A stretch of 64,000 bases of DNA from Leptolyngbya sp. SIO1E4 (lineage in GTDB: Bacteria; Cyanobacteriota; Cyanobacteriia; Phormidesmidales; Phormidesmidaceae). Positions 1-64,000 of this stretch are shown piece after piece (positions within the stretch are counted from its first letter, which is position 1; every line of letters starts with the position of its first letter). The stretch spans positions 1,736,001 through 1,800,000 of the forward strand of contig JAAHFU020000001.1 of NCBI GenBank assembly GCA_010672825.2. The letters run 5' to 3'. The notes beneath the pieces are model-generated. The model saw nothing but the letters and a program-made list of their open reading frames with translations, searched no databases and was not told the origin of the DNA. Position numbers and translations under genes: made by a program.

Positions 1-765
1 AATGGGGCGACAGGTTTCTTCAATTTGGCAGGTATAGAGGGGCGTCAATGCTCCATTTTCAACAGCTAGCGTCTCGTTCCCCCCCTCTAGGGTCTGGCGA
101 TAGGCCAGGCGTACAGAGCCTTCTAAATCCGTTACCCAGGCCGCGATATTTTCATCATTCTGGATCACCAGGGTGCGTTCGCCCGTGGTGAGATCTAGCC
201 GATAGACATCATGAAAGCGAGGATCGCGATCGTTGAGACCAATGATGATTTCGTTGGGAGTTTGCTCGGGAACCGCGTAAATCTGAACAGTCACCCCGTC
301 TATCGGCGTCAAATTACGAGCGGGCAGGGTGGTCTCGCCTAGCGACTCCGGTTCAACCGCATAGAGATGGTAATTCTCATCGCCGCCTTTGTCCTGACCG
401 TAGAGGATGTAGCGACCATCCGCACTCCAAACGTAGATCAGGATTGGGCTTTCGGTGTCAGCTGTGACGGGGCGCGCCGCTTCCATCGGTTCGTCGATGC
501 CCTTCACCCAAACATTCATGACCCCGTCTAGGGGTTTCTGAAACGCTAGAAACTGACCGTCTGGGGAAAGTTGGGCACCGGCAATCTCTGGATCACCAAA
601 AAAAAGCTCTCGATCAATTAGGGGCGGCAGGGTGTCCTGATAATTGGAATCTTCAGCCGCGATCGCCCCTGGAATTACAGGCGGTAGCGGTAGTCTGCCA
701 AATCCAAATCCCATGACGTTAAACGATAATACGAACAGTCCTGTTCCTAATTGAAATCGCTTCAT
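1..765 (-). CDS. S9-family (prolyl oligopeptidase-like) peptidase, N-terminal part only
   Basis: The reading frame is open from an ATG at 765 to the left edge, giving 255 visible residues; the rest lies outside the window. The first ~37 residues form a basic then hydrophobic signal peptide, so the product is probably exported. What follows reads as the beta-propeller of S9 peptidases or TolB-like proteins: a segment with 'AQLSPDGQFLAF', a second blade with 'VWSADGRYILY' and a third ending 'VYRLDLTTGERT'. In S9 enzymes this propeller gates a C-terminal alpha/beta-hydrolase domain with the catalytic Ser-Asp-His, which cannot be seen here. It is divergent from the histidine kinase to its right, with about 170 bases between the two starts. 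A non-catalytic TolB-like propeller protein cannot be excluded. Confidence 0.75.
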   Translation of the reverse strand, partial: MKRFQLGTGLFVLSFNVMGFGFGRLPLPPVIPGAIAAEDSNYQDTLPPLIDRELFFGDPEIAGAQLSPDGQFLAFQKPLDGVMNVWVKGIDEPMEAARPVTADTESPILIYVWSADGRYILYGQDKGGDENYHLYAVEPESLGETTLPARNLTPIDGVTVQIYAVPEQTPNEIIIGLNDRDPRFHDVYRLDLTTGERTLVIQNDENIAAWVTDLEGSVRLAYRQTLEGGNETLAVENGALTPLYTCQIEETCRPI

Positions 766-935
766 ACCCACTGGTTTACTCCAGGCATTCTCTCGATACC
801 GTCAACCCTAGCAAGGCCCACTTTGTCCTTCCTATATCGAGAAGTCACCTGCACAGATGACTTTTGTCATAAGGATCTGGAAATGAATCCCCTAAGATCT
901 AAAGAGTGATTTTTCAGACATATTTAGTCAAGGCG

Positions 936-2165
936 ATGACAGCCCGGTCAGTTTCAAAGGTTTCTTCTTCCATTCCGTCCATTCCCCGCATCTTGCGCTA
1001 TGTGGAATGGGCTTTTTTAGGGATGGTAACGCTGCGAGTGCTGTTTCCGATTCTCTATGAGCCCATTCCCTATGAAGTCAGCAGTGGGGATTATCTGAAC
1101 TTTGCCGTGTTCGGCATCTTAGCGATTCTGAGCTGCTGGTTTCCGCTGCGTCGTCCGATGTGGCAAAGGCAAGTCTATATTTTTTTAGAAATCGGCTGTC
1201 TGATACCAAGCCGCATGTTTAGTGATTGGGGGTTAGACCCATTCTTATACTTATTTTTAGTCAAAAGCTGCTTCTTATTGCGTCGTCGCGACGTCATCAT
1301 CACAGCAATTTTGGCCGGGGTTGCCTGGAATTTCAGCTATGCCTGGCGATTGATGCATCACCTATCAATGCCGGTTGAGCAAATTCAGGAACGGATACAA
1401 GCAGATCTTCAAGCAGTGCGAGAAGTGCCCCAACTGATGGTCATTGATGCCATTTTCAATAACATCGTGATCTATGTTCCCTTTAGCTTGCTCATTATTT
1501 TGCTGTGTTTAACGCTGATTTCTGAGCGTAAGAGCCGTCAGCAAGCCTCAGCCCTGGCAGAGGAAGTTGAAGTCTTAGCGGCAGATTTAGAGCGCACCCG
1601 CATTGCCCGCGACATCCATGATTCTTTGGGCCATACCCTGACAACCCTAGACGTGCAGCTAGAGCTGGCACAAACCCTACATTCTGCTAACCCCGATCGC
1701 GCGCTGCAGGCATTAAATCGAGCCAAGGGGCTCGCGAGTCAGTCGCTGCAGGAGGTGAGACGCGCAGTTTCAGCCATGCGCCAAGGCAAATTTAACCTCA
1801 GTGCCGAACTCGAAATCCTGGTAGAGCAGATGAATCAGGCTCAAACTTTCAGGATTGAGGCCCAGATCGATTTGCCTCAGCTACCGCAACAGGTCAGCCA
1901 GCAGCTTTATTTAATTGTGAAAGAAGGACTCACCAATATTCAAAAACACAGTCAGGCGTCAGCCGTTAACTTTTGGGCCCACATGACCTCAGAAGGTATC
2001 AGCCTGGGCCTTGCCGATGATGGCATTGGGTTCGAAGATCAGCTCTCTAGCACAGGCTTTGGCCTACGGGGCATGAAGGAACGGGTACAGATGTTAAAAG
2101 GCCAGATGAAAATTCATAGCACCCACGGCAAAGGGACGTTAATTCAGGTGACCATTCCGCGCTAA
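936..2165 (+). CDS. NarL-family membrane sensor histidine kinase, orphan
   Basis: The N-terminal half holds about five or six hydrophobic segments and no recognisable periplasmic sensor domain. It is followed by a HisKA_3 dimerisation/phosphoacceptor helix, 'ARDIHDSLGH', with the phosphorylated His at residue 238 when numbered from the upstream GTG. Then comes a HATPase_c domain with an N-box ('EGLTNIQKHS', ~340), a G1 box ('DDGIGF', ~370) and a G2 box ('GFGLRGMKERV', ~384). This is the layout of kinases that phosphorylate NarL/LuxR-type response regulators. I prefer the ATG at 936, with AAGG just upstream, over the GTG at 906, which has no Shine-Dalgarno; the choice adds or removes 10 residues. 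No response regulator is adjacent, so the partner must be elsewhere. The signal sensed is unknown. Confidence 0.88.
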   Translation: MTARSVSKVSSSIPSIPRILRYVEWAFLGMVTLRVLFPILYEPIPYEVSSGDYLNFAVFGILAILSCWFPLRRPMWQRQVYIFLEIGCLIPSRMFSDWGLDPFLYLFLVKSCFLLRRRDVIITAILAGVAWNFSYAWRLMHHLSMPVEQIQERIQADLQAVREVPQLMVIDAIFNNIVIYVPFSLLIILLCLTLISERKSRQQASALAEEVEVLAADLERTRIARDIHDSLGHTLTTLDVQLELAQTLHSANPDRALQALNRAKGLASQSLQEVRRAVSAMRQGKFNLSAELEILVEQMNQAQTFRIEAQIDLPQLPQQVSQQLYLIVKEGLTNIQKHSQASAVNFWAHMTSEGISLGLADDGIGFEDQLSSTGFGLRGMKERVQMLKGQMKIHSTHGKGTLIQVTIPR

Positions 2166-2176
2166 GGTCTCACCTG

Positions 2177-3163
2177 CTAGCGCACCATGACTGAGATTTT
2201 GCCAAGGGTATGACCGGTTTCTTGCAGTCGATGCCCTTCTGCTAAGCTCTCAAAGAGCTGCATCCTGCGGCTGATGCGCGGGGCAATCAGCCCTGCATCG
2301 ACTAAATTACCCAAGGCCGACAAAATCGTGCCCTGACGCTCAGGGTTGAGATTATAAACCGTAGGCACTCCCATAAATTCATAGTGCAGCGTCACATTCT
2401 TAAGAAAGAGCTTTTCGCTAATGAGGTTCGTTGCCGTCGGCAAAATTGTGACGATTTGACCGTTAATCGCCACACAGTCAAGCGACTTAAGAAACACATC
2501 ATCACCGACCGTATCTAAAATCGTGGGGCATCCCTTACCAGAGGTAATGTCCATCACTTTGGCGGCAAAATCTTCATGACGATAGTCAATCACCACATCG
2601 GCGTGGAGATGATCTCGGCAAAACTGAATGGATTCTTCTCGGCCAGCGGTAGTGATCACAAAACACCCCCGCAATTTCGCCAGCTGAATGGCAATATGCC
2701 CCACCCCACCTGCACCTGCATGAATCAACACAGTCTGCCCAGGTTGAAGATTGGCCCGCAGATCGAGGGCCTCCCAGGCAGTGAGTGAAACCAACGGCAG
2801 CACCGCAGCGCTCGCGTGGTCTAGGGTCGCTGGTTTGAGGGCGGCACTCCGGCTATCAACGGTCACATATTCAGCATTGGCCCCATTTCGCATCAGGCTC
2901 GGAGAGGCATACACTTCATCGCCCACTTTGAAGCCAGAGACGCGATCGCCTACGGCCACAACCGTACCGCTGACGTCATAGCCCAAAATTAAGGGAAACT
3001 GGCGCGGCACTCGACTCGCCCGTCGCACCTTGCAATCCACCGGATTGAGCGAGGTTGCGTGCACGCGTACCAACAAATCTTGTGCCCCAGGAACCGGATC
3101 GGGGTAGTCCTGATAGGCCAATACATCTAGATCACCATGCTGGGTAATCACCATCGCTTTCAT
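2177..3163 (-). CDS. zinc-independent MDR-family alcohol dehydrogenase / quinone oxidoreductase
   Basis: At 328 residues this matches the medium-chain dehydrogenase/reductase family. The N-terminal GroES-like substrate domain (1-~120) carries 'LGYDVSGTV', the usual family signature. The Rossmann domain has the NADPH motif AGAGGVG at 149-155. The catalytic-zinc and structural-zinc cysteine sets of true alcohol dehydrogenases are absent, which points to the quinone oxidoreductase/enoyl reductase branch that reduces quinones or activated alkenes with NADPH. It converges on the histidine kinase gene with only 11 bases between their stop codons. The true substrate cannot be read from sequence. Confidence 0.88.
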   Translation of the reverse strand: MKAMVITQHGDLDVLAYQDYPDPVPGAQDLLVRVHATSLNPVDCKVRRASRVPRQFPLILGYDVSGTVVAVGDRVSGFKVGDEVYASPSLMRNGANAEYVTVDSRSAALKPATLDHASAAVLPLVSLTAWEALDLRANLQPGQTVLIHAGAGGVGHIAIQLAKLRGCFVITTAGREESIQFCRDHLHADVVIDYRHEDFAAKVMDITSGKGCPTILDTVGDDVFLKSLDCVAINGQIVTILPTATNLISEKLFLKNVTLHYEFMGVPTVYNLNPERQGTILSALGNLVDAGLIAPRISRRMQLFESLAEGHRLQETGHTLGKISVMVR

Positions 3164-3569
3164 AACATCACCGAGCTAGCAATAGGGAACCACGTGATTA
3201 ACAACCAGTGGCAAAAAGGAGAAAGCTGGGGGCGAAAATCAGCAGAACAGCCTTAAAGCAGCCAGATCACACTCAATTGCTGCTATGGGCATCTTCTTAA
3301 ATACATGTCGCCAACCCAGATTCCTGAAGCACTCGCGCTGCTGGAGAAAGCGGCTCTATAGCCGGTATTGTTATGTAGAGCCCCGTTCTCTCCGGGCTTG
3401 ATTAAGGGGGTTCCAGTCGCTGACGCGTTTCCAGGGGGAGGGAAGGCATCACACTAGCAACTGGCCAAACATCAGAGGCTCTAGTGATATGAATATCGAC
3501 AACCTCGAACCAGACAAAACCGTGATCTAATCCAGCACCCTTGGGCAAGCGGGCTGCCCCTAAGCCGCA
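3164..3569. other. 406-base intergenic stretch
   Basis: It lies between the oxidoreductase start and the stop of the NTF2-like gene. I see no supported gene. On the minus strand, the frame of the NTF2-like gene stays open for 55 codons after its TAA (3402-3569), without a start codon. This may be chance or a remnant. Confidence 0.4.
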
Positions 3570-3983
3570 TTAACAAAAAGACTGAGAAACACCATTACCA
3601 GAAAACGTTGACATAGCTTCCCACATGGGGTGGCTGTCGGCAAACATCCGAAATCGGCACACCTTGCGATCGCGAATGTCATAAACATGAGCTGCCTTAG
3701 CAGCCTTTTGAGCCACCTGATGGCTATCTTCATAGTGACCAAACACAACCACAGCCGAGCCTGACTCTAAGATTTTCTCAATATGGTAGGTCACTCCCTC
3801 CCACTGCCCCGATTGCCCCTGACAAACTCGCTCAAAGACAGCATCTGCACCCTTATGCATGGCTCTATGGGGAAATCCTTCATCAATCCATTCCAAATCA
3901 TCACTGCAGATCTGTCGAAAAGCCTCGTCATCTTTCTCTCGAAAGCTGCGATAAAACTCTTGAATCACTTCAATGTTTGTCAT
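3570..3983 (-). CDS. SnoaL/NTF2-like cone-fold protein
   Basis: A 137-residue protein of the size and pattern of SnoaL-like/nuclear transport factor 2-like proteins. The N-terminal helix pair has 'VIQEFYRSFREKD' and 'DDLEWIDEGFPHRAMHKG', followed by curved-sheet strands such as 'SAVVVFGHYE' and a C-terminal strand 'VCRFRMFADS'. These small alpha+beta cones bind hydrophobic ligands or act as isomerases, cyclases or dehydratases; the reaction here cannot be assigned. The gene starts at an ATG and appears monocistronic. Its upstream region faces the acetyltransferase gene. Confidence 0.75.
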   Translation of the reverse strand: MTNIEVIQEFYRSFREKDDEAFRQICSDDLEWIDEGFPHRAMHKGADAVFERVCQGQSGQWEGVTYHIEKILESGSAVVVFGHYEDSHQVAQKAAKAAHVYDIRDRKVCRFRMFADSHPMWEAMSTFSGNGVSQSFC

Positions 3984-4304
3984 GGATGCTCTCCTTTATC
4001 TAATACCGGGAGAAACCGGGATATTTTCATAGATTTAATCGAATGCACAAAGTGCCCAGGTGAGAAAACACCTCCCTGCTGCAACGCCTGCTGCATTCGC
4101 CATAGAGAATGCATGTGGCTTATGTCACACTCTAAAAGTCAATCGTGAAGATCGCGTGAAGCATGAAATGTGAACGCCCGAGATGCTGCCCTCCCGGTCT
4201 CCGGCAAGGACGAGATTACGTATTTCCAGCACAGTTTCGTGGCCTTACACAGTGTCGAGCCCCCGGTCACCTGTCATCATTCACACCAATCACACCAAGC
4301 TCCT
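3984..4304. other. divergent intergenic region, 321 bases
   Basis: It separates the NTF2-like gene (minus) from the acetyltransferase (plus) and must hold both promoters. An open frame reaches upstream of the acetyltransferase start to a GTG at 4170, but that stretch does not resemble the family's N-terminus. I see no clear promoter elements. Confidence 0.35.
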
Positions 4305-4934
4305 ATGTTCTACGGGCCTTCTCCTGAAACTCAACACCCCATCACGGGGCAAACCCGACTGGCATATCTTAAAAACATCGTCACAAACCCCAACATCGTC
4401 GTCGGAGACTACACCTACTATGACGATTTCGACACCCCTAAAAACTTCGAACGCAACGTTCTTTATCACTTTGATTTCATCGGCGACAAGCTGATCATTG
4501 GCAAGTTTTGCTCGATTGCCTCTGACGTGAAGTTCATTATGAACGGCGGCAACCACCGCACCGACTGGTTCACAAACTATCCTTTTCCAGTCTTTGGCCA
4601 CGGGTGGGAATCAGCAATGCCGGATCAATGGCCGAATAAAGGGGATACGGTCATCGGCAACGATGTGTGGATCGGCTATGGCGCCACCCTGATGCCGGGG
4701 GTGCAGGTGGGGGATAGGGCAATCATTGCCTCGCAAGCAGTGGTGACAAAATCCGTGGCGCCTTATGCCATCGTGGGGGGCAACCCAGCTCAAGAAATCC
4801 GCAAACGGTTTGATGAAGATACGATCGCAGCTTTGCTGGCTATCCAATGGTGGAACTGGGATATTGAGAAAATTACCCGCAATCTAAAAGCCATTTGTGG
4901 CTCAGACATTGAGGCATTGCGTCACGCAACCTGA
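4305..4934 (+). CDS. Vat/CatB-type hexapeptide acetyltransferase
   Basis: A left-handed beta-helix acetyltransferase of the xenobiotic acetyltransferase group, using acetyl-CoA as donor. From the ATG at 4305 the protein is 209 residues, the family's usual length, and begins in the familiar style with 'PITG' and 'VGDYTYYDD'. The catalytic-type His is in 'NGGNHRTD' at residue 84. Hexapeptide-repeat turns are visible in 'IGNDVWIGYGATLMPGV' and 'VGDRAIIASQAVV', and the end has 'AIVGGNPAQEI'. The frame extends upstream to a GTG at 4170, but those 45 residues are unlike the family and I excluded them. Family members include streptogramin and chloramphenicol acetyltransferases. Chromosomal relatives often have unknown natural substrates, so resistance should not be assumed. 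Confidence 0.88.
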   Translation: MFYGPSPETQHPITGQTRLAYLKNIVTNPNIVVGDYTYYDDFDTPKNFERNVLYHFDFIGDKLIIGKFCSIASDVKFIMNGGNHRTDWFTNYPFPVFGHGWESAMPDQWPNKGDTVIGNDVWIGYGATLMPGVQVGDRAIIASQAVVTKSVAPYAIVGGNPAQEIRKRFDEDTIAALLAIQWWNWDIEKITRNLKAICGSDIEALRHAT

Positions 4935-4954
4935 CGCTGGTTACGGATTGAATT

Positions 4955-5989
4955 TTAGTTATTTCGGGAGCGGAGCGTTATTGCGCCCAGCAAACCCGTC
5001 AACAGCATCCCGACGCTGATGGCAGGCTCAGGAACCTGGACAGCAACAGCCGTGACTTTCACAGTTTCATCTGCCTCATCTCCGAGAGAAGTGTAGACAT
5101 AATCCCAGGCATCAGTATCATCCAGCACATGAGCCCGTAAAAACGCCCCGCTCCAGCGACCAATGGTTTCGGTAGCAATCTCCTGCTCCAGCGTTGGCCT
5201 CACCGGATCACGCAGGGAATCTTCGTTCGTAATCCCATAGTGGTTGGCACCCGCTACTTCAACCAACACTTTTGGGGGGTTGAGCAGCTGATCAAAGGTG
5301 GCGATCGTCTCATCTGGCGCTGCAACGCCGTCCAACGTCCCAAAAATGAGCCCCGTCGGCACTTCATTATTAATCGGCGGAATGACGCCTGTGTTGGCGA
5401 TGTCAAAGTTGGCACCGTAAAAAATTCCTGCTTTCAGGGCTTCCGGCAAATCATAACTGTCGGTACAAAGGAGAAAGAAGCAATTATCTTGCGTTGAAGC
5501 CAGACCAACAGCCCCGCCAAAGGAGTGCCCCAGCAACCCTAATGCCTCTGGATTCAGCAATCCAGCGACTGGAGAATCGCGATTGTCATTTTCCAGGGTC
5601 ATAAAATCGAGCACATCCTGAACCTGGTCTTGCTCAGGGAATAAGCCTGGAAAGGGCGGGGCACCCGGTGCCGCCAGGAACCGCTCATTGTTGGGAACGA
5701 CGACGGTAAACCCATAACTCGAAACAATTTGAGCGTAGGTTTGATAGTCTGCCTTATCGACTGAGGCCCCTTGCAACAGCAGAACCACAGGGGTTGATTC
5801 ACTGGTGTCGGAGACCACTGGGTAGTAGATATCTGTCGGGTCGTTATTGATGACCGTTGAGTATTGGTTAATCTCTGCGAAGAGGGGCGCACCTGTAAAA
5901 GCAGCCGCGAGTGCAGGACTACCTATAGAAGCCAAGAGTAGTAAGCTGCCTGCAAAAGACTTAATGGGTAAGGAATGTTTAATCATCAA
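4955..5989 (-). CDS. exported alpha/beta hydrolase with PEP-CTERM sorting signal
   Basis: A 344-residue serine hydrolase of the chlorophyllase/dienelactone-hydrolase-like fold. It has an N-terminal signal peptide (residues ~1-30, ending ALA), a nucleophile elbow 'GHSFGG' with Ser156, an acid candidate at Asp220 ('GTLDG') and a His candidate at 250 ('GANHYG'). The last 26 residues are a textbook PEP-CTERM tail: V-P-E-P at 319-322, a hydrophobic stretch of about 18 residues, then the basic 'RSR'. Such tails are substrates for exosortase-type processing, so the enzyme is probably delivered to the cell surface or extracellular matrix. No exosortase lies in this window. The substrate is unknown; an ester or carboxyester is likely by fold. 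It is divergent from the LRR-TIR gene. Confidence 0.85.
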   Translation of the reverse strand: MMIKHSLPIKSFAGSLLLLASIGSPALAAAFTGAPLFAEINQYSTVINNDPTDIYYPVVSDTSESTPVVLLLQGASVDKADYQTYAQIVSSYGFTVVVPNNERFLAAPGAPPFPGLFPEQDQVQDVLDFMTLENDNRDSPVAGLLNPEALGLLGHSFGGAVGLASTQDNCFFLLCTDSYDLPEALKAGIFYGANFDIANTGVIPPINNEVPTGLIFGTLDGVAAPDETIATFDQLLNPPKVLVEVAGANHYGITNEDSLRDPVRPTLEQEIATETIGRWSGAFLRAHVLDDTDAWDYVYTSLGDEADETVKVTAVAVQVPEPAISVGMLLTGLLGAITLRSRNN

Positions 5990-6372
5990 TAATGCTCACG
6001 TAGATAGATTCAAAAGTGAATAATGGACTATTTATCCATAAAAATACTCTAGGAATTTAGAATCGTGATTAAAGAATTGATGAAGCACTCATCGCAAGAT
6101 CGCAACTCTGAATTTTCCTTAAAAGCAGAGTATTCAAATTCACTATAAATCTGAATACTCTGCTTTTAAGAGAACATTTTTTTGTCCGAAAAAAAGCCTC
6201 TTAAAATGATAGAAATTCGTCAATGAAGCTACTGGTAGGAGAGGCTTTCTAGGGAGGAACTCAGCCTAACCGTCGCCAAATCCTCAAATCAACGGATACC
6301 CTATAGGCAAAGCACGTCAGAACCCATCTACCCATCCACCCATCTACCCATCCACCCTCCCACTTCCTCAAC
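5990..6372. other. 383-base divergent intergenic region with inverted repeats
   Basis: It lies between two genes transcribed away from each other, and is A/T-rich in its first half. It holds a long perfect inverted repeat (6118-6170), a second shorter one (AAAGCCTCT at 6193-6201 and AGAGGCTTT at 6240-6248), and a pyrimidine-rich run of four 8-base units, CCCATCTA/CCCATCCA (6323-6354), just before the start of the next gene. Confidence 0.6.
6118..6170. repeat. 19-bp perfect inverted repeat
   Basis: The left arm 6118-6136 and right arm 6152-6170 are exact reverse complements over 19 bases, starting CTTAAAAGCAGAG on the left, with a 15-base A/T-rich spacer. Both flanking genes point away from it, so it is not a terminator by position. 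It could be a miniature mobile element, a recombination scar or an operator. Confidence 0.8.
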
Positions 6373-9300
6373 ATGCCTTCCTTCCTTGCCAGCTCTCAGG
6401 GATTGCAACAGCTACACGCTGCAAAAGCACGGCTGAACTTGAGCTTTGCCGCCATTGCTAAGCAGGCAGGGGTGAGTGTGGATACGGTGAGCCGATTGTT
6501 TCACCCAGAGCGGGGCAAGCGAGTGAGCCAGGTGAGTATTGAGGCTGTTTTACAGGTACTGGATTTGCGCCTTGAGGAGATTGTGCCCGCAGGAGAATGG
6601 CCGATTGAAATAGCAGATAACTCTACGTTAGTAAAAGCTTCTTTGGAAGAAGCAGAAAAATGGATTCGAAGGGCGATAGAAAACAAGTCTAATGTCCTAG
6701 ATTTATCAGGATTAAAGCTTGTCATTTTGCCAAAGAGTATCGGCCAACTTAAAAAAATAACTCGGCTTTACCTCCAGGAAAATCAACTCACCTCGGTGCC
6801 CAAAGAATTGGGTAACCTTAGCAATCTTCAGGAGCTTTATCTCCACAATAATTATCTCAGCTCAGTGCCAAAAGAATTAGGGCAGCTCAACAATCTAACA
6901 GAGCTTCATCTTCATTACAATCAACTCAGCTCAGTGCCGAAAGAATTGAGTCAACTCAATAATCTAACTGGGCTTTATCTTCATCACAATCAGTTAAATT
7001 CGATACCAAAAGAATTGGGTAGCCTTACTAATTTGTCAGAATTCTATATTGCTCGAAATCGACTATCTTCAATACCCAAAGAATTAGGTCAGCTAATAAA
7101 TTTAAAGAGACTCGACGTATCCGTTAATCAGTTACCCTCAATACCTAAAGAGATAGGTCAGTTAACCAAGCTAACTCACCTCGACGTATCCGTTAATCAG
7201 TTATCCTCAATACCTAAAGAGATAGGTCAGTTAACAAGTTTAAAGAGGCTTGATATATCTGTCAATCAGCTATCCTCAATACCCAAAGAAATAGGTCGGT
7301 TAACCAATCTAAATCAGTTTTTTGCCCCTAAGAATAGACTGACTTCAGTTCCTAAAGAGCTAGGACAGCTAACCAAGCTAACTCGATTTAATGTCTCTGC
7401 AAACCAATTGCGCTCTTTGCCAAAGGAACTAAGCAAGTTAGTCACTCTAACTCAACTTGATGCCTCTGTCAATAAAATAACTTCTGTGCCAATAGACTTC
7501 TTGAAATTGACTGAATTAAAAATCCTCGCTTTCAGAAGGAATAAAATCACTGAATTACCAAACATTTTTGGTCAACTCAAAAAATTAGAAATATTTGATA
7601 TTAGAGGAAATCATCTGACGAAAGTTCCAGATAGCATTGCTTTTTTAACTAATCTGAGAATACTTTTTATACATTTCAACAAGCTGACTTCATTGCCCAT
7701 TTCCATTGGCAATCTAGTTGATCTAGAGGTACTTGATCTCCGTAATAATTGCCTGGAATCCTTACCTGAGACCATTGGAAATCTTGTCAATCTAAAAAGG
7801 CTTGATCTTCGTAATAATCATTTGAGAAAACTGCCTGAAAATATCAGTCAACTTATTGTCTTAGATAACCTATATCTTCATGGGAATGAAAACTTGGGCA
7901 TTTCCATGGAAATTTTAGGCCCTGGACACGAAGAGGTAAGAAATGGAGCGACACCGACTAATCCACAAGATATCCTAAATTATTATTTTCGCATCCAGTC
8001 TGATCGCACCCCCCTCAACGAAGCCAAACTCATTCTCGTCGGCTTTGGAACTGTGGGCAAAACCTCTCTCGTAAATCGCCTCATCCACGACACTTTCGAC
8101 CCTAATTCAGAGAAAACCAAAGGCATCCAGATTACCCCGTGGGAGATGCGTCTGAATAATGCTGAAGATATCAAACTCCACGTTTGGGACTTTGGTGGGC
8201 AGGAAATTATGCACTCCACTCACCAGTTTTTTCTCACCGAGCGCAGCCTCTACCTGCTAGTGCTCAATGGTCGTCAGGGTCATGAAGATGCTGACGCCGA
8301 ATACTGGCTAGAGCTGATCCAGAGCTTTGGCGACAATTCCCCCGTGATTGTGGTGCTCAACAAAGTCCAAGCGCATCCCTTCGACGTGAATCGCAGAGCC
8401 CTGCAAGAAAAGTTTCCGGCTATTCGCGCCTTCATCCACACCGACTGTGGAGCAGATATTGGCATCAGCGAGTTGCGAACCGCCATCGAACGAGAAACCG
8501 ATCGCCTGGAATACCTGCGTGCCCCCTTCCCCTCCAGCTGGGTCACCATCAAAGACCGGCTGACCGGGATGCCCGACAACTACATCTCCTTTGAGAAATA
8601 CCGCGACATTTGCCAGCAAGACGGCGAAACCGACCTCAGCGCTCAAGACTCCCTCGCCGTGCATCTCCATAGCCTCGGCATTGCCCTTAACTACAAAGAC
8701 GACACCCGCCTGCGCGATACCCACGTCCTCAACCCTCACTGGGTCACCAACGGCATCTACACCCTGCTCAACGCCCATGAACTCGCCGACACCCAAGGCG
8801 AGCTAGCGGTGAGTTGTCTCACCCGCACCCTCGACCCCCAAACCTATCCCCGCGAACGCCACGGCTTCCTGCTGGAACTGATGCGTAAGTTTGAGCTGTG
8901 CTTTCCTTTTGCCGAAGAAGACAACCGCTACCTGATTCCCGACCTGCTCGACAAACAACAGCCCCGCGAAGCCACAGAATTCAACCCTGCTAACTGCCTC
9001 AACTTTCGCTATCGCTACCCCATCCTGCCAGAGGGCTTACTGCCTCGCTTCATCGTCCGCACCCATGTCTTGAGCGAGCAACAACTGCGCTGGCGCACCG
9101 GAGTCATCCTCAACTTTGAAGGCAACCGCGCCCTGGTCAAAGCCGATCGCCAGGATCGCTGCGTCACCATCAGTGTTGATGGGCCAATCACCAGCCGTCG
9201 CCGTCTCCTGGCTGTGATTCGTTCTGACTTCGATCGCATCCACCGCAGTTTCAAATTCATTCCCCAAGAACTGGTTCCTATCCCCGGTCACCCCTCCGTC

Positions 9301-9924
9301 ACCGTTACCTATAAGGATCTATTGGTCAGGGAAAAGAAAGGCCGCAAGTCCTTCGAAGTCGTTTTGGACAATGACGAGCTGCTGGAACTCAACGTCCAGG
9401 ATCTGCTCAACGGTGTGGATATCGAAGGCAGCCGTCAACGATCGGCTAGGGAAGAAGGCCGCGATCGCCCCCTGCGTCTGTTCTACAGCTACTCTCATAG
9501 GGACGAAGTGCTCCGCGACCAGCTCGATACCCACCTCAAAATCCTGGAGCGCCAGAACCTGATTCAACCCTGGCACGATCGCCGCATCGACCCCGGCATG
9601 GACTACGCCACCGAAATCGACGACAACTTGAACCAGGCCGACATCATTTTGCTGCTCGTCAGCGCGGACTTTATCAGCTCCAAATACTGCTATGAGATCG
9701 AGTTACCACAAGCTCTCCAGCGTCACAAATCAGGAGAGGCTACTGTTATTCCCATCCTCCTTCGCCCTGTGGACTGGCAAGCGTCTGTACTGGCCAAGCT
9801 CAACGCGCTGCCCACGAATTGGCAAGCGGTGACTCAGTGGGGAGATCGTGATGCGGCTTGGCTCGACGTTGAAACCGGCATTAAACAGGCCGTTGCATCA
9901 CGCAAAGCCAGCATCAGGCCGTAA
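6373..9924 (+). CDS. HTH-LRR-Roc-COR-TIR multidomain protein (bacterial ROCO-type)
   Basis: 1183 residues. Domains in order: an N-terminal helix-turn-helix-like region (~10-72, 'SFAAIAKQAGVSVDTVSRLF'); leucine-rich repeats from ~100 to ~520 with about 17 near-regular 23-residue units of the pattern L-x-V-x-x-N-x-L-x-S-x-P-K-E-L-G-x-L; a Roc GTPase with P-loop GFGTVGKT (557-564), switch DFGGQE (606-611) and NKVQ (663-666); a COR-like region (~720-1020); and a TIR domain from residue 1034 ('LFYSYSHRDE') to ~1175. In the TIR, 'CYEIEL' aligns with the C-x-x-x-E element that carries the catalytic Glu in NAD-cleaving TIRs. Roc-COR proteins are GTP-switch dimers, and bacterial TIRs often make or cleave NAD-derived signals. 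A receptor or defence role is inference. The LRR part is A/T-richer than the GTPase-TIR part. Confidence 0.92.
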   Translation: MPSFLASSQGLQQLHAAKARLNLSFAAIAKQAGVSVDTVSRLFHPERGKRVSQVSIEAVLQVLDLRLEEIVPAGEWPIEIADNSTLVKASLEEAEKWIRRAIENKSNVLDLSGLKLVILPKSIGQLKKITRLYLQENQLTSVPKELGNLSNLQELYLHNNYLSSVPKELGQLNNLTELHLHYNQLSSVPKELSQLNNLTGLYLHHNQLNSIPKELGSLTNLSEFYIARNRLSSIPKELGQLINLKRLDVSVNQLPSIPKEIGQLTKLTHLDVSVNQLSSIPKEIGQLTSLKRLDISVNQLSSIPKEIGRLTNLNQFFAPKNRLTSVPKELGQLTKLTRFNVSANQLRSLPKELSKLVTLTQLDASVNKITSVPIDFLKLTELKILAFRRNKITELPNIFGQLKKLEIFDIRGNHLTKVPDSIAFLTNLRILFIHFNKLTSLPISIGNLVDLEVLDLRNNCLESLPETIGNLVNLKRLDLRNNHLRKLPENISQLIVLDNLYLHGNENLGISMEILGPGHEEVRNGATPTNPQDILNYYFRIQSDRTPLNEAKLILVGFGTVGKTSLVNRLIHDTFDPNSEKTKGIQITPWEMRLNNAEDIKLHVWDFGGQEIMHSTHQFFLTERSLYLLVLNGRQGHEDADAEYWLELIQSFGDNSPVIVVLNKVQAHPFDVNRRALQEKFPAIRAFIHTDCGADIGISELRTAIERETDRLEYLRAPFPSSWVTIKDRLTGMPDNYISFEKYRDICQQDGETDLSAQDSLAVHLHSLGIALNYKDDTRLRDTHVLNPHWVTNGIYTLLNAHELADTQGELAVSCLTRTLDPQTYPRERHGFLLELMRKFELCFPFAEEDNRYLIPDLLDKQQPREATEFNPANCLNFRYRYPILPEGLLPRFIVRTHVLSEQQLRWRTGVILNFEGNRALVKADRQDRCVTISVDGPITSRRRLLAVIRSDFDRIHRSFKFIPQELVPIPGHPSVTVTYKDLLVREKKGRKSFEVVLDNDELLELNVQDLLNGVDIEGSRQRSAREEGRDRPLRLFYSYSHRDEVLRDQLDTHLKILERQNLIQPWHDRRIDPGMDYATEIDDNLNQADIILLLVSADFISSKYCYEIELPQALQRHKSGEATVIPILLRPVDWQASVLAKLNALPTNWQAVTQWGDRDAAWLDVETGIKQAVASRKASIRP
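7111..7235 (+). repeat. near-identical 69-bp LRR units inside the ROCO-type gene
   Basis: Bases 7111-7166 recur at 7180-7235 with a single mismatch (ACCCTCA versus ATCCTCA), at a period of exactly 69 bases, i.e. one 23-residue LRR. A third, more diverged unit follows from 7249. The match at nucleotide level suggests recent unequal exchange or duplication of LRR units. Confidence 0.85.
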
Positions 9925-10291
9925 AAATCACTCGCGATTTCCCGAGTTTTACCCGCTTACTCTCCAGGATGGCAGCTGTCACCCTTCAGGAGAAATCATG
10001 ACGCTTCAACACTGGTCATCCAGAACCGTATTGGAAGCAGCGATGCACCTTGTCCGGTTATTTTCTATGCTGAAAATCATTGAAGGTCCCTAATCTATCG
10101 CTCTAATATTAAGTATTGGTCTTAGAGGCTCAGAGAATCATTGAACCGCTATCTCCTGATGGGCACTTAAGATCAAAGAGTACTTAAAATTACATTGAAC
10201 CGCTATCTCCTGATGGGCACTTAAGATCAAAGAGTACTTAAAATTACATAGCACATACTAAAAATCTCACACAGTCAACAGAGGAGAATTC
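9925..10291. other. 367-base intergenic region upstream of the cupin pair
   Basis: No gene is supported. A short open frame at 9848-10093 overlaps the ROCO-type gene and looks like a shadow. The right half holds a tandem duplication (10139-10249) and a good ribosome binding site, AGAGGAG, 5 bases before the cupin ATG. Confidence 0.5.
10139..10249. repeat. 54-bp tandem duplication in a putative promoter region
   Basis: The segment beginning CATTGAACCGCTATCTCC is present twice, head to tail, with a period of 54 bases and no mismatch over the repeated unit (copy 1 from 10139, copy 2 from 10193). Each copy contains CACTTAAGATC and AGTACTTAAAAT. The second copy ends about 43 bases before the cupin start, so the duplication may double an operator or promoter. 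Confidence 0.85.
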
Positions 10292-10657
10292 ATGAAATAC
10301 AAAGCGTTAAACCTTGAAGAAAAGTTCAATCTATTTAGTGAGCAGTGGACGCCCAAGGTGATCGCTGAAATGAATGATTACCAGTTCAAGCTGGTTAAAA
10401 TCGAAGGAGATTTTGTGTGGCACGATCATCCAGATACCGATGAAACATTCATCGTTCTGGAAGGAAATTTACGTATTGATTTTAGAGATGGTCAGGTTCA
10501 TTTAAAGCCAGGTGAAATGTATGTAGTCCCCAAGGGAGTAGAACATAAGCCGTTTGCAGAGAATGAAGTCAAAATGCTTTTAATAGAACCCCGTGGCGTT
10601 CTCAATACTGGGAAAGAGGGGGGAGAATTAACCGCTGAAAATGACATTTGGATATAG
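10292..10657 (+). CDS. single-domain cupin protein
   Basis: A 121-residue cupin. Cupin motif 1 is seen in 'WHDHPDTDETFIVLEGN' with metal ligands His44, His46 and Glu51. Motif 2 is 'LKPGEMYVVPKGVEH' with His85. This gives the usual three His and one Glu for a divalent metal inside a small beta-barrel. Such proteins act as isomerases, dioxygenases or sugar/ligand binders; the reaction is not assignable. A strong ribosome binding site (GAGGAG) precedes the ATG. The next gene starts 2 bases after its stop, so the two are translated from one message. Confidence 0.85.
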   Translation: MKYKALNLEEKFNLFSEQWTPKVIAEMNDYQFKLVKIEGDFVWHDHPDTDETFIVLEGNLRIDFRDGQVHLKPGEMYVVPKGVEHKPFAENEVKMLLIEPRGVLNTGKEGGELTAENDIWI

Positions 10658-10659
10658 CG

Positions 10660-11073
10660 ATGAAATCAACATCCACCTATTGGAATCCATTGTCTCTTGC
10701 TTGCAGTCATCAGTGGGAAATTCTGGAAGGCACAGAAGAAAAAATCTCGCAGATTACCCTTGCCGAAGATCCTGAGACGGGTGACTATACACGGTTGACT
10801 AAGTTCTCAGACGGGTATTCAACCGAGGAATTTGGCCCGAACAGTCATGATTACCCAGAGGAGATTCTGATTATCTCAGGCCGGTTATATGACGAAGCTT
10901 TCCAGATGTGGCTGGAGGCAGGCCATTACGCCAGTCGCCCGCCAGGGGAAGTACATGGACCATTCAAGGCTGACGGAGACGTTATCGTCCTGGAAATGTC
11001 TTATCCAAGTCAGTCCATCACCAAAAAAGACGACAACGAGAAGAATTCGAGAATGGGAGCGGCTACCCTGTAA
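10660..11073 (+). CDS. second cupin, ChrR-like
   Basis: From the ATG at 10660 the product has 137 residues; a TTG at 10648 would add four but overlaps the previous gene. The barrel signature is seen in 'FGPNSHDYPEEILIISGRLYDE' split across two strands, then 'AGHYASRPPGEVHGPF', which resembles the metal-binding cupins related to the C-terminal half of the anti-sigma factor ChrR. It sits immediately downstream of another cupin, with a 2-base gap, so both probably act in the same pathway. The substrate is unknown. Confidence 0.78.
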   Translation: MKSTSTYWNPLSLACSHQWEILEGTEEKISQITLAEDPETGDYTRLTKFSDGYSTEEFGPNSHDYPEEILIISGRLYDEAFQMWLEAGHYASRPPGEVHGPFKADGDVIVLEMSYPSQSITKKDDNEKNSRMGAATL

Positions 11074-11101
11074 GCAGTGACCAGCAATCCTGTTACGAGC
11101 A

Positions 11102-11599
11102 ATGATTACGCTGCGAGACTACGAACCCTCCGATGCCGCAAGACTGGTATTGCTCGCCAATAACAAGAATGTTTCGAGGTACCTGGTTGACACGTTCCCA
11201 TATCCTTACACGCAGCAGGATGCTGAATGGTGGATTACCACGGGCGCAACAGCCGATGACACCGTCACGAAAGTGATCCAATATAACGGTGAGTTTGTAG
11301 GCAGCGTTGGCATTACGCCGCAAGTTGGCTGGAAGAGCCACGTAGCAGAAATTGGCTATTGGATTGGTGAAGCTTACTGGCGACAAGGGATTACCACTGC
11401 AGCGTTAACGCTCATGACCGACCATGCACTCTCCACACTGCACTATCAAAAGCTGTTTGCACCGGTGCTAGGCCCCAACAAAGCTTCCATGAGAGTGCTG
11501 GAAAAATGCGGCTATGAATTAGAAGGCATTTTGAAATGCGAGGTCTCTAAAGATGGGCAATATTTCGACCTTTATCACTATGCCAAGTGCTGCTTATAG
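11102..11599 (+). CDS. GNAT-family N-acetyltransferase, RimJ/RimL-like
   Basis: 165 residues with the GNAT pattern of the RimJ/RimL subgroup: an N-terminal strand 'ITLRDYEPSDAARL', a middle strand 'VGSVGITP' followed by 'AEIGYWIGEAYWRQGITTAAL' (motif A, where acetyl-CoA pyrophosphate binds, read here in two pieces), and 'NKASMRVLEKCGYELEG' near the end, characteristic of the subgroup. It would transfer acetyl from acetyl-CoA to an amine, either a protein N-terminus or a small molecule. The gap from the cupin pair is 28 bases, so it may belong to the same operon. Confidence 0.88.
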   Translation: MITLRDYEPSDAARLVLLANNKNVSRYLVDTFPYPYTQQDAEWWITTGATADDTVTKVIQYNGEFVGSVGITPQVGWKSHVAEIGYWIGEAYWRQGITTAALTLMTDHALSTLHYQKLFAPVLGPNKASMRVLEKCGYELEGILKCEVSKDGQYFDLYHYAKCCL

Positions 11600-11711
11600 A
11601 AACGTTACCAACCTGCCTGTTGGCTTTGTTTTCAATCGCCTAAGACTGTCTAAAGTATAGGAATGTTGATGACTGCACCTGTGCCAGGGGCGATCGCCCT
11701 ATGACCTCACC

Positions 11712-12191
11712 ATGCCCACCCTGCACACCGAGATTGAAATTAACGCCCCCCGCAGCCTTGTGTGGGCAACGCTGATCCGCAAGGATGAGTGGCGGCGGTG
11801 GAACACGTTTTTGTATGATAGCGACCCGGCGCTGCTAATTCGCCAAGGCCAGGCGATCTTCTTGTCTGTGCGGCGCTTAGAAGAGGATGAATCCACGGAT
11901 TTTGAACCGCTGGTCACCCTGGTGCAGCCTGATGTCTGCCTACGCTGGGTGGCCCAAATGCCAGGGTTTAAAAGTGAGCATGTCTTCGAGCTGCAAGATT
12001 TAGGCCCCAATCGCACCCTTTACATCCACTGTGAACGGTTTAAGGGCATCCTTTCCACGGTGTTTCTGCCTTTCATTCGCCAGGATGAAAAACAAGGCAT
12101 CAAACGCATGGCCCGACAGCTCAAGCGCTATGTCGAACACCGCGAATATCGCCAATATCGACGCGATCAACGGAATCGCCGCTACCGTTAA
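11712..12191 (+). CDS. SRPBCC (START/Bet v1-like) domain protein
   Basis: 159 residues that open with the family's characteristic 'TEIEINAPRSLVWATLIRKDEW', written here across the first strand and helix. It continues through 'LVTLVQPDVCLRWVAQMPG' to a long C-terminal amphipathic helix rich in Arg. The fold is a deep hydrophobic pocket that binds lipids or polyketide-like ligands. The basic end (several Arg-Arg-x-x-Arg steps) is longer than usual. No partner gene fixes a role. It lies 112 bases after the GNAT gene. Confidence 0.78.
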   Translation: MPTLHTEIEINAPRSLVWATLIRKDEWRRWNTFLYDSDPALLIRQGQAIFLSVRRLEEDESTDFEPLVTLVQPDVCLRWVAQMPGFKSEHVFELQDLGPNRTLYIHCERFKGILSTVFLPFIRQDEKQGIKRMARQLKRYVEHREYRQYRRDQRNRRYR

Positions 12192-12207
12192 CCTCCCCAA
12201 AATTCTG

Positions 12208-12301
12208 ATAGCAGTTTGCATTCGGATAAAGCACACCCCAGCCCCCAAACCCAAGCCTCTGTCTTGACCCAGATGTCCTGGACGCAACTGAACAAGGCAA
12301 T
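12208..12301 (-). repeat. dispersed repeat family 1, copy A
   Basis: Read on the minus strand, this ~94-base segment matches 28281-28370 at roughly four bases in five, sharing runs such as CCTTGTTCAGTTG, ACATCTGGGTCAAGACAG and GGGTGTGCTT, and ending in CTGCTAT. A more diverged copy lies at 30795-30900. It contains closely spaced G-runs (GGG, GGGGG, GGGG). It begins just after the SRPBCC gene. Confidence 0.75.
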
Positions 12302-12359
12302 AGATCCACCCCCCTTCCATACAGCTTTTCCTTTATCCTTCTTCCTTCTTCCTTCCCTC

Positions 12360-12622
12360 ATGAGGTAGGGCTGATTTATTCAACAGCGAAAAATACTCTC
12401 AATCTCTGCTGAGGCGACTAACCTCCGCCAAACTTCCCATGACTCAACCAATCGTGAGCTGGAACCAACCGTTCCATTAACCTCACTGCTCCCTCCTTTC
12501 CGCGAGGTCCAGGACGGCGGAACGTCCTGGTTGACGGGGACTGGGGGTAGCGAAATACCCCCAGTCAACCTCACAACGCGTCACCGGAATCGCCGTCTTA
12601 CCGCCCTGACCAAAGCCGTTAT
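12360..12622 (+). repeat. dispersed repeat family 2 (about 260 bp, two hairpins), copy 1
   Basis: Homologous, in inverted orientation, to 26195-26462. Three blocks match well: GGCTGATTTATTCAACAG near the left end, CCGCGAGGTCCAGGACGGCGG in the middle, and the block around CTTACCGCC at the right end. Between the blocks the match is weaker but the spacing is preserved. It holds a hairpin with 7-bp arms CCAGGAC/GTCCTGG (12509-12530) and a perfect 11-bp hairpin, GACTGGGGGTA (12539-12549) with TACCCCCAGTC (12556-12566), closed by GCGAAA. No protein is supported in it. Confidence 0.72.
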
Positions 12623-13036
12623 CTATCTCTCTAAAGTGTCAGCCGTGACGACCTGGGCCTCAAGCGTGAACGGCTCGTCTTGGCTGACGAGTTTTCCCAC
12701 CACCAAGACCTCATCGTCTGCTCTGAACCCTTCATAGCGGCGATCGCCTGCCTGAGTGGCCCGAGCTGTCTTCTCTAGCCGGTAGTTGCCCGTGACGGTA
12801 ACCAGGCCGCCAGGAATCTTGACTTCAAACTCAGGGGTATGACTGGCCCTCGCTTCCCATTGAGTCTGGCCATCGTTAACGGTGCGGTGAAATTCCCGAT
12901 ATATCAACAAATTAGGGGTGACTGTAGGCGGTTTCCCGCTCTCTACAATCACCCCTGCAATCAATTTGTCGGTAGCCGGTTCTTGCCTGAGGGTTGCAAA
13001 CGTGTCAACAGACAGGCTTTCTACCGCATCAGTCAC
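12623..13036 (-). CDS. conserved-looking hypothetical protein, possibly GIDE-like
   Basis: 137 residues with no signal peptide or membrane helix. The C-terminal part ('YRLEKTARATQAGDRRYEGFRADDEVLVVGKL') has the feel of the beta-rich GIDE-type domain found in membrane proteins of bacteria and mitochondria, but that resemblance is weak and the N-terminal membrane segment typical of those is missing. I do not assign a function. The GTG start overlaps the TAG stop of the flavin reductase gene by one base (TAGTG), so the two are probably translationally coupled. Confidence 0.6.
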   Translation of the reverse strand: MTDAVESLSVDTFATLRQEPATDKLIAGVIVESGKPPTVTPNLLIYREFHRTVNDGQTQWEARASHTPEFEVKIPGGLVTVTGNYRLEKTARATQAGDRRYEGFRADDEVLVVGKLVSQDEPFTLEAQVVTADTLER

Positions 13037-13518
13037 TAGCCGCCATAGTTCCAGCCGGTGCTTTCCAGCAATAATGGATCCCCTTCCCGATGCAGGGCAG
13101 CGCCGACGACTTCACCCACAAACACGGTATGGTCGCCATGCTCTACACTGCCGACAATCCGACATTCCACATAGCCCAGGGTGTCTTTGATGACAGGGCA
13201 ACCGGTTTCTGGGGCTTCATAAAATTCGATGTCTTCAAACTTGTTGCCAACCCGTCGTAAAGGTTTGAAGAAGTTTTGCGCCAGGTCTTTTTGCCCTGCC
13301 TCTAAAAAACTGAGGGCAAAGGTGCTGCTGGCCTTGATCATGGCGTGGGAGGTGGAGTCATTTTTGACGCAGTTCACCAGGAGGGGGGGCTGAAAAGAAG
13401 CCTGCATGACCCAGCTAGCAGTGAAGCCATTCAGCTCATCACCATTACGCACGCCGCAGATGTAGAGTCCGTGGGGAATTTTGCGCAGCAGGGTCTTTTT
13501 CGCCTGTTCGTCCAACAT
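13036..13518 (-). CDS. flavin reductase domain protein
   Basis: 160 residues forming a single flavin-reductase-like FMN-binding split barrel. Features include 'KIPHGLYICGVRNGDELNGF' read in two strands, then 'TASWVMQASFQPPLLVNCVKN' where the Ser/Gln region contacts FMN, and 'LGYVECRIVGSVEHGDHTVFVGEV', the family's diagnostic segment. Similar domains form the C-terminus of cyanobacterial diflavin flavoproteins or stand alone as FMN reductases. No NAD(P)H-specific motif can be named. It is followed without a gap by the 137-residue hypothetical gene and begins about 60 bases after the malic enzyme gene, so a short operon is possible. Confidence 0.88.
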   Translation of the reverse strand: MLDEQAKKTLLRKIPHGLYICGVRNGDELNGFTASWVMQASFQPPLLVNCVKNDSTSHAMIKASSTFALSFLEAGQKDLAQNFFKPLRRVGNKFEDIEFYEAPETGCPVIKDTLGYVECRIVGSVEHGDHTVFVGEVVGAALHREGDPLLLESTGWNYGG

Positions 13519-13576
13519 AAAGCTTTCTCCTAAAACGGTTGCTTGGGCGCCGTTCTCATCTTACCGAGCGGGTGGT

Positions 13577-14968
13577 TCAGGCGCGGGCGACGCCCTCTTG
13601 TCGAGCGGCCTGTTGTACTGCAGACGCTACCGCAGTTGCCACTCGCGGATCAAATACCGAAGGGATGATATGGTCGGTGTCAAGCTCATGGGGATTCACT
13701 AGATTGGCGATCGCGTTGGCCGCCTCTAGAAACATGGTGATGGTAATCGCCTCGGCGCGACAATCGAGCGCCCCCCGCAACATGCCTGGAAACGCCAGCA
13801 CATTGTTGATCTGGTTCGGATAGTCGCTGCGCCCCGTCGCCATGACGGCCACGATGTCGGCCACCAGTTCCGGTTGAATTTCAGGAATGGGGTTTGCCAT
13901 GGCAAACACAATGGGCTGCTGCGCCATGGAGCGCACCATCTCTACTGTGACCACGCCGGGGGCGCTGACGCCCAAAAAGACATCGGCCTGGTTCAGGGCA
14001 TCGGCTAAGGTGCCTGCCTCCTCTGCTGCAAAGGTTTGTTTTTGGGGATTAAGGTCTGTGCGATCGCCCGAAATAATGCCCTTAGAGTCACACATCAATA
14101 AGGTCTGTGCCCCGGCTTTTTGCAGCAAGTGGGCGATCGCCACCCCGGCGGCCCCGGCCCCATTAATCACAATGCGAGCCTCGCTCAGAGATTTTTTCAC
14201 CAGCTTGAGGGCATTGGTCAGAGCTGCCAATACGACAATGGCGGTGCCATGCTGATCGTCATGAAATACCGGAATATCCAGCTCGCGCTGCAGTCGGGCC
14301 TCAATCTCAAAACAGCGGGGGGCGCTAATGTCTTCCAGGTTGACGCCCCCAAAGACGGGAGCAATGCGCTTCACGGTTTCTACAATTTCATCGGTGTCTT
14401 GGGTGTCCAGACAAATGGGGAATGCATCCAGACCAGCAAATTCTTTGAATAGTAACGCTTTGCCTTCCATGACTGGCAGCGCACCCGCTGGCCCCAAATT
14501 GCCCAAGCCCAACACGGCACTGCCATCCGTGACAATGGCCACCGTATTGTGCTTGATCGTCAGGTCATAGACACGGTCAGGGGTCGTGGCGATCGCCTGA
14601 CACACCCGCCCCACCCCTGGGGTGTAGGCCATGGCCAAATCATCCTGATTGCGAACGGTGATTTTGCTGACGACCTCAATTTTGCCGCCCTCATGGAGTT
14701 GGAAGGTACGGTCCTCCACCTTGAGGATCTCAACCTGGCCTAACTCACGGACTGCCGTTGCGATCGCCTCTGCCTGTTCACTGCTGGCAGCATCGACCGT
14801 AATCTCCCGAATCACGCATTTGCGAGTGCGCTCCAATAACCTCACGTCTTCTAGGTTGCCGCCTGCAGTGGCGATCGCCTGGGTAACCAGGGCTAGCATC
14901 CCGGTCTGGTTCGGTAACTTAAGGCGTAGGGTCAGACCGTAGCTAGAGTTGGGCGTAAGGTGAACCAT
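13577..14968 (-). CDS. NAD(P)-dependent malic enzyme with N-terminal ACT domain
   Basis: 463 residues. Residues 1-~85 form an ACT regulatory domain ('LRLKLPNQTGMLALVTQAI'), suggesting small-molecule control. The catalytic core follows with Tyr115 ('MAYTPGV'), Lys170 ('VMEGKALLFK'), the metal pair at Asp237-238 in 'FHDDQHGT', and the dinucleotide motif GAGAAG at 270-275. The enzyme converts malate to pyruvate, CO2 and NAD(P)H, feeding cytoplasmic carbon metabolism. The short form with an ACT fusion is common in cyanobacteria and firmicutes. Cofactor preference cannot be told safely. The start is the ATG at 14968; the 212 bases upstream reach the siderophore-type binding protein gene. Confidence 0.93.
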   Translation of the reverse strand: MVHLTPNSSYGLTLRLKLPNQTGMLALVTQAIATAGGNLEDVRLLERTRKCVIREITVDAASSEQAEAIATAVRELGQVEILKVEDRTFQLHEGGKIEVVSKITVRNQDDLAMAYTPGVGRVCQAIATTPDRVYDLTIKHNTVAIVTDGSAVLGLGNLGPAGALPVMEGKALLFKEFAGLDAFPICLDTQDTDEIVETVKRIAPVFGGVNLEDISAPRCFEIEARLQRELDIPVFHDDQHGTAIVVLAALTNALKLVKKSLSEARIVINGAGAAGVAIAHLLQKAGAQTLLMCDSKGIISGDRTDLNPQKQTFAAEEAGTLADALNQADVFLGVSAPGVVTVEMVRSMAQQPIVFAMANPIPEIQPELVADIVAVMATGRSDYPNQINNVLAFPGMLRGALDCRAEAITITMFLEAANAIANLVNPHELDTDHIIPSVFDPRVATAVASAVQQAARQEGVARA

Positions 14969-15142
14969 GAATTTTCCTGAGATGAATGCGTTGACAAAGC
15001 TGGGCCAGTGTAACCGCCCCCATGGGCAAGCTCACCCAAATGGTATGCCCATTTGAGAGGTGTATAAACCGCAGCCCAACAAACGGGGCATTTTCTTTCT
15101 CAGACAATCCCTTCAGATACCTGCCAGGGAAAACCCTAGCCT

Positions 15143-15181
15143 CCCCTAGCCCCCTAAACCCCCTACATTCCCCCAACCCCC
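15143..15181 (-). other. G-quadruplex motif overlapping the stop codon of the binding-protein gene
   Basis: On the minus strand five G-runs of 5, 5, 5, 5 and 4 bases are separated by loops of 2, 6, 4 and 3 bases. The first run begins inside the TAG stop codon (15181-15183) of the upstream gene. It would be transcribed as RNA in the 3' untranslated region and could block processive enzymes or stabilise the message. C-rich and G-rich runs of this kind are frequent in cyanobacterial intergenic DNA. Confidence 0.8.
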
Positions 15182-16083
15182 TAAAGCTCAGATAACTGCA
15201 AACACGTCGCTTCAATACTGGCCAAACTACCAGGATTCACCAGGCCCAAGTAATTGAAGGTATGAACAGCTCCCGTCTGCGTAGCCTGCAGTTGACCCCA
15301 GAAGGCATCTCCTTTCAACTGATCCAGTAAGTTATCACCCGTTTCAACCACCAGTAATGTTTCAGGATTCGACTCTAAAACTTTCTCTTCTGAGAGGGTG
15401 ATATAGCCATCAAAGGGGCTGTCTCCCTGAAGTTCAGCCGTCAAACTTTGAATATTGAACTGAGTAAGAAAATCTCCGGCCCAGCTATCTTGATTGGGAG
15501 ACAAGAGGGGTTGGCGGCTCACTAATACCAGCGTGGTGGGCGACGTCGTTGGAGCTTGCGCCAAACAGGCATCATATCGGTCTAACAAAGGTTGGGGGTT
15601 GGCACCTACGCGCTGGGCTAAATCGCCCGTCAGGGTTTTAAGCGCGTCCCAACTGTTCACCTCAGTGCCTAAGGTTTCAATGCCTAATTCTTCTAAGGTC
15701 TCCAGGGTTCTATCGTGAAACCCCACAGCTCCAATCACGAGATCGGGTTGTAGGGCAACGATTTTTTCAATGTCTGGCTCAATCCGCCCTTCACTGACAA
15801 TTTCTAAACCCGCGAAGCGGGTATCTTCGCGCAACATCGGGTTGCCCGGAATCCCCACTAGGACGTCTTCATTGAGGGTGTGAACGATATCAGCCGTGAG
15901 GGATGTCAGGGCGACGATTTGTGTTGCGGTGGCGATGGATGAGTCTGTGGACTCAGTCTCATTCAAGGTCGCCTCCGGGGAGCCATCTTCCGCGACAGGT
16001 GAAGCGTCATTGGGGCTTGAGCAAGCTGCGATCGCCCCCATTACCCCTATTACTACCAGTCGTTTCAACCATTGAGATTTCAT
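15181..16083 (-). CDS. periplasmic siderophore/heme/cobalamin-type binding lipoprotein (ABC transporter)
   Basis: 300 residues of the class III (BtuF/FhuD-like) substrate-binding fold. The N-terminus is a lipoprotein signal with a lipobox-like 'AIAAC' and Cys21, followed by a Ser/Asp/Glu-rich linker. The two lobes are marked by 'IVALTSLTADIVHTL', 'ALQPDLVIG' and 'LVLVSRQPLLSP', joined by a long helix. It is the last gene of the minus-strand uptake operon and would hand the ligand from the outer-membrane receptor to the FecCD-type permease. The ligand is undetermined. A 92-base spacer containing a long hairpin separates it from the receptor gene. Confidence 0.9.
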   Translation of the reverse strand: MKSQWLKRLVVIGVMGAIAACSSPNDASPVAEDGSPEATLNETESTDSSIATATQIVALTSLTADIVHTLNEDVLVGIPGNPMLREDTRFAGLEIVSEGRIEPDIEKIVALQPDLVIGAVGFHDRTLETLEELGIETLGTEVNSWDALKTLTGDLAQRVGANPQPLLDRYDACLAQAPTTSPTTLVLVSRQPLLSPNQDSWAGDFLTQFNIQSLTAELQGDSPFDGYITLSEEKVLESNPETLLVVETGDNLLDQLKGDAFWGQLQATQTGAVHTFNYLGLVNPGSLASIEATCLQLSEL

Positions 16084-16121
16084 CGAATTACCCTCCTAAA
16101 ATTTGCAAACAATTTCGCCGT

Positions 16122-16159
16122 TTCCCCTCAAGGGCGACTGACAGGGCTCTTGAGGGGAA
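16122..16159 (-). promoter_or_regulatory. intercistronic hairpin between receptor and binding-protein genes
   Basis: Arms TTCCCCTCAAG (16122-16132) and CTTGAGGGGAA (16149-16159) pair perfectly over 11 bp, and the stem can continue inward by three more pairs including one G-U. On the transcribed strand it is not followed by a T-run, so it is more likely an mRNA-stabilising or expression-balancing element than a terminator. Confidence 0.6.
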
Positions 16160-16175
16160 CAACCCAACGCGATCG

Positions 16176-18734
16176 CTAAAAACGATAGCTAACCCCCAGT
16201 CGGACATTCGTTCCAGACTGGCTCAATCGCTCAATATCAGCAGCATCTTCAGGCTGTGTTCGCACTGTTGAGTAGGTGTAGTACTCCGTGTTGAAAAGGT
16301 TATAAATACCCAGGCTTAAGCCCAGATTGGACGTTGGATTGTAGCTGCCAATCAAATCAAACACGGCATAGGCGTCAGGGACAAAGGTATCAGCATCGTC
16401 CGGGACTCGCGCAGTGCCTACTATCGTACTCAGAAACTCAGCCCGCCACTGATCGCTCGGATCCCGGTAGCGCAGTCCTAGCACTGCGGTGAGGGGGTCT
16501 ACAGTGGTCAGGGGTTCATCATCAGTCTGGTTATCGCCCTGGGCCCAAGCAAAGCTGCCGAGCAAACTGAACCCTGAGCCATCTGGATTAAAGCGGTATT
16601 CTCCGCCTACTTCTACCCCAAAAATGCGCGCTTCAGCCACATTTTGCGTCTGGAACTGATTCACGCTCTGAGTGCCACCCAAAGACGGGGGTAAAAACGG
16701 ACAGGGCTCTGCGTCCACCAGGCAGCGCGTTCCGGCGGCGGCAAACGTCTCAATGAAGTTGTCATAGGTGTTGTAGAACCCGGTGACCCGGAAGTCGAAC
16801 TGAGGGAAATTCCCCCGCACGCCCACCTCAAAGCTATTACTGGTTTCCGGATCTAAGTCAGGGTTAGAGAGGGTTTCATACTTGAAAAAGGAGCCGGTCA
16901 GGTTGGTAAACCCACTGTTGATTTCGCTGTACAGAGGAGCCCGGAAACCGCGCGCATATTGCCCGTAGAGCGAAATTTCTGGGGTGGCTTCATAGAGCAG
17001 GGCAATCCGGGGAGACAGGGCAGAGGCATTCAGGTCAGCCGACTCTGCCCCATTGCGGACAAAGTCGTCATCGGGGTCTGTGGAGAGATCGTAGTGATCA
17101 AATCTGAGCCCGGCGATGATGTCGAGGGGGCCGATTTCCATCTCATTTTGGAGATAAAGGCCGAGTCGCAGGGTGTCGCCATCGGGAAAATCCTTAACCG
17201 GGAAGACATCGGGGGGGATTTCGTTGGTCGATTCCCCTGTGATGAGGTTGGTTTCGGTGCGATCGCGAGGCCGGGAGTTGAACGTATTCGAAACATCGAG
17301 TCCATAGGTCAGGCGATGGTTGACGCTGCCGGTTGAGAAGTCACTGCGCAACTGCACATCTCCCCCATAGCTATCCGCAAAGAACTGGTTCTCAGTTTCT
17401 CGAAAGACGCGGACTCCAGGAAAAGCTGACCCAGAAGCACGGGTTTCATCAAGCAGTTCAGTCAGAGTGGAATCTTGATAAAACGCCTGCACCCGAGCAA
17501 AGTTTAAGAATGATTCACTCTCTGGATTGTCGTATTCATAGGCCAGGCTGACGCGGGTGCGATCGATCAAAATATCTTCCGTCTCGCTCAGGTTGATGCC
17601 GAGATTACCGTCAGCCTCGTTGCGGCGGGTGTCGCGGTTAAAGTCTTCAGCAATAAAGCTCAGTTTGCTTACCGGGCTCAAACGCTGAACAAAATGACCA
17701 AAGACGGTCGTTCCTTCTGAATCGATGGAATCGACAAAATCTGAGTCGGCAAAAGTATCGGTTTCTCGCCCGTCACGCCGACTGATCACAAACACCGCCT
17801 CGGATGAATCGCGACGACCGGCAATCCGAAAGACGTTATCAAAGCCGCCAGTTTCACTCACAAAAATAGAAGACACATCGGCGGCAAAATCGTCATCGTC
17901 TCCCAATAAATCGCTGGGTTCCAGGGAGCGGAAGGTCACAACCCCACCCAGGGCATCACTGCCGTAGAGGGTTGAGGCTGGGCCGCGCAAAATCTCAACC
18001 GCCTGCAGGGTCGCGAAGTCCACATAGTCGCCCCGACCCAAATTAAACGGCCCAAATTCGAATCGTTCGGGCAGGCGAATGCCATCTAGCTGAAAGAGAA
18101 TTCGATTGCCTTCAATGCCACGAATATTGACATCCTGGACGCCATAACGGGGGTTATCTCGCACAGACACCCCCGGTTCGTAGCGCAACAGATCTTGCAA
18201 ATTTTGAAATTGATAGAACTCAAAATCTTCGAGTTCAAAGACGGTGACTGTGGCTGGGAGTTGGTCAACCCGCAGCGGGTTGCGCGTCCCAGTAACGGTG
18301 AAGCGCAGGGTCTCACCGGTGAATTCAGGGCCACTCTCCTGGCTGCGATCTGTGCTGTCATTGGCCTGGGCCACAACAGCCTCCGCCACCTCGACCTCAC
18401 CAGTCTCGACCTCAGCAGTATTGACCGAGGCAGTATTGACCGAGGCGGAAACGCCTTGAGTTCTGGTTGACGCTTCAGGAAGCTGTAGTGAAGAATTTTT
18501 TGCATCTGGAGTGTATGGCCTGGGCTGCGATCGCGGGTCAAAACTGGCAGTAAGCTGAGCGATCGCACCTGGGCTTGAAGCCTCTATTGCTTGCTTCTCA
18601 AGGTTTAAAGCACGAGATACTGGGGGCTCAGCGATCTCATCCCCGGGAGATGCCAGGGCAGAAAATTCCCAACAGTACAAAATACAAAAAGGGACACTGA
18701 AAAGAATAATTCTCAATAAAGAAGCGTAGTTCAT
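16176..18734 (-). CDS. TonB-dependent outer-membrane receptor
   Basis: 852 residues: a signal peptide (~1-29), a long low-complexity Ala/Val/Glu/Thr-rich stretch (to ~140), a TonB-box-like 'LRFTVTGTR' (~143-151), a plug domain with 'VNIRGIEGNRILFQLDGI' and 'VEILRGPASTLYGSDALGG', and a C-terminal beta-barrel ending in Phe ('GVSYRF'), the signal for barrel insertion. The plug wording and the barrel motifs FRAP ('GFRAPLYSE') and NPDL resemble heme/hemoglobin receptors. However, no His lies between FRAP and NPDL, where heme receptors place one. Ligand: heme, siderophore or cobalamin, unresolved. It sits between the ATPase and binding-protein genes of one operon. Confidence 0.92.
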   Translation of the reverse strand: MNYASLLRIILFSVPFCILYCWEFSALASPGDEIAEPPVSRALNLEKQAIEASSPGAIAQLTASFDPRSQPRPYTPDAKNSSLQLPEASTRTQGVSASVNTASVNTAEVETGEVEVAEAVVAQANDSTDRSQESGPEFTGETLRFTVTGTRNPLRVDQLPATVTVFELEDFEFYQFQNLQDLLRYEPGVSVRDNPRYGVQDVNIRGIEGNRILFQLDGIRLPERFEFGPFNLGRGDYVDFATLQAVEILRGPASTLYGSDALGGVVTFRSLEPSDLLGDDDDFAADVSSIFVSETGGFDNVFRIAGRRDSSEAVFVISRRDGRETDTFADSDFVDSIDSEGTTVFGHFVQRLSPVSKLSFIAEDFNRDTRRNEADGNLGINLSETEDILIDRTRVSLAYEYDNPESESFLNFARVQAFYQDSTLTELLDETRASGSAFPGVRVFRETENQFFADSYGGDVQLRSDFSTGSVNHRLTYGLDVSNTFNSRPRDRTETNLITGESTNEIPPDVFPVKDFPDGDTLRLGLYLQNEMEIGPLDIIAGLRFDHYDLSTDPDDDFVRNGAESADLNASALSPRIALLYEATPEISLYGQYARGFRAPLYSEINSGFTNLTGSFFKYETLSNPDLDPETSNSFEVGVRGNFPQFDFRVTGFYNTYDNFIETFAAAGTRCLVDAEPCPFLPPSLGGTQSVNQFQTQNVAEARIFGVEVGGEYRFNPDGSGFSLLGSFAWAQGDNQTDDEPLTTVDPLTAVLGLRYRDPSDQWRAEFLSTIVGTARVPDDADTFVPDAYAVFDLIGSYNPTSNLGLSLGIYNLFNTEYYTYSTVRTQPEDAADIERLSQSGTNVRLGVSYRF

Positions 18735-18765
18735 GGCATCACCATAGGGGGCGTTGTAACAGACA

Positions 18766-18805
18766 GTGTGTGAGAAGGCGTGTGTGAGAAGTGATGTGTG
18801 AGAAG
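18766..18805 (-). repeat. three 14-bp direct repeats upstream of the receptor gene
   Basis: GTGTGTGAGAAG occurs at 18766-18777 and 18780-18791, and ATGTGTGAGAAG at 18794-18805, an exact 14-base period. They fill half of the 88-base gap between the ATPase stop and the receptor start. They may be a regulator-binding array or simply slipped-strand expansion. Confidence 0.7.
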
Positions 18806-18822
18806 ACGAGAAACTCGCCGAG

Positions 18823-19635
18823 CTAGGAGGGTGCAGTGGTTAGCTCAGCACTATGAGGGCTGCAGGCCGCCAGCGGGCAAATTTGCAGACCCACTGGGGT
18901 GTGAATGATGGCGGCTTCAATATCAAAGACTTGACGCAGGGTATCGGGGGTGAGCATTTCAGTTGGGGTGCCCACAGCCCAGAGATGCCCCTGACGCATG
19001 AGAGCCAGGCGATCGCTATATCGCGCCGCCAAATTAATGTCGTGTAGCACCGTGATGATAGAAAGACCTTGCTGGCGATTGAGACGTTTCAGCAGTTCCA
19101 GCAGCTGCAGCTGATAGTGCAGGTCTAAAAAGGTTGTCGGTTCATCCAGCAGCAGCACTTTGGGATCTTGCGCTAAGGCCAAGGCTAAAAAGGCTCGCTG
19201 GCGTTCGCCACCCGAGAGATCGGTGACCGGGCGATCGCGATAGTGATCAATTTCTGTCCAGTGCAGGGCTTTTTCCACCTGCTGACGTCCAGCGTCATCC
19301 AATTCCCACTGCCACCAGGGTTGATGGGGCGATCGCCCCAAACTCACGAGTTGATAGACCGTGAGCCCATCTGGGAGGGTTTGCTGTTGGGGCAGCAGGG
19401 CCAATCGGCGCGCCATCGTGGTGGGCGACAGGGTGTGGATATCTCGCCCATCCAGCCGTACAGCCCCTTGCTGAGGTTTTAGAATCCGACTCAGGAGGCG
19501 CAACAGTGTCGATTTACCAGAGCCGTTAGCCCCCAGGAGGCTGAGCCATTCTCCGGAAACCAGAGAGAGGTTGACCGCTGCAACGATGGGGCGGTCGTTA
19601 TATCCTCCGGTGAGCTGATGGGCTTCTAACGGCAT
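18823..19635 (-). CDS. FecE/HmuV-type ABC transporter ATPase
   Basis: 270 residues from the ATG at 19635. Walker A is GANGSGKS (35-42), the ABC signature is LSGGERQ (141-147) and Walker B is LLLDEP (162-167), followed by the D-loop and the switch His in 'TVLHDINLAARY'. It powers import through the neighbouring permease. I chose 19635 because GGGAGGG lies 8 bases upstream and the start is 2 bases after the permease stop. The longer frame (14 more residues) would overlap the permease gene. It is the fourth gene of the uptake operon. Confidence 0.94.
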   Translation of the reverse strand: MPLEAHQLTGGYNDRPIVAAVNLSLVSGEWLSLLGANGSGKSTLLRLLSRILKPQQGAVRLDGRDIHTLSPTTMARRLALLPQQQTLPDGLTVYQLVSLGRSPHQPWWQWELDDAGRQQVEKALHWTEIDHYRDRPVTDLSGGERQRAFLALALAQDPKVLLLDEPTTFLDLHYQLQLLELLKRLNRQQGLSIITVLHDINLAARYSDRLALMRQGHLWAVGTPTEMLTPDTLRQVFDIEAAIIHTPVGLQICPLAACSPHSAELTTAPS

Positions 19636-19637
19636 GG

Positions 19638-20672
19638 TTATAGCCCTCCCCGCGTGCGCCGACGGTGCAGCAGCCAAATAAAGACAGGGGCACCGAGTAT
19701 CGCGGTGACGACCCCCACAGGCAATTCTACTGGCCCTGCCCGCGCAATTAAGTCCGCCCCTGACAGCACAAACGCCCCGCCCAATGCCGAAAATGGCAAC
19801 ACCAAACGATAGTCAGTGCCCACCAGCAATCGCACCCCATGGGGCACAATCAGACCCACAAACCCCACCAGCCCGGCGATGCTGACGGCCCCTGCCGCCA
19901 AAAGGGTGGCAACAGCGCCAATTAAACAGCGCGATCGCACCAGCGAGACGCCTAACCCAGTGGCCAGGTCATCCCCCAAGTTCAGCAGGTTGACCTGCCG
20001 CGCCAGCAAACAGGCCACGATCGCAGCCAAAAGCAAGCCTGGCCCTACCAATCTGACCTCTGTCCAACCCCGTCCATTGAGGCTGCCAATCAGCCAGTTC
20101 AGCGCCGCTTGAATTTGACCATCCGGAGACAGCAGCAACAGAAGTGACTGAATTGCCCCAAAAAACGAACTGAACGCGACTCCACCCAGCACCAATCGCT
20201 CGACGGATAAGGTGGTACCAGTGCGGGCCAGAAGATAAACCATCAACGTGGTGACAACGGCGCCTACCCAAGCCCCAAAGGGCACCCATATTCGCAGCAG
20301 CCCGACACCAACGACCAAAACCACCACCAGCCCAGCACCTGCCGAAATGCCCAACAAAAATGGACTGGCCAGGCCATTGCGCAACATTCCCTGCAGCAAT
20401 GCACCTGCCAGCCCTAACGCCATGCCCACAATGAGCGCTGCCAATACTCGCGGCAGTCGTAGATCCCACAGGATGGTCTGGTGAATAGGGTTGCCCTGAC
20501 GCAGCGCTGCCGCCATCAGTTCTTGGCCAGTGAGGGCAACTGAGCCATTAGTCAGAGAGAGAAATACAACGACGCTTAACCCCAAACACAGCAGAACCGC
20601 TGCCAGCAAGATTCGCTGCCGCTGCCCGAGGCGCTGAGTGAAGGAACCGGGCGATCGCACCGTCGTTGTCAT
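19638..20672 (-). CDS. FecCD-family ABC transporter permease
   Basis: 344 residues with about ten membrane helices, the size and style of the BtuC/FecCD permeases that import iron-siderophores, heme or cobalamin. Recognisable stretches are 'LRLPRVLAALIVGMALGLAGALLQG', read in two parts, and 'GLVGFVGLIVPHGVRLLVG', the coupling-helix region that contacts the ATPase. Only one permease gene is present, so it should act as a homodimer. The ATG at 20672 has GGAAG 3 bases upstream. An upstream in-frame ATG at 20756 would overlap exbD and is rejected. Confidence 0.94.
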   Translation of the reverse strand: MTTTVRSPGSFTQRLGQRQRILLAAVLLCLGLSVVVFLSLTNGSVALTGQELMAAALRQGNPIHQTILWDLRLPRVLAALIVGMALGLAGALLQGMLRNGLASPFLLGISAGAGLVVVLVVGVGLLRIWVPFGAWVGAVVTTLMVYLLARTGTTLSVERLVLGGVAFSSFFGAIQSLLLLLSPDGQIQAALNWLIGSLNGRGWTEVRLVGPGLLLAAIVACLLARQVNLLNLGDDLATGLGVSLVRSRCLIGAVATLLAAGAVSIAGLVGFVGLIVPHGVRLLVGTDYRLVLPFSALGGAFVLSGADLIARAGPVELPVGVVTAILGAPVFIWLLHRRRTRGGL

Positions 20673-20724
20673 CGTCTTCCAACTCTCGTCTTTGCATCTG
20701 AAATGACTGTGCCGTACAAAAACA

Positions 20725-21141
20725 TCATGGTTCTTGGGGTTCAGGTTCAGTGGCAATTCCTAACTGCACGCCCTCTAACACTCGCAGCTCATCCATCACG
20801 TCAATTACTTGGCCGTGATAAACCTGCTCATCAGCCTGAATGGTGACAATAGCCGATTGATTGGGAACCAGGGCTTGCTCAATAGCAGACCGTAAGTCTT
20901 CTAAGGCGATCGGCGCTTTATCTAACGCCAGACTGCCGTCCGGCTGCAGCGTGACCGTAAAGTCTGTCTGAGTTTGCGGCGTAGCGCTGTCTGCCTGAGG
21001 CAGATCTACCGGGATGCCCTCGGTGCGAGTCAGGAACAGCGTCGCCAAAATGAAGAACGCCAAGATCGCAAAAATCACGTCGATCATGGGCACGATATTG
21101 ACTTCCAAGGCCTCTTCTGACTCTTCATCCCACACGCGCAT
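20725..21141 (-). CDS. exbD: ExbD-type energy-transducing membrane protein
   Basis: 138 residues from the ATG at 21141 (GGAGGAG 5 bases upstream): an N-terminal cytoplasmic segment, a single membrane helix with the conserved Asp in 'VPMIDVIFAILAFF', which carries protons, and a periplasmic domain. With ExbB it converts the proton gradient into TonB movement. The gene overlaps exbB by 17 bases, so the two are coupled. The frame extends upstream to 21219 but inside exbB, and is rejected. The C-terminus is acidic and Pro-rich. Confidence 0.92.
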   Translation of the reverse strand: MRVWDEESEEALEVNIVPMIDVIFAILAFFILATLFLTRTEGIPVDLPQADSATPQTQTDFTVTLQPDGSLALDKAPIALEDLRSAIEQALVPNQSAIVTIQADEQVYHGQVIDVMDELRVLEGVQLGIATEPEPQEP

Positions 21142-21793
21142 AGGGCTCCTCCGCTGAATTATGGGCCGGGTATGTGGCGCGATAGTGCCATTCATAAAGA
21201 ATTTCGAGTTGGCTGCCATACTCCTGCAGCAGGGCTACCTGCCGTCTGTACAGACCCCGAAATAAATTCGCGACCAGCAGGGTGAAAATCGCCACCATCA
21301 TGCCCGCTGCGGTAGAGACCAGGGCTTCGCTGATACCCCCGGTCACGGCTTCGGCATTGCTCCCTAACTCCCCAATTTGAATCGAGGCAAACGAGCGAAT
21401 CAGACCCAAGATCGTGCCCAACAACCCCAGCAATGGGGCCACTGCGATGATGGTTTGAAACACCGTGTTGAACCGTTTGAGCAAGGGGAGTTCTGCCTGA
21501 GTAGCGCCCTCTAGGGCTAAGCGAAACTGGCTAGGAGAAGCCCCATCTAGCTCTAGCGCTTCTAGAAAAATTCGGGCAATGGGCAAATCAAGATGTTTTT
21601 TGAGTCGCTCAAAAGCGTCAGCAGGATTCGCGCGATAGGTTTGCAAAATATTTTTTACAACCGATCGCTGACGGCGGCTGACGCGCAACCAAAAGATCGC
21701 CCGCTCAACAGTTAGTGCGATCGCCGTCACTGAAAACAACAACAGCGGCACCATGACGATGCCGCCTGCTGCAAATACCTGAACCATAGACAT
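21125..21793 (-). CDS. exbB: ExbB/TolQ-family proton channel
   Basis: 222 residues with three membrane helices: an N-terminal one ('GIVMVPLLLFSVTAIAL'), then after a long cytoplasmic loop 'IIAVAPLLGLLGTILGLIRSF' and 'GGISEALVSTAAGMMVAIFTLL', the family's signature pair. It forms the ExbB pentamer around ExbD and drives TonB. It is the first gene of the minus-strand uptake operon and faces tonB across a 283-base control region. Its job in the TonB system, rather than in Tol-Pal, is inferred from the transporter neighbours. Confidence 0.93.
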   Translation of the reverse strand: MSMVQVFAAGGIVMVPLLLFSVTAIALTVERAIFWLRVSRRQRSVVKNILQTYRANPADAFERLKKHLDLPIARIFLEALELDGASPSQFRLALEGATQAELPLLKRFNTVFQTIIAVAPLLGLLGTILGLIRSFASIQIGELGSNAEAVTGGISEALVSTAAGMMVAIFTLLVANLFRGLYRRQVALLQEYGSQLEILYEWHYRATYPAHNSAEEPYARVG

Positions 21794-21885
21794 TCTGGAG
21801 AGTCCTCATGGGGAAGGTCGAAGCCCGTCGTAAACCGGGTGAAGAAAGGCATCCTTACTGGATGAACGTAAGCTTATTGATACTT

Positions 21886-21984
21886 GATGTCAAGTACTTG
21901 ATCAACACCTCGAACAATGCATAAAGACTTCAATTCTCACCAAAAACTCCCTAGATAGCTCTAAATATATTGATTAGAGATCAA
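21886..21984. promoter_or_regulatory. candidate operators in the exbB-tonB control region
   Basis: Two TTGA/TCAA-type palindromes lie between the divergent starts: a perfect 12-base palindrome TCAAGTACTTGA (21890-21901) flanked by further TTGA and TCAA, and TTGAT-N5-ATCAA (21970-21984). They are positioned to control both directions. The binding protein is unknown; a clear Fur box was not found. Confidence 0.4.
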
Positions 21985-22076
21985 TTTGCTTGATATTTTG
22001 AAGGGATACCTCTAGTCTCAAATGAGAAAAGGATTCATCTTTGATGACATATAGGCTCACTTAAGATCTTCTGATA

Positions 22077-23417
22077 ATGGCGCTTTCTAATGACTGTCTC
22101 AGGCAACGAGATTACGAAAATGCCCTCACTCAGCGGCGATTGGCCTTGGGGGTGTTGGGAGCTGTGGGCCTGCATGTAGGGCTCTTGCCCTGGTTAAGCT
22201 GGTCACCCCTACAACTCACTGAGCTAGATGAACCTGATCGAATTCAGCTAGTGGTGACGCCTGAGGCCCCAGAGCCCATCACCGAAACGACCCTAGAAGA
22301 GGAAGCTGCTGCCGCCCCGGAACCGCCGCCCCCAGTGCCGACAGAGCTGGCTGAAACCCCCAATACCGCCCTCACCCTTGATGAATCTCCCACGGTTGCA
22401 GAACCTGAAATAGAAACCCCCTCTGAGCCTGAAACAGAGATTTCAGAGGAAGAGCCTGAAACAGAAACCCCTACACCAGACGCTGAAACAGAGGAAGAGC
22501 CAGCAGGGCCAGTTGAAGCCGAAGGCGAATTCTCAGATGCGCTAAGCCGTCTGCTAACAGGAGTTGGCAGTGATCTCAACGCTGAGTCTGTGCCAACCGG
22601 CAATGGTGAAGAGGATGAGGTGCCAGAGGAAGCTGGTGGTGGCGGGTCATCCGGAACAGAAACTGCCGCCGCGAGCGGCTCGGGTGGTGGGGGCGGCGGT
22701 AGCGTTTCCTGCAGTAGCTGCAGCCGTCCAAGCTACCCAGCATCTGCTTTAGATGCTGGCATTGAAGGGCAACCCGTTGTCGTTGCCGAATTTGATGCCA
22801 GTGGCAACGTGATTGGCGTGACCCTGGTGCAGTCTAGCGGCAATGCGGCCCTTGATCAGGCAGCGTTGTCATCCGTGCGCAATTGGCGCTTCAATACCGG
22901 GGGCCAAGCAGGGTCAGTTCCCGTTGAGATTCCCTTTGTGATAGATGGTTCCGAGCGTCATGAAGAAGCCCAACGGCAGGGCGATCGTGACTCTGTCGAT
23001 CTGCCCTCTGAAGGCGAGACTGCCGCAGAAGAAAGTCCTGACTCTGCCAGTGTAGAATCACCTTCTGAGGAAGATGACGCAACCCCAGCAGATTCGACCT
23101 CACCGGCAGCGGAAGAAGACACTGAAGAACCGGAGGAAGCCCCACCAGAGACCGAAGATGAGGCTGCAGATCCCGAAGCTGCACCAGAGACTCCTGAGAC
23201 CTCTGAGCCGTCTGAACCCGAGACTACACCAGAGCCCGAGGCCCCGCCAGAGCCTGAGGCAGCTCCACCCGCTGCAGAAGAGGCACCACCGCCCGCCCCT
23301 GAACCACCTCCCGAGCCTGAAGCACCACCGCCCGCTCCGGTAGAACCAGCGCCGCAACCTGAGCCTATGGTGCCTGAACCAGCCGCAGAAGAGCCAGCCA
23401 CAGGTGACAGCGAATAG
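22077..23417 (+). CDS. tonB: TonB-family protein with an internal TonB domain and long acidic C-terminal tail
   Basis: 446 residues. A membrane anchor (~22-42), a Pro/Glu-rich periplasm-spanning region (~58-160) and a Gly/Ser-rich hinge (~175-210) lead to a TonB C-terminal-type domain from Cys212 and Cys215 ('CSSCSRPSYP') through 'DASGNVIGVTLVQSSGNAALDQAAL' (in two strands) to ~290. TonB domains normally end the protein. Here another ~150 residues of Pro/Glu/Ala repeats follow, ending 'EEPATGDSE'. It is divergent from exbB, so it is the energy transducer for the receptor in this locus. The paired Cys before the domain could form a disulphide; that is inference. Confidence 0.87.
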   Translation: MALSNDCLRQRDYENALTQRRLALGVLGAVGLHVGLLPWLSWSPLQLTELDEPDRIQLVVTPEAPEPITETTLEEEAAAAPEPPPPVPTELAETPNTALTLDESPTVAEPEIETPSEPETEISEEEPETETPTPDAETEEEPAGPVEAEGEFSDALSRLLTGVGSDLNAESVPTGNGEEDEVPEEAGGGGSSGTETAAASGSGGGGGGSVSCSSCSRPSYPASALDAGIEGQPVVVAEFDASGNVIGVTLVQSSGNAALDQAALSSVRNWRFNTGGQAGSVPVEIPFVIDGSERHEEAQRQGDRDSVDLPSEGETAAEESPDSASVESPSEEDDATPADSTSPAAEEDTEEPEEAPPETEDEAADPEAAPETPETSEPSEPETTPEPEAPPEPEAAPPAAEEAPPPAPEPPPEPEAPPPAPVEPAPQPEPMVPEPAAEEPATGDSE

Positions 23418-23748
23418 CCCGACCAACTCTAGTCTCCAGAGCGGTCGGAATTAAAATGAGAAGATATCAAAATACTCGTTATCCCTTAAGAGGCATCCGC
23501 AATGGTTCCACGGCCTCTTCACCAGACTCTACCCAGTACTGCAGAGCTACCCTGCTCTGACGATACCCCTGTGGACAATGCAGATGAGATCGCAGCTACA
23601 GGCCGAGCGTCAACGGGCGGAGCGGCTGGCTGCCTATGTGCGATCGCTCGGGGTTGATCCAGACAAGCTGCCAGAACCGTAGGCTACTTGTGACAGGTAA
23701 GTTCACCGCCTAGTGCCTGTGACTGTCCTTCCTAGGGTAACCCGCTGG
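23418..23748. other. 331-base interval between tonB and a convergent small gene
   Basis: It contains only the Uma2-like remnant described separately. There is no terminator hairpin I can name after tonB. Confidence 0.4.
23455..23682 (+). pseudogene. remnant of a Uma2-like (nuclease-fold) gene, C-terminal end
   Basis: A 75-codon open stretch without a good start ends in 'RSQLQAERQRAERLAAYVRS' followed by LGVDPDKLPEP. That charged coiled-coil tail with L-G-x-D-P-D near the stop is the usual end of the very abundant cyanobacterial Uma2 family. The nuclease-fold body is missing, so I read this as a decayed fragment. The identification rests on the last ~34 residues only. Confidence 0.42.
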
Positions 23749-24012
23749 CTATCTTCGCTTCGTCTCAAAATCTCGGCAGTTCAAAGCGGCATCGGTGAGT
23801 GCCTCAACTGGATGCACAGCACATTTCACCCACGCCTCGCCCGTAAAGTAATGACAACTGCCACAGGGAAGCCGACCACTGCGCCGCTGCAGCGCCCGCT
23901 TTTGAGCAACCTTCTTTAAGCCCCCGGCCACAAAGATACCGATACACACAGTCGTGCTGACTAAGTACACAGTGATGCAGAAGACACTCACTAGGGCTAA
24001 TGGAGAAATCAT
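23749..24012 (-). CDS. small cysteine-containing membrane protein, conserved cyanobacterial type
   Basis: 87 residues: one N-terminal membrane helix (~4-30), then a soluble tail with a patterned cysteine set, 'LPCGSCHYFTGEAW', a Cys in 'KCAVHP', and 'ALNCRDFE'. I recognise this as a common short hypothetical protein of cyanobacteria; the four Cys suggest a metal or disulphide site, but no function is known to me. The ATG overlaps the TGA of the upstream hydrolase (ATGA), so the two are translationally coupled. Confidence 0.78.
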   Translation of the reverse strand: MISPLALVSVFCITVYLVSTTVCIGIFVAGGLKKVAQKRALQRRSGRLPCGSCHYFTGEAWVKCAVHPVEALTDAALNCRDFETKRR

Positions 24013-24749
24013 GGAGCCAGCTCAACCAAAGGAAGTCCTGATTGACAAGCAGCCTGATGCCAAAACTCTAGAATGAGCTGACTGCAGCGCTGGGGGTACT
24101 CATGATGAAAGAAATGACGGCCTTGTGGGCACATCCAGAGGCGATCGCCTGACTTTAGCCACTGGTGCCACTGCATTTGAGTATTGGGATCCAAAATAAC
24201 GTCGTGGGCCCCGTTACAAACCAGCAACGGAGGTTCAATTCCACCGGTCGATAATGCATTGCGATGCGCCAGCGAATGGGGGGCAATCTCCGTATCGAGC
24301 ACCTGCGCCAATAGCTTAACAATCGCGGCTGCTTTAACCGGTGATTGAGGCCCAAACAGTAGCCGCGCCATCTGATTGAGCACAATTTTACGGTTGCAGG
24401 GCAACAACTCTCTCAAGGCGTAGTAATGGGCATGCCAACTCACTGCCGGGTTCGCCCCCACTGACAACAGCGTTAACGATTTCACTCGCTCAGGATATTG
24501 GCGCGCATACAGCAGCGCAATTGTGCCGCTGAGACTATGCCCAATCAGATGGATAGGGTGCGACTGTTGCTGAATGTAGTCGTGCAGGAGTACCAGAACT
24601 GTTTCCAGACAGCAGGACTCATCTGCAGTTTGGGAATAATTCCAGCAGCGTACATCAGCCTGAAGGTTTAACCGTTCAAAAAGTCGTTGATCAAACCGTC
24701 TCAGATGAGGGTTGGCACAAAGCCACAATCCATCGGGAGTATCTGACAT
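24009..24749 (-). CDS. alpha/beta-fold hydrolase
   Basis: 246 residues with the nucleophile elbow 'GHSLSG', an acid-loop candidate in 'NGAHDVILDP' and the catalytic His candidate in 'GRHFFHHEYP', all in the usual order. The N-terminal strand/oxyanion part 'LWLCANPHLRRFD' is atypical, lacking the common H-G-x-P. Likely an esterase, lipase or thioesterase acting on an unknown substrate. Coupled by a 4-base overlap to the small cysteine protein. It is preceded by the flavodoxin gene and its hairpin terminator. Confidence 0.85.
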   Translation of the reverse strand: MSDTPDGLWLCANPHLRRFDQRLFERLNLQADVRCWNYSQTADESCCLETVLVLLHDYIQQQSHPIHLIGHSLSGTIALLYARQYPERVKSLTLLSVGANPAVSWHAHYYALRELLPCNRKIVLNQMARLLFGPQSPVKAAAIVKLLAQVLDTEIAPHSLAHRNALSTGGIEPPLLVCNGAHDVILDPNTQMQWHQWLKSGDRLWMCPQGRHFFHHEYPQRCSQLILEFWHQAACQSGLPLVELAP

Positions 24750-24776
24750 AAGATTCGTCCAAATAACCGTAAGAAA

Positions 24777-24818
24777 ACTGGCAGTCAGGTGACCCGAGCT
24801 GTATCCCTAACTGCCAGT
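24777..24818 (-). terminator. terminator-like hairpin after the flavodoxin gene
   Basis: Arms ACTGGCAGT (24777-24785) and ACTGCCAGT (24810-24818) are perfect complements with a 24-base loop. Read on the minus strand the hairpin lies 32 bases after the flavodoxin stop and is followed by TTTTCTT. The loop is long for a classic intrinsic terminator. Confidence 0.5.
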
Positions 24819-24849
24819 GAGCCTCCGAAAGATGACAGAGCCAGAGAGC

Positions 24850-25362
24850 CTAGAGCCCCATTTCGGATTTGATCTGTGCGCACCAAGTCTGAATTCGGTT
24901 TTCTGTTTTGTCCGACTCGTTGTCGTCATCTAGCGCAAGACCACAAAACTTGCCGTCACGCAGAGCCTTAGACTCGCTGTGGTCGTACCCATCAGCAGAC
25001 CAATAACCCACGGTTTTGCCACCTAAACCCGCAATCTTTTCCTCCAAAATACCCATCGCATCTTGAAAGTTGTCAGCGTAGCCAACTTGGTCACCCGTCC
25101 CAAAGTAAGCCACAGTTTTGCCACTGAAATCGACATCGTCGAGATCGTCAAGGATGGCATCCCAATCATCTTGCAGGTCGCCGATATTCCAGGTAGGACA
25201 GCCAATGATGAGATAGTCATACTCGGCTAAATCAGCAGCGCTTTGTTCACTAACGTCAAGCAGGTCAACCACCGAGTCTCCCCCGAGCGTTGACTGAATC
25301 TGTTCAGCCGCATCCGCTGTCTTGCCCGTTGTCGAGCCATAAAACAATCCAACTTTCGCCAT
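24850..25362 (-). CDS. isiB: long-chain flavodoxin
   Basis: 170 residues, typical for long-chain flavodoxins. The FMN phosphate loop is GSTTGKT (9-15). The isoalloxazine-contacting loops are seen in 'GCPTWNIGDLQDDW' (with the stacking Trp) and 'GTGDQVGYADNF' (with the stacking Tyr). It carries electrons in place of ferredoxin, chiefly from photosystem I, when iron is scarce. The name isiB follows the cyanobacterial convention; no isiA neighbour is present, so it is a stand-alone copy. A Fur-like site lies upstream. Confidence 0.95.
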   Translation of the reverse strand: MAKVGLFYGSTTGKTADAAEQIQSTLGGDSVVDLLDVSEQSAADLAEYDYLIIGCPTWNIGDLQDDWDAILDDLDDVDFSGKTVAYFGTGDQVGYADNFQDAMGILEEKIAGLGGKTVGYWSADGYDHSESKALRDGKFCGLALDDDNESDKTENRIQTWCAQIKSEMGL

Positions 25363-26194
25363 GATCCTTACTTTTGAGGTGTAACTGAAACAGAACTAAG
25401 GGCGCTACTAACCCATTCGTCAATCAGGAGATAAAGGGCAGCCCCCGATCTAACACTGCTGCCGGGTCTATCACTCGGCAATGCTCGGATCTCTAGCCGT
25501 GGGATGAGACTTGGAAAAGAATCATTTCCATTAAAAATCTTCAGGCGAGCTGCAGTAAAGCCCTAAAACCCTTTTACGACAGCAATCAGTAGCTTGGGAT
25601 TAGGTTGTGCCAATCCTTTAATGACATTGTTATTGAGAAAGATACTCAATAATCTACGGTCAATATACCGCATCCCTTAAACAATGAAAACCATTCTTGT
25701 TAAGAATTGTCTCTCTCTGACGGGTTCCGGGGTTGAGACTGGTGAATGTTGGCCACAAAATGTGCCGGTTGGCATCCAGTTAGGCACGATGTCTGGTGGA
25801 TAACCACAAACCTAGTTTTTTCATCTAGACCGCTTGTAATCCCTATCGTTGCAGCATTTGATGACGCAGCTATGACACCTGCCAGGCAGGATTCGTGTCC
25901 ATAGGTGCGATTTTGACTGTTTTTCACCTTGCGCTCAGTTCTGTCTTCAAGCAGAAGGCTTTAGGTCAGATCAGTTGAAAATTAATTGCATTAAAGCTGC
26001 TAATCTGTCCTATTGAGCGCTATCAACTCTCCATGTCGTCATCCCATTGCTTATACATAAGTCCTGGTCTAATCCAGAAGGGTGCTGGAGCCCTCCTCTC
26101 ATACCAGTTCTCGTTTCTAAAGCTACAGATCAGACCCCTCCCAGCCTAGGGATGATTCTCTGCTAGAAGGAAATCGCGTTGACGTTAGAAAGGA
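25363..26194. other. long non-coding stretch upstream of the flavodoxin gene
   Basis: About 830 bases with no convincing gene; a 75-codon minus-strand frame at 25700-25927 lacks support. It holds an inverted repeat TTATTGAG (25630-25637) / CTCAATAA (25645-25652), a Fur-like motif at 25680-25698 and a weaker AATCATTTCCATT stretch around 25520. This is probably the control region of the flavodoxin gene plus decayed DNA. Confidence 0.5.
25680..25698 (-). promoter_or_regulatory. Fur-box-like motif upstream of the flavodoxin gene
   Basis: On the minus strand this reads AAGAATGGTTTTCATTGTT, close to the classic 19-base Fur consensus at about two thirds of positions, including the AATG and CATT halves. 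It is about 320 bases from the flavodoxin start, far for a repressor site unless the leader is long. Iron regulation of isiB by Fur is established in other cyanobacteria; its operation here is inference. Confidence 0.35.
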
Positions 26195-26462
26195 AGGCTG
26201 ATGGCACTTCTGGTGAAGGCGGTAAGGCGAAGAGTCAGGTCTGGTTAAGGGGGGTTACCTGGGGGCATTTCGCTTGCCCCCAGACCCCTTCGACTAGGAC
26301 GTTCCGCCGTCCTGGACCTCGCGGAAGTAGGGGGTTGGCAAGGCTGATAGACCAGATGGTTTCAACTTGATCTGGGTCGGGATATTCGAGGCACAGCAGC
26401 AGGTTAACGGCAATAATAGCCATTTGAAGTATTTTCTCTGTTGAATGAATCAGCCTTACCCT
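26195..26462 (-). repeat. dispersed repeat family 2, copy 2 (inverted)
   Basis: The reverse complement of this stretch matches 12360-12622. The 9-bp stem CTGGGGGCA (26259-26267) / TGCCCCCAG (26275-26283) corresponds to the 11-bp stem of copy 1. One base pair has changed on both sides (T-A in copy 1, C-G here), a compensatory change. The second hairpin is CTAGGAC (26294-26300) / GTCCTGG (26309-26315), with one mismatch. Short open frames in it are not supported as genes. Confidence 0.72.
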
Positions 26463-26467
26463 CCCAG

Positions 26468-26488
26468 CCGCCCCTTGGCAAGGGGCGG
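26468..26488. repeat. perfect 10-1-10 GC palindrome
   Basis: CCGCCCCTTG and CAAGGGGCGG flank a single G. The stretch leads into TGCCGCAGGCGGTGGGGTGG, and looks like a mobile palindromic repeat of the kind scattered in cyanobacterial intergenic DNA. It directly abuts repeat family 2, copy 2; copy 1 lacks it. Bases 26489-26641 hold no gene, only a short duplicated CTGATTTGGAGA. Confidence 0.65.
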
Positions 26489-26641
26489 TGCCGCAGGCGG
26501 TGGGGTGGCGATGTGTAGCGCTGATTTGGAGAGCTGATTTGGAGAATTGGTATCACTCCCCGGGAGAACAGGAGTTTCCTCCTAAGCCCTCCGGGCAGGG
26601 TGCGCCAAGAGCAAGGAGGCATTAAGGGAGGTTATGCAGCA

Positions 26642-27226
26642 CTAACCGCTATAGCACCAGCAGCCTTGTAAGTGGTCATTGACCATGCCTACGGCTTGCA
26701 TGTAGGCGTAGATGATGGTTGAGCCGACAAACGTCATACCTCGCTTTTTAAGATCCTTAGATAAAGCATCGCTCTCCGGCGTGGTTACAGGCACCGTTTC
26801 GAAGGTTGGCCAATGACCGACGATGGGCTGACCATCAACAAACTGCCACACATAGGTATCGAACGAATCAAACTCTGCTTGGATGGCGAGAAAGGCTTGC
26901 GCGTTTTTACGAGCAGCGTAAATTTTCAGGCGATTGCGGACAATCTTTGGATTTTCGCGCAAAGCTTCGAGTTCTACGTCCGTCATGGCGGCCACTTTCT
27001 CAGGCTCGAAATGATGGAATGCTTGACGATAGCCTTCACGCTTTCTCAAAATTGTTTCCCAACTGAGACCGGCCTGTGCCCCTTCGAGAATCAACATCTC
27101 AAACAGCTTGCGATCGCTATGAACCGGAATTCCCCATTCGTTGTCGTGGTAGTCGGCATAAAATTCCTGTCCGGGTTTATTCCCGAAGCAGCGCTTCTTG
27201 CCGTCTGGGCCTTCTGTTATCTGCAT
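26642..27226 (-). CDS. tag: DNA-3-methyladenine glycosylase I
   Basis: 194 residues, the size of Tag. It excises 3-methyladenine from alkylated DNA as the first step of base excision repair. The zinc-snap ligands are all present: Cys13 ('KRCFGN'), His27 ('DYHDNEWG'), His185 and Cys189 ('DHLQGCW', the H-x3-C pair). The body has 'GLSWETILRKREGYRQAF', a very typical helical segment. The start is the ATG at 27226, with a non-coding 373-base region upstream that it shares with a second glycosylase gene on the other strand. Confidence 0.95.
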   Translation of the reverse strand: MQITEGPDGKKRCFGNKPGQEFYADYHDNEWGIPVHSDRKLFEMLILEGAQAGLSWETILRKREGYRQAFHHFEPEKVAAMTDVELEALRENPKIVRNRLKIYAARKNAQAFLAIQAEFDSFDTYVWQFVDGQPIVGHWPTFETVPVTTPESDALSKDLKKRGMTFVGSTIIYAYMQAVGMVNDHLQGCWCYSG

Positions 27227-27599
27227 AAGCGCTTCATCTTGGCACTAAGCCTTCTCATGTAGGACAGACCTTGCCTCTATCAAGAAGAACTCCCCATACT
27301 GGCAGCCCCTCTTGACGACATCCTTAAAATACTAGAACATGTGTACGCAAAAAAGTACTAGATGTTTTAGTTTGTTGGATAGATGGGGGTGGGCATCAGC
27401 GATCGCGATTACACAATGCCACACTCCCGTTGGGAAAGCCGAGAGAACGGGTCAAGTAGGGGGTGATCAGGTGTTCCCGCAAGGCTTGGTCAGCGGTGAC
27501 CTCAGGTAACAGCAAAGCTCATGTTTGAGCCTTTTCAAGGAATATGCGCTAGGAATGTCACAAGCCATCCATGCTCGCTTTATTGAGATTGCAAGGTAG
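27227..27599. other. 373-base divergent region between two alkylation-repair glycosylase genes
   Basis: No gene is supported. The stretch holds a LexA-box-like motif (27334-27347) and AAAGTACTAGATGTTTTAG just after it. It must carry the promoters of both repair genes. Confidence 0.5.
27334..27347 (+). promoter_or_regulatory. LexA (SOS) box-like motif
   Basis: AGAACATGTGTACG fits the cyanobacterial LexA-box consensus RGTACNNNDGTWCB at all positions but one. It lies 108 bases upstream of tag and about 250 bases upstream of the alkA-like gene. Whether LexA binds here is inference. Confidence 0.4.
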
Positions 27600-28160
27600 T
27601 TGAGCCCGACGCTGGCAGATGCGATCGCCCACGCCGGCCCTATCGAGTTGGTGACCTATCGAGAGGCTCCTTTATCAGAACGCCTATGTCGGGCAATTGC
27701 TGGTCAGCAGCTCTCGGTGAAAGCTGCCGCCAGTATTTGGGGCCGCGTTGTCGCAAGTGCTGCAGAATGCTCTTTAATCGAGCATTTTGCAGCAGCGGAG
27801 CCCGAAACCTTACGAGCTTGTGGCCTATCAGCGGCCAAGGTAAAAGCAATTCGAGCGATCGCCGCTGCCACCCTAGCCGGAGAGCTGGACGCAGATGTGC
27901 TGGGTCGATTGGAGACAGGCGATCGTACCCAACGCCTGACAGCCATCTGGGGAGTAGGCCAGTGGACGGCCGATATGATCAACATCTTCTATTTTGGTGA
28001 CCCAGACATCTGGCCAGAAGGGGATACTACTGCTCGGAAAACCCTGGAAAGACTGACCAGTCCACGCCGAAAAACAATCCGCACTGCGGCCCGTTTTGCC
28101 CCATATCGATCGTATCTAGCCCTCTACATGTGGCAGCAAGCAGATGCCGCCCCGGTTTGA
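27600..28160 (+). CDS. HhH-GPD DNA glycosylase, AlkA-like (3-methyladenine glycosylase II)
   Basis: 186 residues from a TTG with AAGG upstream; the codon before is a stop, so this is the earliest start. The helix-hairpin-helix is 'IWGVGQWTADMINIF' (~116-130) and the catalytic Asp is Asp142 in 'PEGDTTARK', as in AlkA. Also typical are 'CRAIAGQQLSVKAA' and 'LRACGLSAAKVKAI'. It removes alkylated purines from DNA. No N-terminal AlkA domain is present, so this is the compact form. The region upstream is shared with tag. Confidence 0.9.
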   Translation: MSPTLADAIAHAGPIELVTYREAPLSERLCRAIAGQQLSVKAAASIWGRVVASAAECSLIEHFAAAEPETLRACGLSAAKVKAIRAIAAATLAGELDADVLGRLETGDRTQRLTAIWGVGQWTADMINIFYFGDPDIWPEGDTTARKTLERLTSPRRKTIRTAARFAPYRSYLALYMWQQADAAPV

Positions 28161-28280
28161 ACAGGGCACTGAATATCAGAGCGCCACTCGGTGTCTAAAT
28201 CACAATGGCCAGGGCTCTAACAGCAGTTCTGTCTTGGGTTCACAGCCCTTAAGGAAAAGACGCCCATATCGTCATTATGG

Positions 28281-28370
28281 CCTTGTTCAGTTGAGTCCAG
28301 TACATCTGGGTCAAGACAGGGTCTGGGGTTTGGGGTCTAGGGTGTGCTTGATTAGCCTGCATACTGCTAT
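28281..28370 (+). repeat. dispersed repeat family 1, copy B, with G-quadruplex motif
   Basis: Best-preserved copy; matches the minus-strand reading of 12208-12301. G-runs at 28319-28321, 28325-28328, 28332-28335 and 28340-28342 have loops of 3, 3 and 4 bases, a strict G-quadruplex motif. It ends in CTGCTAT, which with the following AGCAG makes a 12-base palindrome. It fills the middle of the 340-base gap between the glycosylase and the membrane protein genes. Confidence 0.78.
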
Positions 28371-28500
28371 AGCAGCTTAAAAGGCTGGCAGATTTCTGAA
28401 CAATGTCAGAAAACGCGCCACTGCGAAACATCCTTGCTGCCTCAGACCTGATAGTTTGCAGTCTAGAGTTTCAAGAGATTGGACGATTAAGGGAGTTCTG

Positions 28501-29145
28501 ATGAATCAGCGTCACGTGATTAAAATCCTGCGGTTCCTGGCCATTATTTTGCTGGTAGTGTTGGTCACTTGGCTTGTGAATCGCTACGGCCTCGCTCAGT
28601 TAAGGGCTCAGGTCAATCAGCTTGGGGTGTGGGCACCCTTGGGCATTTTTCTGCTGCGCTTTACCAGTGTGGTGATTCCAGCATTGCCAGGCACCGCCTA
28701 CTCAATTTTGTCCGGGGGGCTATTGGGGTTCACGAAAGGGCTTTTAGTCATCTGTGTGGCCGACTTACTCTCCTGTTCATTGAGTTTCTGGCTATCTCGG
28801 CGCTATGGACGCAATTTGGTGCAGCGGTTAGTTGGGGCAAGTTTTATGACCCGCATTGACACCTTGAGCCAGCGCCACCTAGAACACAACTTTTTTCTGA
28901 TGACCGGCTTTTTAATGACCGGCTTCTTTGATTTTGTTTGCTATGGGGTAGGGCTGACAAAAGCCCCCTGGCTGAGGTTTGCTCCTGCTCTCATCATCAG
29001 CATTGCAGTATCTAATCCCCCAATTGTGGCTTTGGGGGCAGGGCTGTTAGAAGGTGGCAGACTGCTGTTGGGGTTTGCCCTACTAGGGGTTTTTGGGCTG
29101 GCGATTGTCACGGGGCTGGTGCAGCGCGGTCAACGCATTTCTTGA
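28501..29145 (+). CDS. TVP38/TMEM64-family membrane protein
   Basis: 214 residues from the ATG at 28501, which has AGGGAG 6 bases upstream; the frame extends 15 residues further up but without support. Several hydrophobic segments and the family's core 'SVVIPALPGTAYSILSGGLLG' (split across two segments) and 'LSFWLSRRYGRN' are present. Family members (related to DedA) are integral inner-membrane proteins with proposed lipid-scrambling or transport roles; nothing here fixes a function. Confidence 0.88.
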   Translation: MNQRHVIKILRFLAIILLVVLVTWLVNRYGLAQLRAQVNQLGVWAPLGIFLLRFTSVVIPALPGTAYSILSGGLLGFTKGLLVICVADLLSCSLSFWLSRRYGRNLVQRLVGASFMTRIDTLSQRHLEHNFFLMTGFLMTGFFDFVCYGVGLTKAPWLRFAPALIISIAVSNPPIVALGAGLLEGGRLLLGFALLGVFGLAIVTGLVQRGQRIS

Positions 29146-29860
29146 GGCGATCGCGTTATCCTAATTAAAAGAACGCTCAGGCAACACGCGTTGATTTGCA
29201 GGATACCGTTAAGCAGACCGTTCGGAACTTGAGTAACGATTCAGGGGTCAAGCTCTATGACCAGGACATGAAGTTCCTGTGGTGAGGATGAGCGATCGCG
29301 GCTTCTAGAAAGCTTTAAAAGGGTGCTGGGCTCAACAGAACGTCCAAATTGGTTAAAGACTCTACCTAGCGAACCTTAAGGGGTTCTATTGCTTAAATCT
29401 TGATGATGATATTAATGGGTGCCATTGAGATCTGCTGAGATCTGTTATCGACAGAATATGTGTTTCTAGCCGATCTAGATTGACAATATCAATTGACAAT
29501 ATCACTCGCATAAAACTCAATAAGGCGCATAAAACTCAATAAGGCGCATAAAACTCAATAAGGTGCATAAAACTGTTCGTTTTTGAGGTCATTTGCGCTA
29601 AGAGTTTCGATGCTCTTGGCTGCATCATATTGAATCGTGTCTCAAAATCATGTTCTAAAACCGTATGACTTGTTAGGCTGGACGTTCTTCGCCTAAATCT
29701 CAATAATAAGTCGTGAAGACGATGTTGAGATTATTAGATTCATGAAATCCATCTTTGCGTAGCATCTATTACTTACTTAGCTTAATCAAATATTTGAAGA
29801 TTTGAAAAAGAGCTGTGAATTTTTTGCTAATTCGATGCTTCTCTCTTTTGCTCAAATCCT
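29146..29860. other. 715-base non-coding stretch with short tandem repeats
   Basis: No gene is supported. It holds a 13-base duplication ATTGACAATATCA near 29480-29505, the 19-base tandem array described separately, and a duplicated GAGATCTG. The last ~250 bases are A/T-rich and probably include the promoter of the next gene. Confidence 0.5.
29508..29574. repeat. 19-bp tandem array, three and a half copies
   Basis: GCATAAAACTCAATAAGGC is repeated at 29508, 29527 and 29546 (the last copy ends in T), with a partial fourth copy at 29565-29574. It is a microsatellite-like array without spacers, so it is not a CRISPR. Confidence 0.85.
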
Positions 29861-30712
29861 ATGAACATATCTAAAGAGTTTTGCTTTTGTACTCTGGCTG
29901 TTGGAGATAGTTACTGTGCCCATGCACAGATGCTGGCTCAAGATATTCAAACCCATATGCCTGGCACACAATTATGTGTCTTAACCGATCAGCCAGAACA
30001 GTTTAAAGAATTTACCCATGTACTTGCATTCAAGCACCATATCCAGAGTGTGCAAGGATTCCACGATAAACGGTTTGTGCTTGAGAAGGCTCTCTCATTA
30101 TTTGAGAGCTGCATGTTTCTAGATTCTGATGTGAGAGTGCTTGGCCCTATCATCGGGGAAATGAATTGGGCACCTGGCATCACGGCGAGAGCAGGCACAA
30201 ATTTAATCAAGCATATGGGGAATACGAGAGATCCCAAGAAACTTGAAGTCATTAAAGCCGCAGCACAAAAATTAGATATTGATCTCAAACAAGTGCAGTG
30301 GTTCCATGAATTTATGTTTGTGATGAAGCGACAGAATGGGCTAGAGAAAGAGTTTTTTCAGCTTTGGCAAACTATCTCCTATTTCTTTGAGGTACGCGGG
30401 ATTTATCGAGGAGAAGGATATTCCATGGGGCTAGCTGCAGCTCATATTGGCATGAAAATTGATTTTTTCCAGGGTGATAAATTCCAGTTCTTTAAGGATA
30501 AGATTGAGCGCGTCAAGATCAAAAAAGGCCGATCTGACCTGCAAGAGAAGAAAATCTATTTCGATACTCATCAAAACATCGAACATGCCAGTCGCCCACG
30601 ACACAAAAAGATCACCAAAAAGCTGATTAATCCAATTGTGTTTTATTATCGGCTGCTAAGGCTGAGGATCTTTATGGAAAAAGATATGGGCTTCCAACAG
30701 ATTTTTCGATGA
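29861..30712 (+). CDS. glycosyltransferase-like protein (GT-A fold), function unknown
   Basis: 283 residues. The N-terminal part reads as a nucleotide-sugar GT-A fold: 'CTLAVGDSYCAHAQMLAQDI', then 'QLCVLTDQPEQF' and a DxD-like 'FLDSDVRV' (87-92) that would bind the metal and the diphosphate. The C-terminal part is basic (several Lys/Arg clusters) and less familiar. Similar proteins transfer sugars to surface polymers. The gene is isolated between two long intergenic regions and A/T-richer than its neighbours, which hints at acquired DNA. No partner gene identifies the substrate. Confidence 0.65.
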   Translation: MNISKEFCFCTLAVGDSYCAHAQMLAQDIQTHMPGTQLCVLTDQPEQFKEFTHVLAFKHHIQSVQGFHDKRFVLEKALSLFESCMFLDSDVRVLGPIIGEMNWAPGITARAGTNLIKHMGNTRDPKKLEVIKAAAQKLDIDLKQVQWFHEFMFVMKRQNGLEKEFFQLWQTISYFFEVRGIYRGEGYSMGLAAAHIGMKIDFFQGDKFQFFKDKIERVKIKKGRSDLQEKKIYFDTHQNIEHASRPRHKKITKKLINPIVFYYRLLRLRIFMEKDMGFQQIFR

Positions 30713-30794
30713 ATCAGTCGATAAACAAGTCGATTTCTATCAATCAGCATCTCCGGTTCTATGGAGGGATTTTGAGTATGAATCTGATGCAGAA

Positions 30795-30900
30795 ATACAG
30801 CCTTTTTAGCTGAGTGAGGTACATCCTGATCGCAATAGGGTCTAGAGTCTGGGGTTTGGAGTCCAAGGCTCATACTTCATCAGGGTGAGAAATGCTGTAT
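30795..30900 (+). repeat. dispersed repeat family 1, copy C (diverged)
   Basis: Shares GTACATC, AGGGTCT and CTGGGGTTTGGAGTC with copy B at matching spacing, and is bounded by an inverted pair ATACAGC (30795-30801) / GCTGTAT (30894-30900). Fewer G-runs survive, so the quadruplex motif is lost. Assignment to the family is less certain than for copies A and B. Confidence 0.5.
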
Positions 30901-31019
30901 CCCCTTTTGAGGAATCCTAGCTGTCTTCCATACGTTCAGATCCTGGCTACTGCAGCTTTCTCTGCCTGCTATTCACGCAGTTCAAACGGAATCCTGCAAA
31001 CCCGACTGGGGAACCGGAG

Positions 31020-31025
31020 TATACT
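31020..31025 (+). promoter_or_regulatory. -10 element of the Rrf2-cysK unit
   Basis: TATACT lies 26 bases before the GTG start of the Rrf2 gene, within ACCGGAGTATACTAGAAGTACCG. The leader would be very short and lacks a Shine-Dalgarno, and an autorepressor could sit on it. There is no clear -35. Confidence 0.4.
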
Positions 31026-31051
31026 AGAAGTACCGTTAATGCTCCAAGCCT

Positions 31052-31486
31052 GTGGAACTTTCAAGCAAGAGTGAATACGCGCTGCTAGCGCTCGTGGAGC
31101 TGAGTGCGCACTATACGAGCAGCGAGCCTCTGCAAATTCGTCAGATTGCATCGGCACAGGGCATTCCAGATCGATATCTTGAGCAATTACTCGCAACGCT
31201 ACGGCGCGCAGGGTTGGTGCGGAGCCAACGGGGTGCGAGAGGCGGTTATCTCTTAGTCAAGGCGCCTTGGCAAATTACCCTGTATGACGTAGTGAGCTGC
31301 ATTGAGGGGTTTGATAGCGGCAACGAAATCAATATGTCACCTGAAACGTCTGATGGCATGGTGATTGCGGAAGTCTGGCAGGAGGTCTGCCAAGCCGCTG
31401 AATCTGTTTTGCAGAAATATACACTCCAGGATTTATTAGAACGTCGAAATACCAAGCAGCAGGTTGATTTTATGTACTACATCTAG
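31052..31486 (+). CDS. Rrf2-family transcriptional regulator, CymR-like
   Basis: 144 residues with the Rrf2 winged helix: 'LSSKSEYALLALVEL' at the very start (which fixes the GTG at 31052), the recognition region 'IASAQGIPDRYLEQLLATLRRAGLV', here read as two helices, and the wing 'SQRGARGGYLL'. The three clustered Cys that bind the iron-sulfur cluster in IscR and NsrR are absent; only isolated Cys are seen. That places it nearer CymR, the cysteine-metabolism repressor that works with CysK. The neighbouring cysK starts 6 bases after its stop, fitting that role. Confidence 0.88.
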   Translation: MELSSKSEYALLALVELSAHYTSSEPLQIRQIASAQGIPDRYLEQLLATLRRAGLVRSQRGARGGYLLVKAPWQITLYDVVSCIEGFDSGNEINMSPETSDGMVIAEVWQEVCQAAESVLQKYTLQDLLERRNTKQQVDFMYYI

Positions 31487-31492
31487 GGAATC

Positions 31493-32452
31493 ATGCAAAT
31501 TGCAAACAATATTACTGAGTTGATTGGCCAGACTCCCTTAGTACGCCTAAATCGGATTCCCCAAGCAGAAGGCTGTTTGGCACAGATTACCGTCAAGTTA
31601 GAGGGATTAAATCCATCCGCTTCGGTCAAAGATCGGATTGGCATCAGCATGATTGAAGCGGCTGAGGCCGCCGGAAAAATCACCCCTGGTCGCACCACTT
31701 TAGTGGAACCGACTTCTGGCAATACTGGCATTGCACTGGCCATGGCTGCCGCTGCCAAGGGTTATCGGCTCATCCTGACCATGCCAGAGACCATGAGCGC
31801 TGAACGGCGAGCTATGTTGCGAGCCTATGGTGCTGAGTTAGAACTGACGCCTGGTGTAGAAGGGATGTCGGGATGTATTCGCTGTGCCCAAACGCTCTTA
31901 AAGACGCTGCCAGATGCTTACATGCTCCAGCAGTTTTGTAATCCGGCAAACCCAGACATTCATCGGAACACCACGGCTGAAGAGATTTGGGCGGATACGG
32001 ATGGGCAGGTAGACATGCTGGTGTCAGGCGTTGGAACTGGCGGCACCATCACGGGTATTGCTGAGGTCATCAAGGCACGTAAGCCAGAGTTTAGGGCGAT
32101 CGCGGTCGAACCGGCTAGCAGCCCTGTATTGTCAGGCGGTCGCCCAGGCCCGCATAAAATTCAAGGGATTGGCGCGGGCTTTATTCCAGAAGTACTCAAT
32201 ACCGCCATGATTGATGAGGTGGTGACCGTCAGCGATGAGGATGCCATCGCCTATGGTCGTCGCCTGGCCCGCGAAGAAGGCTTGCTATCGGGGATTTCAA
32301 CAGGAGCCGCATTGAGAGCAGCCATTGAAATCGGGCGACGCCCTGAAAACGCAGATAAGCTCATCGTGATGGTTCAACCCAGCTTTGGTGAGCGGTACCT
32401 GAGTACGCCACTCTTCCAGGATCCTGAACTTGTGGCCCCGGTTGCGCTGTAA
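31493..32452 (+). CDS. cysK: cysteine synthase (O-acetylserine sulfhydrylase)
   Basis: 319 residues. The PLP-binding Lys is Lys46 in 'SASVKDRIG', the substrate loop TSGNTG is at 74-79, and the phosphate-binding 'GTGGTITG' follows near residue 180. It makes cysteine from O-acetylserine and sulfide with PLP. It is co-transcribed with the Rrf2 regulator, 6 bases upstream. Family relatives that use other acceptors (CysM) cannot be fully excluded, but length and motifs favour CysK. It converges on the membrane glycosyltransferase gene. Confidence 0.95.
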
Positions 32453-32518
32453 AGAGACGCATTGAGACACCACTCAAGAATAGGCCGGAACTGAGGCAGT
32501 TGAGTCAGTATCGTGGCT

Positions 32519-34345
32519 CTACAGAGCCATCAAACGCACGAGTTCGTAGGTTGGTGTAGTGATCAGGATCGTTTGGTTGCTTGCAGGCCACTCCAGCTCC
32601 GCTAGCTCAGCAGGGGTGCCGACGACGAGTGCAGACGGGCCAGCCATCGCGTCCACCAACGCTTGGCGCAGGGCCTGTGGTTCCTCAATGTATGTGACGG
32701 ATTTCTGGGTATAAAACACCAGGCTGGGCTTCATAAAACCCACCATGTATAGAGATTCTGACGGTTGCTGCTGCGCGATCGCAGTTTCAGCAATTGTCCG
32801 CAGCGGCTGTTGTCGAATCTGATCAGCCAGTTGGTAAGCGGGCAAAATCGATAGCAAAATAAAAGCGGCAAAGGCCACCAAATTAAGGCTCCACAGCCAG
32901 CGACGCTGGCGCATGACCCAGAGTCCAAAACCGGCTGCGATGGCCAACCCCCAAATGATGGCAGCCCGCACCATCACCCCTGAGGCCCTGACCAGCTCTG
33001 GTAAATCCGGCATCGCCGGATCGTTCCCCATCCAGTTGGGGCTGTAGAGGGCGGCAAAGAGCAACACTGCAAAAATAATCAAGTTCAGCCCATCGCTCAG
33101 CCCAAACCCAAGGCTCCCTCTAGTCTGCCTGCCTGCGGTGCCTAAGCGATCGCTCCAGGCCAGCCCGACCAAGATCGCAGCGGCAGGCATGAGCGGCAGC
33201 ACATAGCTGGGCAGTTTGGTCACCGCAATCGTAAAGAAGCCAAAGATGACGCTAAACCAGACCAGCGCAAAGATGCCTAAATGAGCAGAACGGGGCTGAC
33301 TTTGCCAGGTTCTCCAATCCCAGGGGCGCAACCGGGCGATCGCGAACGGTAAAAAGGGCGACCAGGGCAGAAACCCAATCGCAACCACCAGAAAATAAAA
33401 GTACCAGGGTGCCGCATGGCCATTGACCACGTTCGTGAAGCGATCGAAATTGTGATAGCCAAAAAACGAATCAATATAGGCTTGACCATTCACAGCAACC
33501 ACCAGCACATACCAGGGCACCGTGATAGTTAGAAAAATAACGGCACCTTTGATGAGATGCAGCTCTGCTAGGGCCGTTTGCCAATGGCCAACGTAGATTA
33601 AAAAAATACCAATAATTAGCCCTGGTAGCACAATGCCCACAGGCCCTTTCGCCAAAACTGCCAGCCCCATGAGTCCATAAGACACTAAAAGCCAGTTGCG
33701 CTGGCGTTGCGGAAATTGTGGTTGCGCATAGCCCAGAAAGAACGCTAGCAACGCGGTGCACATACAGCCTGCGAGCAACATATCTGAGACACCAATACGA
33801 GCCCAGACAATGGTTGTAGGATGCAGCGCCATAATGGCCGAGCCAATCACCGCCGACCACACAAGATTGCGCTGACTGACACGGGCCAAGTGCCCGAGGG
33901 TAATGTTCGATGGAGCTTCCACATAAGCTGTCGCCAGCTCTGGACGCGAAAACCCAAAGCGGCGCAGGGTGTAAAAGCCTAACCCCACTAAGGCAGCAGC
34001 AGGCAGTGCTGAGGGCAGGCGCACCGCCCATTCCCCGACACCCAATAGCTGAAACCCGATCGCCATCAGCCAATACACCAGAGGGGGTTTGTCGAAGCGA
34101 GTCACCCCATTGAAGTAAGGGGTAATCCAGTCTCCAGTGAGGTGCATTTGACGGGCGGCTTCGGCAAACAGCGGCTCTGTTTCATCCACTAGCCCCGTAC
34201 TGGCCAATCCCCAAAAGAAGGCCACTACACTCAAAATTACGACCCACAGAACGGCCCAGAGAATCGCCTGCTGCTGCGCCTTGAGGGCAAAGCTGGTAAG
34301 AAGGCTCCGAGAGCCCGTGACTGACGAGGGTTTCATAGGACGCAA
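32519..34345 (-). CDS. ArnT/PMT-like membrane glycosyltransferase
   Basis: 608 residues with about a dozen membrane helices. The first periplasmic loop has the diagnostic 'LVDETEPLFAEAARQM' and 'RFDKPPLVYWLMA' segments (residues ~50-100), which carry the catalytic acidic residue of GT-C enzymes such as ArnT, which transfers aminoarabinose from a polyprenyl carrier to lipid A. Cyanobacterial relatives are of unknown acceptor; the lipid-linked sugar donor is assumed by family. A second in-frame ATG is nine bases on (34336). Neighbours give no pathway clue. Confidence 0.88.
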   Translation of the reverse strand: MRPMKPSSVTGSRSLLTSFALKAQQQAILWAVLWVVILSVVAFFWGLASTGLVDETEPLFAEAARQMHLTGDWITPYFNGVTRFDKPPLVYWLMAIGFQLLGVGEWAVRLPSALPAAALVGLGFYTLRRFGFSRPELATAYVEAPSNITLGHLARVSQRNLVWSAVIGSAIMALHPTTIVWARIGVSDMLLAGCMCTALLAFFLGYAQPQFPQRQRNWLLVSYGLMGLAVLAKGPVGIVLPGLIIGIFLIYVGHWQTALAELHLIKGAVIFLTITVPWYVLVVAVNGQAYIDSFFGYHNFDRFTNVVNGHAAPWYFYFLVVAIGFLPWSPFLPFAIARLRPWDWRTWQSQPRSAHLGIFALVWFSVIFGFFTIAVTKLPSYVLPLMPAAAILVGLAWSDRLGTAGRQTRGSLGFGLSDGLNLIIFAVLLFAALYSPNWMGNDPAMPDLPELVRASGVMVRAAIIWGLAIAAGFGLWVMRQRRWLWSLNLVAFAAFILLSILPAYQLADQIRQQPLRTIAETAIAQQQPSESLYMVGFMKPSLVFYTQKSVTYIEEPQALRQALVDAMAGPSALVVGTPAELAELEWPASNQTILITTPTYELVRLMAL

Positions 34346-34522
34346 TGACGAGGAGGACAGCGCAGCAAAGCAACCAAAACTCTACATTACAGCGATTTGT
34401 TCAAGAACCTTTTCAGTCCCGGTCAGAACGATAACTGGCTTGGGGAGTCAACAGAAATGCCCTTTGCATCTGCCAAGGTTCTCTCCCACAATGAACGATA
34501 AGGTCAAGATGCCTGGGGAGAA

Positions 34523-35275
34523 ATGACACATGACTTCTTTAACACTGCCATGACTTCGACGTCAGCTGAAAAAAATCACTATCAGACGCTGGCGGTCTCT
34601 GAAACCGCAACGCAGCAAGAAATTAAGCAAGCCTACCGACGGTTGGCGAAGCAGTTTCACCCGGATAGTCAGACCGCGTACTCGGGTCATGAAGGCATCA
34701 CCCGCATTAATGCAGCCTATGAGGTGTTGAGCGATCCACAGCTCCGGTCTCAGTACGATCGCCAGCAGCGACTCCAGCAGGCTGGCTTTGGCTCTGAAGC
34801 TCAAATTTATGACCGTGCCGAACGGACGGTGCGTACCCAAGAGCACTATCGTCAACGACGCAACGCCTCAAAAGCGGCAGACGATGCGATTCATGTTTGG
34901 ATTCGACAAGTCTATACCCCCGTTGACCGCCTGATTGCCAAGGTATTAAGCCCACTCAAGACGCAGATTCGGGCACTATCTGCCGATCCATTTGACGATG
35001 AATTAATGGAGGCTTTTCAGACCTACCTAGAAGGCTGCCGCGAGTCCTTAGAAAAAGCGCGAGGTCGCTTTCAGGCGATGCCTAACCCCGCCAACGCGGC
35101 AGCTGTGGCCGCCAATCTCTACTACTGCCTGAACCAGCTAGAAGATGGGATTGAAGAAATGGAACGGTACACCTACTGCTACGAAGAAAGCTATCTCCAC
35201 ACCGGGCAAGAACTCTTCCGCATTTCTGCCCAACTACGGCGAGAAGCGAAGAGTCAGCTGAAGGCAACGGTGTAA
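34523..35275 (+). CDS. J-domain (DnaJ-like) co-chaperone
   Basis: 250 residues. The J-domain (~18-85) has the invariant HPD at 46-48 ('QFHPDSQ') and typical helix 2 'IKQAYRRLAK'. No G/F region or zinc-finger follows, so this is a class III J-protein. The C-terminal two-thirds is helical and charged with 'NAAAVAANLYYCLNQLEDGIEEMERY'-like segments, here split, and no known domain. It stimulates an Hsp70 (DnaK). The ATG at 34523 has GGGGAGAA before it; an ATG 27 bases on is possible. Confidence 0.88.
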   Translation: MTHDFFNTAMTSTSAEKNHYQTLAVSETATQQEIKQAYRRLAKQFHPDSQTAYSGHEGITRINAAYEVLSDPQLRSQYDRQQRLQQAGFGSEAQIYDRAERTVRTQEHYRQRRNASKAADDAIHVWIRQVYTPVDRLIAKVLSPLKTQIRALSADPFDDELMEAFQTYLEGCRESLEKARGRFQAMPNPANAAAVAANLYYCLNQLEDGIEEMERYTYCYEESYLHTGQELFRISAQLRREAKSQLKATV

Positions 35276-35376
35276 AGACGCCATTCTGTTTGCCCTAACG
35301 TCTCAAAATCTGAGACACTTAACTGCTTGCTGAAAAGCAATCGCTAAGATAGAAAAATGCTTTGTGGGTTTGAGAG

Positions 35377-36738
35377 ATGCCCCTTCCTATCGTTGCTATT
35401 ATCGGTCGCCCAAATGTGGGCAAATCTACCCTTGTGAATCGATTAGCGGGGGTGCAGGAGGCGATCGTGTACGACCAGCCTGGCGTGACGCGCGATCGCA
35501 CCTACAAGCCTGCCTTTTGGAGCGATCGTGATTACCTGGTGGTGGATACAGGGGGGTTAGTCTTCGACGACAATACAGAATTTTTGCCCCACATTCGGGA
35601 GCAGGCATTAGCTGCCCTCACAGAGGCCAGTGTCGCCATGATGATTGTGGATGGTCAGGAAGGCCCCACAGAAGCCGATCGCGAGATTGCCCAGTGGCTG
35701 AGGCAGCAGCCGGTGCCGGTGCTGCTGGCGGTTAATAAGTGCGAGTCCCCAGAGCAGGGGCTCATTCAGGCGGCCCAGTTTTGGGAACTGGGTTTGGGCG
35801 AACCCTACCCGGTGTCAGGGATTCACGGCAACGGCACGGGGGAGTTACTCGACCACCTGATCACTCACCTGCCGCCGACTGACGAGATCGAAGCACCGGA
35901 AGAAACGCGGGTCGCCATTGTAGGGCGACCTAATGTCGGCAAATCCAGTCTCTTGAATGCCTTTGTTGGTGAAACGCGCGCCATTGTCAGCCCCGTTTCA
36001 GGAACGACACGCGATGCGATCGACATGCTGGTAGAGCGAGGGGAGCAGCAATATCGCCTCATTGACACCGCTGGCATCCGCAAGAAAAAGAATGTTGAAT
36101 ACGGCCCGGAATTTTTTGGCATTAACCGCTCCTTTAAAGCAATTCGGCGCTCAGATGTGGTGCTGCTGGTGATCGACGCCCTAGACGGTGTCACAGAGCA
36201 GGATCAAAAATTAGCCGGGCGCATTGAAGATGATGGTCGAGCCTGCGTATTTGTGGTCAACAAATGGGACGCGGTGGATAAAGACTCCCATACTATTTAT
36301 GAATACGATCGCACCCTAGGAACCAAACTCTACTTCATTGATTGGGCGAAGCGTATCTATGTCAGCGCCCTGACTGGGCAGCGGGTTCCCAAGATTTTAG
36401 ACCTGGTTGATCAGGCTGTAGCCGAGCATCGGCGGCGGGTGACGACGGCGGTGGTGAATGAAGTGTTAGAGGAAGCGGTCAGCTGGCATACACCCCCAAC
36501 CACCCGCCAAGGTCGTCAGGGACGCATTTACTACGGCACCCAAGTCACGGCACGTCCGCCCACGTTTGCACTCTTTGTGAATGATCCCAAGCTTTTTGGA
36601 GACAATTATCGCCGCTATATTGAAAAGCAGTTTCGCCAGAATTTAGGCTTTGAAGGCAGCCCCATTCGCCTGTTATGGCGCGGCAAAAAGATGCGGGATG
36701 TCGAACGACAAAGCGCCAACCGGGCTACAAAAGTCTAG
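35377..36738 (+). CDS. der: ribosome assembly GTPase Der (EngA)
   Basis: 453 residues with two tandem GTPase domains, G1 motifs GRPNVGKST (10-18) and GRPNVGKSS (~184-192), and a C-terminal KH-like domain, exactly the Der layout. It acts in the maturation of the 50S subunit. NKxD-type motifs 'VNKCE' and 'VNKWD' are present. It is followed after 16 bases by the T-component gene, and head-to-tail with the chorismate enzyme, suggesting a housekeeping operon. Confidence 0.97.
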
Positions 36739-36754
36739 TGGTATGAACTAAAGC

Positions 36755-37681
36755 ATGGATCTGCTGAAATCCCTGCCCATTGGGCTTTACTTAGAAGAAC
36801 CGCACACTTGGCTGCATCGTTTAGATGCGCGTGTCAAACTGCTATGGCTTGTCAGTATCTTGGTAAGTCCGATCTTGGCTGGGGCTGTGTGGCGATTTGC
36901 CATTGTCGGGGTGCTCATTGCGCTCACATTGCTGGCGATGATTCCGCCACGCGTGTGGCGTCAACAAATGGGTTGGTTGCTGACGCTATGTACGCTCCTC
37001 TTACTGATGACGGCGGTTTTACCCGATGATTTTGTCATGACCTATCAGCCTCGGTTACCGACGGCAGAGGCGGCTCAAGGGCTGCAGCCATGGCCTGATC
37101 AGTTTGCGCCAGAAACCTTCTCTTTGCCCCAGCCAACAGACTATCGCTATGTGCTACTTCATCAAGGGCCTTTGAAGGTCACCCAGCGATCGGTAGAACG
37201 AGGCATCCGTCTGAGTACGCTGTTATTCACGCTGATTTACGGCACCAATTTATTCCTGCTGACAACGGCTGCAGAAGAAATCACCCTGGCCCTGGAAGTC
37301 TTGATGCGTCCTTTGCGATGGATCCGCGTTCCTGTGACCGAAATTGCCCTCACGGTGACCTTAGCCCTTCGCTTTATTCCCCTGGTACTAGAGGAAACCC
37401 AAAACCTGATTCGGTCAGTGCAAACCCGTGCCATCAACTGGAAAAAGCTCGGTTTGCGAGGCTCAGCACAGGTTTGGCTCGCCATCGTCGAACGCCTTCT
37501 GAAAAATTTATTGCTGAGGGCTGAGCAGACGGCTGCTGCCATGCAAGTACGGGGCTTCACCAGCCCAAACACCCATCGGGTCGAATGGTATCGCTTACAG
37601 CTGCACGGGGGCGATGCCGTCGCATTAATCTTACTGATTGGGTTTTGGTATCTCCGGTTGGTCTGGGGTGGAGAAGGTTAA
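36755..37681 (+). CDS. energy-coupling factor transporter T component (CbiQ-like)
   Basis: 308 residues with five or so membrane helices. An N-terminal 'RLDARVKLLWL' matches the CbiQ/EcfT start, and the C-terminal cytoplasmic 'TRAINWKKLG' and 'MQVRGF' include the Ala-Arg-Gly-like coupling helices that bind the ATPases. EcfT links a substrate-binding S component to EcfA ATPases for import of vitamins or metal. No A or S component is in the window, so its partners are encoded elsewhere. It ends 2 bases before the next gene. Confidence 0.85.
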   Translation: MDLLKSLPIGLYLEEPHTWLHRLDARVKLLWLVSILVSPILAGAVWRFAIVGVLIALTLLAMIPPRVWRQQMGWLLTLCTLLLLMTAVLPDDFVMTYQPRLPTAEAAQGLQPWPDQFAPETFSLPQPTDYRYVLLHQGPLKVTQRSVERGIRLSTLLFTLIYGTNLFLLTTAAEEITLALEVLMRPLRWIRVPVTEIALTVTLALRFIPLVLEETQNLIRSVQTRAINWKKLGLRGSAQVWLAIVERLLKNLLLRAEQTAAAMQVRGFTSPNTHRVEWYRLQLHGGDAVALILLIGFWYLRLVWGGEG

Positions 37682-37683
37682 CC

Positions 37684-39198
37684 ATGCTTCAACCCTGGTA
37701 TGTGCGATCGCGCCCCCTGCAGGGGCGTACTGGCTCCCTCATTTTTGCGGCGCTGTACGGGCCTATGACGCGAAAGCCTGGCCAGGGCAATCCGGATCGG
37801 TCTTGGCAGGCAATCGCCACCTTACTCGAAAGCCCGTACCCGTTACCGACCGAGGTGCCTCAGGCTCGCCTGGCCCGCTATTCACTCTGTGCTGGCCCGC
37901 CCCGGTCTCAAGGGGGCAATCCGCTTCTATGGACACCCCCCGTGGGCAACATTCTGGCGATGTTGTCTGCTCGATTGGCCACCCCCCAGCCTGAATCCGT
38001 GCTGTTGGATGAAACTGGTATCCCGCTGGCCCAGCCTCTAGACCCGTTTGCTGGGGGCTGGCTTGGCTGGCTTGGCTACGATTTGGCCTGGGAAATTGAG
38101 TCGCTGCCCACGCTGAATGCGGATCCCTTACCACTGCCCGTCGCCTTTTGGTATGAACCTGAAACCTTTGCGGTGTTAGATCATGGCCAGCAGCGACTCT
38201 GGTTAGCCGCAACCCATCCTCACCAGCTAGCGCAGATGGAGGCCGCGATCGCCACTGCGCAGCCTGAAACAGCGGCACCGCTCTTCCATGCAGAGAGCCT
38301 GACGCTGGTTTCTTCACAACGGGCCTACGAGGAAGCCGTACGCCAGGCGAAAGGCTACATCAAAGCTGGCGATATTTTTCAGGCAAACCTGTCGTTGCGC
38401 TTCTCAACCCAGACAGATGCTGACAGTTGGGCTATCTATCGCCGTCTGCAGCACATTAACCCCTCTCCGTTTGCCAGCTACTGGCGCACACCCTGGGGAG
38501 ACATGATTAGCTGCTCTCCTGAAAGGCTCGTGTCTCTGCGGGGCGATCGCGCTGAAACCCGCCCCATTGCTGGCACCCGATCGCGGGGTCAAACCGATCA
38601 ACAAGATCAGGATCTGGCTCAAGAACTCCGAGACAATACGAAAGAGCGAGCAGAGCACATCATGCTTGTGGATCTAGAACGGAATGACCTGGGGCGAGTC
38701 TGTACTTGGGGCACCGTACAGGTGGATGAACTGATGGCTCTAGAGCCCTACAGCCACGTTATGCATTTGGTCAGCAATGTCACCGGTAGGCTCGCCCCAG
38801 GCAACACCGCGATTGATCTGATCAGGGCAACATTCCCAGGAGGAACCATTACCGGCTGTCCGAAGGTGCGCTGCATGGAAATTATTGAAGCTTTAGAACC
38901 CGTTCGGCGCAGCCTATTTTATGGCTCCTGCGGATATCTGGATTACCGGGGTAATTTAGATCTCAACATTTTGATTCGAACCTTGTTGTGGACGCCAGGA
39001 GAGGCCGACAAGCTCTCTTGCGTCTGGGGGCAAGTCGGCGCCGGGATTGTGGCAGACAGCCAGCCACTGCAGGAGTGGCAAGAGTCATTGCAAAAGGCGA
39101 AAGCCCAACTCCTAGCCATGGGGATGACCCTGGATGGACTCGAAAAAAGCTTGCCGCCTTCTCTGTCTTCTTTAATGAGCCCCTTGAGCCACGGATAA
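37684..39198 (+). CDS. chorismate-binding synthase component I (anthranilate/aminodeoxychorismate synthase)
   Basis: 504 residues from the ATG at 37684; the frame extends 33 codons up but inside the preceding gene. It has the chorismate-binding core 'ERAEHIMLVDLERNDLG' and 'FPGGTITGCPKVRCMEIIE', and 'LLES' near the N-terminus. At 294-298 it reads PIAGT, as in anthranilate synthase TrpE, where PabB usually has PIKGT with a catalytic Lys. So it may be a TrpE-type enzyme or a divergent PabB; both make an amino-chorismate product with a glutaminase partner that is not here. Confidence 0.9.
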   Translation: MLQPWYVRSRPLQGRTGSLIFAALYGPMTRKPGQGNPDRSWQAIATLLESPYPLPTEVPQARLARYSLCAGPPRSQGGNPLLWTPPVGNILAMLSARLATPQPESVLLDETGIPLAQPLDPFAGGWLGWLGYDLAWEIESLPTLNADPLPLPVAFWYEPETFAVLDHGQQRLWLAATHPHQLAQMEAAIATAQPETAAPLFHAESLTLVSSQRAYEEAVRQAKGYIKAGDIFQANLSLRFSTQTDADSWAIYRRLQHINPSPFASYWRTPWGDMISCSPERLVSLRGDRAETRPIAGTRSRGQTDQQDQDLAQELRDNTKERAEHIMLVDLERNDLGRVCTWGTVQVDELMALEPYSHVMHLVSNVTGRLAPGNTAIDLIRATFPGGTITGCPKVRCMEIIEALEPVRRSLFYGSCGYLDYRGNLDLNILIRTLLWTPGEADKLSCVWGQVGAGIVADSQPLQEWQESLQKAKAQLLAMGMTLDGLEKSLPPSLSSLMSPLSHG

Positions 39199-39353
39199 AC
39201 CCAGTAGCGTCAATCTATGAGGCAGCCGATGTTGCAGATTGTGAACTTTATGTTGCGACCATCAAAATTAATTGAACCTATAGTCTTAAACCTCATGATG
39301 TCTTAAAGTGTTGGGATGGTTAGATGCCGAGTAGACATGTTTAGCCCTGCTGG

Positions 39354-39626
39354 ATGAGCACAGAAAATTATATTAACCACCCTACCTTTGGACTACTCTT
39401 CAGGCTTTGCATGGTAGGCGAGAAACGAGAGCTGTTTGCCACCTTGTATGCTCAACGTTTGTTTTTTGTGGTGACTTCTAGCAATCCAAAAGAGTTCATA
39501 TTTGAATCAGTGGGGCGTAGCGATGCCCGGTTGCTTTTAGAAGAACGCATGCGCGACCTGCGACGACGGGGAGACTATTTAGAATACGATCGCTTACAGA
39601 AGACGTACAAACAGACCTTTCGATGA
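39354..39626 (+). CDS. pipX: PII-interacting protein X
   Basis: 90 residues, the exact size and pattern of PipX: 'NYINHPTFGLLFRLC', 'RELFATLYAQRLFFVV', 'GRSDARLLLEERMRDLRRRG', the last two being the Tudor-like PII- and NtcA-contacting part and the C-terminal helices. PipX activates NtcA or binds PII depending on 2-oxoglutarate and energy status, so it links carbon-nitrogen balance to transcription. The stop overlaps the start of the next gene (ATGA), the usual pipX-pipY coupling in cyanobacteria. Confidence 0.96.
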   Translation: MSTENYINHPTFGLLFRLCMVGEKRELFATLYAQRLFFVVTSSNPKEFIFESVGRSDARLLLEERMRDLRRRGDYLEYDRLQKTYKQTFR

Positions 39627-40309
39627 CCGTTTCTCTATCGACAGACTTCATCAGGGAACGCATTGCTGCCGTCCAGTCATCTTTACCGCCTACCGTGCGC
39701 CTGATTGGGGTCACGAAAAAGGTTCCCAGCGATATGGTGCGGGTCGGCTATGGGTGCGGCCTGCGAGAGTTTGGAGAAAGCCGCATACAAGAGGCACTGG
39801 CTAAACAAACTGAGCTGGCAGATTTAGAGGGCATCACCTGGCATTTGATTGGTCATTTGCAAACCAACAAAGCTCGCAAAGCCCTGCTTCACTTTGATTG
39901 GATTCACTCTCTCGACAGCCTTAAACTGGCTCACAAACTCAATGAATTGGCCGCTGAACTCTCGCGTACGCCATACTGCTGCTTGCAGGTCAAGATAGCG
40001 CCTGATCCGGCTAAATATGGGTTTGATGTAGAGGCCTTATGGCAGGCTTTGCCAGCCCTCAATCAGATGGAGCATTTAAAGATTGTGGGGTTGATGACAA
40101 TTCCCCCTTTAGAAAGCTCTATGGCTGATATCGAGCGTATCTTTAAGCAGGCCCATGATCTGGCCGATCAAATCAATCTTCAGTCTTTAGATCGTCTGCA
40201 CATTACTGAACTTTCAATGGGCATGTCGGGCGATTATCTCGCCGCGATCGCGGCCGGTTCTACCATGATCCGATTAGGGTCGAAGCTCTTTGGCGATCGC
40301 CCTGCCTAG
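39623..40309 (+). CDS. pipY: PipY, YggS/PLPBP-family PLP homeostasis protein
   Basis: 228 residues of the PLP-binding alanine-racemase-like barrel. The PLP Lys is in 'LIGVTKKVP' (Lys32). Further family segments are 'FGESRIQEAL', 'WHLIGHLQTNKA' and 'LSMGMSGD', the phosphate-binding loop. It buffers vitamin B6 levels rather than catalysing a known reaction. Overlaps pipX by 4 bases, as in other cyanobacteria. Confidence 0.95.
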   Translation: MTVSLSTDFIRERIAAVQSSLPPTVRLIGVTKKVPSDMVRVGYGCGLREFGESRIQEALAKQTELADLEGITWHLIGHLQTNKARKALLHFDWIHSLDSLKLAHKLNELAAELSRTPYCCLQVKIAPDPAKYGFDVEALWQALPALNQMEHLKIVGLMTIPPLESSMADIERIFKQAHDLADQINLQSLDRLHITELSMGMSGDYLAAIAAGSTMIRLGSKLFGDRPA

Positions 40310-40722
40310 GTTTCAGCGCATCTGGAGTGGCAAAGTGATTCGATCTGCTTGGATTGCATTCGTCGCGCATCAATAAGCAAACCTGATCAACCCAGCAGGA
40401 TCTCAAGGAGTGAGCGTGTGAAATCGACTGATAACAGAGATCTCAAAGTTTTTAACTAATTATTAATGGCGTACCCTCCACAGAGATTTCGTGTATACTG
40501 TGGACTCAAATTCCGCATATTCGATTAGAGTAAAGGCGGTTCAACGAACTGGTCGTTTCTAGACTGCTTCTAACCCAAGTTAAGCCTGAGAAACGATTAG
40601 CCCTTACCCACGACAAGAGTTCTCTCTGAAATTAAGTGAGGGCGATTGTATGGGGTCGTTGGCATCATTCCTCCACTAGGCAAGGTAACTTGCTGCGTGA
40701 TGGTTGTCATGGAGTGTAAGCT
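40310..40722. other. 413-base region upstream of sepF
   Basis: No gene supported. It holds a good extended -10 promoter at 40490-40499. The rest is unremarkable leader and spacer. Confidence 0.45.
40490..40499 (+). promoter_or_regulatory. extended -10 promoter upstream of sepF
   Basis: CGTGTATACT has the TGn extension and a near-perfect TATACT -10 box; no matching -35 is seen. It would give a leader of about 220 bases to sepF, long enough for further control. Confidence 0.45.
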
Positions 40723-41328
40723 GTGAGCAATTTGTTCAATAAACTAAAAGACTTTGTTGGCCTTAACGATCCGGCTGACTACGAATACGAATATGACGAG
40801 ATGGAAGCGGGTGAGGAGTACCAGGCTATTTATCAGGAAGATAATACGCAGCCTGCAGCGCCTCCCCAGCCTCAAGAAGAGCCTCGGGCTCGTCGCCGTG
40901 TCCGAGATCGGATGCTATCTAATGAAACTGGACTGAACACCATGGGAAGTAACGTGATTGGTATGCCTGGAGCGATTAACGGAGCCTCTGAAGTTGTCGT
41001 GATGGAGCCTCGTTCCTTCGAGGAGATGCCCCAGGCGATTCAGGCGCTACGGGAGCGGAAGTCCGTCGTCCTGAACCTGACCACCATGGATCCTGATCAG
41101 GCTCAGCGAGCGGTCGATTTTGTTGCGGGTGGCACCTACGCCATTGATGGCCACCAAGAACGCATCGGAGAGAGCATCTTCTTGTTCACACCGAACTGCG
41201 TCCAGGTCAGCACCCCAACGGATGTTGAAGAAGACATGCCCATGGCACCTCAAACGCCAATGATGGATCCTCGCAACGTTCCCCCTGCCCCCGCTTGGAC
41301 TGCGGAGCAAGCCGTCCGCATGGCTTAG
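40723..41328 (+). CDS. sepF: cell division protein SepF (Cdv2)
   Basis: 201 residues from a GTG. The N-terminus is an amphipathic membrane-targeting helix ('[12 protein letters not shown]'), then a disordered acidic linker rich in Glu, Pro and Arg, then the SepF core (~90-170: '[29 protein letters not shown]', here read in pieces, and '[12 protein letters not shown]'). SepF anchors FtsZ to the membrane at mid-cell and is needed for cyanobacterial division. Its place after pipY parallels the ylmE-sepF pair of Gram-positive bacteria. Confidence 0.95.
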
Positions 41329-41431
41329 TCAGCTACAGTCAGCTACAGGTCATTCCGACCCTCTAAAAGTGGGGAATGTTGGGCGGTTAGGGCCGCCGTT
41401 ATTGCTGTTCGTTGATAAGGACGTTAGCTAG

Positions 41432-42238
41432 TTGCCAACCCAGCTAAGCGTGATAGGAGGCGGGGTGATGGGTGAAGCACTCATCTCTCGCCTAATTTCT
41501 ATTGGGAATTTTTCAGCTGACGCGATCGCCGTGGGAGATCCTTCACCGGTGCGTCGGCAGTTCTTAATGGAAACCTATGGGGTGCAGGCAACTGCAGATA
41601 ATCGAGCGATTTTAGCAAGTGCAGAGCGTGTTCTCATTGCTGTCAAGCCTCAGGTCTTTAAAGCCTTGGTGCCTGATCTGACCTGGGCCACAACCCAACA
41701 AACCTCCCTCATGCTCTCAATTATGGCGGGAGTGCCCTTGGCGACTTTAGAAGCCGCTGCGCCGGGTTGGCCCGTTGTGAGGGCAATGCCGAATACTCCT
41801 GCCACGGTCGGTGCTGGTGTGACCGCGATCGCTGCAGGCCAACTGGCCACGCCCGATCACCTACAGCAAGCCCGCCACATCTTTGAAGCCGTGGGCACCG
41901 TCGTTGAAGTGCCAGAAACCCTCATGGATGCAGTGACCGGATTATCCGGATCTGGCCCTGGCTACGTGTCTATAGTGATAGAGGCCTTAGCGGATGGCGG
42001 AGTCGCGGCAGGATTACCTCGTGCAATCGCGTTGCAGTTAGCGATACAAACCGTTCGAGGAACTGCTGAGTTATTGCACACGACCGATATGCACCCAGCG
42101 GTGCTGAAAGATCGAGTCACCAGCCCGGGGGGCACAACGATTGCTGGCATTGCTCAGCTAGAAGCATCAGGGTTGCGCTCAGCCCTCATAGAAGCCGTAC
42201 AAGCAGCGTGCGATCGCGCTAAGACTCTGGGTTCTTAA
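41432..42238 (+). CDS. proC: pyrroline-5-carboxylate reductase
   Basis: 268 residues from a TTG (an in-frame stop lies just before). The N-terminal Rossmann motif is GGGVMG (8-13) and the C-terminal dimerisation part has 'DAVTGLSGSGPGYVSIVIEALADGGV' and 'KDRVTSPGGTTIAG', the ProC signature. It reduces pyrroline-5-carboxylate to proline with NADPH. It lies 103 bases downstream of sepF and may share its transcript. Confidence 0.95.
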   Translation: MPTQLSVIGGGVMGEALISRLISIGNFSADAIAVGDPSPVRRQFLMETYGVQATADNRAILASAERVLIAVKPQVFKALVPDLTWATTQQTSLMLSIMAGVPLATLEAAAPGWPVVRAMPNTPATVGAGVTAIAAGQLATPDHLQQARHIFEAVGTVVEVPETLMDAVTGLSGSGPGYVSIVIEALADGGVAAGLPRAIALQLAIQTVRGTAELLHTTDMHPAVLKDRVTSPGGTTIAGIAQLEASGLRSALIEAVQAACDRAKTLGS

Positions 42239-42257
42239 ACTCTGGAGATGGTGAGCT

Positions 42258-42557
42258 ATGGATCTGACGCGCCTGCTGATTCAGGTATTGGTGGCATTAG
42301 CCTGCGCAGGAACAGCCGCTTTTTTACTACCGCGAAAAGTTCCAGGACGGCTGTTTGGATTAGCCCTGATGGGCTTGGCTGGGGTCTGGCTAGGACAGTG
42401 GATCGTCAGCTTATTGCACACGACTTATGATGTGCCCATTCCTGACTTTGTAACTTGGGCAATTGAGGGAGTTCCGATTGTGCCAGCCATTGTCGGGTCT
42501 GCCATTATTCTGTATACCGTGACGACCCTGTTGTCCTGGGGGCGCTACCAGCGCTAA
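42258..42557 (+). CDS. small GlsB/YeaQ-like membrane protein
   Basis: 99 residues with three hydrophobic segments and glycine-rich turns ('LFGLALMGLAGVWLGQWI'), like the transglycosylase-associated GlsB/YeaQ/YmgE family of small stress-related membrane proteins. No function is established. It begins 19 bases after proC. Confidence 0.75.
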   Translation: MDLTRLLIQVLVALACAGTAAFLLPRKVPGRLFGLALMGLAGVWLGQWIVSLLHTTYDVPIPDFVTWAIEGVPIVPAIVGSAIILYTVTTLLSWGRYQR

Positions 42558-42626
42558 AGCACATCTCGTCTAGTTCATCAAAAGGCCCATCAATACACTC
42601 ATCACTCCCCTAAGCAGGTGTTCTTT

Positions 42627-43268
42627 TTAGCTAGTAGAACGGCTGCCTAAACGGGGTTCAGTACCTGACAAAAGGCGCTGGATGTTGGTGCGATGCCTCA
42701 GGATGACGTAGAGGCTACCGGCGATCCCCAGCAAAATGTAGGGGAACGGCTGCTGCATGGCGGCCATCATGACCACTGCAGAAATCGCGGCTGTGATCGA
42801 CCCTAAAGAAACAATGCGTGAAAGCACGACGACGGCTGCAAACACCCCTGCAGCCCCGAGCCCGACCGGCCAAGCCAGCGCCAGCAGAACGCCCAAGCCT
42901 GTAGCGGCTGATTTGCCCCCAGTCCAATTCAGCCAAATGGAACGGCTGTGGCCCATGATGGCGAGCAGCCCAGCCGCCGTCATCCACCAGGGCAAGGTGT
43001 TGAACCAGTCAGGGGAGTTGGCATAAAAGGCAGTGAGTATTTTCTGCACCAAGAGCACCGCACTCAGCCCTTTCAGTAAATCAATCACTAATACGGTCAA
43101 GCCAGCCCTTTTGCCCACAACCCGCAGAACATTTGTTGCGCCTGTATTGCCAGAGCCATGTTCGCGAATGTCAATGCCTTTCGCTGCTCGGGTCACTAAG
43201 TAGCCCGTCGGCAACGATCCCAATAGGTAAGCTGCGATCAAAAGTAAAATTCCCACAACCCAAGCCAT
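42627..43268 (-). CDS. plsY: glycerol-3-phosphate acyltransferase PlsY
   Basis: 213 residues from the ATG at 43268 with GGGAGA upstream. Multiple membrane helices and the PlsY motifs 'LGSLPTGYLV', 'GSGNTGATNVLR' and 'GGKSAATGLGV' bind acyl-phosphate and glycerol-3-phosphate. It makes lysophosphatidic acid, the first step of phospholipid synthesis. The frame extends 21 codons upstream, but that part is unlike the family. Converges on the small membrane protein gene. Confidence 0.93.
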   Translation of the reverse strand: MAWVVGILLLIAAYLLGSLPTGYLVTRAAKGIDIREHGSGNTGATNVLRVVGKRAGLTVLVIDLLKGLSAVLLVQKILTAFYANSPDWFNTLPWWMTAAGLLAIMGHSRSIWLNWTGGKSAATGLGVLLALAWPVGLGAAGVFAAVVVLSRIVSLGSITAAISAVVMMAAMQQPFPYILLGIAGSLYVILRHRTNIQRLLSGTEPRLGSRSTS

Positions 43269-43434
43269 GAACGGAATCTCCCGCAGAACACCATTGTTCA
43301 GTGTAAGGGGCAGCGTCGTGTCCCTTATCAAATCCAGATGAACTTTTTACAAAAGCGCCTCTGTATTGACACTACATTCGCAAGCTATTAATAGTTACAA
43401 TTGACGTTCAACGCTGTCCAAATGGTTGCAGCCG

Positions 43435-44562
43435 TTAGTTATCAGAATGCTCTCGATTTTCCTGCTCAGGCAAATTTTTGGGATCTGTGATGGGTAAAAT
43501 TTCGGAGGATGGTAACAGGCCAGCACCCTTGCGTTTTTCTAAGACATCAATAATCCACGCTTCCTCGATCCAAGTCTTGCAAACGACGGCTAAAGGCAGC
43601 GCTAAAATCAGCCCGACTGACCCCAAAAACTTTGCGAAAAAAATCTGGACGACTAAGGTGATGGCAGGCAGTAGGGAAACCTTCTTGCGCATCATCATGG
43701 GGCTAAACCAGTAGCTTTCTAAATTCTGGATCAGCACATAGAGAATAATGACTGCGATCGCGCTGCCAAAAGACTGAGACAACGCCACAGTGATGGGGAA
43801 AATCGCGCTCAAGGCTGGCCCGATATTCGGAATAAAATTAAAAATTCCTGCCAGCATGGCATTGGCAAACGGGTAAGGCACCTGTAGCAACAACAACCCG
43901 ACAAAGCTCAAAATTGCCACAAACAGCGAGTTGATTGAAACTCCACCAAGCCAGCACAATAGCGCCCACTCGCACCGCGAAAGAATCTCGTCTGCCCGTT
44001 GCCGATAAAACGACGGAAATAATCGCAGTAACAACCGCCGATATGCCAACGGGTCGCTCAACATCATGATGGTTAGGGCGATTAGCAGCAGCGTTTGCAG
44101 CAAAATCGCAACCGATCCTGAGAAGAAACTAAAAAAGTTGCCAAAAAATTGACTGCCCAGAGTCGCAAACTGCTCAATAAGGTCTGAAAAGCCAGGCAGC
44201 TCGACTTCAGCGGTGACATCGGGTAGCCAAGCTGGTGGATTTTCGAGCGACTCATTGGCCCATGCAGAAAGCTGATCAAACCCTTCTGGAATGAGCTGGA
44301 GCAACTGCTCAAACTGCTCTATAAACAGGGGCAAAACAAGCCCCAAAAAAAGGCTCAGTCCCAGTAACACCAGGCCCATTGCACCCAAGACCGCTTGATT
44401 GCGGGGAAGACGAAAAATCCGCATCAGCCGCCGGACCAGACTGTTAAGGGCGATCGCAATTACCACGGCCGCAAACACCAGCAGCAGTATCTGGCGAAAT
44501 TGCCACAGAATAATCAAGGCAATCACAAAGCAAACCAGGCTGCTCCAATCTGAGAGTTTCAC
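43435..44562 (-). CDS. AI-2E-family transporter (UPF0118)
   Basis: 375 residues with about seven or eight membrane helices. The N-terminal part has 'LLVFAAVVIAIALNSLVRRL', and the middle is a long soluble loop with 'LLQLIPEGFDQL'. The C-terminal part carries 'NFIPNIGPALSAIFPI', the family's most conserved segment. Members export autoinducer or act as Na+/H+ or small-molecule carriers; the substrate is unknown here. A short charged tail follows. Confidence 0.88.
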   Translation of the reverse strand: MKLSDWSSLVCFVIALIILWQFRQILLLVFAAVVIAIALNSLVRRLMRIFRLPRNQAVLGAMGLVLLGLSLFLGLVLPLFIEQFEQLLQLIPEGFDQLSAWANESLENPPAWLPDVTAEVELPGFSDLIEQFATLGSQFFGNFFSFFSGSVAILLQTLLLIALTIMMLSDPLAYRRLLLRLFPSFYRQRADEILSRCEWALLCWLGGVSINSLFVAILSFVGLLLLQVPYPFANAMLAGIFNFIPNIGPALSAIFPITVALSQSFGSAIAVIILYVLIQNLESYWFSPMMMRKKVSLLPAITLVVQIFFAKFLGSVGLILALPLAVVCKTWIEEAWIIDVLEKRKGAGLLPSSEILPITDPKNLPEQENREHSDN

Positions 44563-44633
44563 GAGTCCTCCTCACAGAACCCAGTTCGTTTGCCAGGATC
44601 TTAAATAACCCACTGGCTTTCAGGTTAGCGCTG

Positions 44634-47600
44634 CTAAGCACTGAAATACTTGGCGACTGGGTGATACGTCACGATCGCAGTAGTCGATTGCTCAGGGTAA
44701 AGCTGTTCGCTTTCATCCATATGCATGCCAATGCGCTCTACCTGGAGCAAGTCTAACTGCACCGACTGATCCGCAATGTTAGGACAGGCAGGATAGCCAA
44801 AACTATAGCGAGATCCCTGATAGCGCTGTTGTAGCATTTCTCGAATGGTCTCTGGTTCTTGCGCCCCAAAACCCAATTCTCGACGAATGCGAGCATGGCA
44901 CCATTCCGCCATTGCCTCTGCCGTCTGCACCGACAGCCCGTAGTAGTAGAGATAGTCAGTATATTGGTCAGCTTGAAAGAGTTTTTGAGCGTATTCTGTC
45001 GCAATTTCACCGACCGTTACAGCCTGCATCGGGAACACATCAAACTGACCCGGTTTTGCTATTTCCTTAGGCAAAAAGAAATCAGCAATGCATAGGCGAC
45101 GCATAGATTTCTGACGCGGGAAGGTAAAGGTTGCCACAGGGGCGGGCCGCGGTGCATCACGATTCACCTCACCATCAGGATTACCTATAACCGCTGGATC
45201 ATAGAGATGTAAAGCGTTGCCTTCAGCTAAACAGGGAAAGTAGCCATACACAATCTGCGGGTGTAGCAGCTGCTCTGCTTTAATGTTGGCTTTCCACGTT
45301 TCTAGAATCGGATGCACGGTTTCTTCAAGAAACACATCGTAAGCTTCCCGCGATTGGCCTTTGGGCTTGCGGAACTGCCACTGCCCCACAAATAATGCCT
45401 GCAGATCCAGGTGCCAGAACACCTCATCCAGCGGAATATCTTCTGGATTGAGAATGCGAGTGCCCCAGAACGGCGGGGTGGGGCGCGAAATGTCAGGATC
45501 TACGGCTTCAGAGCGGCGAGTGTCGGGCGGAGTGGGGACGACAGAAACCGGGGGAGATGAGGCCCCGCTGTCGGACGCCATGTCTTCATCCCTCGCTGGC
45601 CCCCGCTCATCCTGACCTGCTGCCTGCTGCCCGCTGCCTGCTGCCTTCCCATTAACCTCATTCAAAAAACCTTGCAGATCGTCCCATTGGCCACCGGTCT
45701 TGGCGGGCATAAGTTTGTCCATGAAATGCAGGTCAGCAAACGCGTCTCTGCCATACACCACTTGGCCTTTATAGGTTTGTTGACAGTCTTCTTGCACAAA
45801 CTTGGGGGTCAACGCGGCCCCGCCGAGAATGACTGGGACGGTAATGCTTTCCTGGTTAAAGGTTTCCAGGTTGTCTTTCATGAAAGCAGTGGACTTCACC
45901 AGCAAACCACTCATGGCAATGCAGTCGGCACCATGCTCTCGGTAAGCCTGGATGATGTTTTCCACAGGCTGTTTAATCCCCAGGTTAATAACCTTGTACC
46001 CGTTATTGGAGAGGATGATGTCCACCAGGTTTTTGCCAATGTCGTGAACATCCCCTTTAACCGTCGCGATAACAAAGGTGCCCTTGCCAGAGCCGTTGCT
46101 GTCGGCTTTATCCATAAAAGGCTCTAGATAAGCCACAGCAGCCTTCATCGTTTGCGCTGACTGAAGGACAAACGGCAGCTGCATTTGCCCAGACCCAAAC
46201 AGTTCTCCTACAACTTTCATGCCATCCAGGAGGAAGGTATTGATAATGTGGAGGGGGGCATAGCGCTTAAGGGCCTCTGCTAAAGCATCTTCTAGGCCGA
46301 TGCGCTCACCATCAATAATGTGCTGCTGCAGCCGCTCCTCAATGGGCATATCTTTAGAGATGGCCTCTTTTTTCTTCAGGCTTTTACCTTCGAAGAGGGT
46401 TGTGAGCTTGGTGAGGGGGTCATAAGTCACAATGTCGCCGTCGTATTGGCGGCGGTCATAGATCAGGTCGCGGCAGATTTGCTGATGCGCTGGGTCAATT
46501 TTGGCCAGAGGCAGAATTTTGGCGGCGCTGACGATCGCCCCGTCGAGCCCGACCTGCATCGCTTCGTGCAGGAAGATAGAATTCAGCGTCACTCGGGCAG
46601 CCGGATTCAGCCCGAAGGAGACATTCGAGACGCCCAGCATGATGTGACAATCGGGCAAATTTTCCCGAATCAGCCGAATCGCTTCGATGGTTTCTTGACC
46701 GTTAACCCGATCTTCTTCAATACCGGTTGACACGGGCAAAGCGAGGGTGTCAAAAAATAGCTCGCGGGGAGGAATACCATATTCCAGAGCATCGCGATAA
46801 GCGCGCTGGGCAATCTGGAACTTCTTCACAGCGGTGCGCGCCATGCCATCTTCATCAATGGTGCCGACGACGACCCCAGCCCCATATTTTTTCGCCAGCT
46901 CTAGCACTTTGAAGAAGCGCTCCTCACCATCTTCGTAGTTGGTGGAGTTGAGGATGCATTTGCCCCCGGCTACCTTGAGCCCCGCTTCCATCTTGGTCCA
47001 CTCGGTGGAGTCCAGCATGAGCGGTGGGGTGACGTTGGTGACCAGGCGAGACACTAACTCATGCATGTCGCGCTCACCGTCGCGCCCAACATAGTCAACG
47101 TTGACGTCCAGAACGTGGGCCCCTTCTTTAACTTGCGATCGCCCCAGCGCCACCAAGCCATCCCAGTCTTCAGCGTTCAGCATCTCCCGACATTTCTTAG
47201 AACCGCTGGCATTCAGCCGTTCTCCGACAATGAGAAACGAATTGTCTTGGTCGTAAGGTTGAGGGCTGTAGATGGAAGCAGCTGAGGGCGTGTAATTGAG
47301 AGCAGGACGAGGATCCTGTAAAGGCGATGGAGAGCTGCCATCTTCCCCGATCTTGACTTCCGCTGTCGCCTTTCTCCCTGAGCGGACTGTCCGTTCTTTC
47401 GGCTGCAGTTCCTTCGCAATTTCAGCCAGTTGAGCAATGTGATCTGGTCGCGTGCCGCAGCAACCACCAATGACTTGAACGCCCAAATCTTCAACGAAGT
47501 GCATCAGGGCCATGCGCAGCTCCATCGGGGTCAGGTGATACACCGCCTGCCCGCCGACGTTTTCAGGCAGCCCGGCATTGGGAATGCACGAGATGGTGAA

Positions 47601-48341
47601 GGGTGACTGTTCCGACAGGTGCTTGATGTGCTCTTTCATCAAGTCAGGGCCAGTCGCACAGTTAAGCCCCAAAATATCGATGGGATACGGTTCCAGAATG
47701 GCCAGAGCGGCAGCCATTTCAGTGCCTACCAGCATGGTGCCCTGCTGTTCCATGGTGACCGAGACCATCAGAGGCAAGCGGGTTCCAGTTGCGTCAAATA
47801 CCTCCAGAATGGCGTTGAGAGCCGCTTTGATTTGCAGCACATCTTGACAGGTTTCTATCAGCAGCAGATCTACCCCCCCATCCATCAGCCCTTTGGCCTG
47901 TTCGGCATAGGCTGCCTTCAGGGTTTCGAAGTCGATGTGGCCCAGGGTCGGGAGTTTGGTGCCTGGCCCCATCGATCCAGCAACAAATCTAGGGTGTTCA
48001 GGGGTGGAATATTCAATCGCGACCTGTTTTGCCAGTGCGGCAGCCGTCTTATTCAGTTCATAGGCGCGATCCGCGAGATCGTATTCGGCTAACACGATGG
48101 AGGTGCCACCAAAAGTATCTGTTTCAATCACATCGGCCCCGGCCTCTAAAAAACCGCGATGGACCGTCTCCACTGCTTTCGGGTGGGTGATGACCAGGTA
48201 TTCGTTGCAGCCTTCGTACTCTGGGCCACCAAAATCTTGAGCTGTCAGATTTTGGACTTGTATATTAGTGCCCATGGCGCCATCAAAGACGATGACGGGG
48301 CGATCTGGACTGTGGAGACGGTCAAGAAAGGCGCTAGGCAT
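44634..48341 (-). CDS. metH: cobalamin-dependent methionine synthase
   Basis: 1235 residues with all five domains in order: homocysteine-binding barrel (to ~325, zinc Cys294-295 in 'GGCCGTRPD'), folate/pterin barrel (~370-640), cobalamin cap (~660-750), B12-binding domain (His766 in 'DVHDIGKN', the lower cobalt ligand) and the C-terminal S-adenosylmethionine activation domain. It methylates homocysteine from methyl-tetrahydrofolate. Between the last two domains (~893-953) lies a low-complexity linker (Ser/Ala/Pro/Asp-rich) not typical of the family. It lies 75 bases after the FAD oxidoreductase gene, possibly in one operon. Confidence 0.97.
45612..45651 (-). repeat. CTGCCTGCTGCC-type repeat inside the metH linker
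   Basis: A run of CTGCTGCCTGCTGCCCGCTG on the plus strand, which reads as Gly/Ser/Gln/Ala-rich codons in metH. This motif style is a common short tandem repeat in cyanobacterial DNA; here it stays in frame within the interdomain linker. Confidence 0.6.
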
Positions 48342-48415
48342 GGCAAGACTGGCAGGGCTTCAGTGGAAAGAAACGATGGCGAAGATATGGATATCAACGA
48401 TTATGAACCTTATTG

Positions 48416-50491
48416 TTACATGCGCTTCCCCGCAGAAGCGTGGGAAAAGTCTGTTGCAATTGCATATAGCACCCGCGCCAGTTCCCGTCGTCGCAGCACG
48501 CCTCCATGGGTGGGGGTGTCCCTAAAAGCCCGGGCATACCTATCGGGAACGGCCCTTCTGATCCAGGTTGCAAATGTCGATCGCCGGATAGATCGGTGAG
48601 GGGCAAAGCGATCGCCGCTAATCCCATCGGCAATACCGCTACTGTAAAGGGTCTCGATCGCGGCGTAGGCACTGTGTTTGCCGGGCAATACATCTTGGAA
48701 GGTTGGTACGACGGGGGTCATGGTCACCAGGTCGAGCAGCGTGACCAGGGTCGTGGCAACGAGCGCGCGATGGGGGCTGGCCTCGGGGCAAAAGCGAAGG
48801 CTATCTTGGGGGTGGCTGCCGAGGACATTCATGACCGCCATCATCTGAATGGGTTCAAAGTCAGGATCGTCATGGGCGACATCATCAAACCTAAAAATGG
48901 GAATGCCCTGCCGGGTCATGTGCCCTTGTAATTGGCGTAGCAAGGCGATGTTGTGCACAATGTCACGGGGCTGTTGCCCCCGAGCGATCGCAAACGCGGC
49001 TAAAAAGCCACTGGCCTCCCCAATTGCCCACTCAACCGTTGGCAAACGATACACCGCATTGGTGATATGAGTGGTGCCAATACTTTTCGAAGACAAAATC
49101 AGGCCATCGGTGGCGATAGGCACCAGCGCTCTTGCCGGTAATGAGAATGGTCGCACCTGGGCCGCTTGCCCCTTGAGCTGGATGTGCCCGCTTTCCTGAT
49201 TTTGTCGTAGATCAATGCAGGCAGCTTCCCCGATGCCCACAGCATCCGGAAAGCAGGTGGCGCGGGGCGTATCGAAAAATTGTGCGGCGACCTCTTCATG
49301 GCGGATGGTTTTGAGGGCAACCCCCCGCCGGGCTTCTCGAATGTAAGGGGCGATCGCGAAGCCATCGTCACTTAAGGCCAGGTCGGCCCTTAACTTTAAA
49401 TCCGGCGTTGCCTGGGTTTGCAAAAACTGTAGATAGGCACGGGTGCGATCGCGAGCTTGCTGTAAGTGCTGTTCCCTGTCCGAGATTGGAACCCCGACCA
49501 ACGTCCCAAACCGATAGTCATTGCCATAGCGAGCCTGATTATCGGGGGACTGGGCAGTGCCCCAGGCAATCACGGCGACGTCACCAGGCTGGACTCGGCG
49601 CTCCACGGGGTGCGATCGCACGATGCGACCGTAACGGAACAGCCCCAAAGGGCTCAAGAAATCCCAGCGTTTCCAGCGGTCATGCGGCCCGTGGGTCCAC
49701 ACATCAGCGGTAAACTCCTCGGTCTTGAGCCATGAATCGAGGTCCGTGCCTGACGGGGCTGCGATCACGTCCCCCTGACCAGGTGCCGTTAACGCCACCA
49801 CTGCGCCCCACGTAAACGGTTGCTGACACTGCGGATAGGCCGTTTCCGGTAAGGCTGCTTCCCCCGTTTCAGAGACGGATTCCTGTCCGATACGCGATTC
49901 AAGGTCACCTAATGCCAGCAAATCCCCCAAATCGGTTGCTTCAATAATGATTGGGGCCATCACGGTAAAGGGGTGCCCAGAGAGGCGATCTCGAAACTGA
50001 ACCCCGACGACCTGTCGTCGCTGCCCGGGGATTTCTTGCTTCAAGACAGCGTCAGGGGTGCTGTTTGCAATTAACTGAAGCTGTTGAGTGTCTAGATATG
50101 GCGCGATCGCGATCTGCAGGGCAGTTGCGGCTACCACTGGCGTGGTGGCCAGTGAGCTGCCCCAGGCCCCGCCTGGATTGGTCATCGTTTTGCCCGCAAC
50201 CGGCTGGAGCGATCGCCGTCGCTGTCGAAACGCCCGCTGCCAGCGGGAGATCACATATTTTTCTCTCGACTCGGCAAGATCAGCAGCTGCAGCCGCAGCC
50301 ACTGCTTGCGTGGTGTACTGCCCACCGATGACCTTATAGGGCTGCACCCAAACGACTGAGTGGCCTAACTTTAGAAGCGTCAGCGTAGCAGAGTACGCAG
50401 CGGTAGAGCCCCCCACGACCAACACGGGCGTTTTCAGTAACGCACCCTCCCGAGGGGGCGTCAGCTTAGGCAAGGCTGTCAATCGTGCCAC
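48416..50491 (-). CDS. FAD-dependent oxidoreductase with C-terminal SLH-like domain
   Basis: 691 residues. The dinucleotide-binding N-terminus is 'PVLVVGGSTAAYSATLTLLKLG' (residues ~22-45, read in two pieces). 'IIIEATDLGDLLALG' and the C-terminal FAD contact 'LSSKSIGTTHITNAVYRLPT' follow the FAD_oxidored family pattern. From ~597 the sequence 'TFQDVLPGKHSAYAAIETLY' begins an S-layer-homology-like module, 'GIADGISGDRFAPHRSI'. SLH modules usually tether proteins to the cell wall, so this fusion is unexpected for a cytoplasmic-type enzyme; no signal peptide is seen. The GTG start overlaps the ppk1 end by 26 bases. Confidence 0.82.
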   Translation of the reverse strand: MARLTALPKLTPPREGALLKTPVLVVGGSTAAYSATLTLLKLGHSVVWVQPYKVIGGQYTTQAVAAAAAADLAESREKYVISRWQRAFRQRRRSLQPVAGKTMTNPGGAWGSSLATTPVVAATALQIAIAPYLDTQQLQLIANSTPDAVLKQEIPGQRRQVVGVQFRDRLSGHPFTVMAPIIIEATDLGDLLALGDLESRIGQESVSETGEAALPETAYPQCQQPFTWGAVVALTAPGQGDVIAAPSGTDLDSWLKTEEFTADVWTHGPHDRWKRWDFLSPLGLFRYGRIVRSHPVERRVQPGDVAVIAWGTAQSPDNQARYGNDYRFGTLVGVPISDREQHLQQARDRTRAYLQFLQTQATPDLKLRADLALSDDGFAIAPYIREARRGVALKTIRHEEVAAQFFDTPRATCFPDAVGIGEAACIDLRQNQESGHIQLKGQAAQVRPFSLPARALVPIATDGLILSSKSIGTTHITNAVYRLPTVEWAIGEASGFLAAFAIARGQQPRDIVHNIALLRQLQGHMTRQGIPIFRFDDVAHDDPDFEPIQMMAVMNVLGSHPQDSLRFCPEASPHRALVATTLVTLLDLVTMTPVVPTFQDVLPGKHSAYAAIETLYSSGIADGISGDRFAPHRSIRRSTFATWIRRAVPDRYARAFRDTPTHGGVLRRRELARVLYAIATDFSHASAGKRM

Positions 50492-52613
50492 TATGGTCGC
50501 GCTGTTGAGCCCGCTGCATCAGAATTTCATGGGTATTGCGAACATCCCCATCTTTGCCTGGGGTGCGTTGGGTGTAAAAGCCTTCTGCTCCCAGCTCCCA
50601 AGCCTGCCGATTATCCGTCAGCATGATGTCTAGGATATCTCTGAGCTCTTGACCGAGCACCGGGTCTTCTACTGGGGTCACCGCCTCGACGCGCCGGTCT
50701 AAGTTGCGGGGCATCCAGTCGGCACTGCCGATGTAAATTTCCTCCTCTCCATCATTGGCAAAATAGAAAATGCGGGCGTGTTCCAAAAAGCGACCAATAA
50801 TACTGATCACTCGAATGCGATCGCTCACCCCCGGTACCCCCGGTCGCAGACAGCAAATTCCCCGAATGATGAGATCAATTTCAACCCCTGCCTGGGAAGC
50901 TTCATAGAGGCCTCGGATCATATCGGCATCGACGAGGGCATTCATTTTTGCGATGATGCGTCCTGACTTCCCGGCCTTGGCATGGTCAATCTCTCGCTGA
51001 ATGAGTTGCCACATCCGTTTACGCAAGGTCAGCGGAGCCGCTAAAAGCTTGCGATAGTTGGTTTGGCGAGAATAGCCGGTTAAAAAGTTAAACAGGTCTG
51101 TCAAGTCAGAGACCAAGTCTTCTCGGCAACTGAGCAAACCCAAGTCCGTATAGAGTTTGGAAGTTTTGGGATTGTAGTTGCCTGTGCCAATGTGGACATA
51201 GCGACGGATGCGATCGCCTTCTTGTCGCACCACTAACGTGGTTTTGGTATGGGTTTTGAGGCCCACAACTCCATAAACAACGTGGGCCCCCGCATCTTCC
51301 AGCTTGCGCGCCCAGATAATATTGTTCTGCTCATCAAAGCGGGCTTTCAGCTCGACTAAAGCCACCACTTGTTTACCGTTCTCTGCCGCCGAAATCAGCG
51401 CATTCACAATGGGAGAGTCACCCGATGTGCGATAAAGCGTCATTTTGATCGTGAGCACATGGGGGTCTTCTGCCGCCTGCGTAATAAACGTCTGCACCGA
51501 TGTCGCAAAAGACTCATAGGGATGATGAACCATCACATCCCCCTTACGAATCACGCTAAAAATGCTTTCTTCACCTCGCTCTACACCTTTGAGCCGGGGC
51601 GCGACAACCGCAGTCCAGGGGGTGTCCTTTAAATGCGGTAACGGCATCGACAAAAAGAAGAAAAGATCCTTTAAGTTGAGAACCCCCTCAAGGTTATAGA
51701 TGTCTTCTTCTGCAACGTTGAGTTCTTGCACCAAACCCTGACGGAGACTTTCCGGCATGGCTTGCTCGACCTCTAAGCGGCACACAAACCCCTCCAAACG
51801 TCGCTTGCTGATTTTTTCCTCAATCGCAATGATCAAATCGTCCGCTTCATCTTCTTTGACCGGGAAATCGGTATCTCGGGTAATCCGGAACAGATAATGC
51901 CCCTGAACTTCCATGCCAGGGAAAAGATAATTCAAATGGTTGGCAATAATTTCTTCTAACGTCACCCCCACCCAGATCTGACTTTCACCCCCATAGGTTT
52001 TTAGGTTTTTGGGCAACCCAATGAAGCGAGGTAGGTTGTTAGGAACCTTGATTCGAGCAAATTTCTGGATGCCAGTCTCCGGGTTTTTGACGGCAACTGC
52101 CATGTTGAGGCTTAAGTTAGACAGCCGGGGGAACGGGTGGGCCGGGTCAACGCTCAAGGGAGTTAACACAGGGAAAATCTGATACTCGAAGAAGTGCTGC
52201 AAATAGTCTTGCTGAGCGTCATCGAGATCCAGGTAATCTAGCAAAAAGATGCCATGCTTCTGTAATTGAGGGCGTAGCTCTCGTTGGAAGAGATCATGCT
52301 GTTGCTGCAGCTTAGGTCGGAGGTGATCTCGAATGGCATCCATCACGTCCGCTGGGCTCAATCCATCCGCTGTTTTAGTCTGGACGTCAGCACTCACTTG
52401 CTCCAGCAGGCCCGAGACCCGCACCATGAAGAATTCGTCGAGGTTGGAGCTATAAATAGCAATAAATTTCAGGCGTTCCAGGAAAGGGGTGCGAGAATCA
52501 ATGGCTGCCTGCAGCACCCGATCGTTGAACTCCAGCCAACTCAGTTCTCGGTTGAAGTAATACTGAGTATTTTTGAGATCGAGAGGGGGAGAGATCTTTG
52601 CTGCTTTGGTCAT
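50466..52613 (-). CDS. ppk1: polyphosphate kinase 1
   Basis: 715 residues. It carries 'NRELSWLEFNDRVLQ' at the N-terminus, a middle domain with 'HPYESF', and the phosphorylated His in 'HIGTGNYNP' near residue 480, plus a second conserved His in 'GLKTHTK'. It reversibly polymerises ATP gamma-phosphate into polyphosphate. The start is the ATG at 52613. A shared 26-base overlap with the downstream oxidoreductase suggests coupled translation. Confidence 0.95.
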   Translation of the reverse strand: MTKAAKISPPLDLKNTQYYFNRELSWLEFNDRVLQAAIDSRTPFLERLKFIAIYSSNLDEFFMVRVSGLLEQVSADVQTKTADGLSPADVMDAIRDHLRPKLQQQHDLFQRELRPQLQKHGIFLLDYLDLDDAQQDYLQHFFEYQIFPVLTPLSVDPAHPFPRLSNLSLNMAVAVKNPETGIQKFARIKVPNNLPRFIGLPKNLKTYGGESQIWVGVTLEEIIANHLNYLFPGMEVQGHYLFRITRDTDFPVKEDEADDLIIAIEEKISKRRLEGFVCRLEVEQAMPESLRQGLVQELNVAEEDIYNLEGVLNLKDLFFFLSMPLPHLKDTPWTAVVAPRLKGVERGEESIFSVIRKGDVMVHHPYESFATSVQTFITQAAEDPHVLTIKMTLYRTSGDSPIVNALISAAENGKQVVALVELKARFDEQNNIIWARKLEDAGAHVVYGVVGLKTHTKTTLVVRQEGDRIRRYVHIGTGNYNPKTSKLYTDLGLLSCREDLVSDLTDLFNFLTGYSRQTNYRKLLAAPLTLRKRMWQLIQREIDHAKAGKSGRIIAKMNALVDADMIRGLYEASQAGVEIDLIIRGICCLRPGVPGVSDRIRVISIIGRFLEHARIFYFANDGEEEIYIGSADWMPRNLDRRVEAVTPVEDPVLGQELRDILDIMLTDNRQAWELGAEGFYTQRTPGKDGDVRNTHEILMQRAQQRDHSGTIDSLA

Positions 52614-54446
<1,833 letters not shown>

Positions 54447-54536
54447 AGAACGCCAAGGTCAGCTCAGCAAGCCACAGAATGCTGAGCTGACGTGATGATG
54501 ATCGATTCGTTTTACTAGAGAGCGGTTTAATTCAAG

Positions 54537-54944
54537 ATGTCTCTAACCGTGCGTGTCATTTCTCCCGACAAGACTGTCTGGGATGCGGAAGTTGAGGAAG
54601 TTATTTTACCTAGCACCACTGGACAGCTAGGGATCTTGGGGGGGCATGCTCCGCTGATGACGGCCCTAGATATTGGTGTTATGCGGGTTCGCCCTGAGAA
54701 AGACTGGGTCTCCATTGCCCTCATGGGTGGTTTTGCTGAAGTGGAAAATGATGAAGTCACCATTTTGGTCAGGGGCGCCGAGCGAGGCGAAGATATTGAT
54801 CAAGAGTCTGCCCGGAGTGATTATGAGCAGGCACAAAATCAGGTGACGTCCGTTTCCCCTGACGATCGTCGAGGTTCTATGCAAGCGCGCCAGACGTTGA
54901 GACGCGCCAGGGCTCGGCTGCAAGCGTCAGGTGGGGCCGTATAG
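54537..54944 (+). CDS. atpE: ATP synthase F1 subunit epsilon
   Basis: 135 residues: an N-terminal beta-sandwich ('[24 protein letters not shown]' in two parts, then '[21 protein letters not shown]') and a C-terminal helical pair rich in Arg and Gln, the inhibitory part. The gap to atpB is 90 bases. Called atpC outside cyanobacteria. A strong terminator-like hairpin follows it. Confidence 0.96.
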
Positions 54945-54973
54945 GCAACAGACTTTACTTTATTAATATCAGT

Positions 54974-55012
54974 GTAAAAAGAGCGGCAGGGATTTCCTAC
55001 CGCTCTTTTTAC
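54974..55012 (+). terminator. intrinsic terminator after atpE
   Basis: Arms GTAAAAAGAGCGGCAG (54974-54989) and CTACCGCTCTTTTTAC (54997-55012) pair over 16 bp with one mismatch and a 7-base loop. The T-run is inside the right arm (55006-55010), so it works best rightwards. Confidence 0.75.
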
Positions 55013-55139
55013 TTACACGATGTGCCTGCAAGAGATAGCCCGTCGTCGATGGCAGATAACTCTACTTTAGGGAAACTATCTCCAAAGTTTGGCCGTTTGC
55101 TGCAAAGGATGGTGGCTGGGGCGATCGCGCGCCCACACA

Positions 55140-55460
55140 TCACGAACTACCGGTGAATGCAATATTCGGAAACTTTGCTTGCGCTTCCCGCATCGGCTTG
55201 CCTTTGCCTTCTTCTTGCCAGTAGTTAATAATTTCTGTGGCCTCGTTCAAAAGAGCAACGCGCTCTTCTTCCGAGATCCAGCTTTTGCCTTCTAACTCGG
55301 TTTTCATCTGTTCCCACGCATCATTACGGGGCCAGAAAAAATAAGATGTCAGCGGGCTGCTGCCTTTACCCACGACTTGATCTACAGCCAAGGCAACGTC
55401 CTTATCGAGCCAAAGCACTTTTAAGATAAACCTGGCGTCCGTTTCTGATGAGACCTCCAC
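55140..55460 (-). CDS. ycf65: plastid-specific ribosomal protein PSRP-3 homologue (Ycf65)
   Basis: 106 residues with the unmistakable Ycf65/PSRP-3 pattern: '[21 protein letters not shown]', here spanning two segments, '[19 protein letters not shown]' and '[20 protein letters not shown]'. The protein binds the 30S subunit and is shared by cyanobacteria and plastids. Starts at an ATG at 55460. Its gene converges on atpE across ~195 bases holding the terminator. Confidence 0.94.
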
Positions 55461-55581
55461 CGCGGCCCTCCCTTTTCGAAGCTACAGTCCTCCATGATAT
55501 CGCAAGCCAGGTGGGATTCAAGGTATTCTCTAATCGCATAATTGCAACAGCACTAAAACAGCAGTGAACTGGGAGCAGGGT

Positions 55582-56373
55582 ATGGCGTGGCAAGCGATCG
55601 CGGTGTTTGACATTGATGGGGTGATTCGAGATGTTAGCGGTTCCTATCGGCGAGCGCTGGCAGATACGGTAGAACATTTCACCGCAGGCGCGTACCGCCC
55701 AACTCCAGAAGAGATTGATACCCTCAAGAGTGAAGGCTGCTGGAATAACGACTGGGAAGCTTCACAGGAATTGGTGTATCGCTATTTTGAAGGGCAAGAC
55801 CAGGGGCGATCGCAGACGGCTCTGGAGTACGATGCTTTGATCGACTTTTTCCAACGGCGGTATCGAGGCCCAGTTCTTGAAGATCCCAGTCAATGGACAG
55901 GATACATCGCCCAAGAACCCGTATTGGTCACCGCCCCATACTTTGAAGACTTGACCGCCGCTGAGATTGGTTGGGGATTTTTTAGCGGGGCCACCCGTGG
56001 ATCAGCGACCTACATTTTGGAGCATCGCATCGGCTTACAGGCTCCGTTATTGGTCGCCATGCACGATGCCCCTGGCAAACCTGACCCAACCGGCTTGTTT
56101 CAAGTGGTTGACCAACTACAGCCAGCAGCAGCCCCCCCTGTGCTCTATGTCGGTGACACTGTCGCTGATATGCACACGGTGCAACACGCTCAGCAACAGC
56201 GCCCGCATCACCGCTGGTTAGGCGTGGGTATCTTGCCACCCCATGTCGTGGCAGCGGGCGTGGCCTACGCCCAAAACTACACTGCCCGCTTGCAGGCAGC
56301 GGGTGCAACCCTCGTGTTACCTAAGGTGAGTGATTTAACACCCGCAAAAATTGAGGCTCTCGTGTCATCATGA
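55582..56373 (+). CDS. HAD-family hydrolase (TIGR01548-type)
   Basis: 263 residues from the ATG at 55582; a GTG at 55564 would add six. The HAD nucleophile motif is 'VFDIDGVIRDVSGSYRRAL' with Asp10 and Asp12, and motif IV is near 'YVGDTVADMHTV'. 'GCWNNDWEASQELVYRYFEG' is typical of the TIGR01548 subfamily seen in cyanobacteria. It is probably a phosphatase; the substrate is unknown. Neighbours are unrelated. Confidence 0.88.
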   Translation: MAWQAIAVFDIDGVIRDVSGSYRRALADTVEHFTAGAYRPTPEEIDTLKSEGCWNNDWEASQELVYRYFEGQDQGRSQTALEYDALIDFFQRRYRGPVLEDPSQWTGYIAQEPVLVTAPYFEDLTAAEIGWGFFSGATRGSATYILEHRIGLQAPLLVAMHDAPGKPDPTGLFQVVDQLQPAAAPPVLYVGDTVADMHTVQHAQQQRPHHRWLGVGILPPHVVAAGVAYAQNYTARLQAAGATLVLPKVSDLTPAKIEALVSS

Positions 56374-56454
56374 CGACTGTCTGATGGCATGATGCTCGTA
56401 CCTGGAGTCATTGCATCAAGGTCACTGTGTGGCTGCACCAGAAGGATAGGGTGA

Positions 56455-57195
56455 ATGGCCTTTAAGGATTATTTCTCACGGCAGGCAACGGATTACGCCA
56501 TCTATCGTCCTCGCTATCCCGCTGAGTTATTCGCCTGGTTGGCGCAGCAGTGTGCGTATCGTGACCTGGCTTGGGATTGTGCAACCGGCAACGGGCAAGC
56601 CGCGATCGCCCTAGCCTCCCATTTTCAGCACGTGATTGCGACAGACGGCAGTGCTGATCAACTCAGGCAAGCCGCAAAACATCCCAAAGTCACGTATCGT
56701 GAGGCCCTGGCAGAGCAAAGTGGCTTAGCCGACAATACCCTTGACCTGATCACAGTGGCTCAGGCCGCCCACTGGTTTGAGCTTGATCAGTTCTACAGTG
56801 AGGCTAAGCGCGTTCTCAAACCCGGTGGCATGCTCACGATCTGGTGTTATGGGCTGTTCACGCTCAATTCACCCGCCATCGATAGGCTCTTAGAAAATTT
56901 TTACAGCAACACTTTAGAGCCTTTTTGGCCACCGGAACGACGCATTGTCGAGGCGGGATATCGCACGCTTCCATTTCCCTTTGAAGAACTTTCAGCACCG
57001 TCTTTTTCGATGCACGTGGTATGGACGTTGCCACAGCTGTTGGGATATCTCTCAACCTGGTCAGGAACCCAGAACTTCATCGCAGCCCATCGCCATAATC
57101 CCCTAGAAGATTTGACAGCACAATTAGCCGTTGTTTGGGAGGGCGATCGCCGACACATTACCTGGCCCATTCATCTGCGATCGGGATACCTCTAA
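56455..57195 (+). CDS. class I SAM-dependent methyltransferase
   Basis: 246 residues. 'FSRQATDYAIYRPRYP' opens the chain, 'AWDCATGNGQAAIALA' is motif I binding S-adenosylmethionine, 'VIATDGSADQL' has the acidic ribose contact, and 'LDLITVAQAAHWFELDQFYSEAKRVLKPGG' (two segments) is motif III-IV. It resembles the Methyltransf_11 group of small-molecule methylases. The start at the ATG 56455 is preceded by GGATAGGG. The substrate is unknown. Confidence 0.92.
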   Translation: MAFKDYFSRQATDYAIYRPRYPAELFAWLAQQCAYRDLAWDCATGNGQAAIALASHFQHVIATDGSADQLRQAAKHPKVTYREALAEQSGLADNTLDLITVAQAAHWFELDQFYSEAKRVLKPGGMLTIWCYGLFTLNSPAIDRLLENFYSNTLEPFWPPERRIVEAGYRTLPFPFEELSAPSFSMHVVWTLPQLLGYLSTWSGTQNFIAAHRHNPLEDLTAQLAVVWEGDRRHITWPIHLRSGYL

Positions 57196-57404
57196 GCAGC
57201 ACCGTCTTGCCGAAACAATCTGTGCTGCCATGAATACAGGCTACGAAATCCCCTGAATCAGTGATGAAACCGCATTGCTGCCACATCCTTTAAGCAATTC
57301 CATCAGTTAAGTATTGCAAAAGTTTCATTAAATCATTAACGTCAAACCCTTGCTATTGCAAAGCGCTGTGTTTTGCTAGCGCCATCAGTTTATGTGTAGT
57401 CGTT

Positions 57405-58397
57405 ATGCTCTTTATCACTAATCGGGTCTTTGAAGAGGGGCCTACCCCAATATCATCGGAGGGAGAGGCATTACTCCCTCGAGCGGTTCGCTTTAATCTC
57501 CAAAACAATCAGGCAGAACAATCTGTTTATTTATGCCGACGTAACGGATCCTATGACTATACAGAAATAGGCAGTGCAGCTTTTTTTCAAGAATTACGAA
57601 ACGCGAATGCCGACCAGCTGCTCTTTTTCTTGCACGGTTTCAACACGCTGCCAGAACAATCGCTTTTTCAGCAAGCCCAGGCATTACAGGATTTGTTCAC
57701 GAATCATGCCGATACGTCGGTGCTCGTCATTCCATTAATTTGGCCATGTGATGCTGATGAAGGCATCGTAGACGACTATTTTGATGACCAAAAAGCAGCG
57801 GATGCCAGCGGCTTTGCCTACATGCGACTGATTGAGAAATTCTTCAAGTGGCGGGAAACTAATAGCACCCTTGAAATCCCCTGCACCAAACACATCAATA
57901 TCTTGGCCCACTCGATGGGGAATCGGGTGCTCCGAGAATCCCTCAAGCTCACGCATCGCTACTATCAGCAAGGGGGATTACCGCTTCTATTCCGTAACAC
58001 CTTTATGGTGGCAGCCGATATTGTCAACGAATCACTCGAATTCGGTGCCGAGGGGCAATCGATCGCTGAATCATCTCGCAACGTCGTGACCTACTTTGCT
58101 GCAGATGACCTGGCATTACGAGCCAGTAAAGTGGCAAATGTTGGTAATAGTATCGCCTCTAGACGTTTAGGGCATTCCGGGCCTGAACGAATGGAGAAAA
58201 CGCCTCACAATGTTTATGCGATCGACTGCAATGACTTCAATACTCAATACGATCGCCCAACCGGGCACACATACTTCATGACCAATGCTCGTCGGGAACC
58301 CGGTACCGTATTTCAGCATATTGTGCAGTGCATCCAAACAGGGAGAGTCCCTAATTCAGAAACCGGTAGACGGCAACATATTTTGACCGATGATTAG
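57405..58397 (+). CDS. alpha/beta hydrolase of the DUF900 type
   Basis: 330 residues. The nucleophile elbow is 'LAHSMGNR' with Ser170. The oxyanion strand is 'LLFFLHGFNTLPEQS', and the C-terminal part has a 'GHTYFM' segment near the His position. 'MLFITNRVFEEG' at the start is typical of DUF900 proteins. Function unknown; an esterase or lipase is likely. It is monocistronic and converges on the 125-residue gene through a terminator hairpin. Confidence 0.85.
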   Translation: MLFITNRVFEEGPTPISSEGEALLPRAVRFNLQNNQAEQSVYLCRRNGSYDYTEIGSAAFFQELRNANADQLLFFLHGFNTLPEQSLFQQAQALQDLFTNHADTSVLVIPLIWPCDADEGIVDDYFDDQKAADASGFAYMRLIEKFFKWRETNSTLEIPCTKHINILAHSMGNRVLRESLKLTHRYYQQGGLPLLFRNTFMVAADIVNESLEFGAEGQSIAESSRNVVTYFAADDLALRASKVANVGNSIASRRLGHSGPERMEKTPHNVYAIDCNDFNTQYDRPTGHTYFMTNARREPGTVFQHIVQCIQTGRVPNSETGRRQHILTDD

Positions 58398-58548
58398 AAA
58401 GATTGCAGGCATCAGGGAAAAAGTATCCTCCGCGCATCCCAGTATGAAGGGTGTGAATGAATGGAGGGCAAAAGAGAGGTCACGGAACTGTGATTTCCTT
58501 GAGGCTGGTCTGAGCCAGCCAGCGTGATTCACGCATATGCATCAAAAA

Positions 58549-58578
58549 GCGAGACACCGCCTCTCAGGGGTGTCTCGC
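58549..58578 (-). terminator. intrinsic terminator for the 58621-58998 gene
   Basis: Arms GCGAGACACC (58549-58558) and GGTGTCTCGC (58569-58578) are perfect over 10 bp with a 10-base loop. On the minus strand the stem is followed by TTTTTGAT, a proper T-run, 43 bases after the stop. Confidence 0.8.
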
Positions 58579-58620
58579 AAGGGTTAGGGAAAACTCGCTC
58601 CCTAGGCAGATGCCGATAAC

Positions 58621-58998
58621 CTATTTCTTTTTCAAATCCCGCGCCATGTTGCGGAACATATCCATGCTGTCATCCCCTTTACGACGCTGAAACTTGGGTG
58701 GTTCAGTCGTGGACTTAGAATTTTCAAATGTCGGGGTTGGTGCCGGTGTCGATTGAGTCGGAACCCCGTATTCGTTGATGTCTTGCTTCTGCATGGCAGA
58801 AATTTGACGGACAGATTCAATTTCTTCAGTCTGTCCTTTTTTGCGGGCGAAGGTACGCTTTACGACCTTGTTAGACCGCATATAGTCGATGTCCCCAAAA
58901 GTCTTAGCATCGTCTTCATCTAGAAAGAAGGCCCCCCCTTCTTTCGGTGCGCTAGGCTGCTTGTTGCCGCCAAACAAGCCACGGATAAATCCTGTCAT
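58621..58998 (-). CDS. conserved hypothetical protein, basic and partly disordered
   Basis: 125 residues with no membrane segment or signal. The middle has a patterned 'FFLDEDDAKTFGDIDYMRSNKVVKRTF' (in pieces), which looks like the conserved part of a short cyanobacterial family. The ends are Pro/Thr-rich and Lys/Arg-rich ('MARDLKKK'). I do not recognise a function. It has its own terminator. Confidence 0.75.
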   Translation of the reverse strand: MTGFIRGLFGGNKQPSAPKEGGAFFLDEDDAKTFGDIDYMRSNKVVKRTFARKKGQTEEIESVRQISAMQKQDINEYGVPTQSTPAPTPTFENSKSTTEPPKFQRRKGDDSMDMFRNMARDLKKK

Positions 58999-59143
58999 GA
59001 ACCTCTCCTGCGTTTATGAATACCATTTATTTATCGTAACGTTAATTTCTATGCCTTGAGAGTTTTTTGAGCACGGCAAGAGAAGGACAAGTCTGCTATT
59101 TCGCCAGCAGTATCAGCATTTTGGGTAGGGGGCAAACCCGGCC

Positions 59144-60343
59144 ATGAAACCTCAACCACAAGATCTGGGTCTATCCACTGGTGCTGTGCATCTCTTTATA
59201 TATTGCTGCCATCGAGCCATTCAGCCACATTTATTGAGACACAAGCCACCCATGATGAATGTCCCAGCCTCCCTCAATGCCAACGCTGCCACTCCCCGCT
59301 TAGAAATTACGGGGTCTCGCCAATTCACCCCCTGGCTGGCAGAACAACACTTGAGCCTAGCCTTCACGACATACCAAGCAGGCAAAATGTTTTGGATTGG
59401 CCTGAAACCAGACGGCAAGTTGTCGATGTTCGAGCGTACCTTTGAGCGCTGTATGGGTCTATGTGTAGAAGGCAATACCCTTTGGCTCAGTACTCTCTAC
59501 CAGCTCTGGCGGTTTGACAATACACTTCCGTCCGGGCAGGCATACCAAGGCTACGACGCCCTCTACGTGCCTCAAATGAGCTATGTCACGGGTGACTTAG
59601 ACATTCACGATGTGGTCGTTGCCAAGACAGAAACAGACTCCGCCACACTCCCTCTCTTCATCAATACCCTCTTCAGCTGTTTAGCCAAACCTAGCGCAAC
59701 GCACAGTTTTGTACCGGTGTGGCGCCCCCCCTTTATTAGCAAACTGGCCGCTGAAGATCGCTGCCATTTGAATGGCTTGGCCCTGCGGGAAGGGCAACCC
59801 CGTTATGTCACGGCTATTAGCCAAAGCGATGTCGCTGATGGCTGGCGCGATCAACGGGTGGATGGCGGCTGTGTAGTAGATATCTCTAGCAATGAAGCGA
59901 TCGCTACCGGGCTGTCAATGCCCCATTCGCCACGCTGGTATCGCGACCAGCTATGGCTACTGAACTCTGGCACGGGGGAGTTTGGCTATGTGGATATGGC
60001 AACGGGCCGGTTTGTTGCAGTGACCTTTTGCCCGGGCTATCTGCGGGGGTTAGCCTTTGCCGGAGACTTTGCCGTGGTGGGCCTTTCAGAACCACGACAC
60101 AACAAGAGCTTTCAGGGGTTGCCTCTCGATGACGCCCTCAGCACCAAGGGAGCCATGCCACGCTGTGGGCTGGGTGTGATTGACCTGCGTAGTGGGGATT
60201 TAGTGCACACGCTGCGCATTGAAGGCGTGATTGCGGAGCTGTATGACGTGGCCGTGATACCCGGGGTGCGCCGCCCCATGGCGATCGGCTTCCGCAATGA
60301 CGAAATTCGGCGGGTGCTCTCAGTGGGTGAGCCAGAAAGATAA
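59144..60343 (+). CDS. TIGR03032-family beta-propeller-like protein
   Basis: 399 residues. 'SLAFTTYQAGKMFWIGLKPDGKLSMFERTFERCMGLCVEG' (read in pieces) and 'DIHDVVV', 'HSPRWYRDQLWLLNSGTGEFGYVD', 'CPGYLRGLAF' are signatures of the TIGR03032 family, whose role is unknown. The ATG at 59144 is uncertain: the first ~37 residues look atypical and ATG codons at 59252 and 59255 would start right at the family's beginning. A decayed partial duplicate of its 3' end follows at 60371. Confidence 0.85.
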   Translation: MKPQPQDLGLSTGAVHLFIYCCHRAIQPHLLRHKPPMMNVPASLNANAATPRLEITGSRQFTPWLAEQHLSLAFTTYQAGKMFWIGLKPDGKLSMFERTFERCMGLCVEGNTLWLSTLYQLWRFDNTLPSGQAYQGYDALYVPQMSYVTGDLDIHDVVVAKTETDSATLPLFINTLFSCLAKPSATHSFVPVWRPPFISKLAAEDRCHLNGLALREGQPRYVTAISQSDVADGWRDQRVDGGCVVDISSNEAIATGLSMPHSPRWYRDQLWLLNSGTGEFGYVDMATGRFVAVTFCPGYLRGLAFAGDFAVVGLSEPRHNKSFQGLPLDDALSTKGAMPRCGLGVIDLRSGDLVHTLRIEGVIAELYDVAVIPGVRRPMAIGFRNDEIRRVLSVGEPER

Positions 60344-60370
60344 GCCCACTTCGTTAAAACCAGAGATTAA

Positions 60371-60624
60371 AACAAAAGCTTTCAAGGATTGCCTTTCGAT
60401 AAAGCCCTCAGCGCTAAGGGTGCTATGCCGCGCTGTGGGTTGGGTGTGATTGACCTACGCAGCGGTGACCTGGTGCATACGCTGCGCATTGAAGGCGTGA
60501 TTGTGGAACTGTACGACGTGACCGTGATACCCGGGGTGCGCCGCGCCCCATAGCGATCGGCTGCCGCAATGACGAAATTCGGCGGGTGCTCTCAGTGGGT
60601 GAATCAGCAGGATCAGCCCACTTC
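60371..60624 (+). pseudogene. partial tandem copy of the TIGR03032 gene 3' end
   Basis: Bases 60371-60624 repeat 60101-60352 at an offset of 270, rising to 272 after a 2-base insertion in the copy (CGCCGCGCCCCA versus CGCCGCCCCA). The insertion shifts the frame and an in-frame TAG follows, so the copy is not a gene. Identity is high, about nine bases in ten, hinting at a fairly recent duplication. Confidence 0.85.
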
Positions 60625-60703
60625 AGTGAGGTGCCGCCCAGCGTGACCGACACCTCAAGACATCGGCTTAACCAATAACCAATCACGGTAGGAATTCACA
60701 ACC

Positions 60704-63700
60704 ATGACATTTGACCCAGTTTTGAACTTGGCTGACTTAGAGGATGGCAACGGCTTTGTCATCAATGGCATTGATATAGGTGACGGCTCTGGTGGTTCTG
60801 TGAGCAGCGCAGGAGACATCAACGGCGACGGCATTGATGACCTCATTATCGGGGCAACGGGTGCTGACCCCAACGGCAACAGTGCTGCCGGAGAGAGTTA
60901 TGTGGTGTTTGGCAGTAACCAGGGCTTTAGTGACAGCCTAGAGCTATCAGACCTGGATGGCAGCAACGGCTTTGTTCTTAACGGCATTGATGTCTATGAC
61001 TTCTCGGGCCGTTCTGTGAGCGCTGCAGGAGACATCAACGGCGACGGTATTGATGACTTCATTATCGGGTCAGCGGATGCTGACCCCAATGGCAATAGCC
61101 GTGCTGGAGAAAGTTACGTGGTGTTTGGCAGCGATCAGGGCTTTAGCGCCAGTCTGGAGCTATCAGATCTGGATGGCAGCAACGGTTTTGTTATCAACGG
61201 CATTGATACTTATGACGGCTCTGGTGGTTCTGTGAGCGCTGCCGGAGATATCAACAGCGATGGCATTGATGACCTCATTATCGGGGCCAGTAACGTCAAC
61301 ACCTATGGTGCTGGAGCGAGCTATGTGGTGTTTGGCAGTGATCAGGGCTTTAGTGACAGTCTGGAGCTATCAGACCTGGATGGCAGCAACGGCTTTGTTA
61401 TCAATGGCATCAATTATGATTCCTCTGGTGGTTCTGTGAGCAGCGCGGGAGACATCAACGGCGATGGCATTGATGACCTCATTATTGGGGCAAGTGGCGC
61501 CAACGGTCTTGCCGGGGGGGGCTACGTGGTGTTTGGCAGTGACCAGGGCTTTAGTGACAGCCTAGAGCAACTAGACCTGGATGGCAGCAATGGCTTTGTT
61601 ATCAATGGCATTGAGATGTTTAGCAGAACCGGTGCTTCTGTGAGCAGCGCGGGAGACATCAACGGCGATGGCATTGATGACCTCATTATTGGGGCAAATG
61701 GCGTCTTCCCCAACGGCAAAGCCTATGCTGGAGCAAGTTATGTGGTGTTCGGCAGTGACCAGGGCTTTAGTGACAGCTTAGAGCTATCAGACCTGGATGG
61801 CAGCAATGGTTTTGTTATCAATGGCATTGATGCAAATGACGCCTCCGGTTTTTCTGTAAGCGGTGCGGGAGATCTCAACGGTGATGGCATTGATGACCTC
61901 ATTATCGGGGCATTCGAGGCTGCTCCCAACGGCAACAGTTATGCCGGTGAGAGTTATGTGGTGTTTGGCAGTGGTCAGGGCTTTAGTGCCAGCCTAGAGC
62001 TATCAAACCTGGATGGCAACAATGGCTTTGTTCTCAACGGCATTGATATAGGTGACAGCTCCGGTCGGTCTGTAAGCAGTGCAGGGGATATCAATGGCGA
62101 CGGTGTTGATGACCTGATTATTGGAGCAGCAAGTGCTGATCCCAATGGTAACGAGAGTGCCGGCGAGAGTTACGTGGTGTTTGGCCGTCGTTCTAATGGT
62201 GAGGCAGCTCCTTTGGTCAAGGGCTTACCTGCCACTGGGTACATCAATGATCAAGGGGTTTTAGTGGGCAGCGTCTTCGGTGCTGGGGCCCCTTATACAG
62301 GTCACTTGTTCAGCAATACCGACGGTACTGCGAACCCTGATGACGTGCTGCAAGGCACGGACGGTACAGACAATATCTGGTCTGGGACTGAAGGCAACGA
62401 TACGATCGCCAGTGGTGCTGGGAGTGACACTATCGGCTTCGGCGATGGCAATGCTTGGGTCGCTGCTGGGGCCAAGGATGACTTCGTCTACGCTGCCGGG
62501 GCTGGCGGCGGCGATAACACCATTAACCTGGGGGCTGGCAATGACACGTTCTGGGCACCGGCAGGGAATAACGATATCATCTCGGCTTCTGGCAATAACA
62601 CCATCGGCATCGGCACTGGCAACGACACCGTCACCACTGGCAACGGCAATGATTTTGTCTATAGCGTCAACGGTGGCGGCGGTATCAACATCATTAACCT
62701 GGGGGCTGGCAATGACACGTTCTGGGCCCAGGCAGGGAATAACGATATCACCTCGATTTCTGGCAATAACACTATCGGCATCGGCACTGGCAACGATACC
62801 GTCAGCACTGGCGACGGTAATGATTTTGTCTACAGCGTCAACGGTGGCGGCGGTATCAACATCATTAACCTGGGAGCTGGCAATGACACGTTACAGGCTC
62901 AGGCAGGAGACAACATCGTCACCTCCATTGCTGGTAATAACGACATCGTTACCGGTACTGGTCAAGATACCATCACCACCGGAGCTGGCAATGACTTTGT
63001 GAAAACGGGTTCAGGCAATGATCATTTAGATTTGGGCACGAATGCTGGTGGCGCGGCCGACTTTGACAGTGCTTTTGGCCAAGGCGGCAATGACACCTTT
63101 GTATTGAACCAAGGCATGGGGTTCTTGACGGTGGGTGACTTCACTCAAGGGGAAGACCTGCTAGAAATCAGGGGGCTGACCTTTGGCGATTTGGTTACCA
63201 CCAGCGATCTCGCTAGAAACAGCACGTGGGTGTTGACCACGGGCGGTGATGTCTTGGCAGAATTACAAGGGTTCACGGGCACGCTCATGACCACCGATGT
63301 GGTAGAAATACCATTCGGCCCAGTTTTGAACTTAGCTGACTTAGATGGCAGCACCGGCTTTGTCATCAATGGCATTGATGCCTATGACGGCTCCGGTTAT
63401 TCCGTGAGCACTGCAGGAGACATCAACGGCGACGGCATTGATGACCTCATTATCGGGGCACGCTTTGACGACCCCAATGGCTATAGTAGGGTCGGAGAGA
63501 GCTACGTGGTCTTTGGCAGCGACCAGAGCTTTAGTGACAGCCTGGATCTGGCCACCCTAGATGGCAGCAATGGCTTTGTTCTCAATGGCACTGATGCCGA
63601 TAACATCTCCATTTTTTCTGTGAGCGATGCGGGAGACGTTAACGGCGACGGTATTGATGACCTCATTATCGGGGCAAGCTTTGCCAACCCCAACGGCAAC

Positions 63701-64000
63701 TATAGTGCCGGAGAGAGTTATGTGGTCTTTGGCAGTAACCAGGGCTTTAGTGACAGTCTGGAGCTATCAGACCTAGATGGCAACAATGGCTTTGCCCTCA
63801 ATGGCATTGATGGCTCTGACTTCTCTGGCGGTTCTGTGAGCGCTGCAGGAGACATCAACGGCGATGGCATTGATGACCTCATTATCGGGGCACGCTTTGC
63901 CGACCCTAATGGCAATAGTGCTGCCGGAGAGAGCTACGTGGTCTTTGGCAGCGACCAAGGCTTTAGCGCCAGCCTAGAGCTATCGGCTCTAGATGGCAGC
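60704..64000 (+). CDS. giant FG-GAP / RTX-like repeat protein, right end outside the window
   Basis: The frame from the ATG at 60704 stays open for 1099 codons to the edge. Block one (60716-~62200) is seven FG-GAP-like repeats of about 72 residues, each with 'GDINGDGIDDLIIGA' (a calcium-type DxDGDGxxD loop), 'YVVFGSDQGFSDSLE' and 'LDGSNGFVINGID'. Block two (~62350-63050) is RTX-like nonapeptide DNA with runs such as 'GAGNDT' and 'GTGNDTV'. Block three resumes FG-GAP repeats from ~63320. Signal peptide absent; such proteins are usually secreted by a type I system. Integrin-like FG-GAP repeats form a propeller and bind surfaces. Confidence 0.9.
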   Translation, partial: MTFDPVLNLADLEDGNGFVINGIDIGDGSGGSVSSAGDINGDGIDDLIIGATGADPNGNSAAGESYVVFGSNQGFSDSLELSDLDGSNGFVLNGIDVYDFSGRSVSAAGDINGDGIDDFIIGSADADPNGNSRAGESYVVFGSDQGFSASLELSDLDGSNGFVINGIDTYDGSGGSVSAAGDINSDGIDDLIIGASNVNTYGAGASYVVFGSDQGFSDSLELSDLDGSNGFVINGINYDSSGGSVSSAGDINGDGIDDLIIGASGANGLAGGGYVVFGSDQGFSDSLEQLDLDGSNGFVINGIEMFSRTGASVSSAGDINGDGIDDLIIGANGVFPNGKAYAGASYVVFGSDQGFSDSLELSDLDGSNGFVINGIDANDASGFSVSGAGDLNGDGIDDLIIGAFEAAPNGNSYAGESYVVFGSGQGFSASLELSNLDGNNGFVLNGIDIGDSSGRSVSSAGDINGDGVDDLIIGAASADPNGNESAGESYVVFGRRSNGEAAPLVKGLPATGYINDQGVLVGSVFGAGAPYTGHLFSNTDGTANPDDVLQGTDGTDNIWSGTEGNDTIASGAGSDTIGFGDGNAWVAAGAKDDFVYAAGAGGGDNTINLGAGNDTFWAPAGNNDIISASGNNTIGIGTGNDTVTTGNGNDFVYSVNGGGGINIINLGAGNDTFWAQAGNNDITSISGNNTIGIGTGNDTVSTGDGNDFVYSVNGGGGINIINLGAGNDTLQAQAGDNIVTSIAGNNDIVTGTGQDTITTGAGNDFVKTGSGNDHLDLGTNAGGAADFDSAFGQGGNDTFVLNQGMGFLTVGDFTQGEDLLEIRGLTFGDLVTTSDLARNSTWVLTTGGDVLAELQGFTGTLMTTDVVEIPFGPVLNLADLDGSTGFVINGIDAYDGSGYSVSTAGDINGDGIDDLIIGARFDDPNGYSRVGESYVVFGSDQSFSDSLDLATLDGSNGFVLNGTDADNISIFSVSDAGDVNGDGIDDLIIGASFANPNGNYSAGESYVVFGSNQGFSDSLELSDLDGNNGFALNGIDGSDFSGGSVSAAGDINGDGIDDLIIGARFADPNGNSAAGESYVVFGSDQGFSASLELSALDGS

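Follow-up and report, generated by a model that had tools for sequence, protein, structure and literature searches.

We describe a gene of the filamentous cyanobacterium Leptolyngbya sp. SIO1E4, located in a 64,000-nucleotide stretch of the genome (the window), that encodes in one chain an HTH head, 18 LRRs, a Roc domain, COR-A/B and a TIR domain. We assign a probability of roughly 0.55 to the reading that this protein is a stand-alone cytoplasmic conflict (immune-type) receptor, namely a predicted LRR-gated Roco-TIR NADase. The immune reading rests on the logic of the domains and on a module, found in one orthologue, that is common to NB-ARC, NACHT, nSTAND and TIR proteins of the same genome. 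The same LRR-Roc-COR core is present in human LRRK2, the protein of Parkinson's disease, and the function of prokaryotic Rocos is a long-standing open question. To this question the family would offer a concrete effector output, candidate NAD cleavage via Glu1110, and its naturally swapped sensors a series for probing ligand recognition. Among the open-access papers searched, none reports experimental work on a bacterial Roco-TIR protein.

Domain architecture

The open reading frame begins with ATG and runs for 1183 codons without an internal stop (Table 1). In profile searches for each domain, LRR_8 (E = 1.3e-43 for the whole protein, as are the Pfam values in the table), Roc, COR-A, COR-B and TIR_2 pass the curated Pfam cut-offs, while the HTH is the sole domain below (LacI, 24.5 vs 27 bits) and is confirmed through orthologues and a confident model. 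Roc is directly followed by COR, with PF08477, PF16095 and PF25497 all over cut-off, and the top Foldseek match of the AlphaFold2 model is the Chlorobium tepidum LRR-Roc-COR structure (7.6e-41); the protein is a member of the Roco family. The five domains in a single chain that the preliminary description had proposed are confirmed. NCBIfam matches to the type III effectors XopAC, XopL and SlrP are confined to the LRR part and lie far under cut-off.

Table 1. Features of the gene and its product; positions are those of the window.
Feature	Residues	Position	Strand	Basis
Whole gene, HTH-LRR-Roc-COR-TIR protein	1-1183	6373..9924	+	ORF; Pfam; orthologues
HTH head, Cro/LacI-like, recognition helix VSVDTVSRLFHP	8-66	6394..6570	+	AlphaFold2 helices; HTH_31 in relatives; conservation
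HTH-LRR flexible linker	74-82	6592..6618	+	pLDDT <50
LRR sensor, 18 repeats of 23 residues, low GC3	105-511	6685..7905	+	AlphaFold2 strands; 69-bp repeats; GC3
Roc GTPase-like domain	548-716	8014..8520	+	PF08477 (552-665), E = 2.1e-30; identity to 4wnr
G1/P-loop GFGTVGKTS, intact	557-565	8041..8067	+	Alignment columns
G3/switch II DFGGQ, intact	606-610	8188..8202	+	Alignment columns
G4 motif NKVQ, lacking the base-reading Asp of NKxD	663-666	8359..8370	+	Alignment; solved Rocos
COR-A	720-859	8530..8949	+	PF16095 (720-859), E = 7.1e-40
COR-B (dimerisation part)	874-1014	8992..9414	+	PF25497 (874-1014), E = 2e-34
COR-TIR flexible linker	1018-1030	9424..9462	+	pLDDT <50 at 1018-1020 and 1022-1030
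TIR domain	1034-1181	9472..9915	+	PF13676 (TIR_2, 1037-1144), E = 1.6e-12; PADLOC ThsB model; VIA fold matches
Glu1110 codon, candidate catalytic glutamate	1110	9700..9702	+	Invariance; alignment; translation

TIR domain and nucleotide switch

TIR domains of this kind destroy NAD in plant and bacterial immunity. Compared alone with solved TIRs, the domain gives VIA Z values of 12.5-15.8, among them 15.3 for SPARTA TIR-APAZ, 14.8 for RUN1 and 14.7 for AbTir. A glutamate of the motif CYEIEL (residues 1106-1111) had been suggested to occupy the catalytic position, and this is upheld for the second one, E1110. It is invariant in alignments A1 and A3 while the residues around it vary, and it lines up with the canonical Glu of Cat1 and of other TIRs in the genome, given an insertion or shift of one residue; in NAD-cleaving TIRs the conserved catalytic Glu lies in helix alpha-C. 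The first Glu, E1108, is variable: orthologues have D, E or K there, and one paralogous TIR has S. A second HMMER alignment, with TLR2, favours E1108 over E1110.

Of 317 aligned residues in the Roc-COR part, 44% are shared with Methanosarcina barkeri Roco2 (4wnr). G1 and G3 are intact, but the G4 Asp is absent in 19/19 rows of A1 and has been lost throughout the TIR subfamily, whereas the solved Rocos have NKID at this position. With the guanine-reading motif degenerate, even the label "GTPase" is therefore putative, and judged from sequence the predicted switch may not be an ordinary GTP switch.

Sensor segment and HTH head

The LRR sensor is the most variable part of the protein. The model contains 18 LRR strands spaced by exactly 23 residues (108-501), and the DNA of the segment has 69-bp tandem repeats. 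Its composition is foreign to both flanks, with a GC3 of 0.34 vs 0.67 for Roc-COR-TIR (z = -10.1 after adjustment for amino acids); other genes used as controls reach at most 4.8, with the exception of one Roco paralogue at 6.8. Among the HTH-headed orthologues, Roc is 75-87% identical and COR 73-81%, against 40-57% for the LRRs, whose number ranges from about 6 to 19. Sensors other than LRRs are also found on the same scaffold: AAA_35 together with LRRs in L165, a TIR in L076 and L180, and an EAD-like module in place of most of the LRRs in orthologue L069. It is this last module that recurs on NB-ARC, NACHT, nSTAND1 and TIR proteins of the Leptolyngbya sp. SIO1E4 genome; EAD1 (PF19955) was rejected as its identity, the module having no Pfam match whatever. 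From these comparisons, it is apparently the sensor segment that is exchanged, between an HTH and a Roc-COR-TIR scaffold that both persist.

The HTH head is predicted with four confident helices (8-21, 25-32, 36-43 and 53-62). HTH_31 matches at E<=0.001 in 11 of the 28 relatives, and orthologue L069 passes its cut-off (27.2 vs 27 bits). The head sequence is kept among orthologues, and we think that the head probably serves to anchor the receptor on DNA or to control expression of the gene itself. One could go further and regard the whole protein as a transcription regulator, in which Roc-COR and the LRRs control whether the HTH binds DNA, with the TIR merely aiding oligomerisation. A confidently folded HTH with an almost invariant recognition helix, confined to one clade and mostly retained there, would fit such a role, but L165, L167, L135 and L177, close relatives that all keep Roc-COR-TIR, have the HTH missing or replaced, and upstream of the genes there is no conserved palindrome for autoregulation, only a -10-like CGGATACCCT box in the window and in some relatives. 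We consider this explanation very improbable. The upstream palindrome at 6112-6179 was also considered as a repeated element and occurs in one copy only in the genome. An HTH adaptor common to other protein types was likewise rejected, every match to the head being either the head of the HTH-headed Roco-TIR family or a truncated upstream copy.

Family and genomic setting

About 18 of 65 genomes from the order have an orthologue, 63-78% identical over Roc-COR-TIR; some carry a broken gene. The 18 HTH-headed proteins are all cyanobacterial and form one supported clade, while the range of HTH-less LRR-Roc-COR-TIR relatives extends to a planctomycete. In the Roc-COR tree, the C-termini are TIRs of two classes or other domains, and in the Leptolyngbya sp. 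SIO1E4 genome itself TIR_2 matches number 35, alongside at least six Roco genes with different C-termini. No match was found among 50,697 phage records and no full-length relative on plasmids, where the relatives span at most 70% of the query. The gene is chromosomal and its setting is partly common to several genomes of genus g8; the neighbours in the window are ordinary metabolic and regulatory genes, including an alpha/beta hydrolase and cupins.

Such a housekeeping setting, together with the lack of a full-length relative on phages or plasmids, would also suit general stress or developmental Roco signalling, with the TIR as a non-catalytic scaffold and the LRRs reading an endogenous partner. 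Many TIRs are indeed adaptors. What speaks against this possibility is that E1110 is kept in every member despite its varying surroundings, that the LRRs change rapidly in number and composition with the sensor exchanged, and that the distribution in the order is patchy, with broken copies in some genomes; we judge it unlikely.

The preliminary description had looked to defence genes near homologues, and here the result is negative: defence-island association was found neither in the window nor around the homologues. PADLOC gave only weak generic matches for the 48 ORFs of the window, with no ThsA, and no recurrent defence family was seen among 104 neighbour genes of 14 homologues. Isolated or generic matches in these two sets were a SNF2 helicase (ZorD/DpdE), DrmD and PDC, one each.

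These searches also bear on a Thoeris-like scheme, in which the TIR would not itself deplete NAD but make a messenger of the cyclic ADP-ribose type for an effector encoded elsewhere. Among defence models, the TIR matches the PADLOC ThsB model best (PDLC00420, E = 1.7e-53), and possible partners abound in a genome rich in TIR and STAND proteins. On the other hand, no effector gene adjoins, and the genome has no match to STALD (PF18185), an absence that weighs little as the model passed its cut-off in 0/14 control genomes. We regard a Thoeris-like role as quite unlikely.

Proposed mechanism

In the favoured conflict-receptor reading, the LRR array would sense a protein derived from an invader or from damage, or another ligand. 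At rest, the C-terminal TIRs, on their flexible tethers, would be held apart or masked by the LRRs and the Roc-COR dimer. Once the LRRs have bound the ligand and Roc has exchanged its nucleotide, the LRRs could rotate and the oligomeric state change, for which CtRoco is the precedent, and the freed TIRs would self-associate and cleave NAD via Glu1110. As a result, the infected filament cell would be starved or killed, or an ADP-ribose signal would be made, with the HTH head serving as DNA tether or acting on its own gene. We counted in favour of this reading the closeness of the TIR fold to the NADase TIRs of SPARTA, AbTir and RUN1, and against it the missing defence island, the one-residue shift of the Glu with the TLR2 alignment favouring E1108, and the G4 motif without Asp. 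The earlier proposal of an immune receptor thus stands as regards the architecture, the Glu and the receptor-like combination of variable LRRs, conserved switch and effector, and is not supported as regards the defence island.

A broader and less probable proposal is that of a modular family of bacterial immune receptors. Here the Roco scaffold, tethered to DNA through the HTH, would gate a TIR NADase, and Roc, without the base-reading Asp, may answer a nucleotide other than GTP. Between the fixed HTH and Roc-COR-TIR ends, whole sensor cassettes from sources of foreign composition would be swapped, be they LRR arrays, AAA-like ATPase, EAD-like modules or TIR. The sensors of NLRs diversify in a similar manner.

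Comparison with known systems

LRR-Roc-COR-effector proteins, including those with TIR, have already been predicted to be conflict (counter-invader) systems by Kaur et al. (2021, eLife, PMC8195603), and the Leptolyngbya protein is a variant of this class, predicted as immune-like from genomes. As in the AP-GTPase proteins described there, fast-evolving N-terminal LRRs precede AP-GTPase-COR (40-57% identity here, vs 75-87% for Roc), the C-terminal effector is exchangeable and can be a TIR, and a genome has several paralogues with different effectors. The HTH head, the loss of the G4 Asp across the TIR subfamily and the foreign, apparently exchanged sensor segment are not named in the main text of that paper and are, as far as we found, apparently unreported.

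CtRoco (PDB 6hlu, 8r4b-d) has the same LRR-Roc-COR order and fold, but neither HTH nor TIR, and its G4 is NKID instead of the NKVQ type of the HTH-headed family. Its LRRs swing, and the active form is favoured by a nanobody on their concave face (PMC11052575). GTP renders CtRoco monomeric (PMC5714945); by that alone the TIRs would not be brought together, a point against the conflict-receptor reading. Thoeris ThsB resembles the TIR in sequence; it is devoid of the LRR-Roc-COR part, and the adjacent ThsA partner of Thoeris is missing here. The brown-algal LRR-ROCO candidate immune receptors (PMC11378527) share LRR-ROC-COR, rapidly shuffled LRRs and a proposed immune role, but they are eukaryotic, are shuffled as exons and have no C-terminal TIR or HTH.

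The likeness to the plant TIR-NLRs RPP1, Roq1 and RUN1, drawn in the preliminary description, is upheld at the functional level, a single chain combining LRRs as sensor with a nucleotide switch and a TIR of common fold. It does not extend to the switch, which is a Ras-like Roc-COR instead of an NB-ARC/STAND ATPase (the protein has no Pfam match to NB-ARC), nor to the order, which is reversed with the TIR C-terminal. If the conflict-receptor reading is true, cyanobacteria hold single-chain receptors with the logic of plant NLRs built on a Ras-like switch.

Results and Discussion

Pfam places the LRRs, Roc, COR-A, COR-B and TIR_2 of the candidate receptor protein above cut-off and the HTH slightly under it. 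The AlphaFold2 model (mean pLDDT 86.4) contains a four-helix HTH, 18 LRRs at a strict 23-residue period, Roc, COR-A/B and TIR, with disordered linkers at residues 74-82 and 1018-1030, the second preceding the TIR; the relative domain positions are unreliable because the overall pTM is 0.52. The top Foldseek match is LRR-Roc-COR of Chlorobium tepidum Roco (CtRoco). These results confirm that HTH, LRR, Roc-COR and TIR occur in one chain, as the preliminary description had proposed.

Modelled separately (pLDDT 86.7), the TIR matches SPARTA TIR-APAZ (Z 15.3), RUN1 (14.8) and AbTir (14.7), and also animal adaptor TIRs (MAL, Z 15.8). Since both NADase-type and adaptor TIRs match, the fold alone does not tell an enzyme from a scaffold. 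The class motif is S-x-D-F-x-x-S-x-Y-C-[YF]-x-x-E. E1110, the second Glu of CYEIEL, does not vary among 19 family members or across 27 TIRs belonging to two classes; the first, E1108, is not conserved. In a MAFFT alignment with 20 other same-genome TIRs, E1110 occupies the canonical-Glu column, and its class carries a single additional residue. HMMER likewise pairs it with the canonical Glu of Cat1, but against TLR2 pairs E1108 instead. The catalytic-type Glu noted earlier is thus present, by invariance and alignment, as E1110, a candidate catalytic residue. The source genome (8.2 Mb) has 35 TIR_2 matches, several in proteins with at least three tandem TIR copies (see the table for examples).

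The Roc domain has perfect G1 (GFGTVGKTS) and G3 (WDFGGQE) motifs. At G4, every row of the 19-member alignment has NK[VI]x and not NKxD, while solved Rocos have NKID. The G4 Asp is also missing in more distant TIR-subfamily members (L157, L161, L165, L175, L177, L180) and kept in related cyanobacterial Rocos (L137, L143, L151), so its loss marks the TIR subfamily. This loss may alter the base specificity.

Among HTH-headed orthologues, identity to the window protein is 75-87% in Roc, 73-81% in COR, 60-69% in TIR and 52-75% in HTH, and 40-57% in the LRR part, which has about 6 to 19 repeats. GC3 of the window gene is 0.34 in the LRR segment, 0.57 in HTH and 0.67 in Roc-COR-TIR; adjusted for amino acids, the LRR difference is -0.33 (z -10.1), and z is below -4 in eleven other HTH-headed orthologues. 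A most-deviant-segment scan gives -9.6 for the window gene; the remaining long genes in the scanned loci reach 4.8 at most, except family members and one Roco paralogue (6.8). LRR coding alone does not force the step, because L003, L059, L161 and L175 lack it. L165 has an AAA_35 head and LRRs (GC3 about 0.2-0.3) followed by Roc-COR-TIR of about 0.5, and in the orthologue L069 two copies of an EAD-like module, likewise of low GC3, stand in for most LRRs. From this composition we read the sensor segment as exchanged from AT-richer sources. Alternatively, repeat homogenisation could slow the compositional drift of LRRs; the low-GC relatives L138 and L139, with LRRs GC-richer than their flanks, are compatible with both. 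L180 and L076 are TIR-Roc-COR-TIR proteins with two different TIRs in a single chain, the N-terminal one in the LRR position.

Of 65 genomes from the order, about 18 encode orthologues, which are 63-78% identical along 636 aa; among 386 sampled genomes from the phylum, one more full-length close relative turned up (63%, HTH-less). Scanning 84,980 species representatives yielded relatives in Leptolyngbya, Nodosilinea, Halomicronema, Stenomitos, Drouetiella, Lyngbya and Adonisia; the non-cyanobacterial matches, a Candidatus Anammoxibacter and a Methylococcaceae MAG, lack the HTH, and MAG binning may err. In the Roc-COR tree, 18 HTH-headed proteins fall in one 26-row clade (UFBoot 100, SH-aLRT 98) whose other rows are contig-cut (six) or HTH-less (two). 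The simplest history would be a single HTH gain with later loss or replacement. In the wider TIR subfamily, 30 of 31 rows carry the window-type TIR class at the C-terminus; a second class occurs in two distinct regions of the tree, and effectors have therefore been exchanged.

The gene is broken (stops, split pieces or frame change) in L077 and L150 (Nodosilinea nodulosa PCC 7104, there also as a second degenerate copy) and L174 (Leptolyngbya sp. SIOISBB), which reflects either sequencing error or the kind of turnover usual for a conflict gene that is dispensable.

The suggested defence-island association fails: PADLOC found nothing convincing among the 48 window ORFs, and the neighbours of 14 homologues are chiefly unrelated housekeeping genes. 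In several Nodosilinea-type genomes the chromosomal neighbours of the gene are partly conserved. A long palindrome separates the receptor gene from its divergent neighbour. In Nodosilinea-type genomes the receptor 5' end (about -130 to +50/+190) is repeated upstream one to three times, truncated at differing codons and spaced roughly 0.75-1.1 kb, with small toxin-antitoxin-like genes in between; in L061 a ~70-bp hairpin repeat starts each copy. This looks like repeated insertion at the gene head.

Coordinates of the candidate receptor gene and associated features
Feature	Locus	Position	Strand	Remarks
Receptor gene	window	6373-9924	+	intact ORF, 1183 aa
Divergent gene	window	4955-5989	-	
Palindrome	window	6112-6179		near-perfect stem about 20 bp; fold z -8.3; single copy in source genome
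Receptor neighbours	window			histidine kinase, dehydrogenase, SnoaL-like protein, hexapeptide transferase, alpha/beta hydrolase, two cupins, GNAT
EAD-like module	L069 (orthologue, to which the position refers)	8711-11980		
EAD-like module	L003, L004			C-termini
EAD-like module	L188-L203			16 places in source genome
EAD-like modules, clustered	contig C3	909-912 kb		several copies
Tandem TIRs	contig C6	185981-187642		
Tandem TIRs	contig C1	2635796-2637448		
TIR-Roc-COR-TIR	L180	7584-9962		
TIR-Roc-COR-TIR	L076	8097-10568		
Repeated 5' ends	L061	3462-6300		
Repeated 5' ends	L070	3280-6300		
Repeated 5' ends	L066	11960-13140		
Repeated 5' ends	L064	254-1760		

The module of L069, found 16 times in the source genome, is an EAD-like adaptor of ~68 aa (R..L...L..LP...FE.LVFALNPP.GILPG..APQG.RA.ALL.WAE.P.GCGL) for which there is no Pfam model. 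It is C-terminal in two Roco paralogues and also occurs on NB-ARC, NACHT, nSTAND1 and TIR proteins. What ties this family to the STAND/TIR conflict proteins is thus the sharing of parts, not gene neighbourhood.

CtRoco is mostly dimeric when nucleotide-free or GDP-bound, and monomeric when GTP-bound (PMC5714945). GTP makes its LRR swing around the linker to Roc, and the open state is favoured by a nanobody that binds the concave side of the LRR (PMC11052575). By analogy, the window receptor could cycle similarly, a ligand replacing the nanobody, and would thereby release or re-arrange its tethered TIRs. TIR NADases work through self-association, as in SPARTA and plant resistosomes, and the weakest step of the proposal is the one from GTP-driven monomerisation to TIR association. 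The HTH may be a tether or autoregulator.

We found no experimental test of any family member in the accessible literature. The main text of Kaur et al. 2021 (PMC8195603) predicts a counter-invader role for LRR-AP-GTPase-COR proteins, whose C-terminal domains it puts at 24 or more, TIR among them; it does not mention an HTH head, which the window protein carries. The latter is therefore a variant of an already predicted LRR-AP-GTPase-COR-TIR kind.
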